34,966 nucleotides of DNA from Salinivenus lutea (GTDB taxonomy: Bacteria > Bacteroidota > Rhodothermia > Rhodothermales > Salinibacteraceae): the NCBI GenBank assembly GCA_002894685.1, contig NCRC01000034.1, positions 1 through 34,966 on the forward strand, in the 5' to 3' direction. The notes beneath the pieces were generated by a model. It made no database searches and had not been told where the DNA came from. It saw only the letters and a list, made by a program, of their open reading frames with translations. Positions 1 through 34,966 of the stretch are shown one piece after another (positions within the stretch are counted from its first letter, which is position 1; every line of letters starts with the position of its first letter). The position numbers and the translations under genes are program-made.

Positions 1-245
1 GCGACGGCACGGAGCGCAGCACGACTCGTCATGGGCAGTCGGGGCGGGGTTGATCGGGGGAGGAGACGGGGTGTGTTCTGTCGCCTCCACGACACGGCCG
101 GACGGCCCCTTTGTTGGCGGGCCGTCGGCGGATCGGCGGTCTCACGCGACGAATCGCCACCCGCCGCCGCTCCGACGGCTCCGCACACAGTTACACACTC
201 CAACGCCCGGAGCCCACACGCCGGCCCGCGGCGGCCCGGACGCGG
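1..245. other. Flanking sequence without a convincing gene
   Basis: I see no supported gene here. A minus-strand ATG at 30-32 opens a short frame (MTSRAALRAV...) that runs off the left edge. It could be the first codons of a leftward gene, but ten codons cannot be judged. The other open frames are short, GC-rich and without recognisable motifs. Confidence 0.3.
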
Positions 246-542
246 CTACTGAATTTCCCAGCCGGTCTGCCGCAGGGTGAGGGTCTCGCCCCCGATCTGG
301 ACCTCAATCTCCTCGGCCCCGTCGAGATCGACCGGGGCCTCTTGCAGGGCCCCGACGAGGGCCCCTTCGGGCGCACGCCGGAAGTTGTGCGCGGCCACCT
401 CGATCCGGAGCTCCCGAACCGTTCCGTCGTCAAACTGAACCGTGGCCCGGGCCTCCAGAAACTCGCCGGTCCCGGCCGAACCGCCGCGGCGCCCCTCCGG
501 ACTCGCCCCGCCGCCCAGGTTCTCGATCTCGTCGCTGCTCAT
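246..542 (-). CDS. Small acidic hypothetical protein (98 aa)
   Basis: I do not recognise this protein. The ATG at 542 opens MSSDEIENLGGG; the frame stays open further upstream, but that extension is arginine/alanine-rich and looks non-coding. After a glycine-rich, probably disordered N-terminus (residues 1-30), the chain alternates short strand-like segments (ARATVQFDDGTV, LRIEVAAHNF, EIEVQIGGETLTL) with acidic residues, which suggests a small beta-rich soluble domain. No signal peptide or membrane segment is seen. It is divergent from the histidine kinase gene, with about 420 bp between them, and no functional link is visible. Confidence 0.55.
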   Translation of the reverse strand: MSSDEIENLGGGASPEGRRGGSAGTGEFLEARATVQFDDGTVRELRIEVAAHNFRRAPEGALVGALQEAPVDLDGAEEIEVQIGGETLTLRQTGWEIQ

Positions 543-964
543 AGCGCGTCGGACGTGTGTGGAGAAGAATCCAGTGCCAAATGCTCCGTGCCCGGCCGCC
601 GGCGCGGCGACCCAGACCATCCGTATGCGGCGGAGCCGTGTGGGTTCGGCCGCCGGCCTCGGGTCGCGCCGCAGGCGTGCGGACGCGGGATGGAGCGCGG
701 CGCACCGGACGCTCGACGTCCTCCTCCTGCCCCCCGTTCGTCACGCCTCCACGTCCGACGGCAACCCCTCGCGGGGCCGCATGATCTCATCGCCCATCCG
801 GGGCAAACGGCCGCGCCTTGACCTTTCTGCTTCCGGCAGATACTATTGGATAGTTGGAAGAGTCGTCTGCCCCGATGTCCTCCGACTCGTCGTTGGCGCA
901 CCGGACCGTCAGCGCGTCGCCCCTTTGCGGCCTTTTCGACAGAAGCGTCTCCAGGCCTGGCCCC
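543..964. other. Divergent intergenic region upstream of the histidine kinase
   Basis: This 422-bp gap separates the small hypothetical (leftward) from the sensor kinase (rightward). The only element I can support is the sigma70-like promoter at 818-846. No RNA gene or mobile-element remnant is recognisable. The kinase frame is open into this region, with a TTG at 854 and an ATG at 875, so up to 110 bp of it could be translated. Confidence 0.4.
818..846 (+). promoter_or_regulatory. Candidate sigma70-type promoter for the histidine kinase
   Basis: TTGACC (818-823) is followed after exactly 17 bp by TACTAT (841-846). The -35 matches 5 of 6 consensus bases and the -10 matches 4 of 6. Transcription would begin near 853, giving a leader of about 110 nt to ATG 965 or about 20 nt to ATG 875. 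This is pattern-based only. Confidence 0.4.
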
Positions 965-2704
965 ATGACGGACGTTGGCTACCTTCTTGCCCTCGGCCTC
1001 GCGTGTGCGTTCGGGCTCGGGGCCGCTGGGAGGACCGCCCGTCGCCGGCACGCCCCCGGCGCCCGCCCCCTCATCGGCACCGCCCTCGCCTCGGTGGTCT
1101 GGGCCGGCGGCACCATCGGCCTCGTCCTCGCCGACACCCCGACGGCCAAGCTCCGCTGGCTGCAAGGGGCGTACCTCGGCATGGTCGCTGCCCCCATCAC
1201 GTTTGCCTGGTTTGCGCTCGAATACACCCGCGGGCGGCCCCGCGTGGAGCGCTGGGTCCTCGGCGGGCTGTGGGCGGGCGGGGGCCTGACGCTGCTCCTC
1301 GTGTGGACGAACCCCCTCCACCACCGCTACTGGACCACCATCCGGTACGGGGCCGACGTGCCGTCCGGCCTCCACACCGTCCCGGCCGCGGGCTTCTGGG
1401 GCTTCGTCGTGTTCACGTACGCGCTGCTCCTGCTTGGCTCCGTGCTGCTGGTGCGCTACGCCCTTACGGCGCCCGACCTGTACCGCACGCAGAGCGCCGC
1501 CCTGCTTGGGGCCGTCGCCGTGCCCTGGGCCGCCAACGTGCCGCACGTGCTCCAGTGGATGCCCGCCGACTACACGCCGGTCGCCCTGGCCGCCTCGACC
1601 GGGCTCCTGTGCGTCGCGCTGGCCCGCTACCGCCTGACCGACCTCAGCCCGGTCGCCCTGCGCACGGTGTTCGAGAGCATCTCGACCGGGGTGCTGATCG
1701 TGGACCGGGAGGGGCGCGTGGTGGACGCCAACGCCGCGGCCCAGGACCTGCTCGGCCTGGCGGGCGACGGCATCGGGGCCTCGCTCGACGCCCTCGTGGC
1801 GGACGCAACCCTGCTCGACCGCCTCTGCGACGCGGGGCCCGACCAGCCGCTCCTTGTGACCGGGGACGAGTTGATTCGCCACCGTCCGCCCTCGGCCCCC
1901 GACCCCCAGTACTTTGAGGTGCGCGGCACCCCCATCCGGCCCGCCCCGGGGCCCGCAACGGGCCGCCTCATCGTGCTCACCGACATCACCGAACGGGAGC
2001 GGCAGCGCCAGCGCCTCAAACGCAAAAACGCCCAGCTCGAAAAGTTTGCCTCGGTCGTGTCCCACGACCTCCGCAACCCGCTCAACGTCGCCGTCGGCCA
2101 CCTCTCCATTGTGCAGGACGCCCTGCCCGACGCCCCCGACGGCCCGCTGGGCATGTCCCTGCCCCGGGTGCGGCGCGCCCTCGAGCGCATGGAGACGCTC
2201 ATCGACGACCTGCTCACGCTGGCCGCCGACGGGGCCGAGATCACCGACCCCGAGCCCGTCGCCCTGGACGCCGTGGCCACCGACGCCTGGGAGACCGTCG
2301 ACACCCAGGACGCCACCCTCGCCCTGCAGGCCGACGGCACGATCTACGCCGACCGCTCCCGCCTGCACCAGCTCCTCGAAAACCTCTTCTACAACGCCAT
2401 CGTGCACGGCCGCCCCGCGGGCACCGTTACCGTCGGCGACCGGACGGACGGCTTCTACGTGGCCGACGACGGCCCCGGCTTTCCCGACGCGTCCCCGGAC
2501 GCCCTGCTCAGCGTCGGCTACACCACCCGCGAGGACGGCACGGGCTTTGGCCTGGGGATCGTCCGCGAGATTGCCGAGGCCCACGGCTGGTCGCTGGCGC
2601 TCGGGGCGAGCGCAACCGGCGGGGCCCGGGTCGACATTACGGGCGTCGACCGCCCCGACGCTCCTCCCGACGCCTCCGCGTCGGCCGCCCCGGGGGCCTC
2701 CTGA
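965..2704 (+). CDS. 7TM-PAS sensor histidine kinase, haloarchaeal-like
   Basis: Membrane sensor kinase of 579 aa from ATG 965. Residues 1 to about 215 hold about seven hydrophobic segments, with the HHRYWTT element typical of the histidine-kinase N-terminal 7TM region. A PAS-like domain follows (about 234-340, starting SISTGVLIVDREG). HisKA carries the phospho-acceptor in VSHDLRNPLN (H367). HATPase_c shows the N box (FYNAIVHG, N477), G1 (DDGPGFP, D502) and G2 (GTGFGLGIV, 525-533). It should autophosphorylate and pass phosphate to a regulator not present in this window. The C-terminal half closely follows the style of haloarchaeal kinases (GFYVADDGPGFP, EAHGWSL), suggesting interdomain transfer. 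ATG 875 and TTG 854 are alternative starts; 965 is chosen because the first membrane helix begins there. Confidence 0.88.
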   Translation: MTDVGYLLALGLACAFGLGAAGRTARRRHAPGARPLIGTALASVVWAGGTIGLVLADTPTAKLRWLQGAYLGMVAAPITFAWFALEYTRGRPRVERWVLGGLWAGGGLTLLLVWTNPLHHRYWTTIRYGADVPSGLHTVPAAGFWGFVVFTYALLLLGSVLLVRYALTAPDLYRTQSAALLGAVAVPWAANVPHVLQWMPADYTPVALAASTGLLCVALARYRLTDLSPVALRTVFESISTGVLIVDREGRVVDANAAAQDLLGLAGDGIGASLDALVADATLLDRLCDAGPDQPLLVTGDELIRHRPPSAPDPQYFEVRGTPIRPAPGPATGRLIVLTDITERERQRQRLKRKNAQLEKFASVVSHDLRNPLNVAVGHLSIVQDALPDAPDGPLGMSLPRVRRALERMETLIDDLLTLAADGAEITDPEPVALDAVATDAWETVDTQDATLALQADGTIYADRSRLHQLLENLFYNAIVHGRPAGTVTVGDRTDGFYVADDGPGFPDASPDALLSVGYTTREDGTGFGLGIVREIAEAHGWSLALGASATGGARVDITGVDRPDAPPDASASAAPGAS

Positions 2705-2877
2705 ACGCGCCGCCCCTCCCGTCTGTGTATCTCGGGCCGGGCCGGCGTGAACTCCCCCCGGCGCTTGTCGTTGTCCTCTCCTGTTTTTCCTGTGTTCTCC
2801 CGGCGCCGGGCCCTTGCCCTTCTTGTCCCGGTGCCTCGGCCTCTCGGTGACTTCCTCTCTGAGTCCCCCCTCTCCCC

Positions 2878-3393
2878 ATGTCGTCCTCCGCCCCCACGTG
2901 GCGCGTCTTTTACACCCGGGCCCGCGCCGAAAAGAAATGCGAAACACGCCTGCAGCGGCACGCGATCGAGGTCCTCGTGCCCAAGAAGACCGAGATCCGG
3001 CAGTGGTCCGACCGCAAGAAAGAGGTGACCGTGCCGCTCTTTCGGAACTACCTCTTTGCGCGGGTCGACGAAAAGGATCGCCTGCGCACCCTCAAGACGA
3101 ACGGCATCGTGCGGTGCGTGCACTTCAACGGCGAGCCGGCCCGCCTCCGCCCCGAAACAATCGAACAGCTGAAGACGACCCAGAACGCCCCCGACCGCCT
3201 CTCGGTGGCCGACCTGCGCCCGCCCGTGGGCGAGACCGTCACGATCACCGACGGGCCCCTCCAGGGCCTCACGGGCGAGGTGCAGGAGCACCGCGGCAAA
3301 ACCTACCTGCTGGTCCGCGTCGACGCCATTCGGCAGGCCGTGAAGGTGGAGGTGCCCGCCGACTGGGTGACGCCCGATCCGTCCGCCGCCTGA
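2878..3393 (+). CDS. NusG/UpxY-like transcription antiterminator
   Basis: A 171-aa NusG-type protein. Residues 8-105 form the NGN domain (WRVFYTRARAEKKCETRL, then VPLFRNYLFARVD). A KOW-like segment lies near 118-155 (VGETVTITDGPLQGLTGEV). The length and the KKEVTVPLFRNYLF signature fit the UpxY/RfaH-like specialised paralogues that let RNA polymerase read through long capsule operons in Bacteroidota. It lies 54 bp before the Wzi-like gene and near, but on the opposite strand from, the exopolysaccharide operon. A trans role on that operon is inference. ATG 2878 directly precedes the domain; no clear Shine-Dalgarno is seen. Confidence 0.85.
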   Translation: MSSSAPTWRVFYTRARAEKKCETRLQRHAIEVLVPKKTEIRQWSDRKKEVTVPLFRNYLFARVDEKDRLRTLKTNGIVRCVHFNGEPARLRPETIEQLKTTQNAPDRLSVADLRPPVGETVTITDGPLQGLTGEVQEHRGKTYLLVRVDAIRQAVKVEVPADWVTPDPSAA

Positions 3394-3447
3394 TCCGTAC
3401 GCCCCCGACCGCGTGCTCCCGAACGTCCGATCATCTGTCGCCTCGCA

Positions 3448-5007
3448 ATGCCGTTCCTCCGCTTGGCCCTGTTTCGACTCGTCCGTCCGTCCACCGCGCC
3501 ACGTTCGACCGGCCCCCGAAACCGGCGCGTCTGCTCCGCGCAGGGGGCCTGTTCTGCAGGGGGGCGCGTGGTTCTCTTGATCGCCCTCGTGTGCGGGCTG
3601 GTGGCCGGCAGCCTCCGCCCCGCCTCCGCCCAGGGGCGTTCCGATTCTCTCCGGGCGACCACCACACTGTACGGGGCCGGCGGCAGCGGGGGATCCCTCC
3701 CCTTCTGGCTGGCCGCCAACCAGCACGGCACCGTCGACCCGACCTCCGCCAACGTGGGCGTGCGGGCGGGGCTCCACCGCCCCTTCACCGAGCCCTCCGG
3801 GCTCGACTACGCCTTCGGCGCCGAGCTGCTCGGACGGGCGTCCCAGCACAGCACCGCCACGCTCCATGAGCTCTACGGCCGGCTCCAGTACTGGAAGCTC
3901 CGGCTCACCGTGGGGCGGAAGGAGCAGAGCATCGGCCGCGTCGACTCCAGCCTCTCCCTCGGCTCGGTGACGCGGAGCCGGAATACGTCCCCGCTTCCCC
4001 GCGTGAGTCTCTCGTCGAACGGCTACGTGACGGTGCCGGGCACCCACGACGGGCTGGGGGTGAAGGGCTACTTCGCGTACGGCCAACTTGAATCGGACCG
4101 CTTCGTGGAGGACGCCCTTGTCCACGAAAAGTACCTGTACTTCCGCCTCCTGCCCCCGGAGTTTCCGGTCAACGGGTACGTGGGCATGGCCCACCACGCG
4201 CAGTGGGGAGGCACGAGCCCCCTCGACGGGCCCCGGGACGCCTCGTTCGGGCAGGGGGTCAACGTGGCGTTCGGCGGCGACGTGCTTGCCCGGGGGAGCT
4301 TCGACTCCTCGACCAACGCCGTCGGGGCCAACCACCTGGCCATGTACGACGTGAGCCTGAGCGTGACCCTCGGCGGGCTGCGCGGCCGGGCCTACCGGCA
4401 ATTTTACCACGAGGACACGGCGAGCTTTCGATTTCGAAATCCCTGGGACGGCCTCTGGGGCGTCAGCCTGCGACGAGATGCCTCGGAGGCCCTCGTGACC
4501 GGGATTCTCTGGGAGCACCTGCGGATGACGCGGCACAACGCGAAGTTCAGCGAAGGCCAGGAGCGGGGGGCGGATACCTACTACAACCACTCCCTCTACC
4601 ACGGCGGGTGGACCTACCAGGGGCAGACGCTGGGCACGCCCCTCCTCACGCCCGCCCGCCTCACCCCGGGCTTCGACGACGCCATCCCCGGCATCGGCAA
4701 CAACATTGTGGTGGCCCAGCACGTGGGCCTCGAAGGCCACCTCGGGGCGGGGCTCTCCTACACCCTCCTGAGCACCTACAGCCGCAATTACGGCGCACAG
4801 GGCGTGTGCCAGAGTGCCGACTGCACGCGTCGGGGCGACGAACGCACGGACCGGCGGGATCAGTGGTCGTTTCGGGTGGACGTCCGCGGCCCCCTCTCGC
4901 CCCAATACAACCTGCGGTTTCGCGTGTCCGCGGCCCTCGACACCGGCGAGCTGTACCGGGAGCGCGTCGGAGGGGCGTTCGCCCTCATATGGGACGGGGC
5001 CCTGTAG
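3448..5007 (+). CDS. Wzi-family capsule assembly protein, outer-membrane beta-barrel
   Basis: A 519-aa protein of the capsule-assembly Wzi family. It has a hydrophobic Sec signal (VVLLIALVCGLVAG) ending at an ASA-Q cleavage-like site. The rest is strand-rich and aromatic, with family-like stretches such as LPFWLAANQHGTVD, LTVGRKEQSIG, GRAYRQFYHEDT and WSFRVDVRGPLSPQYNLRF, and it ends in a short aromatic strand (FALIWDGAL). In the family, Wzi is a lectin-like barrel that holds capsule at the cell surface. ATG 3448 puts about 40 residues before the signal; GTG 3568 would start directly at the signal peptide and is a plausible alternative. It is co-oriented with the UpxY-like gene and convergent with the epimerase. 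Confidence 0.8.
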   Translation: MPFLRLALFRLVRPSTAPRSTGPRNRRVCSAQGACSAGGRVVLLIALVCGLVAGSLRPASAQGRSDSLRATTTLYGAGGSGGSLPFWLAANQHGTVDPTSANVGVRAGLHRPFTEPSGLDYAFGAELLGRASQHSTATLHELYGRLQYWKLRLTVGRKEQSIGRVDSSLSLGSVTRSRNTSPLPRVSLSSNGYVTVPGTHDGLGVKGYFAYGQLESDRFVEDALVHEKYLYFRLLPPEFPVNGYVGMAHHAQWGGTSPLDGPRDASFGQGVNVAFGGDVLARGSFDSSTNAVGANHLAMYDVSLSVTLGGLRGRAYRQFYHEDTASFRFRNPWDGLWGVSLRRDASEALVTGILWEHLRMTRHNAKFSEGQERGADTYYNHSLYHGGWTYQGQTLGTPLLTPARLTPGFDDAIPGIGNNIVVAQHVGLEGHLGAGLSYTLLSTYSRNYGAQGVCQSADCTRRGDERTDRRDQWSFRVDVRGPLSPQYNLRFRVSAALDTGELYRERVGGAFALIWDGAL

Positions 5008-5048
5008 CCCGTCGGCCGACCGCTCCTCTCGTCGCGGACCGCAGCGGA

Positions 5049-5984
5049 TTAGCGTGTCTCGGCCGTCTGCCGGGCATCGAACCAGTCGACGGTCCGCTGC
5101 AGCCCGTCGTCCAGGTCCACCCGCGGTGCCCAGCCCAGCTCGTCCGTCGTGTGCTCGTGGCCGAGGACGCTGCGCTGTTGCTCGCCGGGCTTGGCCGGCC
5201 CATGTCGTTCTTTGACGTCGCATTCCGTCGCCGCCCGCAGAATGCGGAACAGCTCATTGACGCTCGTTTCCCGCCCCGTTCCTACGTTAAACACGCCGCT
5301 CCCCTCGTAGGCAAGGGCCGCCCGGTTGGCCCGTACCACGTCGCGCACAAACACATAGTCGCGCGTTTGCTCCCCGTCCCCGTAAATCACCGGCTGGCCG
5401 CCCGTCAGCATCTCATTTGCAAAAATCGCCACGACACCGGCCTCCCCGTGCGGGTTTTGCCGCGGGCCGTACACATTGGCGTACCGGAGCGAGACCGTCT
5501 CCACGTCGTATTGCTCGCGGTAGAAATGGAGGTACTTCTCCCCCGCCAGCTTGGCCACGCCGTACGGCGACACCGGCCGAAGGGGGTGATCGAGGGTCTG
5601 CGGGACCTGCTCGGGCTCCCCGTAAATCGCCCCGCCGGTCGAGGCAAAAATGACTTTTTCCAATCCGTTCTCGACCCCGGCCTCCATCACGTTCAGCAGG
5701 CCCCCAAGGTTCACCTCGGCATCGAACCGGGGGTCCTCGACGGATTTGCGCACGTCCATCTGTGCGGCGTGGTGAACGAGCACGTCGTATTCGTGCTCGG
5801 CCACAAGCTCCGACGCGGCGTCCGAGCGAATGTCGTGCTCAAAGAAGGACGCCGCCGCGGGCACTTTCCACCGGCGTCCCGTCGACAGGTTGTCCAACAC
5901 GTGCACGTCGTGGCCGTCGTCAAGGAGGGCATCGGCTACGTGCGAGCCAATAAATCCGGCCCCGCCAGTCACAAGGATGGTCAT
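5049..5984 (-). CDS. NAD-dependent UDP-sugar 4-epimerase-like (extended SDR)
   Basis: A 311-aa extended short-chain dehydrogenase/reductase. The Rossmann motif GGAGFIG is at residues 7-13, an acidic NAD-ribose residue at D31 in LDNLSTG, the catalytic Ser/Thr in FASTGGA (115-116), and YxxxK at Y141/K145. The family members it most resembles interconvert UDP-glucose/UDP-galactose or their N-acetyl or uronic forms; the exact substrate cannot be fixed from motifs. ATG 5984 is chosen because it opens MTILVTGG; the open frame upstream is low-quality. It is the last gene of the leftward exopolysaccharide operon, 95 bp after the initiating transferase, and could supply the first or a branch sugar. 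Confidence 0.88.
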   Translation of the reverse strand: MTILVTGGAGFIGSHVADALLDDGHDVHVLDNLSTGRRWKVPAAASFFEHDIRSDAASELVAEHEYDVLVHHAAQMDVRKSVEDPRFDAEVNLGGLLNVMEAGVENGLEKVIFASTGGAIYGEPEQVPQTLDHPLRPVSPYGVAKLAGEKYLHFYREQYDVETVSLRYANVYGPRQNPHGEAGVVAIFANEMLTGGQPVIYGDGEQTRDYVFVRDVVRANRAALAYEGSGVFNVGTGRETSVNELFRILRAATECDVKERHGPAKPGEQQRSVLGHEHTTDELGWAPRVDLDDGLQRTVDWFDARQTAETR

Positions 5985-6079
5985 GAACGAAAGGGGTTTT
6001 GAATAGAATCGGGAGGAGGTGAATGGAGGGCGGGAATGCGTACCGCCGGAGGGGCCCCTGGCCCGGGCGCCCAACCGGA

Positions 6080-7444
6080 CTACCGGGCGCCAAATCCCGT
6101 CAGAATCGTTTTTACCGTCAAGTAGACAATCAGAAGGTCCAGGGTCACCGACTGGTGCTTTACGTAGTAGAGGTCGTGCTCCAACTTCCGTCGGGTTTCG
6201 TCTTCATCGGCGGCGTATCCGTGGAGTACCTGCGCCCATCCCGTGATGCCGGGTCGCACCAGATGGCGGTACTCGTAGAGGGAAATTTCTTCGGAAAAGT
6301 CCTCTGCGAGGCCCACCTGTTCGGGCCGAGGGCCAATCAGACTCATTTCCCCCTTCAGCACGTTCCAGAACTGGGGCAGCTCGTCGATGCGGAGCTTCCG
6401 GATGATGCGCCCCACGGTCGTCACCCGATCGTCTCCCTCCTCCGCAAAGATATCGTCGTCCTCCCCCTCATTGCCGGCGTACATGCTCCGAAACTTCACC
6501 ATCTGAAACCGCTCGCCGTTGCGGCCGATGCGTTCCTGCCAGAACAGGAGGGGGCCTTTCGACTCCAGCCGGATTGCGAGGGCCGCCAGCGCCGCGACGG
6601 TGCCCGTGAGGGGGAGCGTACCCAGGACAATGAGCAGCTCCATCCCCCGCTTAACGTATGGGTAGTACCGTCGCTGGCGCACGTCGACGCTCCGCTTGCC
6701 CGACGCCCCCAGTAGGACGCGGGCCGTAAGAAGCTCGTAGAGATACCCGGCGTGGTACGTGGGGAGTCCCTTCATGCTGTAGTCCGCCAGCAACTCTTTA
6801 TACTCCGACAAGGACGTGTGGAGGTCCGTGACAATGCCGTCGAGCGTGCCTGACAGGAGCTGCTCTCGTGTTGTATTGGACACCTCCGGGATGGCCAGCA
6901 GCCGACTCGTCACCCCGCCGGGCAATACAACGAGCTGAGACATTCGGTACCGGTGCAGAGACTTGTCGGCAAGATACCACGCGATGCTACCGCCCGTCGC
7001 GACGAGGGCCAGGGTGTTGATGGGCGAGTAGGGCATCGTCGCCAGAACGAGCCCGACCGGCACCAGCGTGGTGCCGACGCTCACTAGCGCGCCTTCAAAC
7101 TGATTGAGAAAAGGAAACCGCTCGAAGGAGGAGCTCAGGCGCCAGGCCGTCAGGTACGCCACGGCCAGCAGGGCCATGACCGGCCATGCGCGCTGAAACA
7201 GTCCTAAGGAGAACTGTCCTTCAAGCGCCCAAATGGAGAGGCCCACAATCAACGGGAGGGCGGCCGCATGGAGCAGCTTCGACCAGACTTTTCGCGTCCG
7301 AATTACCCGGTCCGGAGGAAGTGGGACCGAGACTAAAACCGGACCTTCTTCGACGTCTCTCCCTAGATCCGGCTGGGAAAGAGATCTTGTTCGCGGTGAA
7401 TCGGTCGTTGGGGTACGCGTAGATACTGTTTCTAAGATTGGCAT
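6080..7444 (-). CDS. Initiating undecaprenyl-phosphate sugar-1-phosphate transferase
   Basis: A 454-aa WcaJ/PglC-type enzyme that transfers a sugar phosphate from a nucleotide sugar to undecaprenyl phosphate, the first membrane step of repeat-unit synthesis. Four hydrophobic segments (about 58-76, 87-104, 116-138, 143-160) are followed by a linker and the bacterial sugar transferase domain (262-454). That domain has the re-entrant helix (VKRGMELLIVLGTLPL), the MVKFRSM motif (316-321), the catalytic Asp-Glu pair in RIDELPQFWN (D354/E355), SLIGPRPE and RPGITGWAQV. ATG 7444 is preferred over TTG 7447. The sugar is not predictable. It is preceded by an unusually AT-rich 400-bp spacer. Confidence 0.9.
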   Translation of the reverse strand: MPILETVSTRTPTTDSPRTRSLSQPDLGRDVEEGPVLVSVPLPPDRVIRTRKVWSKLLHAAALPLIVGLSIWALEGQFSLGLFQRAWPVMALLAVAYLTAWRLSSSFERFPFLNQFEGALVSVGTTLVPVGLVLATMPYSPINTLALVATGGSIAWYLADKSLHRYRMSQLVVLPGGVTSRLLAIPEVSNTTREQLLSGTLDGIVTDLHTSLSEYKELLADYSMKGLPTYHAGYLYELLTARVLLGASGKRSVDVRQRRYYPYVKRGMELLIVLGTLPLTGTVAALAALAIRLESKGPLLFWQERIGRNGERFQMVKFRSMYAGNEGEDDDIFAEEGDDRVTTVGRIIRKLRIDELPQFWNVLKGEMSLIGPRPEQVGLAEDFSEEISLYEYRHLVRPGITGWAQVLHGYAADEDETRRKLEHDLYYVKHQSVTLDLLIVYLTVKTILTGFGAR

Positions 7445-7843
7445 CAATAGTTAATTTTAACCAAGAAAAGCCTACAAAAAAAGAGAGTTGTATCTTCAAA
7501 CAAAATACATGTGCCTATAAATTTACCCTTATAGACATAAACACTCTAAATTAAATTATTAATTTTTTGCCGGAAAGTATTTTTTCTCATTTTGAGAATA
7601 CACAAAGAGACTGTACAAGACGAGCACGCTGATCCGAAGGGGTCAGGATTTACAGTCCCTGGACCTGTTCCTGCGCTACCCCTCAGAGGAGGAATTCCTT
7701 CTGGTTATCCCTTTCTGCCTGCCCCTCGGCTGCCGAAAACTCGTTCTCCAATTCTCCGGACGCGGAACCGCTGGTAGCCTCCCAAGAAAGTGTTCTTTCC
7801 CCGGATGGCCTTCTTTGTTCAGGGGGAGATCCGGCAGGATGAG
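7445..7843. other. AT-rich intergenic spacer between gmd and the initiating transferase
   Basis: A 399-bp gap within a run of co-oriented genes. The half next to the transferase (about 7445-7605) is very AT-rich compared with its neighbours and holds two small dyads: 7515-7534, and a TTCTCA/TGAGAA pair with a 3-nt loop at 7584-7598. The other half (7606-7843) returns to high GC and contains an open plus-strand frame with no start codon and no family I recognise. It may house a separate promoter for the last two genes, or be an insertion scar. Confidence 0.4.
7515..7534. promoter_or_regulatory. CTATAA(N8)TTATAG dyad upstream of the initiating transferase
   Basis: A perfect 6-bp inverted repeat with an 8-nt spacer lies about 70 bp upstream of ATG 7444 in AT-rich DNA. 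This position fits an operator or promoter element. In AT-rich sequence such dyads also arise by chance, so this is weakly supported. Confidence 0.2.
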
Positions 7844-8968
7844 CTACACTTCTCGGTGATTTTCGACAACCCTCTCCTCGCGGGCTTCTTCCAGATCATG
7901 GTTGACCATCTCCTCCGCCATCTGCTCCAAGGAGGTGGACGGGGCCCACCCGAGCTCCTCCCGCGCCTTCTCGGCGTCACCCAGAAGCTGGTGCACCTCC
8001 GTGGGCCGATAGTAGCGCGGATCGACCTCGACAACACACTGTCCTGTGTTGGCGTCGTATCCCTTCTCATCCTCGTCTTCTCCCTCCCACACCAGCTCAA
8101 TCCCGGCCGCGGAAAACGCCATCTCGCAGAAGCGGCGGACCGTCGTTGTGCGGCCGGTGGCGAGCACGTAGTCGTCCGGGGTCGGCTGCTGAAGCATCTG
8201 CCACATGCCCTCTACGTAGTCGCGAGCGTGGCCCCAGTCACGCTCCGCGTCGAGATTGCCGAGATAGGTCTTCTCCTGCAGGCCCACCTTGATTCGAGCC
8301 GCCGCCCGCGTAATCTTACGGGTGACGAAGGTCTCGCCCCGGCGCGGGCTCTCGTGATTGAAGAGCACCCCGTTCGACGTATGAATGCCGTAGGCCTCCC
8401 GATAGTTGACGGTGATCCAGTAGGCGTAGAGCTTGGCCGCCGCGTACGGACTCCGCGGGTAAAAGGGCGTCTCTTCCGTCTGGGGCACCTCCTGCACCTT
8501 CCCGTACAGCTCCGAGGTGGAGGCCTGGTAGAAGCGGGTCTGATCGGCCAGGTCCAGAATCCGGATCGCCTCCAGGAGGCGCAGCGTCCCGAGCGCGTCG
8601 ACGTCCGCCGTGTACTCAGGGGTGTCGAAGGAGACCTGGACGTGGCTCTGCGCCGCGAGATTGTAAATCTCGTCCGGCTCAATTTCCTGGACGAGTCGAA
8701 TCAAGTTCGACGAGTCCGTCAGGTCTCCGTAGTGGAGGAAGAACCGAACGTCCTCTTCGTGGGGATCCTCGTAGAGGTGATCGATGCGCCCCGTGTTGAA
8801 CTGGCTCGACCGGCGCTTAAGGCCGTGTACCTCGTAGCCTTTGTCGAGCAGGAATTCAGAGAGATACGAACCGTCCTGTCCGGTCACACCGGTGATAAAA
8901 GCCACCGGTCTTCCATCGCCGTCACGGTGCTCAGGAATTTTGCTCGTGACTTCTTTATCGGTTGACAT
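7844..8968 (-). CDS. gmd: GDP-mannose 4,6-dehydratase
   Basis: A 374-aa Gmd that converts GDP-D-mannose to GDP-4-keto-6-deoxymannose, the precursor of GDP-L-fucose (or GDP-rhamnose). It shows [12 protein letters not shown] (NADP-binding TGxxGxxG, 26-33), [27 protein letters not shown], the catalytic Ser/Thr in ASTSELYG (S150/T151) and YxxxK at Y175/K179, then the family-typical [17 protein letters not shown] and [13 protein letters not shown]. Length and motifs are complete. About 20 extra N-terminal residues precede the Rossmann fold. Fcl lies upstream in the same direction, but the helix-bundle gene and its repeats are wedged between them. The heptad array starts 3 bp upstream of this ATG and so occupies its whole leader. 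Confidence 0.96.
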
Positions 8969-8970
8969 AT

Positions 8971-9075
8971 GCGTGAAACGTGGAACGTTGAACGTATAAC
9001 GTGGGGCGTCGAAGGTGGAGCCTCGAACGTCGAATGAGATGCGTCGAACGTTAAACGTCGAACGTGCAACACTCA
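8971..9075 (+). repeat. Left heptad array: 15 units of a degenerate ACGTNGA 7-mer
   Basis: The interval divides exactly into fifteen 7-bp units without any slippage. Examples are acgtgga (8978), acgttga (8985), acgtcga (9027, 9055), gcgtcga (9006, 9041) and acgtgca (9062). The consensus reads RCGTNGA on the plus strand. The last unit contains the stop codon of the helix-bundle gene (9073-9075), and the first starts just upstream of the gmd ATG. The units vary in sequence but not in spacing. The same consensus occurs in opposite orientation at 9511-9580. It has no spacers and is not a CRISPR. Confidence 0.85.
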
Positions 9076-9480
9076 GTCGGTGACGTATTTTTGTGGGACT
9101 TCGCGGACGTCGTCGGGTTTGTTGCTTTGCTCAAGATATTGAATGAAGTTGTGCAGCTGGCGCGAAACCTTGTCGGCAAGGTCATGCACCTCTTCAAACT
9201 CGCCTTCCTTCAAATACTCTTGGACCCGCGCAATGACGAGCTGAGACCGGACCTCCCCAGCCGACGCCTTTGACTTTCCGAGAAAATCAACGATAAGCGA
9301 GCGAGTCCGGCTTTCGAACCCCTCTGCTATATTGGACATGACGCTGATCGCCGCCCGGCGGATCTGATCTTTGAGGGCCCAATCGTTTTCGAAGCCCTCA
9401 GTTCTGGTCAGCGCATACACGCGGTTCGTCAGCATCCGAGCCGTCTTCCACGCACGCAAATCCTCGAACCGCTCCGCCAT
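9073..9480 (-). CDS. Four-helix-bundle protein, S23/IVP family
   Basis: A 135-aa protein of the family first seen in 23S rRNA intervening sequences (also called four helix bundle or S23 protein). It opens [17 protein letters not shown] and has the hallmark [16 protein letters not shown] at residues 39-54, followed by a helix rich in small residues ([16 protein letters not shown]) and two more amphipathic helices (86-120). The biochemical role of the family is unknown; related Avd proteins work in diversity-generating retroelements, but none is present here. ATG 9480 is chosen because it directly precedes the conserved FEDL motif; earlier codons would be made from the flanking repeats. It lies between fcl and gmd and is flanked on both sides by inverted heptad arrays, so gene and arrays together look like one inserted unit. 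Confidence 0.88.
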
Positions 9481-9510
9481 GACGAAAACGCGTGGGACCT
9501 GCAACAGAAA

Positions 9511-9580
9511 ACGTTCAACGTGCAACGTGGCACGTGCAACGCATGTCGTTCAACGTTCCACGTTCGACGTGACACGCTCT
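9511..9580 (-). repeat. Right heptad array: 10 units, inverted relative to the left array
   Basis: Ten 7-bp units in exact register. Read on the plus strand they include acgttca (9511), acgtgca (9518, 9532), acgttcc (9553) and acgttcg (9560); on the minus strand these become the same ACGTNGA-type consensus as at 8971-9075. The array overlaps the end of fcl: its stop codon (9550-9552) and last nine codons lie inside the repeat. One unit (tcgttca, 9546) and one (acgcatg, 9539) are diverged. Confidence 0.82.
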
Positions 9581-10536
9581 TTGAACCACTCGTACGTCTT
9601 CTCGATGCCCTCCCGCAACGACGTATCGGCCGACCATCCGAGTTCCTCCATCCGACTCGTGTCGACCAGCTTGCGCGGCGTGCCGTCCGGTTTCGAACGG
9701 TCGTGCTCGATGGGGCCGTCGTGGCCGACCACCTCCTGAATGAGCGCCATCAGGTCGTTGATCGACAGGTCCTCCCCCACGCCCACGTTCAGCATGCCCT
9801 CCGGGGCGACCTCGCGAATCTCGTCTTCCGGCGTTTCCAGAACGAACCGCACCGCGTCGGCTAGGTCGTCGACGTACAGAAACTCGCGCCTCGGTTCACC
9901 GGACCCCCAGAGCGTCACCGACGCATCCGAGCCGTCCGGCGCCGCGCTCTTCGCCTCATGGGCCTTGCGCAAGAGGGCCGGCAGGACGTGACTCGTCTCC
10001 AGGTCAAAGTCGTCGCCCGGTCCGTAGAGGTTAGTCGGCATAAGGGTGAGCATGTCGTCGCCGTGCTGGCGGTGCATAGCCTCGCACAGCTTGTGTCCGG
10101 CGATCTTGGCGACGGCGTACCACTGGTTCGTCGGCTCCAGCGGGCCGGTCAGGAGGCTGTCCTCCGACATCGGCTGAGGCGCGTGCTTCGGGTAGATGCA
10201 GGTCGAGCCCAGAAAAATCAGTCGCTCGACGCCCGTTTCGTGGGCCGCATTGATCACGCTCTGCTGGATGGCGAGGTTGTCGCCGATGAAGTCGGCCGGA
10301 TAGCGGTCGTTGGCCAGGATGCCGCCCACGCGGGCCGCCGCCAGAACGACGAAGTCGGGCTGTTTGGCCTCGAAAAAGTCTTGGGTAGCATGCGGGTCAC
10401 GGAGATCGAGTGCATCGGAGGTCCGGCCCACAAGATTTTCGTACCCAACATCATCAAGGTGCTGCCAAATCGCTTGGCCTACCATGCCACGGTGGCCAGC
10501 AATGTAAGTTGTCTTTTCTTTGTTTTGAGTATTCAT
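9550..10536 (-). CDS. fcl: GDP-L-fucose synthase (epimerase/reductase)
   Basis: A 328-aa Fcl/WcaG that epimerises and reduces GDP-4-keto-6-deoxymannose to GDP-L-fucose. Visible motifs are the NADP Rossmann fold GHRGMVG (14-20), AAARVGGILAN, FLGSTCIYPK with the catalytic Ser111 and Cys113, and YxxxK at Y140/K144 in NQWYAVAKIAG. Further family blocks are MPTNLYGPGDDFD and REFLYVDDLADAV. It works with Gmd downstream. The final residues (TSNVER) are encoded by the heptad array, so the natural C-terminus may have been replaced when the array arrived. The first codons are AT-rich, next to the low-GC glycosyltransferase 7 bp upstream. Confidence 0.95.
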   Translation of the reverse strand: MNTQNKEKTTYIAGHRGMVGQAIWQHLDDVGYENLVGRTSDALDLRDPHATQDFFEAKQPDFVVLAAARVGGILANDRYPADFIGDNLAIQQSVINAAHETGVERLIFLGSTCIYPKHAPQPMSEDSLLTGPLEPTNQWYAVAKIAGHKLCEAMHRQHGDDMLTLMPTNLYGPGDDFDLETSHVLPALLRKAHEAKSAAPDGSDASVTLWGSGEPRREFLYVDDLADAVRFVLETPEDEIREVAPEGMLNVGVGEDLSINDLMALIQEVVGHDGPIEHDRSKPDGTPRKLVDTSRMEELGWSADTSLREGIEKTYEWFKERVTSNVER

Positions 10537-10543
10537 TTGTCTG

Positions 10544-11839
10544 TTATCGCAAGTATTTTATAGCATTATATGATATAGGTGAATGCAGTATTTGCATTGC
10601 TACACGCCTAGCAATTCCTACATTCCCAACAGTCTTCCCAATTTTTCTTTCTACCCATCTATTCAGCACTTCTAACTTTTCGCTATCATCACATATGCTC
10701 TTTTTTGTTATTTTTTTTGGGGCTTTTTTTGTCAGCATATTTATTTTACTTACTAGTTCTTTTTTCACCTCTTTTTCTGAATATTTTTTGTCTGCTCTTT
10801 TTTTCGCTTTACGGGAAATTTTTTTAAGTCTATTTTTGTCTTTGTATATCGTTTTCATGGCCTTACTAAAGCTACTTTTATTAGCTGCTACTAGTCCACC
10901 CTCTTTGTGGTTAACTACTTCTACTTGGCTATTGTCTTTTAACGGTGTGTTTAGCGTAACAACTGGTGTTCCACATAGCATAGATTCAGCTAATACCATT
11001 CCGAAACTCTCTCCTATACTCGAAGCGTGAACAAATGTCTGTGCAGAAGTATATACTTTTCTCAGTTTTTCATCTGAACTTATTTTCCCCATAGTAGTCA
11101 CGCAATTTTTCGTCTTTTTAGGCAATTTTTGTACTTCTTTTTTAATCTTACTTGGAGGATTAACCAGAAGCAGACGTGTTTTTCTGTATTTATCGTTTAC
11201 TTTTTTAAAGGACTTGATAGTGCACTTACCCCATTTCGGATTACTACTGCTTCCTACTCTTGTATACAAAAAGTTTTTTTCGCCAACACCTATCCTACTC
11301 CTAAACTTTTTTACCTTATCATCACAAGAAGGATAAAACGTTTTTTCGTCTACTGGAAGTGGTAGCACCGTTCCAACAGGATTCGGATTAAGATTTTTTC
11401 CCCATCTCTTCCACTTCCATAAGCACCACTTGGTATGCAAAAAATGAAGATCTATGAAATTTCTATTTTGCGATTGATCAACACGCGCAAAGTGATTCGT
11501 CTCTACAGTAGGTAACTTTTTACCAACATGGCTGCATATTTGCCTAGCCACCTGCAGTATTCCTTGTCCACCACTACCTTCTCTGTGAATATGTATTATA
11601 TTGGGCTCCCATTTTGCAACTCGTTCTATGGCTCGTTTTTTTTCTATACTTTTACTTCCTCCTACGAAAAGATTTACATTGGATTTTTTTACTAACTCCT
11701 CAAATTCACCTCCTCCATGTAGAGCGAGCAGAGACGAACTATTATAGTATTCATCATATATGGATGAGTACCTATAGGCCGCCCTCTGGGTTCCATGTCT
11801 TTCTAAATTTCCTACTATACTTACTATCCGTTTTTTCAT
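10544..11839 (-). CDS. GT4-like glycosyltransferase, low-GC and lysine-rich
   Basis: A 431-aa GT-B fold glycosyltransferase. The N-terminus MKKRIVSIVGNLERHGTQRAA is typical of GT4 enzymes. The donor site contains TFVHASSIGESFGMVLAESMLCGTPVVTL (about 285-313), with the ExFG....E motif that binds the nucleotide sugar. Acceptor and sugar are unknown. Composition is striking: the gene is AT-rich with poly-T/poly-A runs and the protein is very basic (KKAPKKITKKS, KNRLKKISRKAKKRADKK), unlike its acidic, GC-rich neighbours. This suggests recent import from a low-GC, non-halophilic source. The C-terminal 30 residues look less family-like. Spacing of 7 bp to fcl implies co-transcription. Confidence 0.85.
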   Translation of the reverse strand: MKKRIVSIVGNLERHGTQRAAYRYSSIYDEYYNSSSLLALHGGGEFEELVKKSNVNLFVGGSKSIEKKRAIERVAKWEPNIIHIHREGSGGQGILQVARQICSHVGKKLPTVETNHFARVDQSQNRNFIDLHFLHTKWCLWKWKRWGKNLNPNPVGTVLPLPVDEKTFYPSCDDKVKKFRSRIGVGEKNFLYTRVGSSSNPKWGKCTIKSFKKVNDKYRKTRLLLVNPPSKIKKEVQKLPKKTKNCVTTMGKISSDEKLRKVYTSAQTFVHASSIGESFGMVLAESMLCGTPVVTLNTPLKDNSQVEVVNHKEGGLVAANKSSFSKAMKTIYKDKNRLKKISRKAKKRADKKYSEKEVKKELVSKINMLTKKAPKKITKKSICDDSEKLEVLNRWVERKIGKTVGNVGIARRVAMQILHSPISYNAIKYLR

Positions 11840-11879
11840 ATAAATGTTTTTACTTTACGTGAAACGAATATCATTTACA

Positions 11880-13121
11880 TTATATCATCCCGTAAATATA
11901 CCTCTGCAATACGATATTGTAACGTTCAGCCGCATGCGAGAGTGTGTAGTGTTCTTCAAATGCCTCCCTTCCTCGTTCGCCCATCGCCGCCAAGCAATCT
12001 CGGCCGGCAATGAGCTTTCGTAGCATGTCTGCAACCTCGGCCCCCGTTGGATCCTCTGCGACGAGGCCACATTCATGCTTCTGGATGGTGCTCCCCACCT
12101 CGCTGTTGGACTCAACGAACCCGAGCATCGGGGTCCCCGCTGCCATGATGCCGTAGGTCTTGCTCGGCACCGACATGCCGGTAAACCGCCCTTCGAGGCA
12201 GACTACGGCTAGGTCGGCGGCCGAAAGGACCGTATCGAGGTCATCGAGGGGCTGGTACGGTAGAAACAGCACGTTGTCCAGGTCGCGGTCGGCGGCCATG
12301 CGCTGGAGCTTTTCCTTCTTCGCCCCCTCCCCATTGAACTGAAAGAGGACTGGGACGTCTTGCAGCCGTTCCGCCGCCTCGATGAGGGGCTCCAGGTTGT
12401 GGGTCGTGCCCATCCGGCCGGAGTACTGGACGAGAATGCGATCGCCCACGTCGTGCTCCTCCCGAAAGGGATTTTCGTCCCGGGGCACCGGCTCCACGGT
12501 CCGCTCGTCTGACCAGTTGGGGATGAGGTGCATCGTACCCCAGTTCTCGCGCCGGAGCTTTTGCCGAACGAGCTCGGCCATATCGCGACCAATGACGATG
12601 GTCCCGGCCGCCCGGTTCAGCATGAGCTGCGACACCTGTTCCCATCCTCGACCGAGCAAGGAGCCCGACTCTACAACCCCAAGCTCTTCCGCAATGTCGG
12701 GATATACGTCGTACACGAGCTGCACGTAGGGCATCCCGTGCACCATCGACATGTACCAGCCCGCCAGTCCGGCAAACGGGGGGTTCGTCGTGGCGAGCAG
12801 GCCGTCGAACTGGTCGCGGTCGCGAGCGAGGGCGCGAATCGTGGAGAGCAGGTAGGTCATTCCGCGAATGCCACGACGCACCATGCCGTCCCGGTGCGCC
12901 CCCAGCACCGGCACCCGCTTGATCCGGATGCCCTCGTGAAGCAATTCAGGCGGGACTTTTTCTTCCCCCTCCTCGACCACGTACTCCGGCTGGTCGCAGT
13001 AGACGGTAATCTGCCATCCTTTCTCCTGGAGGCGCCGAGCGATCTCCGTCATGTGCATCCCCGTCGACACCATTTCGGGGTAAAAGTGCTTGCAGACCAG
13101 CGCGAGGCGTTTCTGGGGCAT
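11880..13121 (-). CDS. GT4 glycosyltransferase, WbuB-like
   Basis: A 413-aa enzyme with two Rossmann-like halves. It begins MPQKRLALVCKHFYPEMVSTGMHMTEIARRLQEKGW, the classic family start with a substrate loop. The linker region has YVQLVYDVYPDIAEELG, and the C-terminal donor domain shows YSGRMGTTHNLEPLIEA, LPYQPLDDLDTVLSAADLAVV and PSKTYGIMAAGTPML. These features match the WbuB-type subgroup that adds N-acetylated or deoxy sugars in O-antigen and capsule units; the actual sugar is not predictable. ATG 13121 is chosen over the long open upstream extension, which is arginine-rich and non-conserved in style. GC content is normal for the genome, unlike the gene after it. Confidence 0.9.
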   Translation of the reverse strand: MPQKRLALVCKHFYPEMVSTGMHMTEIARRLQEKGWQITVYCDQPEYVVEEGEEKVPPELLHEGIRIKRVPVLGAHRDGMVRRGIRGMTYLLSTIRALARDRDQFDGLLATTNPPFAGLAGWYMSMVHGMPYVQLVYDVYPDIAEELGVVESGSLLGRGWEQVSQLMLNRAAGTIVIGRDMAELVRQKLRRENWGTMHLIPNWSDERTVEPVPRDENPFREEHDVGDRILVQYSGRMGTTHNLEPLIEAAERLQDVPVLFQFNGEGAKKEKLQRMAADRDLDNVLFLPYQPLDDLDTVLSAADLAVVCLEGRFTGMSVPSKTYGIMAAGTPMLGFVESNSEVGSTIQKHECGLVAEDPTGAEVADMLRKLIAGRDCLAAMGERGREAFEEHYTLSHAAERYNIVLQRYIYGMI

Positions 13122-13201
13122 ACAGGATAGATTTGAAAACGAGAGGACGGAAGCGTAGGGAAACCGAAAACGGACACGGAACCAGCCTCTGGGGGGCAGG
13201 G

Positions 13202-14101
13202 TCAGGACGCTGCGGGTGAGGTCAAGTCCCACTCTGGAAACTCTCGCCCGAGCATTTGCTCTAGTTTGCAAACATCCTCCGCGTACCGGTCTTCCAGCTC
13301 TTCTCTGAGGTTCGGATCCATCTCTTCCTCTACCTCCTGCTTGCCAAACCAATGCTTGACGTCCAGCGCTTCGGCAACCCGTGCTGGCCAGTAGATATTG
13401 GATTGCTTTAATCTCCTGTTGAGATCAATAGCCCAGGCATACGCGGCATGAAAGCGCGGCAGGTGGCGGGAGTTCTCTTTCGACTTGCCTGCCTCTTCTG
13501 GAAAGAGTTCTGGATCGACGTCAAGAAATCTAGCAATCTTCTCCCGAGCCTGCTCTACGGCACTGAGGTCCGCTTCCGTGGTTAACACAAGGAACTGATC
13601 TCGGTCGAAGAACTCCAGCCATCGCTTGAGATGGCGTGCATAGTGGGCGTGTTTGACCGCATACGAACGCTGCTCCAAGAACTCCCGAAAGGTAAGATCG
13701 AAGTTATCAACCCGCTTGGAGAACCAATACCCCGAATAGAGCGCATCAACCGGATTTCGAAGGATGATGATAAACTTCTTAATTGACGGCACGGACGATT
13801 TTATTTTATCTATCTTTTCAGGCTCACAGTAGATATATTGCGGGGTGACCTCTCCAATGGCTTTGTACTTAGACTTTTCGTCACTCGGAAAAATTTTTTG
13901 ATACCACGTCAAACCACGTTTTTGGTAGTACCGATCGAAGAAGTGTACTTCTCGTTCTTCGGGGACCCAGATGTTAGGATGACTGTCAAGCACTTCGTAC
14001 AGCCAGCTCGATCCCGCCTTCGGCACACCAATCCCAAGAAATGTAGGCCACTGTACAGACGTTGATTCCATAAGCTGGTCAGAATGGCTCTCGTCAGTCA
14101 A
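13202..14101 (-). CDS. PAPS-dependent sulfotransferase
   Basis: A 299-aa sulfotransferase that would move a sulfuryl group from PAPS to a carbohydrate hydroxyl. The 5'-phosphosulfate loop is at residues 27-34 (PKAGSSWL), and the 3'-phosphate motif is ILRNPVDALYSGYWFSKR (R115, S123). The pattern FFDRYYQKRGLTWYQKIFP is typical of heparan/N-deacetylase-type and bacterial polysaccharide sulfotransferases. No membrane segment is seen, so it probably acts in the cytoplasm on the lipid-linked unit or nucleotide sugar. ATG 14101 is used; ATG 14071 (MESTSVQWP) is an alternative. It lies 12 bp after the GME-like epimerase gene. Confidence 0.9.
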   Translation of the reverse strand: MTDESHSDQLMESTSVQWPTFLGIGVPKAGSSWLYEVLDSHPNIWVPEEREVHFFDRYYQKRGLTWYQKIFPSDEKSKYKAIGEVTPQYIYCEPEKIDKIKSSVPSIKKFIIILRNPVDALYSGYWFSKRVDNFDLTFREFLEQRSYAVKHAHYARHLKRWLEFFDRDQFLVLTTEADLSAVEQAREKIARFLDVDPELFPEEAGKSKENSRHLPRFHAAYAWAIDLNRRLKQSNIYWPARVAEALDVKHWFGKQEVEEEMDPNLREELEDRYAEDVCKLEQMLGREFPEWDLTSPAAS

Positions 14102-14113
14102 CCTGTGTTTGAC

Positions 14114-15241
14114 CTACGGAAGCGCAAACACAGACCGCTCTTCCTGTGCACGGTGCTCCAGCATCTGATCCTTAATCCACTCGTAGGTGACCTCAATTCC
14201 TTCGCGTAGCGGAATGGAGGGCTCCCAGCCAAGCTCCCCCTGAATCTTCGTATTGTCACTATTGCGCCCGTCTACGCCCTGCGGCTTCGTAAGGTCGTAT
14301 TCACGCTCGAGCTCAATGCCCGCAATGTCGGCCACCGTGTCGACCAGTTCATTGATCGTCACAAGTTCACTGGTCCCGAGATTGATCGGGTACTCGATGT
14401 CGGAGTGCATGATCATCTGTGTGCCCTTCACACAGTCGTCGATATACTGAAAGCTCCGCGTTTGCTCGCCGTTGCCCCAGATGACGATCTCATGGTCACC
14501 AGACATCTCCGCCTCAATCACCTTCCGGGTCAGCGCCGCCGGGGCCTTCTCCCGCCCCCCATCGTAAGTCCCAAACGGGCCGTAGACATTATGGTAGCGG
14601 GCCACGCGGGTTGTGAGACCGAAATCTTCGCGGAAGTGCCGACACATTCGCTCGCTGAAAAGCTTCTCCCACCCGTAGCCGTCTTCGGGCAAGGCCGGAT
14701 ATGCATCCTCTTCAGAGAGAGGTTCCACGTCGGGCGTATCCTGCTTTTCGGCGTTGTAGACGCAGGCGCTCGACGAATAGAAGTACCGATCCACGTCCAT
14801 GTCCCGGGCGGCCATGAGCAGGTGCGTATTGATCCGCACGCTCAGCATGCAGAGGGCCTTGTTGTTCTCGATGAAGCCCATCCCGCCCATGTCGGCGGCG
14901 AGGTTGTACACTTGATCTGCGTCTGCAAGCGCGGCGTAGCAGTTGTCTTTTTCCCGCAGGTCGAGCGAGCGGTTGTCCGCCTGCGGAAACTTCTGAAACC
15001 ACCGGTTCGGGGACTTGATGTCGACGGCGCGCACCTGATCGTAGCCCTGCCGCAGCAGGTCCGCCACAAGGTGGCCGCCGATGAAGCCGCCCGCCCCGCA
15101 GACGACGACGGTGTTATCGGTATCGGCATCCCCCTGATACAGCGGTGGTGCCGCCAACCGCTCGTCGGGATCGGGTGACAGATAACTGTTAGACTGTCCG
15201 TCTCGATGGTCGTTGGTATGTGGAGAGGTGTCGTTCTGCAT
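14114..15241 (-). CDS. GDP-mannose 3,5-epimerase-like SDR
   Basis: A 375-aa extended SDR. The Rossmann motif GAGGFIG is at 49-55. The block NLAADMGGMGFIENN is a signature of GDP-mannose 3,5-epimerase (GME), which makes GDP-L-galactose and GDP-L-gulose. The catalytic set is C160 (SSSACVYNAE), Y189/K193 (YGWEK) and K232 (GGREKAPAAL). The spacing 160-189-193-232 equals that of the characterised plant enzyme (C145, Y174, K178, K217), which is strong support for the same chemistry. The N-terminal 40 residues are an unconserved polar extension. Later motifs are HNVYGPFGTYDGG and RSFQYIDDCVKGT. With Gmd/Fcl it draws on the GDP-mannose pool, so the polymer may contain L-galactose as well as L-fucose. 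Confidence 0.86.
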   Translation of the reverse strand: MQNDTSPHTNDHRDGQSNSYLSPDPDERLAAPPLYQGDADTDNTVVVCGAGGFIGGHLVADLLRQGYDQVRAVDIKSPNRWFQKFPQADNRSLDLREKDNCYAALADADQVYNLAADMGGMGFIENNKALCMLSVRINTHLLMAARDMDVDRYFYSSSACVYNAEKQDTPDVEPLSEEDAYPALPEDGYGWEKLFSERMCRHFREDFGLTTRVARYHNVYGPFGTYDGGREKAPAALTRKVIEAEMSGDHEIVIWGNGEQTRSFQYIDDCVKGTQMIMHSDIEYPINLGTSELVTINELVDTVADIAGIELEREYDLTKPQGVDGRNSDNTKIQGELGWEPSIPLREGIEVTYEWIKDQMLEHRAQEERSVFALP

Positions 15242-15363
15242 GGGTTGTAGTTATTGTTCGATATACGAGAATCGTCATTGTTGACGGATAAGGGACGCGG
15301 TGAAGCTTCGCACACTGGCTCTCCCGACCGCGTCACCCCGGTTAAGCCTCAGACAGAATTGGA

Positions 15364-16269
15364 CTACCAGTTTGCATCAGCCTCGTATCCGAAGTCGATG
15401 AGCACCTGTCCGGCGTGCCTTTTGAATAGGTCCTTTACCTGGCTCGTGAAGTGGTTCTGCCAGTCTCCCGCCACGCCTTTTCGGACAAAGCTTCCTTCAT
15501 CCTGTTCGCCCCGTGAGCGCCCGTTGCTCATGGCCTCAAAGCGGTGCTCGGCCACAATCCGGTCAACCGTCGGAGGCGATGCGTCAAGGCCAAAGTGGTC
15601 CGCCACTCGCCGAAACTCTTCGACCGTATTGGCCAGCAAGTCTTCGTACCGAAGTTCAATGCTCTGGTCTGAATCCCGGTTCTCGCGCCACGAACGCATC
15701 CAGTCCACGAAGTCGGGCAAGAGAGTCCGGCCGAAGTGAAGGAGTCCCTCCTCAACATCTAGGTCCACGTAGTCCTCACACTCTGGGTGCCAAGGCGTCC
15801 GCCGAACGTAGAAGTAATGGCTCACAGCAATGTCGCGCAGGTCGCGGTAGAGCACGACATATGGAACTTCGGCCTCGTGGAGGAGGCGTGCATTGTGTGA
15901 AGAGCCGTGGACGTGCAGCTTGGAAACAACGAGGGCCTCTCGGAATCGGTCAACAAGGTCCGTCGGCAATTCGAAGTCGTGACTTCCTCCAGTGCGAAGC
16001 TCGTACTCGACCGCTTCCGGAATCGTGACATGCTGGTAGCCAGGGTAGCTGGACAGCATGCTCTCCAACCAGCTCGTGCCGCTTTTAGGGAGTCCTGCAA
16101 CGAAAAGGAGTGGGTTCGGGTATGTCCCTGCGTGCTCCTGATAGCCCAACCGCGCATTCCGGAGAGCCCGCCAGTACCGTGCCATTACGGCCCACTTCCG
16201 GCCCGATTGGGCCAGTACGGGCGGTACTACTGATCGAACAATTTTCTTAAGAGACACGCTGCGAATCAC
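15364..16269 (-). CDS. Sulfotransferase (sulfotransfer_1 type)
   Basis: A 301-aa PAPS-dependent sulfotransferase. It has the P-loop-like PKSGTSWLES (61-70), the 3'-phosphate motif LYRDLRDIAVSHYFY (140-154) and, near the C-terminus, RKGVAGDWQNHFT, the conserved RKG..GDWKN element that closes over the cofactor. All three marks of cytosolic-type sulfotransferases are present. The first 40 residues are basic and may be an added helix. The acceptor is not predictable; the gene lies between the GME-like epimerase and a glycosyltransferase, so a sugar of this polymer is the likely target. It differs clearly in sequence from the sulfotransferase at 13202-14101. Confidence 0.92.
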   Translation of the reverse strand: MIRSVSLKKIVRSVVPPVLAQSGRKWAVMARYWRALRNARLGYQEHAGTYPNPLLFVAGLPKSGTSWLESMLSSYPGYQHVTIPEAVEYELRTGGSHDFELPTDLVDRFREALVVSKLHVHGSSHNARLLHEAEVPYVVLYRDLRDIAVSHYFYVRRTPWHPECEDYVDLDVEEGLLHFGRTLLPDFVDWMRSWRENRDSDQSIELRYEDLLANTVEEFRRVADHFGLDASPPTVDRIVAEHRFEAMSNGRSRGEQDEGSFVRKGVAGDWQNHFTSQVKDLFKRHAGQVLIDFGYEADANW

Positions 16270-16304
16270 AGAAAGGAATTATGACTCGGTGGCTGGATGC
16301 GGGT

Positions 16305-17489
16305 TTAAGAGCTCGTCGCACTTTGGTGATTTTTTATTGCATCGATCATTTGTCCCGCAACGGCCTTTCGGCCATAGACGCGTCGGACGTGAGCACGCCC
16401 CTTTCGGCCCATCTCTTCTTGTAGAGACGAAGACCCGAGAACTTTACTCAACTCATTCACGATCCGATCCGCCTGGAGAGGGACTTTGATCCCCGCCCCT
16501 GCTTTTTCAGCGCTTTCGGCAACTCCGACTTCTTCCGAAAGGACGACCGGAGTTCCTGTAGCCATGGCTTCAACCGCAGCCATCGCAAAGTTTTCCGTAT
16601 GGGATGTCAACACAAATGCATTCGCGTCGACCAACGCCTTCAGCCGCGCAGTTGCGTCCACGTAGCCCGTAAAGAACACGGCATCAGAAATTGACAGCTC
16701 TTCGGTAAGGGCTCGCAGTTTTTGGACGTACTGGTCATCCCCCGAGCCGGCAATGACAAATTGGGCCTCGGGCACTCTATCTCGGACGCGAGCAAAGGCT
16801 CGCAGCGACAGGTCTATTCCTTTTCGCGGCTCGAGGCGCCCCAGAAACAAGAGCACAGGAGATTCAGACGTGAGGCCGAGCTGGTTTCGGAATCGGCCCG
16901 ATGGGGGCAAAGATTCAAATTCTGAAAGATCAATGGGATTGGGAACCACAAATCCGGGGGGACTCACCCCGGCTTGCTCCGATTGCCTCTGCTCCACCCC
17001 CGTGGTGTAGTGCAATGCCCACGCCCCATTTAGGTACCTCCACCCGAAGAGCCATAAATAAATCCTCTTCTGGAGCCATCCTTGTTTGAGGGGCCACTGC
17101 ATGAGCCCCGTACGCGGTGAGACGATATACCGCACATTCCCTTGCCGACACGCAGCACCTGCAGCAATTGCCGGGTAGTTCCAAATGCCGTAAATGTACA
17201 CAGCGTCGAACTCATCAACTCGGTCGTAGCACGCCTTGCGGAGGGCGGAGGAATAGAAGAAGCGGCCTGCAACCTTCGAGTGGGAGAAATGCGTGACTCG
17301 CACACCATCTTTTTGGACAGGCCGACCGGTCTTAACATCCAGAGAGACCTCCCCATTCGCATTGGTGGTAAACACCTCAACGGTATGGTCTCGTTCTGCG
17401 AGCCCCTCACACAGCCCTGGAATGCTGCGGGTGGGGCCCCCATACACGTAGGCCGGCTTGTAAAACGGCGTGACAAACAGCAGCTTCAT
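16305..17489 (-). CDS. GT4 glycosyltransferase
   Basis: A 394-aa GT-B enzyme. The N-terminal acceptor domain starts MKLLFVTPFYKPAYVYGGPTRS. The donor domain includes VLLFLGRLEPRKGIDLSLRAF, FVIAGSGDDQYV, FFTGYVD and HTENFAMAAVEAMATGTPVVLS, in which E....E of the ExxFG-like motif contacts the nucleotide sugar. It belongs with retaining group-1 glycosyltransferases such as WcaI/WcaC-like proteins of colanic-acid-type clusters. Specificity is unknown. It sits 25 bp downstream of the Wzy-like polymerase gene in the same direction, consistent with one transcript. Confidence 0.93.
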   Translation of the reverse strand: MKLLFVTPFYKPAYVYGGPTRSIPGLCEGLAERDHTVEVFTTNANGEVSLDVKTGRPVQKDGVRVTHFSHSKVAGRFFYSSALRKACYDRVDEFDAVYIYGIWNYPAIAAGAACRQGNVRYIVSPRTGLMQWPLKQGWLQKRIYLWLFGWRYLNGAWALHYTTGVEQRQSEQAGVSPPGFVVPNPIDLSEFESLPPSGRFRNQLGLTSESPVLLFLGRLEPRKGIDLSLRAFARVRDRVPEAQFVIAGSGDDQYVQKLRALTEELSISDAVFFTGYVDATARLKALVDANAFVLTSHTENFAMAAVEAMATGTPVVLSEEVGVAESAEKAGAGIKVPLQADRIVNELSKVLGSSSLQEEMGRKGRAHVRRVYGRKAVAGQMIDAIKNHQSATSS

Positions 17490-17514
17490 TCAAGGCAGAC
17501 ACTTGGATATATTC

Positions 17515-18927
17515 TTACGCAAAGGTGGGCCTGGTCTTAAAAACCTGATACGTAGCGTCCGCCATTGCCAGCAGGAGCCACGTGATGCCCAGGTTCAGGG
17601 CGAAGGCCCCCATCCCCGTAAGTAGAACGCCCATAAACGGCGGAAGAATCAAGACAATCGAAAAAGCGATTACCCCAATTTCTTGACCGGAACTCCTCGC
17701 AACATACGATGCATTGCGAAACGAAAGAAATACGAATATAAAAAACAAGCTGGTTCCGACAATACCCAAATTTGATATCAAGAACGCTCCGAATGATAGA
17801 GACAAACTACTCCCGTACCCAACCCCAAGGATCGGGTTTTTCAGGAAAATATCCAGTCCGTGTAGCATAACTGTACGACGTATCTGGCCCGATCCTGCCT
17901 CTCCTTGAAACTTGGCGACGTGGTACTGCTGGACCCACTCGATAAACGATACGCCTCCAATTTCCAGGGTGGCCCCCGCAACCACCAGGAGTACTCCGCC
18001 TCCCAGCAACAACTTGACGACTGGACGAAAAGAAGCTGAATACCTGCCGGAGACAAAAATTGGAGCAAGTAGAAGCCACATTACAAATAGGAACATGCCA
18101 AAATATCCGGCCGTAGACCCGTTTATGATCAAAGAAAACACAATAAAGGCCAACTTGACCCGCGTATGCGGAATGATTTTCCCGGTGTTGGAGGCACTCA
18201 TTAGTGTTACTCCCACCAGAGCTCCGAGTCCTGTCAAGTAATACAGAGACGTATCTCCGGGCTCTCCTGCCAACGTGTATGACCGAAAAAATTGCCCAAA
18301 GGTACCGACACCTGGTGCTTTAATATTGACTGGACCCACTGAAAAGAGGCTCAACAAGTCTCTATACAACCCACCCTGACCAATTGTAAACAGGACTCCT
18401 CCCAGTACCGAGGAGGCTCCCAGCACCACAGCCGCCCATACCAGAATGTTGAGGGCCGTTTTTAGATCTGAAACCGACTTCATTTCTCTTGCCAGAAAGA
18501 GATACAGAAGGAATCCCCAAAGGGGAAAAATTACCTGGGTAAAGTTTTGGACCGATAATCGAAGTGTCTCTAAGTTGGCATACACCTCACTCCACTTCCC
18601 TCCTTGAGCAAGGACCTGGACCGACCCCGACCTTACCGCTGCCATGGCTATCGAGAAGAAACACACCGCTATGAAGATGAGACCCGCCACCTTCGACGAG
18701 GAGGACCGAAAATGTAGACTTTTCGTCCAGAGCCCATCGATTACACAACGCGCTATAAATAGAGACCCGAAGAACTGGAACCCGTTGATCATCGTGACTC
18801 CGATGTCGACGATCGCAATCACCGTAATTGGGATCGACGCCACCGTCACCCACAGCAGTGATCTCCGACCACGCAGAAACAGGACCAGCCCGAGAGGAAT
18901 CAAAATGTAGCCGATAGGAGAAATCAC
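17515..18927 (-). CDS. Wzy-like O-antigen/exopolysaccharide polymerase
   Basis: A 470-aa integral membrane protein with about eleven or twelve hydrophobic segments across its length. A larger non-cytoplasmic loop lies near residues 310-345 (GVSFIEWVQQYHVAKFQ...RRTVMLHGLDIFLKNPILGVGYG); the motif ...KNPILGVGYG is typical of the Wzy_C/O-antigen ligase superfamily. It should join lipid-linked repeat units on the periplasmic face. Sequence divergence is normal for this class, so assignment rests on topology, the GVGYG loop and the position among glycosyltransferases with a Wzx in the same operon. A ligase role is the alternative. Confidence 0.85.
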   Translation of the reverse strand: MISPIGYILIPLGLVLFLRGRRSLLWVTVASIPITVIAIVDIGVTMINGFQFFGSLFIARCVIDGLWTKSLHFRSSSSKVAGLIFIAVCFFSIAMAAVRSGSVQVLAQGGKWSEVYANLETLRLSVQNFTQVIFPLWGFLLYLFLAREMKSVSDLKTALNILVWAAVVLGASSVLGGVLFTIGQGGLYRDLLSLFSVGPVNIKAPGVGTFGQFFRSYTLAGEPGDTSLYYLTGLGALVGVTLMSASNTGKIIPHTRVKLAFIVFSLIINGSTAGYFGMFLFVMWLLLAPIFVSGRYSASFRPVVKLLLGGGVLLVVAGATLEIGGVSFIEWVQQYHVAKFQGEAGSGQIRRTVMLHGLDIFLKNPILGVGYGSSLSLSFGAFLISNLGIVGTSLFFIFVFLSFRNASYVARSSGQEIGVIAFSIVLILPPFMGVLLTGMGAFALNLGITWLLLAMADATYQVFKTRPTFA

Positions 18928-18976
18928 GGCCCAGGCAGATCTTGAGACACGGAGTGTAGTAGGCCTCGTTCTTTAA

Positions 18977-20011
18977 TCAGCGTCCGTATTTGTGGACGAT
19001 TTCTTCGAAGGTGCGGGCCCAAACGTCTGGCCCGAAGTTCGTTGCGAGCTGTCTGCTCGTGTCCGAGGCATTTGCGAGCCAGTCACGGCTCTTGCTCGCT
19101 CCGGCCCGCATCGCATCTTTTAGGGACTGCACCGAACCCACTTGATGCACAAATCCGTTTTCTGCGGTCACGAGGTCTGGGGCCGCCCCCACATTCTCGC
19201 TTACAATTAGGCCGCACCCGCTCAGCGCGGCCTCGTGCACCACCAGGCCCCAGTGGTCCTCTCGGCTGGGGAGAAGCAAAAATCGACTCTCACGCATTCT
19301 CTGAGCAACATCTTCCGGCTGCAGAAATCCTTCAACTTCGATTCCGGGCTCCTCTTCAGGAATTGATTTTTCTCCCTCTCCCACGACTCGAAGGGTCCAA
19401 TCCGGATGGTCGCGCCGGAATCTCCGAAAAGCCCGGTTCAGCCGATCGATGTTCTTTCGAGGAATGAGCTGCCCCACGAAGAGCATCGTCTTCTCCCGCC
19501 GGTGAAGCGGCGGTCCCAACGTAAAAACGTCGGGGTCGGCCCCGTACATCCCTTCGAAGATGTGGCGGTCACGCATGCCTAGAAACCGGCAGAGCCGCCG
19601 ACCTGATGCGCCCGGCACCCATACTGCATCGAACCAGCGTCGATACCGAATCCGGAAGACAAGCGCGCCGACCCACTGGCGAATTGAATTCTTCCAGCAG
19701 TTGTCAATCATAGACACCACACGACCACCGTTCTGGCGCACCTCATGCCCAAGAGTATTGAAGCCAGTGTATCGCCACCCAGTATAGATCAGTAGATCAG
19801 GTACAGGCAACCCGATGTCATCCCAGAATTGAGTCTGAGAGTTGTCTATCCAGTTTATGGGTCGGCCGAGCTCGTCTTCCATTCCTTCGATTGGCACCGA
19901 CGGTTTCGACCCGATCACATCCACGTGGGCCTCCACCCGTTCGATTCCGGCCCGAATCAATCGAGCTCCGTAAAAGGGAAGACCGTTCCAAGCAATTGCG
20001 ATTCGTGTCAC
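18977..20011 (-). CDS. GT4 glycosyltransferase
   Basis: A 344-aa glycosyltransferase. The C-terminal donor domain has MLFVGQLIPRKNIDRLNRAFRRF, VVGEGE and LLLPSREDHWGLVVHEAALSGCGLIVSE, the E......E motif of GT4 enzymes. The N-terminal half (ITYTGWR-like LLIYTGWRYTGFN, AVWVPGASG) is less typical. GTG 20011 is chosen because its GTGA overlaps the stop (TGA 20008-20010) of the upstream glycosyltransferase, a classic coupled start, and because it opens VTRIAIAWNG; the ATG at 20062 would overlap the upstream gene by 55 bp. Specificity is unknown. Confidence 0.88.
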   Translation of the reverse strand: MTRIAIAWNGLPFYGARLIRAGIERVEAHVDVIGSKPSVPIEGMEDELGRPINWIDNSQTQFWDDIGLPVPDLLIYTGWRYTGFNTLGHEVRQNGGRVVSMIDNCWKNSIRQWVGALVFRIRYRRWFDAVWVPGASGRRLCRFLGMRDRHIFEGMYGADPDVFTLGPPLHRREKTMLFVGQLIPRKNIDRLNRAFRRFRRDHPDWTLRVVGEGEKSIPEEEPGIEVEGFLQPEDVAQRMRESRFLLLPSREDHWGLVVHEAALSGCGLIVSENVGAAPDLVTAENGFVHQVGSVQSLKDAMRAGASKSRDWLANASDTSRQLATNFGPDVWARTFEEIVHKYGR

Positions 20012-21108
20012 GCCTCCACCTTCGTCGTTGTTCGATGAGGGAGAAGATCTCGTTCCAGCCACATAAGAAACCGCTCAGATATGTGCCGCCAACTGATGCT
20101 TTGAAGATCGTAATCAATCTGGTCCTGAACACGGCTCGCCTCTACGACCTGGTGCGCCAGAGATTCCGGCTCGTTGGGAGAATAGTAGAAGCCGTCGTCG
20201 CCGAGATAAGCGGCGGCCTCCCCGATGCGACACGTGACGATGGGTCTCCGGTAAGCCATGTACATCGGGATTTTGCTGGGACACCGCGCCTTGTCCTTGA
20301 CGGTGTCAAACATCGGCGCCAGAAAAACATCCGCGGACGACAGGTAATCGTCCACCATCTCGTCGTCAACGTACCCCTCAAAGCGGATGTGGTCTTCAAT
20401 GTCGAGTGAGCGGGCGCGTTCAATTGCCTGTTGCCGTTCAGGCCCATCCCCCAAGATGATGTATTCTACCGGTTCTCCGGATTCCACAACGTGTGCGACG
20501 GAGTCCACAATGTCGAGGATACCGTACGAAGCGTACAGTGACCCCATGTACACGACTCGGGAGGTGCCGCTGCCCGGTTCTGTATTTTGGATAGCCCGGG
20601 TTTCATCCATTGCTACTCCATACGGAAGACGCAGTTTTTTTGTAAACCCGAGGGCGTCTCGATTCCGATAAGTATGAAGCAAGAATTTACTCGCGAGCAC
20701 AAGGCCATCGGCAAACATTACACTCCCCCATTCCAGAAACGCATTCTTTACCCGTTGCAGGGTGTTGCTCTCGTGATTGGCCGAAAGGAGCTCAGCGTGC
20801 TCCACGACGGTAACATTGCCTAGCAGTGCTGCAAGATTGCGAACGCCCCACCCGCAGGCGTATATTACGTCGGGACGTCGTCTCCGGAGAATGAGTGCTT
20901 TCTGCTGGACCTCCTGAAGCAGTCCTGAACCTGAGAAGAAGATCTTCTCCTCCTCAATCGAAGAGAAATAGTCCCGATTTTCTGCGGTATCTTGCGCAAC
21001 GATGCTGACCCAGTGTCCTGCTTCGAGGAGGTGGGGGGCGAGTCCCTTCGCCCGCTTCATCATAGCGTTATCGCTGAAGGTCCCGATGGTGAGGAAGCAG
21101 ATGTGCAT
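20008..21108 (-). CDS. GT4 glycosyltransferase
   Basis: A 366-aa GT-B enzyme. It starts MHICFLTIGTFSDNAMMKRAKGLAPHLLEAGHWVS, a common acceptor-domain opening. The donor domain has RVVYMGSLYASYGILDIVDSV, YIILGDGPERQQAIERA, RFEGYVDDEMVDDYLSSADVFLAPM and a KIPMYMAYRRPIVT block. The usual ExxG motif is replaced by CPSKIPMYMAYRRP, as in the WbuB/GT4 subset that uses a K-x-x-E-like pattern, so donor contact residues are less certain. It is translationally coupled to the next gene by a 4-nt overlap. A 600-bp non-coding stretch lies upstream, so it may begin a new transcript segment. Confidence 0.88.
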   Translation of the reverse strand: MHICFLTIGTFSDNAMMKRAKGLAPHLLEAGHWVSIVAQDTAENRDYFSSIEEEKIFFSGSGLLQEVQQKALILRRRRPDVIYACGWGVRNLAALLGNVTVVEHAELLSANHESNTLQRVKNAFLEWGSVMFADGLVLASKFLLHTYRNRDALGFTKKLRLPYGVAMDETRAIQNTEPGSGTSRVVYMGSLYASYGILDIVDSVAHVVESGEPVEYIILGDGPERQQAIERARSLDIEDHIRFEGYVDDEMVDDYLSSADVFLAPMFDTVKDKARCPSKIPMYMAYRRPIVTCRIGEAAAYLGDDGFYYSPNEPESLAHQVVEASRVQDQIDYDLQSISWRHISERFLMWLERDLLPHRTTTKVEA

Positions 21109-21704
21109 GGAGCTAGGGGTAGCCGAGAAGAACAGATCTCTAGAGCGAGGAGGATTTTTTTACTTTGCAGAAGGTCACCTCCGAAAGAGATATTCGCCGC
21201 CGTCGGTATCGGGCAGCTACCCGACCGACAGAAGGAGAACGAATTTTTGATAAGTGATAACATCGATTCACGACTGATCGCACGATACGGCAAAAAACCG
21301 CGGCAAGGTCTCAAGAGCGAGTGTGTCCGTATGTCTCTGTACTTGGCGAAGTCTCGTGGACTTTGCAAGAGCGTAAGCACGCAGCTTCAAACACCGTCCA
21401 ACGGATGGAGTCGGATTGTGACCATACTTGTCTTATTGGTCGAATATACCGGTGCAGTTTTCTGTTTGGTCAACCGGGTCGCATAGCTCTTGGATACCGA
21501 CGACCTCTAATTAAGGTCGACTCGCCACCAGCCCCGTTCACATGCTTCCGCTTCGGTCCGTGACGATGATAAGAAGAATCGATCTGCGAGTTAGCAACGT
21601 CATCACAGCCCGGGCTCCAGGGACAACGGCTCCATCGCCTCAGGGATTGGCGTTTGAATGCGTACTGAGTCCCTCCGCACTCTTGCCAGGTGACTGACCT
21701 TATA
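21109..21704. other. 596-bp gap without a convincing gene
   Basis: Within an otherwise tightly packed operon this stretch holds only short, unsupported frames on both strands. One minus-strand frame (about 21520-21690) reads WQECGGTQYAFKRQSLRRW followed by CDDVANSQIDSSYHRHG. It faintly resembles the zinc-finger start of some transposases, but I cannot support that. It may be an insertion or deletion scar; a promoter for 20008-21108 would also have to lie here. Confidence 0.35.
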
Positions 21705-22682
21705 CTAGTATACTTCGTAGAGACATTCTCCATTTTTGTACTTTTCGAAATACTTTTTTTGGATTGACGGGTGAACCCAAGGTCTAAATTTTTCTACAAA
21801 CGAATAAAACATATCTTTTACTGTGTTACTATACCCCACTTCTATACTCCTAATTTCTTTTTCCATATTTTTTATTTCATAACCCATGTAATCTAGCCTC
21901 TCTTTTCCTATCCATTTTATATACCTTAAGCACCATTTTTTTCGTATGCTGTTTACAACCGAATTTTTCCATTTTTCAATCGGCTCTTTCGATATTTGAG
22001 AGTACTCTTCTATACCTGTTGGATCTCCCAGCCTTCCCTCAACTTCCTTACCTAAGTTATTTTTCCCCACTTTAAGATATTCATTTGTTCCTATGTAATC
22101 CAAAATTTGGCGTATTTCATTGTTTTTTTCTTTTAATATTTTTTCGTACTTCACTTCGTAAGTTTTTTGTGGTCCATACTTCTGTGCTATTTTTGTAAGA
22201 TTTTTTATGCCCTTAAATAGGTCGATCTTGTAATGGCCAAAGTGCCAATGGCCGTTGCACCACGTATTCGAGATAGAGGCTGCGATCGAAAGGGGGTTTC
22301 GCCATAAAAATATGAACTTAGCATTGGGAAATGCGTCGATGATTTGATCAGCGATAAGATGATAACGAGGCGTCTTATCCACGAAATATGTCGCGCTATC
22401 TTCCGCAGCCCGCTCGTAAAGCGTGCTTCCGTATGCATAAAGAGCATCGGCATACGCCTGGTCCCCTTCCCCTAATTTAGCAATAAAGTCCTCTAGTCCT
22501 TTCCTAGCAGTTTCGTGTCCGTATTCTGCATAGAGGTTGCCCCGAGTCCCAAAGGCGGGAGGAAGCAGCACCCAAGGCTCCGCACAGGTATCTATCTCGG
22601 TATGACAACCGAGGATTCGCTGCAGGAGAGTGGAGCCCGAGCGTGGAAGGGAAAAAATAAAAACAGGCTTTATTTTGCTCAC
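21705..22682 (-). CDS. Sulfotransferase with a two-part base composition
   Basis: A 325-aa sulfotransferase-family protein. The 5'-phosphosulfate loop is SLPRSGSTLLQRIL (11-24), and a 3'-phosphate-like motif is FLWRNPLSIAASISNTW (about 130-146). TPRYHLIADQIIDAFPNAKF is the family spacer. The GTG at 22682 must be the start or close to it, because an in-frame stop lies directly before it. The N-terminal 155 codons have moderate GC; from about 22215 leftward the gene turns AT-rich and lysine/asparagine-rich (KEKNNEIRQILDYIG, KKYFEKYKNGECLYE). The frame is intact across the change, so the gene may be a mosaic. It is the third sulfotransferase in the locus. Confidence 0.85.
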   Translation of the reverse strand: MSKIKPVFIFSLPRSGSTLLQRILGCHTEIDTCAEPWVLLPPAFGTRGNLYAEYGHETARKGLEDFIAKLGEGDQAYADALYAYGSTLYERAAEDSATYFVDKTPRYHLIADQIIDAFPNAKFIFLWRNPLSIAASISNTWCNGHWHFGHYKIDLFKGIKNLTKIAQKYGPQKTYEVKYEKILKEKNNEIRQILDYIGTNEYLKVGKNNLGKEVEGRLGDPTGIEEYSQISKEPIEKWKNSVVNSIRKKWCLRYIKWIGKERLDYMGYEIKNMEKEIRSIEVGYSNTVKDMFYSFVEKFRPWVHPSIQKKYFEKYKNGECLYEVY

Positions 22683-22851
22683 TCAGAGGAAGTAAGATAC
22701 TTAACTGCGTTGAACAACTGAAATATCTAAGGTGTAGTAAGGATAATATGCAGTGCCATTTTGATTAATCAATCTTTCATAACAAACGTGACTATGGTTT
22801 TTCTACTACTCAATTTGTAACATTTTGTCATCCCAGTTTATATGATTCTAT

Positions 22852-24027
22852 TTATTCAATAATATCAAGGATCGCTTTCCGGGCTTTGTTTTCATATTTT
22901 CCGATTATGTGCTTACTCGACACATACTTTGAGCATTTAGATGATAACTCTTTTATCTTTTGGGGGCTAAGTTGAGAACATTCATTAACAGCTTGCAACA
23001 CATCACTAACTGTAGGTTCGCTTATTCCAAAACCAAACTCAGAAAAATTTATGCCGGTCTCTGGGGTCACAATCGGGATTAGTCCACTCTTCATTGTAGT
23101 CAAAACAGAACCAGACTCGCCCTCGGAACAGGAGGGGAATAAGGAAAACATGCATTCATCAACTATATTTTCATACTTTTTACTAGAAATGTCCACCCAT
23201 CCATGATACTCAATATTTTCGTTCTTATTAATTTCACCTTTGTACTCGTCGAAAAAGTCGCCTTCAAAGGGTCCGCAAATATGCAGTTTTTTATTTTCTA
23301 TTTTATGAAATGCCTCAACGCAAAGATCTAACCCTTTATGTGCTAGTCCACTGCTTCCAAGCCACATAAAGTTAGGAGTACATTTATCTACTTTTTTTTC
23401 GTTATTTACAGGAGGAACCTTATTAGGCACGGTTACCGGAATTTGATAAATAGGTCCATCGAAATGATCTCTATAGGTATCGGCCGTACCATTTCCTGTG
23501 CATAAGATTCCATCCGACAGAGTCGACGAAGCAAAATCGGGAAACTTTTTAATACGTCTCGGCTTAAGTAACCTTCCTCTCCTATTTTCAATAGCCCGGA
23601 GTCTGTCCATTTCAGCATAATTCCTATATTTACTTGATTCTCCAGTTGCTAAGTACACCCTATATCCTGTGTAATTTTTATAAAAGCTATTTTCTATAGG
23701 GTATCCCTGACCAACAATTATGTCGTATTTACTATAATCGATATCTTTATCATACTGCACCCCAAAAACATCAACTTCATATCCAATATCTACTAGTACT
23801 CTGGCTATTGCCTTGGCCTCGTCAGTATTACTATGATCTACGTTTTTATCGCTTATAAAGGGAATTATTCTGTACGAAAGTAGTGCTTTTTTGTCACTCT
23901 TGTAGCCAAATACACTATATTTTTTATGGTATAAATATTTGTATATGTCTTCGGCAAAGTACTCATATAATTTGCTTTTTTTAACATATTGCTTCAGTTT
24001 TTCTTTCATATTTCTTGACATTATCAT
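22852..24027 (-). CDS. GT4-like glycosyltransferase, low GC
   Basis: A 391-aa protein from ATG 24027 (ATG 24021 and 24009 are alternatives). The C-terminal half is GT-B donor-like: NFMWLGSSGLAHKGLDLCVEAFHKI, LHICGPFEGDF, NIEYHGWVDISSKKYENIV, then FSLFPSCSEGESGSVLTTMKSGLIPIVT, where E-G-x-S-G-S replaces the ExFG motif. The N-terminal half (FISDKNVDHSNTDEAKAIARVLVDIGYEVDVFG) resembles acceptor domains of the group. The gene and both of its borders are strongly AT-rich and the protein is lysine-rich, unlike most neighbours, which suggests horizontal import. AT-rich spacers of about 170 and 250 bp flank it; the IS256 remnant follows upstream. Confidence 0.82.
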   Translation of the reverse strand: MIMSRNMKEKLKQYVKKSKLYEYFAEDIYKYLYHKKYSVFGYKSDKKALLSYRIIPFISDKNVDHSNTDEAKAIARVLVDIGYEVDVFGVQYDKDIDYSKYDIIVGQGYPIENSFYKNYTGYRVYLATGESSKYRNYAEMDRLRAIENRRGRLLKPRRIKKFPDFASSTLSDGILCTGNGTADTYRDHFDGPIYQIPVTVPNKVPPVNNEKKVDKCTPNFMWLGSSGLAHKGLDLCVEAFHKIENKKLHICGPFEGDFFDEYKGEINKNENIEYHGWVDISSKKYENIVDECMFSLFPSCSEGESGSVLTTMKSGLIPIVTPETGINFSEFGFGISEPTVSDVLQAVNECSQLSPQKIKELSSKCSKYVSSKHIIGKYENKARKAILDIIE

Positions 24028-24275
24028 CAAATTTGTTATACAGGCTTTAATAACTCTATACGACTTTCCAATTTTTTTTTCGATCTTCAGACTTGGCTAT
24101 ATTTTATTTACTTGTGAAGTTACCAAATAAGAGGTTAATTTAATTATTACATGCAACAATAGGTTAGGGGGTACTTTTGTGCAAAGACCAAGCCGGACCG
24201 ACACTGAGAAAGAGCCCCGAACTGCGTTAGGTTTAGATCTACTCTCTACAGTCGAACTAAAGGCACACATGTGCG

Positions 24276-25161
24276 ATGACTTTTCCCATCGATTTTAGCG
24301 ACGAGGAACTCGAAAAGCTCTTGCTCGGCGATATGTGCATAAAGCTACTTATGGAGAAGCTATTCAATCAAATTCTTCAGGCCGAGATGACGAAACATTC
24401 GGGGGCCGACTGGTACGAGGGAAGTCCAGTCCGGAGGGGCCATTGGAATGGCTTCTACGAGCGCCAGCTGAACACTCGCCGCCCAGCCACCCTTGAAGTG
24501 CCACTGTAAAGGCGGTCACCTTCTCAACGAAGCTCTTCGAGCGCTATCAGCGATCGGGAAGGGTCCTTGTTCTGGCTTTGATGGAGATCGTCGTTCACGG
24601 CGTGTCTCCTCGCCGGGTAAAGAAAATTGCCACTGAGCCTGTGGTCGGGAGCTTGCAAAGTCGACTCCCGGCTAACAAAGAAACTCCGCCAGCGGGTGAA
24701 GGCCTTGGACGGGCGGCCTCTGGAAGAAGACTATCCCTTATCTGTCTTCAGTCAAGATGCCTCGCCAGAGTGGAGTCCGGTCGACTGCGGTTCTTTTGGC
24801 AATCGGCATCAATGAAGGGGGACAGCGAGAAATACTCAGATGAACGAGGTCCTATAGTCTTTCAGTCAGCCGGAGGCCTGGCGGATCTTCGAGGAGATTC
24901 TCGAAGGAGAGTGATGACAGATGGTAACGTATTGTCAGTGACGCAGGTTAGACCGAAGAAATCGACATCTACAAGAAGCTTCAGGAAGAGGGGACCCCAA
25001 GTCCTACCAACCCCCAAAGAGAAGCTGGAAAACGGAACGGCAGTCCTCTCACTTCCTGGAAAGTACCACCGTCGATTGCGAACGACCAGGGTTACCCAAC
25101 GGCTAATCGTGGAGAATCGTCGGCGGGAGAAAGTCATTCAGATTTTCCCGAATGATATATA
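24276..25161 (+). mobile_element. Degenerate IS256-family transposase remnant
   Basis: An IS256 (transposase_mut) gene broken by frameshifts and an internal loss. The start at 24276 gives MTFPIDFSDEELEKLLLGD, LNQIL-type NQILQAEMTKHSGADWYE and RRGHWNGFYERQLNTR. After a stop at 24507-24509 a second frame continues TFSTKLFERYQRSGRVLVLALMEIVVHGVS. A third frame gives SRLTKKLRQRVKALDGRPLEEDYP (from about 24660), then scattered traces (QPEAWRIFEEILEGE). The C-terminal KYHRRLRTTRVTQRL...ENRRREKVIQIFPND ends near 25161. Much of the catalytic core is missing and the right end is cut. The left end may begin near 24165, where GC rises. It lies against the operon direction, between a glycosyltransferase and Wzx. 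Confidence 0.88.
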
Positions 25162-25225
25162 ACTTTTTCATTTTTAAGGTATTGAAACATTATTATTTAC
25201 TGTTCATTTCAGCTATTTAATTTAA

Positions 25226-26683
25226 TCAACATACAGGTATTCTACTTGCAACTACCTTACGGTACATATTTACTTCTTCTTCTGTACGAGTTACCAATAC
25301 ACTCAGAATCAATAGAACTATCCCAAATACTGCAGTTGAAACCTTTAGTATATTGCTTGCTATCGATACAGAAACCAGCCCACTGACCAACACGATACCT
25401 AGTATCCATAATTTCCCTTTTTTGTGTGGCTCGATACCAAACCAATATATACATTCTGATACCTGGAGTACATTTCTAGCACCGGAGGAAATCAACGTCG
25501 CCCATGCAGCACCAATAGACCCGTACCACGGAATCAACATATAATTAAGTGATATATTCGACACTATAAATATGAGAGTATTATAGAATTCCGCTTTGTG
25601 TCCGTCGGACATCTGCAGTAACGGTCCAGTGGGTCCAACCCAACCAGCAAGAAAATAAAACGAGGAAAGAACTACAAGAACATGAAACGTTGATTTTGTC
25701 GAATATCCCGAACCGAATATATGAAGTATTAACGGTCCCACTGCAACAAATACGAGGAGGACTACACCATTTATGAGAGCAATCCACCTACTAATGAATA
25801 AATAAGCTTCTTGGACACGCCGATCTGATTTGTTCCGATAACCTTGAGAGGCAATAGGCTTGAATATCGAGTACAATGCTCCCTGTACTGCGCCTACGGC
25901 CATTGCCAACTTCGAGGCTACTGTGTAGGTACCCACTGAAGTCGAATTCCCAAGCCACCCAAGCATTAAACGATCGGCTTGCTGTCCCAGAAAATAACTA
26001 AAGCCCACTATCATCAGGGGCGCAGAATAACCGACGATCCTGCGAATCTGTGACCATTGAATTGATAGAAGAGGACGGAACTGCAATCTCAAAACCTGTC
26101 TACCTTCCCATAAAGTACCCAGAACAAAACCCCCGACCACCGCCCAGGCAGCGCTTGTTGCAGTTTGGCTCCACAGAAAAAATGGCAGCAACAGCCCTAC
26201 TTTTGTGACACTCCTAATTGATTGTGCACCGGCAACCTGCCATGCACGTTCTTGTGCCTCCAGAACAGCCTGCAGCAGCTGGTACCCTACTCCGACCACA
26301 ATTGCAACCGACAGGACCCTTAAGGGAGATATCAGCGTTTCTTCACCGAAGGATAACGCCACCCAGGGTGCAGTCCCAAACAGTGTCAATCCGACTGCAA
26401 GCGCTGTCAATCCGCCTATAAAGAGAATTGTCCCATAAAGTCTTTCAGCATTTTCTTCTCCTTCACCTGAGAGAAAGCGGGGTATCGTATTCGGCAAACC
26501 AAACGCAGCGAACCGTCGGGCGATACCCATCACAGACAGCCCCAGCGCGAGCACGCCGAAGTCGCCCGGCCCCAACACGCGGCTCGCTACGAAAACAAAT
26601 GCAAATCCGAATCCCCGGCTGACTACATTTGCGATAAAGAATCCAGCCCCCCCCTTCAGAGTCCGACTGATTACCGACGCCAT
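25226..26683 (-). CDS. Wzx-like oligosaccharide flippase
   Basis: A 485-aa multi-pass membrane protein of the polysaccharide biosynthesis/MATE-like (Wzx) family. It begins MASVISRTLKGGAGFFIANVVSRGFGFAFVFVASRVLGPGDFGVLALGLSV, the family's standard first helix pair with the LGPxDFG motif. About twelve to fourteen hydrophobic segments follow, with FGLPNTIPRFL and FSYFLGQQADRLMLGWLGNSTSVGTYTVASKLA typical of flippases. It would move lipid-linked repeat units from the cytoplasmic to the periplasmic leaflet. ATG 26683 is chosen; the frame is open for 39 codons upstream without family resemblance. It ends 65 bp beyond the IS256 remnant. Confidence 0.92.
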   Translation of the reverse strand: MASVISRTLKGGAGFFIANVVSRGFGFAFVFVASRVLGPGDFGVLALGLSVMGIARRFAAFGLPNTIPRFLSGEGEENAERLYGTILFIGGLTALAVGLTLFGTAPWVALSFGEETLISPLRVLSVAIVVGVGYQLLQAVLEAQERAWQVAGAQSIRSVTKVGLLLPFFLWSQTATSAAWAVVGGFVLGTLWEGRQVLRLQFRPLLSIQWSQIRRIVGYSAPLMIVGFSYFLGQQADRLMLGWLGNSTSVGTYTVASKLAMAVGAVQGALYSIFKPIASQGYRNKSDRRVQEAYLFISRWIALINGVVLLVFVAVGPLILHIFGSGYSTKSTFHVLVVLSSFYFLAGWVGPTGPLLQMSDGHKAEFYNTLIFIVSNISLNYMLIPWYGSIGAAWATLISSGARNVLQVSECIYWFGIEPHKKGKLWILGIVLVSGLVSVSIASNILKVSTAVFGIVLLILSVLVTRTEEEVNMYRKVVASRIPVC

Positions 26684-26886
26684 AGAGCTCTTAGTTATAC
26701 AATCTGCTGGTTTACGGGTCACTTTACAGAGCCCAACAAACGGCCCCAAAAACTGCAACGTATTTCGGTTACGCGCCTCCAGTACACAACCTCTGCACAC
26801 TCGTGGTGCATTTCGTAGTACTTTCCTGTAATCTGAGGCTGTTTTCGCTACTGCTTTTAATAAATACTCAAGTATTTCATTGTATT

Positions 26887-27172
26887 TTAGAGCTTGACGT
26901 TAGGCTGAAAATACTCCAGCGTCCGCTCCAGCCCTTCTTTCCGGCCCACCTTCGGTTCCCACTCGAGCAGCTTTTTGGCCTTCGAAATGTCCGGCTGCCG
27001 GACATGCGGGTCGTCCTCCGGCGGCGGCTCATAGATGGGGGAAGGGTCCCAGAAGAGAGCTGCTGGACCTTTTCTTCGTCGATTTCGACACAGGTGACGT
27101 CGTGGCCCATCTCCGCAAAACAGGTGCCCGAGACGAGTCCCACGCAGCCGTGCCGATAACCGCAATTTCCAT
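26887..27172 (-). pseudogene. Chimeric deletion scar: ugd start joined to uxs end
   Basis: Read leftward from ATG 27172 this begins as UDP-glucose 6-dehydrogenase: MEIAVIGT, then after a 1-nt loss, VGLVSGTCFAEMGHDVTCVEIDEEKVQQLSSGTLP. Here the natural PIYEP of that family appears in a new frame and continues directly into the C-terminus of a UDP-glucuronate decarboxylase (UDP-xylose synthase): PEDDPHVRQPDISKAKKLLEWEP, GLERTLEYFQ, stop TAA at 26887. Both families carry a P-I/V-Y-E-P segment, so a deletion between the two genes at this short shared sequence would make this product. The bulk of both enzymes is lost and two frameshifts are present, so it cannot be functional. It lies between Wzx and the integrase. 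Confidence 0.85.
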
Positions 27173-27240
27173 ACTGAGTGCAAGAACGTCTTGACGTGAA
27201 AGAAACTGAGATGTGGGTCTCCTGAACCGGACGCTTGGCC

Positions 27241-28503
27241 CTACGTCATCGCCGCAATAAAGTCCTCGTCCCGGCTCTCGTCGACAAATCCGTCAGTGGA
27301 GTCCTGGGTCTGCTCCACGTTACTGTGGTCGAGAAACTTGCTCACCTTGTAGATGTCGCCGACGTTCTGATAGAGCTTCCACGCCGCGGCATTGCGGGAG
27401 AAGTGAAATGTCACCCGCTTCTCGATTCCGGCCCGCCCCGCAAGTTCTTTCAGGTGCCGGTTCGCCGCTGAATTGCGCTTGCACTTGCGGCGGTGCAGGA
27501 CCTCTTCGTCATCCGGATCGATGCCCTCGGAGATCGGAAAGACCCAGTCCTCACCGTCTCCCTCTTCGTAGTGACCCAAGATTTGCTTCGCCTCGGGGAT
27601 TAGAGGGACGCCGACCGTGTCGGCCGTCTTCTTCATTTTGTAGCAGACGCGGGGTCGCCCGGAGCGACCCTCACGTATGTGCTGCCACTGGAGGGTGGCC
27701 ACGTCGGAAAAGCGCATGCCCCCGGCGTAATACGCAAACAAAAACCAGCGCCGGGCTTCGGCGACCGGTTCGTCTTCGTCGAGATCCAGATCCGCGATGC
27801 GCTCCACTTCCACCGGGGTCAAAAGCTCCTTCTGGCTCGGCTCGCTGTCGATTGTGATGTGCTCGAACGGGTACCCCGACAGCTTGCCTTCTTTCATCGC
27901 GTGCCGCACGAGCGTGCGCATGATGCCCAGCTCGCGCCCGACGGTATTCGTGCTGTTGCCTCGCTCCTCGTAGCAATAGGTCCGAAACTCTCGAAACAGC
28001 TCCGCTTCGAGCGCTCCGAAAGGCACCTCCTCCCGACCGTAGGTATCCTCAATGAACGCCGTGAACTTGCGGCAGGTGGTCCGGTAGGACCGGAAGGTCC
28101 CGATCTGACCGCGCCGCTTGTAGCCTTTGACTTTCTCGCGGGCAAACGCCAGAAAATCCTCCGGGGCGCTTTTCCCCTCTTCCCGCTGCTCTTGGATTTC
28201 GTCTTTGATCCGCTGGGCCGTAATGAACGTCCCGGCCCGTTCGAGCCGAGAGATGACCGAAAAGGCCGTCGACTCCAGGTCCGACAGGAACGCGTTGATT
28301 TCCCCTGCGTCCGGGTGCGTACCGGTCACCCGCCGTTTGTCTCCGTTCCACTTTTTGGCGAGGACCTTGATGGGAAGCGAGATGAACCGCTTTTCACCGC
28401 GGTGGGCAATGCGGAGCCGGAGCGGGACGCGTCCGTGGTCGTCTTCTCTGAGGGTGCGGGCGATGATTGAGAGGGCAGGCATGGGTCGGAATGTGGGATC
28501 CAT
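27241..28503 (-). CDS. Tyrosine recombinase/integrase, catalytic Tyr apparently lost
   Basis: A 420-aa phage-integrase-family protein of the Bacteroidota type: an Arm-binding N-terminal domain (10-60, RVPLRLRIAHRGEKRFISLPIKV), a SAM-like core-binding domain (about 113-205) and a catalytic domain (225-415). Catalytic residues visible are R264 (GGMRFSDVATLQW), K291/K292, H367 and R370 (FHFSRNAA), and H393 (LDHSN). The nucleophile position, seen as Tyr in the second copy (VEQIENYIDG), is Ser402 here (VEQTQDSTDG), a TAC-to-TCC type change. The protein is otherwise full length, so it is either inactive in cleavage or kept for DNA binding. ATG 28503 or 28482 may be the start. No attachment site could be defined. 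Confidence 0.85.
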   Translation of the reverse strand: MDPTFRPMPALSIIARTLREDDHGRVPLRLRIAHRGEKRFISLPIKVLAKKWNGDKRRVTGTHPDAGEINAFLSDLESTAFSVISRLERAGTFITAQRIKDEIQEQREEGKSAPEDFLAFAREKVKGYKRRGQIGTFRSYRTTCRKFTAFIEDTYGREEVPFGALEAELFREFRTYCYEERGNSTNTVGRELGIMRTLVRHAMKEGKLSGYPFEHITIDSEPSQKELLTPVEVERIADLDLDEDEPVAEARRWFLFAYYAGGMRFSDVATLQWQHIREGRSGRPRVCYKMKKTADTVGVPLIPEAKQILGHYEEGDGEDWVFPISEGIDPDDEEVLHRRKCKRNSAANRHLKELAGRAGIEKRVTFHFSRNAAAWKLYQNVGDIYKVSKFLDHSNVEQTQDSTDGFVDESRDEDFIAAMT

Positions 28504-28704
28504 AACGGGCTCGATCGGACGGCCGCATTATGGAGACAATCCCGGGACACCTTCGCCGGAATTCCCCTTAGCAGCCGTAGACGCCGGTTTTGACGCGGTA
28601 TGTCTACGGATGCGGCGGGGGGCAGCGTTGCGCCCACACCACAGAAACTGATTCGATAGTCTAACCCTGCAGATGCCAGTTTAAACTGGCCTAAGCGAAA
28701 AGGA

Positions 28705-28935
28705 TCACGTCTTTTGCTTTGGATTAAGTTCCGAAATAGATATATCCGTAAAGGCCTCAAGTCGGCTTTGTAGACGTTGGGCTCTCGCAGGGGCGCTATT
28801 GAGAAGCACGTGCGCAATTGCCCGTAGAACATCTGTGTGCTCCGGCCCAAGCAATTCGTCTGCATCTGCCTGTGATATGATCTCGTCGATCGTGTCACGG
28901 CCGTTTTCGTGAACTGAAGTAGCCTCATGACTCAT
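28705..28935 (-). CDS. Small hypothetical protein between the integrase copies (76 aa)
   Basis: I do not recognise this protein. From ATG 28935 it reads MSHEATSVHENGRDTIDEIISQADADELLG, then a predicted amphipathic helix pair (HTDVLRAIAHVLLNSAPARAQRLQSRLEAFTDISISEL). It is acidic, soluble, without signal peptide or cysteine pairs, and codon use fits the genome. It starts close to the 3' end of the truncated integrase copy and lies upstream of the full-length integrase; a role with the element (for example as a small accessory or regulatory protein) is possible but not shown. Confidence 0.5.
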   Translation of the reverse strand: MSHEATSVHENGRDTIDEIISQADADELLGPEHTDVLRAIAHVLLNSAPARAQRLQSRLEAFTDISISELNPKQKT

Positions 28936-28953
28936 TTGAACCACAGGGAATTG

Positions 28954-29409
28954 TCAGAAAATTGTTGCCGAGTGGTGTGTGGATTTTCCGTTCATCCGAC
29001 GTTCGTCTATGAACCCGTCAATATAATTCTCTATTTGCTCCACATTGCTGTGGCTAAGGGACTTGCTTACCTTGTAGATGTAGCCCACATTCTGGTACAG
29101 CTTCCACGTCACGGCATTGCGGGAGAGATGAAAGGTGACCCGCTTCTCGACTCCGGCCTGTCCCGACAGCTCTTTCAGGTGGCGGTTCGCCGCTGAGTTG
29201 CGCTGGCACTTGCGGCGGTGCAGGGCCTCTTCATCGCCCGGATCGATGCACTCGGAGATCGGAAAGACCCAGTCTTCGCCCTCCTCCTCTTCGTAGTGAC
29301 CCAAGATTTGCCTTGCCTCGGGAATCAGCGGCACCCCGACCGTGTCGGCAGTCTTCTTCATCTTGTAGCACACTCGCGTTCGCCCGGAGCGTCCCTCCCG
29401 GATGTGCTG
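28954..29409 (-). pseudogene. Truncated second integrase copy with intact catalytic Tyr
   Basis: The C-terminal third of an integrase nearly identical in layout to residues 274-415 of the copy at 27241-28503: QHIREGRSGR, VCYKMKKTADTVGVPLIPEA, HYEEEEGEDWVFPIS, HLSRNAVTWKLYQN and HSNVEQIENYIDGFIDE. The nucleophile Tyr is present, but the Arm domain, core-binding domain and first catalytic Arg are missing, so it cannot act alone. Homology begins abruptly at 29409; directly upstream there is an in-frame stop and then the heptad array at 29420. A start at ATG 29373 would give 139 aa. Confidence 0.85.
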
Positions 29410-29419
29410 TCAAGTGAGT

Positions 29420-29455
29420 GCGTTACACGTTGCAACGTAGCACGTCGAACGCTAC
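29420..29455 (+). repeat. Short third heptad array without a helix-bundle gene
   Basis: Five units of the same kind as at 8971-9075: gcgttac, acgttgca (8 nt), acgtagc, acgtcga and acgctac. Apart from one extra base the 7-nt register is kept. The last unit contains the wzc stop codon (29452-29454), and the array sits 10 bp from the point where the truncated integrase homology begins. No four-helix-bundle gene is nearby. Confidence 0.65.
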
Positions 29456-31920
29456 CGGGATCGCAGGAACGAAAGCATCCCTGACGATTCCTCATCTTTC
29501 TCCTCGTAGTACTCCTGCACATCGTCGTAGTAATACCCATATCCGTACCCGTACTCATACCCGTATCCGTACGACTGCGCCTCCTCCGGATCAAACCGAT
29601 TGAGCACGCCCCCCAGGGGCGGATCCCCAACGTCCCGGAGGAGCGACACCGCCTGCTCGACCGCCGGCCCCTCCGTCTCGTTCGCCTCCGCGACGAGCAG
29701 GGCCCCGTCTGTGTGGGACACCAGGCTCACCGGGTCACTAAAGAGAAGCAGGGGCGAGGTGTCGACGATGACCGTGTCAAACCGCTCCTCCGCCCATTCA
29801 ATGAGCTGTCCCATCCGCCTGGCCCCGAGGAGCTCGGACGGGTTCGGCACCTCCCCGCCCCCTGTGAGCACCGAGAGACGGTCAATCCCTGTCTCGAGCC
29901 CCTCCTCCAGGATCGAACGATCGTAGAGGGCTTCCGTGAGCCCGGGGCTTTTTTGCCGATCGACATACCGGTGGACGCTCGCATACCGGAGGTCGGCGTC
30001 GATGAGGAGGGTATCATTTCCCGCACTCGCCATCGACACGGCCAGATTGACGGCCGTCGTCGTTTTCCCCGCCCCCTTGTCCGCACTCGTGACCAGAAGC
30101 GTCTGGACCGGATCGTCGGGCCGGGCGAACTGCAGGTTGGCCCGGAGGCGCCGGTACCCCTCCGCCGCGGCCGACAGGGGACTGGTCAGCATAACAAACT
30201 CCGTCGGGACGGATCGGCCGTCGATCTCGACCGTCTCCTCGCCCTCAAAGTCCATTTCCAGCTGGCGCTCCATGTCCGGGATCGTTCCCAGCACCTTCGG
30301 GCCGTACGTTTCCAGGTCCTCCGGCGTGCGAAGCTTGGTGTCCAGGGCCTCCCGCAGAAAGACCCCCCCGGCGCCGGCCAGCAGCCCCAAAAACGCCGCG
30401 AGCATGAGGTTGAGCCGCGTATTCGGGGCCACGGGATTTTCGGGGACGCCGGCCGAGTGGATCATCTCCGTGCTGCCCACCTCCGACTCTTCCGCCATGC
30501 GGGTTTCCTGGAGCTGCTGCTGGACGTACTGGTAGATTTCTTCTCGGGACCGACGCTCTCGCTCTAGGCGCGCCAGCTGGAGCGACTGTTCGGGCAGGCT
30601 GTCCAGCTGCTGTTCATATTCTTCGAGGCGATCCTGCGCGGTATTGAGCTGGGCGCGCAGGCCACTGGCCTCAATGCGCTGCTCGGCCAGCTCCTGCTGC
30701 AGTTCCACCACGTAATCGAGCCCGCGCCCCCGCTGCCCGCCGCCTCCCCCTTCCGTCCGGGCAGGAATCGACCCAATGCCGCCGGCCGCGATGCTCTGTT
30801 CGACGTACAGATTAGAAAGCGAATCGGCCTCCGCTTCCAGGGCCCGCTCCTTCTCCTGCAGGCGCGCCAGGTCCCGCTCCCGCTGCGTGTCCGGATTCTC
30901 CAGGTCCAGGTCGGGGTTTTGCCGCTTCACGTTGCTAATCTCAACGGACGCCTCTGCCTTTTCCCGCTGGACCTGCGCCAGTTCGGCCTCCAGCGACGAA
31001 GAAATGCGCTCCGACAGATTGGGCCGGATCCGATTTAGCTCCTCCTCCTTGCTCTGGAGCGCCGACTCCGCCATGTCGAGTTGAATCTGCAACTCGTCGC
31101 GCCGCGCCTCCATGGACGCAATCTGTTCTACGATGCGCTCGGTTTCCTGATCGAGGGCCACGGCCTCCTCTTCCTCCATGTACTCCTCCAGTCGCTGCTC
31201 GGACTGGGCCACCTGGTTTCGGAAACGGGCCACCTGCTGCTCCAGGAACTGGCGCGCCGAGCGGGCGCTCTCCTGGCTCTTGCGGAGCTTGTAGTTCATG
31301 TACTCCTCGGAGTAGAGGTTGGAAATCAGGGCCGCCTCTGACGCCGACACCCCCTTTACCGAAATCCGAATCGCGTCGGCCGACTCGTACTGGCCACCCA
31401 GGTTGCCCCCTCCCGCCGCGGCCGACATGGTCATCTTTCCGCCGTTGCCCGCCAGATCCCCGGCAATCTCCGACACGGAGCGCCGCTCCCCTTCCGCGTT
31501 GGTCAACACCGCCAGGGTATCCCCCGTGTAGGGATTCACCGCCATCGAGTCCAGACGCCGGGCCACGCTTTCCGTAATCGCCTCGGACTGACCCGCAATC
31601 AGAATTTCGTTGGCCAGGTTTTGCTGTCCCGCCCCGAACGGCGACATGCCCCCCTCCTCTCCGAGGAACGACGAGACGCCCCCCTCCTCACTCTCTACCA
31701 GGACGAGGCTGGACGTTTCGTACACGGGCGTCTGCAGGAACGTGTACGTGGCCCCCAGTGCGAGGACGGCCACAAACGTCCCTAGGATCACCCACTTGCC
31801 GCCCCACAGCATCCCCACGATCTCCTGTAGCGTGATCTCGTCCTCCGCGGGCGCCGCCGGGACGCCGTTCTGCTGGGCATCCGATATGTTCGAAGGATAT
31901 CCGTTGCTGGCAGAATCCAT
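29452..31920 (-). CDS. Wzc-like polysaccharide co-polymerase with BY-kinase domain
   Basis: An 822-aa inner-membrane protein that sets chain length and export. After a proline/glutamine-rich start, the Wzz domain (about 27-200) has the first membrane helix (WVILGTFVAVLALGATYTFL). A long coiled-coil periplasmic region follows (about 215-500: KSQESARSARQFLEQQ, ELAQVQREKAEASVEI). The second helix is LNLMLAAFLGLLAGAGGVFL. The cytoplasmic tyrosine-kinase domain carries Walker A (SADKGAGKTT, Lys at about 619), Walker A' (LLIDADLR) and Walker B (VIVDTSPLLL). The tail is tyrosine-rich with Gly-Tyr repeats (YGYEYGYGYGYYYDD), the expected autophosphorylation cluster. ATG 31920 is chosen over an arginine-rich upstream extension. 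It follows the Wza-like gene by 105 bp. Confidence 0.94.
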   Translation of the reverse strand: MDSASNGYPSNISDAQQNGVPAAPAEDEITLQEIVGMLWGGKWVILGTFVAVLALGATYTFLQTPVYETSSLVLVESEEGGVSSFLGEEGGMSPFGAGQQNLANEILIAGQSEAITESVARRLDSMAVNPYTGDTLAVLTNAEGERRSVSEIAGDLAGNGGKMTMSAAAGGGNLGGQYESADAIRISVKGVSASEAALISNLYSEEYMNYKLRKSQESARSARQFLEQQVARFRNQVAQSEQRLEEYMEEEEAVALDQETERIVEQIASMEARRDELQIQLDMAESALQSKEEELNRIRPNLSERISSSLEAELAQVQREKAEASVEISNVKRQNPDLDLENPDTQRERDLARLQEKERALEAEADSLSNLYVEQSIAAGGIGSIPARTEGGGGGQRGRGLDYVVELQQELAEQRIEASGLRAQLNTAQDRLEEYEQQLDSLPEQSLQLARLERERRSREEIYQYVQQQLQETRMAEESEVGSTEMIHSAGVPENPVAPNTRLNLMLAAFLGLLAGAGGVFLREALDTKLRTPEDLETYGPKVLGTIPDMERQLEMDFEGEETVEIDGRSVPTEFVMLTSPLSAAAEGYRRLRANLQFARPDDPVQTLLVTSADKGAGKTTTAVNLAVSMASAGNDTLLIDADLRYASVHRYVDRQKSPGLTEALYDRSILEEGLETGIDRLSVLTGGGEVPNPSELLGARRMGQLIEWAEERFDTVIVDTSPLLLFSDPVSLVSHTDGALLVAEANETEGPAVEQAVSLLRDVGDPPLGGVLNRFDPEEAQSYGYGYEYGYGYGYYYDDVQEYYEEKDEESSGMLSFLRSR

Positions 31921-32025
31921 AAGCACCAGATCAAGTGAAATATCGAGTTCCCAACATCCGGGACTTATCCCCAATGCGTGGGGACGGCGTCGCCACCCCC
32001 GAGGCTTCCTCTGCAAAGGGTGTGC

Positions 32026-32574
32026 TTACCCGCGAATGTCGATAATCCGAACGACGAGCAGTCCCAGGCTGAGGGCCGTTGAGGAAAACGAGAGAGCATC
32101 CCGCCACGTAAACTGGGTCTGCTCAACGGTTTCGACCACGAGGATGTCGCTGTCTTTGAGCCCCTCAAACTGCTCTTCGCCCGAGAGAATCTCCTCAAAC
32201 GGCGCCTCAAAGAGAAGTGTCCGCCCGGTCGCCTTCGGACGGTATAGGCGAACCGTAATTTCCGGTCGCTTCTGATTTTCGGGCCGGGGCTCAAGGGGAA
32301 TCCCTCCCGCCATCGTCACAAGCTCGTCGAGGGCGGTCGTGTCCGACACCTCGTAGATGCCCGGTCGCGGCGCGCCCCACACCGACACCTGCACGGTCGC
32401 CTCCCCGGGCGCCGCGTGGTAGAAATACGCCACGTTGGACCGGTCCTTCATTTCCTGGAGGCGCCCGAACTCCTGGGCCTGCACCGCCGGAGCGAGCCCG
32501 ACGCTGCCGGCCACCACGAGGGCCATCAGCAAACGTCCCAGGGAAAAGTGCGTCCTACACGCGAGCTGTTTCAT
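32026..32574 (-). CDS. Short Wza-like polysaccharide export protein
   Basis: A 182-aa secreted protein and the first gene of the leftward operon. From ATG 32574 it has a signal peptide (MKQLACRTHFSLGRLLMALVVAG, ending near AVQAQ). A soluble-ligand-binding beta-grasp (SLBB-like) segment follows (VQVSVWGAPRPGIYEVSDTTALDELVTMAGG, about 62-92), and DSDILVVETVEQTQFTWRDAL closes the fold. A hydrophobic C-terminal helix (ALSLGLLVVRII) could anchor it. Full Wza proteins are near 350-400 aa with a Poly_export domain before SLBB; that domain is not evident here. It may be a minimal export partner of Wzc, or work with another outer-membrane channel elsewhere. Confidence 0.8.
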   Translation of the reverse strand: MKQLACRTHFSLGRLLMALVVAGSVGLAPAVQAQEFGRLQEMKDRSNVAYFYHAAPGEATVQVSVWGAPRPGIYEVSDTTALDELVTMAGGIPLEPRPENQKRPEITVRLYRPKATGRTLLFEAPFEEILSGEEQFEGLKDSDILVVETVEQTQFTWRDALSFSSTALSLGLLVVRIIDIRG

Positions 32575-33140
32575 GAACCGGTCCGTTGCTGATGGTACAA
32601 TGGAAATAAGCACGTGTTATCTTCGCTCCGAGAGAGACGGATGGACTTTTCCAAGCCCCGGGGACGGGACGCGGAGGGAGCCGCCCCGCCCAACTGCTTG
32701 GGTATTTCTTGGAGCACATATCATGCGAGCATCCGTAGCTCCGCCACGTCAGTCCCATTTCACGGGGTTTCCTCCCCCTTCCCGCGTCTCCGGACTGCTT
32801 GATCTCGGACCTGCTGCCGGCGCCCGCTACTGCACTGTCAGAAGCGAAAGTCCCCGCTTTCCCAGAGAACGATGAGTTGATTTCTACACGCTCCCTGAGA
32901 AAACTGCACAGTACTTGGTATGGAGCACGGGCCGGTAAGTCAATCGCTTACCCCCCCTACACCGACCCTTTGCATTTATTTTATACCACAAGTCCCTCCG
33001 GATTTTCTCCAATCCATCACGGTCGCCCCAGCCAATCCCCTCCCAGGAGCCGGCCCGGTGGGCACGCGGAACCCCCTGGCTCCCCCCTGCATGGAAGTTG
33101 TAGTCACTTCTTTTTTCTGGGGCTTCGCTTCTGGCCTGTC
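32575..33140. other. Divergent regulatory region between the export operon and the exosortase
   Basis: A 566-bp gap between two divergent transcripts. It should hold the promoter of the large exopolysaccharide operon (leftward from 32574) and that of the exosortase pair (rightward from 33141). AT-richer islands occur near 32700-32735 and 32965-33010, but I could not pick a -35/-10 pair with confidence. A plus-strand frame is open from 32799 into the exosortase, yet its first 114 codons show no family resemblance. The 5' leader of the operon is where an UpxY-type factor would be expected to load. Confidence 0.45.
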
Positions 33141-33701
33141 ATGTCCGGCTCTCTCCCCTCCGTCCCCCGCTTCCTCGGCAAAATGCTCGCGGCGTACGTC
33201 GCGTGGTACGTCCTGTACGACCTGTGGCTGCTGCCGGACGGGCGGCTCGACGCGTGGGTGTCGCACAGCGTGGTCGAGGTCGCCGGCGGCGCGTTTGGCG
33301 CGGTCGGCCTGGAGGCCGTGACCGCGGGCCGCACGATTGCCCTCCCGGACACCCCCGGCGTCAAGATCGTCAACGGCTGCAACGGGCTCTCCCCCATCGG
33401 CCTGTTCGTCGGGTTTGTGCTTGCGTTTCCGGGCCGCTGGCGCCGCCGGGCCTGGTTTGTGCCGCTGGGCGCCGCGATGCTCTACGCGGCCAACGTCGGC
33501 CGCATCGCGCTCCTCGCCGGACTGCAGCGCGTGGCCCCCGACGCCTTCGCCTGGATTCACGGCCTGGGCGCCCCGGCCGTCTTCTACCTCGTCGTGTTTG
33601 GCCTCTGGGTGCTCTGGGTGCGGGTCGGCGGCGGCCCGGCGGACGGTCCGTCTGAAGCCTCGCCCCCGTCCGGCCCGGCCTCGGCCGTCGCCACTCCTTA
33701 G
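33141..33701 (+). CDS. Exosortase/archaeosortase-family membrane protein
   Basis: A 186-aa protein with about five membrane helices and the exosortase triad: Cys80 in IVNGCNGLSP, Arg121 in AANVGRIALL and His140 in IHGLGA. Exosortases are membrane transpeptidases that process C-terminally tagged exported proteins (PEP-CTERM-like) and are usually linked to exopolysaccharide loci. Its short length and NGCNGL motif are closest to the Bacteroidota-type short exosortases (XrtF/XrtX-like); the exact subtype cannot be set here. ATG 33141 is chosen since the first helix starts soon after. It is 566 bp from and divergent to the Wza-like gene, and followed at 32 bp by a small membrane protein. Confidence 0.85.
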   Translation: MSGSLPSVPRFLGKMLAAYVAWYVLYDLWLLPDGRLDAWVSHSVVEVAGGAFGAVGLEAVTAGRTIALPDTPGVKIVNGCNGLSPIGLFVGFVLAFPGRWRRRAWFVPLGAAMLYAANVGRIALLAGLQRVAPDAFAWIHGLGAPAVFYLVVFGLWVLWVRVGGGPADGPSEASPPSGPASAVATP

Positions 33702-33733
33702 CCCGTCGCCCTACGTCCGGTCCCCGTGCCCGC

Positions 33734-34252
33734 ATGCTCTCCGCCGTGCCCCTCCGCCCCGTGGCCGTCCGTGCGCTGCTTGTCGGCCTCTTCGTCGCCG
33801 GCTACGTGACCGCCTGGCGCCCGGCCCGCGACTGGCTCTCGGGGCACGTGGTGGCGCCGCTCCTCCGGCAGGTGGACACGCCCCGGGCGCAGCAGTACAC
33901 CGTCGACGGCGCCCCCGACCGCGCCGTGGCGATCCGTACGGACGGCCGGGCGGGCCCCGTCGCCACCTTCATGACGCCGGCCGGGGCCCTGTTTGTGATG
34001 GGGGGCGCCCTGCTGCTCCTCCTCGCCCCGGGGCGGCTGTACTGGCTCTACCTGGGGCTCTATCAGCTCCTCCTCGGCGCGGGGATGCTGGGCGCCCTGG
34101 CCGTCGGGCTGGGGTGGGCGGACGGCGGCTTCGTCGTCTACGACTTCCTTCGGGGGACCGTCTACCCGGGGACGAGCCTGGCGGCCCCGCTCGTCGCCTA
34201 CGCCCTGCACGCACGGCGCGACGACGCCCCCACTGAGCCCCGCCCCCGTTGA
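33734..34252 (+). CDS. Small membrane protein, probable exosortase-associated partner
   Basis: A 172-aa protein with an N-terminal helix (VRALLVGLFVAGYVTAW), an exported segment of about 55 residues (DTPRAQQYTVDGAPDRAVAIRTD...), then three more helices (GALFVMGGALLLLLAP, LYWLYLGLYQLLLGAGMLGALAVGL, and a weaker one near GTSLAAPLVAYAL). I do not recognise a named family from the sequence. Small membrane proteins encoded next to short exosortases are common in Bacteroidota, so an accessory role is inferred from position only. The 32-bp spacing suggests one transcript with the exosortase. Confidence 0.65.
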   Translation: MLSAVPLRPVAVRALLVGLFVAGYVTAWRPARDWLSGHVVAPLLRQVDTPRAQQYTVDGAPDRAVAIRTDGRAGPVATFMTPAGALFVMGGALLLLLAPGRLYWLYLGLYQLLLGAGMLGALAVGLGWADGGFVVYDFLRGTVYPGTSLAAPLVAYALHARRDDAPTEPRPR

Positions 34253-34317
34253 TCCCGGCGGCGCCTCGCCGTATTCTGTTGCCTCGCGTCCGACGTTCGT
34301 CGCCGCCGCTCCGTGCC

Positions 34318-34966
34318 ATGCTCGACCGCCGCCCCTCTCCCGGCTCCGGTTTCCCGCCCGCTCGCCTCGCCCTCCTCGTTCCCCTCCTGCTGCTCGGCCT
34401 CGCCGGCCCGGCCGCGGCGCAGACGCCCCTCCAGCTGCTCGACCGCGTGGACGGGATCGGGGAGACGCCCCGCGAGGGCGCCCCCCTGCCCGAATCAACG
34501 CGGGTCGTGCAGCTCCCGTACGAGGCCGCCGATGCCCACACGCTCCCCAACGCCGACGTGCCGCGAAAAGAACTGTCCCGGCGCATCGTCGACCGGATCG
34601 AGTCCGAGGGGGAGCGCCCGCCCCTCGGCGCCGACGGCCGGACGCCCTGGACGGTCGCCCCCACGGCCCCGTCGGGTGCCGTCTATTATCTTCTCGCCGA
34701 AACCCCCGACGGCACGCTCTACGAGAGCTATGTCAACACGGGCCGCGGCTTTGTCCCCGGCTTCGACGCCGTGCAGTCGGGGCGCATGACGATGGGGCCG
34801 GTGCCCGAGGCGGCCCGGGCCCGCATGCGGAGCGCCCTGCGGGTGGGGCGGGAGAGCCGGGCCGACGCCCGCGCGGACACGAGTGCGACGCCTGCGTCCA
34901 GCGCCCCCGCCGACCCCACCGCCGCGGACACGACGGCCCCCGAGACGGCAGGCGTCGACACGACGA
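34318..34966 (+). CDS. Secreted protein of unknown function (5' part, runs off window)
   Basis: An open frame from ATG 34318 to the window edge (216 codons seen). Residues 1-36 form a signal peptide (LALLVPLLLLGLAGPAAAQ). A mature region with alternating strands and charged residues follows (RVVQLPYEAADAHTLPNADV, VYYLLAETPDGTLYESYVNTGRGF). From about residue 175 it becomes an Ala/Thr/Asp/Pro-rich low-complexity stretch (ADTSATPASSAPADPTAADT), which looks like a linker or a wall/surface spacer. No domain is recognised. It lies downstream of the exosortase pair in the same direction; whether it is an exosortase substrate cannot be told, since the C-terminus is not in the window. Confidence 0.7.
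   Translation, partial: MLDRRPSPGSGFPPARLALLVPLLLLGLAGPAAAQTPLQLLDRVDGIGETPREGAPLPESTRVVQLPYEAADAHTLPNADVPRKELSRRIVDRIESEGERPPLGADGRTPWTVAPTAPSGAVYYLLAETPDGTLYESYVNTGRGFVPGFDAVQSGRMTMGPVPEAARARMRSALRVGRESRADARADTSATPASSAPADPTAADTTAPETAGVDTT

What the first reader, a model, noticed from the sequence alone, without database searches (positions are those of the whole stretch)
29420..29455. Solitary heptad array at the wzc stop codon and at the truncation point of an integrase copy
Five units of the same repeat occur 20 kb from the main pair, without a helix-bundle gene. One edge contains the wzc stop codon; the other is about 10 bp from where the second integrase copy is cut. A stand-alone array at a rearrangement border suggests that arrays can be left behind or can act as recombination or insertion sites.
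Basis: partly seen in the sequence, partly recalled or inferred. Interest (0 to 1): 0.6.

Follow-up and report, generated by a model that had tools for sequence, protein, structure and literature searches.

The report
Worn seven-base repeat at gene end
A short, worn run of seven-base repeats sits on the stop codon of a capsule-export gene; such runs are common at gene ends in related bacteria, and this one looks like ordinary repeat growth and decay rather than a rearrangement tool.

Summary
The array is real but weaker than stated: three ACGT cores (29427, 29435, 29442; spacing 8 and 7), one exact ACGTNGA unit, two poor end units. Such a five-unit score is expected 0.05 times per window in resampled sequence and 0.0-0.16 times in real genus DNA. 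The wzc stop lies in its edge and integrase homology ends 8 bp away, as reported.

Solitary arrays are the norm: 9 of 11 core-pattern loci in this genome lie away from a helix-bundle gene. They favour stop codons: 14 of 32 non-coding arrays within 15 bp, 15% expected. Two wzc relatives carry heptad runs of other units after the stop, without integrase debris. At four sites arrays changed length or unit between near relatives while neighbours stayed. Borders of two genome-specific segments carry no array. Against this, in the closest relative a 183-bp deletion ends inside the array, so local fragility is possible.

Best reading: a worn intergenic heptameric simple repeat, a published kind, changing by slippage. 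Bolder reading, not excluded: gene ends keep acquiring 7-bp arrays while the unit is replaced.

The parts
29420..29455 (.). worn heptad array: units GCGTTAC, ACGTTGC, A, ACGTAGC, ACGTCGA, ACGCTAC
   Evidence: sequence; score and background; core pattern
29427..29438 (.). 12-bp perfect palindrome made by two neighbouring cores
   Evidence: read from the sequence; the folded RNA is not unusual, z -0.5 to -1.5
29452..32016 (-). wzc-like polysaccharide co-polymerase / tyrosine autokinase; stop codon 29452-29454 lies in the array
28954..29412 (-). C-terminal fragment of a tyrosine recombinase (integrase copy 2); homology to copy 1 ends at about 29412
   Evidence: Pfam PF00589; alignment
27241..28503 (-). 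longer integrase, copy 1
   Evidence: Pfam PF00589, PF13102, PF17293
29256..29438 (.). 183 bp absent from G012, right end inside the array, 2-bp overlap AG at the joint
   Evidence: exact ends read by hand
8972..9070 (.). main heptad array on one side of the helix-bundle gene (for comparison)
9510..9576 (.). main heptad array on the other side, opposite orientation (for comparison)

Best explanation
The site is a worn intergenic heptanucleotide simple repeat sitting on the 3' end of wzc. Shown here: 7-8 bp spacing of ACGT cores, the stop codon within the array, the same family at many gene ends in the genus, and changes of length or unit between close relatives without a change of neighbours. 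Inferred: it formed and changes by replication slippage or unequal exchange in steps of seven, and it persists just after the stop because growth there harms neither the protein nor a promoter. The nearby integrase fragment is debris of a separate event; its ends happen to lie in or beside the array.
For: Core pattern 21 to 0 in this genome and 187 to 3 over 13 genomes. 14 of 32 non-coding solitary arrays within 15 bp of a stop against 15.4% of 12552 random spacer placements. Motif-free scan of 400 kb of G002: period-7 runs 8 against 0.73 resampled, and 10 of 275 post-stop regions against 0-3 for other periods. Length or unit change with fixed neighbours at the L119, L120, L130 and C35:108586 sites. 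Heptads of other units after the wzc stop in G005 and G007. Published heptamer arrays behave alike: near stop codons, variable between close relatives, neighbours more conserved than in controls (PMC4692102, passages).
Against: The array itself is worn and only modestly above chance. In G000 the motif-free period-7 excess is weak: 2 runs against 0.67 and 3 of 252 post-stop regions, not above other periods. In G002 period 7 is also raised before starts (7 of 306), so the stop preference is clear only for the ACGT family. Slippage was not observed directly, and whole-unit replacement (C35:108586) is not what simple slippage predicts.
Confidence: 0.7

Rival explanations
1. Solitary arrays are scars or target sites of a mobile unit made of a four-helix-bundle gene and its inverted heptad arrays, and act as recombination borders.
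For: The G012 deletion ends in the array. Gene 4 of L118, with arrays on both sides, is absent between genes 3 and 5 in G007. Several array sites have other neighbours in distant species. Helix-bundle genes in this genus lie between such arrays (window; C5 in G000).
Against: 9 of 11 loci in this genome lack the gene; 4 of 120 elsewhere have it within 1 kb. No array at the borders of two G000-only segments. Neighbours stay while arrays change. Control junctions are lost too.
Confidence: 0.12
2. The array is a functional 3'-end hairpin: a terminator, mRNA stabiliser or REP-like element.
For: The ACGT core is palindromic; several solitary arrays are good hairpins (for example L128) and sit at stops. 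At the L121 site the G000 and G002 copies differ in a way that keeps the stem (read by hand).
Against: At this site RNA folding is not better than shuffles (z -0.52 and -1.46), no terminator-like site overlaps it and no Rfam family matches. The G005 and G007 runs at the same place have no palindromic core.
Confidence: 0.12
3. A chance run of ACGT-containing sequence beside the stop codon.
For: Up to 0.16 such matches per 35 kb in real DNA of the genome; one exact unit only; repeat finders silent.
Against: Core pattern 21 to 0; position on a stop codon as for 13 of 31 other non-coding arrays; the G012 orthologue keeps a lag-7 signal (12 of 27, P 0.014, on a stretch chosen by eye).
Confidence: 0.1
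4. Arrays are attC-like cassette sites: gene plus 3' array moves as a unit.
For: In L118 four codirectional genes are each followed by an array, three with TAG then CGTTG; GTTGAAC and GTTCAAC fit the recalled attC core consensus; gene 4 is missing in G007.
Against: Outer units run GTT..AAC, opposite to attC as recalled. The window's integrase scores 31 bits against a cut-off of 265 for the integron integrase model. The genomes were not searched for IntI, and no attC model was run.
Confidence: 0.04

Closest known systems
Heptameric intergenic repeats GGGAATC of Xanthomonas and GGGGA(C/T)T of Nostoc (PMC4692102; abstract and passages seen)
   Same: 7-bp units, between genes, most within 50 bp of a stop codon and some overlapping it, inverted pairs, length and sequence variation between close relatives
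   Different: G-rich, quadruplex-forming unit and long clean arrays there; AACGTT-type palindromic core, short and worn here
TAACTGA direct repeats of Beggiatoaceae, some Cyanobacteria and Bacteroidetes (PMC4679880; abstract and passages seen)
   Same: heptanucleotide intergenic arrays in distant phyla, some overlapping stop codons
   Different: mostly upstream of start codons; different unit
Short tandemly repeated repetitive heptanucleotides of Calothrix and other cyanobacteria (recalled; seen only as cited in PMC4692102)
   Same: several heptad units in one genome
   Different: other units; not compared here
REP elements with their transposase gene (recalled)
   Same: short palindromic repeats at gene 3' ends, and a gene flanked by inverted copies in the same genome
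   Different: here a 7-bp array without a fixed element body; the flanked gene is a four-helix-bundle protein, no transposase known for it

Membership tests
intergenic heptameric simple repeat | tandem units of 7 bp above chance | tested here: met
   family; this site: above chance but worn, two of four steps irregular or weak
intergenic heptameric simple repeat | lies between genes, near or over a stop codon | tested here: met
   wzc stop in the array; 14 of 32 non-coding arrays within 15 bp
intergenic heptameric simple repeat | unit number and sequence vary between close relatives with neighbours kept | tested here: met
   sister sites; at this site G012 shows a deletion instead
intergenic heptameric simple repeat | slippage in steps of seven | not testable with these tools
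   needs strains or an assay
helix-bundle gene with inverted heptad arrays | PF05635 gene within about 1 kb | tested here: not met
   nearest is 20 kb away
intrinsic terminator | GC-rich stem followed by a T run | tested here: not met
REP-like mobile palindrome | whole-element insertion with empty sites in relatives | tested here: inconclusive
   no clean empty site seen at the four sister sites or at wzc; no strain genomes
REP-like mobile palindrome | REP-associated transposase in the genome | not tested
   no search made
integron attC site | integron integrase in the genome | not tested
   only the window's integrases were scanned; copy 1 scores 31 bits against a cut-off of 265

The most novel reading that the evidence does not exclude
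In this genus certain gene 3' ends are standing targets at which 7-bp arrays are written again and again: place and period persist while the unit sequence is replaced. The wzc end carries ACGTNGA-type units in G000, GACCGCA in G005 and GAATTGG in G007; the spacer at G000 C35:108586 carries ACGCAAT-type heptads, while G012 has a period-14 (two-heptad) run there, with neighbours 98% identical. A templating or heptad-step polymerase process would be needed, possibly with the helix-bundle protein that lies between such arrays.
Probability: 0.12. Interest if true: 0.65.

Novelty: new member of a known kind. Interest (0 to 1): 0.28.

Why it matters
It shows that the solitary array needs no special rearrangement story, and it gives a control for claims about the helix-bundle pair: the heptad family is widespread without that gene. 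If the bolder reading held, it would be a repeat whose period and place are kept while its sequence is not, and a way to ask why seven is a favoured repeat length in bacterial spacers.

Tried and rejected
Left behind by a helix-bundle element: rejected. Terminator: rejected for this site. Known structured RNA: no match. attC-like cassette site: set aside, see rivals. Synteny at arrays against control junctions in distant species: two 15-kb control stretches; adjacency is lost at several control junctions too, and the sample is too small to decide. Automatic G000-G012 comparison: 7 period-7 runs, of which 2 lie in CDS; of the 5 intergenic ones 1 colinear, 3 without homologue, 1 with one flank found (that one is colinear, its gene lay beyond the 400 bp searched); control spacers 108 colinear, 10 one flank, 117 none (many because the matching G012 contigs were not held); no conclusion drawn. 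A first period scan used too strict a threshold: 1 period-7 run in G002 spacers, 0 in G000 spacers. The lag-7 P values for G005, G007 and G012 are on stretches chosen by eye and are optimistic. The scripts resample from a first-order Markov chain, not exact shuffles. In one search loci at helix-bundle genes (L115, L314, L318, the window's main pair) and L119, which has no ACGT chain, were left out; at least two pairs of rows are orthologous sites (L121/L123, and by their matching distances L131/L306), so rows are not all independent. An earlier count gave 4 control hits; the table adds up to 3.

Literature: one search found 0 papers with both terms; one search found 1 (PMC4679880). Searches (16 papers; 964, one listed; 2,393, one listed; 2,254, one listed; 185, one listed; 232, one listed) showed, in the listings seen, no paper on an AACGTT heptad family, on heptads in Salinibacter or on heptads with helix-bundle genes; unlisted papers and papers outside the open-licence library were not seen. 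PMC2800850 and PMC6060240 were seen as passages only.

Full report
WHAT IS THERE. The stretch 29420-29455 reads GCGTTAC ACGTTGC A ACGTAGC ACGTCGA ACGCTAC. Three ACGT cores lie at 29427, 29435 and 29442; only 29442 is an exact ACGTNGA unit. wzc (minus strand) stops at 29452-29454, inside the last unit. Integrase copy 2 aligns with copy 1 until about 29412.

CHANCE. Scored as a five-unit chain with at most one indel it reaches 22 of 30. That is expected 0.05 times per window in 60 first-order Markov resamplings, 0.16 times per 35 kb in 429 kb of the same genome and 0.0 in 400 kb of G002. The core pattern ACGTN{3,4}ACGTN{3,4}ACGT, which this site matches, occurs 21 times in the genome against 0 for the reversed control, and 187 against 3 over 13 genomes. 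I take it as a real, worn member of the family.

SOLITARY IS THE NORM. In G000 the 21 hits fall into 11 loci by my grouping; two lie at helix-bundle genes (the main pair on C28, and C5 beside the gene at 36446-36844) and nine do not. At least one of the nine lies in a CDS (L122) and may be chance. Of these 120, 5 hold a helix-bundle match and 4 have it within 1 kb; many stretches end close to the array, so this is a lower bound.

GENE ENDS. I examined 35 solitary core arrays from eight genomes of the genus, the window's included: 14 lie within 15 bp of or over a stop codon, 9 more have a stop nearer than a start, 7 a start nearer, 2 lie within 15 bp of a start, and 3 are inside CDS (two of these are one orthologous site). 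Random 33-bp placements in spacers of G000 and G002 give 15.4% within 15 bp of a stop (12552 placements); 14 of 32 gives p 1.2e-4, and 13 of 31 without the window 3.6e-4. Rows are not all independent, and gene calls come from my own codon-usage script, not an annotation. In L118 genes 2, 3 and 4 the stop is TAG directly followed by CGTTG, and in wzc TAG followed by CGTTC.

NOT ONE UNIT BUT A PERIOD. A motif-free scan of 308 spacers in 400 kb of G002 found period-7 runs 8 times against 0.73 resampled; period 14 gave 7, period 15 gave 4, the other periods tested 0-3. After stop codons period 7 occurs in 10 of 275 regions against 0-3 for periods 5, 6 and 8-12; before starts in 7 of 306 against 0-2; in mid-CDS in 0 of 345. 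In G000 the same tests give 2 runs against 0.67 and 3 of 252 post-stop regions, not above other periods, so the excess is shown for G002 only. The units differ (for example CAATACG, CTCAACC, TTCACGC, AACGTTC).

THE SITE IN RELATIVES. Of 14 wzc-type loci examined, G012 keeps GCGTTCTGCGTGC after the stop; G005 has (GACCGCA)n and G007 (GAATTGG)n just after the stop; the other 11 show no clear heptads by eye. In the five genomes with the closest wzc (ten loci searched) integrase sequence was found beside wzc only in G012; for G005 only about 0.5 kb downstream is held. So post-stop heptads at wzc exist without the rearrangement, although with other units. In G012 the integrase fragment also follows wzc, but 183 bp (window 29256-29438) are missing, with a 2-bp overlap AG at the joint; the right end lies within the array.

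SISTER SITES. L120 site: G000, G012, G004 and G005 all have an array at the stop of the same convergent gene, with changed units; in seven other species only the left gene matches there. L130 site: G012 has six cores with an internal 15-bp duplication, G000 fewer, flanks 94% identical; in ten other species the left gene is not followed by an array. L119 site: about 5 units in G000, 13 in G012. C35:108586: G000 ACGCAAT-type units, lag-7 46 of 61; G012 a period-14 run, lag-14 67 of 75; neighbours 98% identical. L121 site, inside a gene: G000, G004, G002 and more weakly G005 and G006 are array-like; G012, G010, G003, G009 and G007 are not.

BORDERS. In the G000-G012 comparison of C35 60-125 kb I looked at 8 breakpoints; one (the replaced spacer at 108222-108657) has a heptad run. 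The borders of the 23.9-kb segment 83413-107303 and of the 1.95-kb segment 111047-112997 do not. The array cluster of L118 lies inside the 23.9-kb segment. There gene 4, with arrays on both sides, is absent between genes 3 and 5 in G007: the one case that looks cassette-like. Published work on another heptamer found 90% of arrays between the same genes in two relatives, with about 10% changes against roughly 30% in controls (PMC4692102, passage).

VERDICT. A worn heptameric repeat at a gene end: a new member of a known kind. A role in breakage is not excluded, because two different ends of the integrase remnant (window and G012) lie in or within about 10 bp of it, but nothing here requires it. 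The replacement of units at fixed places is the part that deserves further work.

Noticed in passing
window 9550-10536 (minus) and L120 3998-4016: The last codons and stop of these genes are written by the array itself: the fucose-synthase-like gene ends ..TSNVER, the L120 gene ..SVER (the latter translated by hand), so arrays reach into reading frames.
   Followed up: partly
window 8972-9576: A TIGR02436/PF05635 four-helix-bundle gene (9073-9525) lies between two heptad arrays in opposite orientation; other close relatives of this gene in the genus also have arrays beside them.
   Followed up: partly
L118 2309-6940 (G000 C35): Five codirectional genes with an array after each of the first four; three of the stops read TAG followed by CGTTG. 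The block lies in a 23.9-kb segment absent from G012.
   Followed up: partly
G000 C35:108222-108657 and G012 C46:48784-49035: The same spacer, between genes 98% identical, carries repeat runs of different units in the two genomes (period 7 and period 14).
   Followed up: partly
window 27241-28503: Integrase copy 1 reads VEQTQDSTDGF where copy 2 reads VEQIENYIDGF; copy 1 may lack the catalytic tyrosine.
   Followed up: no
L416 (G005 C75): After wzc and its GACCGCA run comes an ORF that looks like a haloarchaeal tRNA-splicing endonuclease (translated by hand, name recalled); transfer or contamination.
   Followed up: no
window 24276-24509 and 26877-27143: A Mutator-family transposase fragment and an N-terminal fragment of a UDP-glucose/GDP-mannose dehydrogenase lie in the same cluster.
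   Followed up: no
L121 3928-3961 and L123 3879-3912: An orthologous array lies inside a long reading frame; G000, G004 and G002 have it, the close relative G012 does not, with almost no length change.
   Followed up: partly
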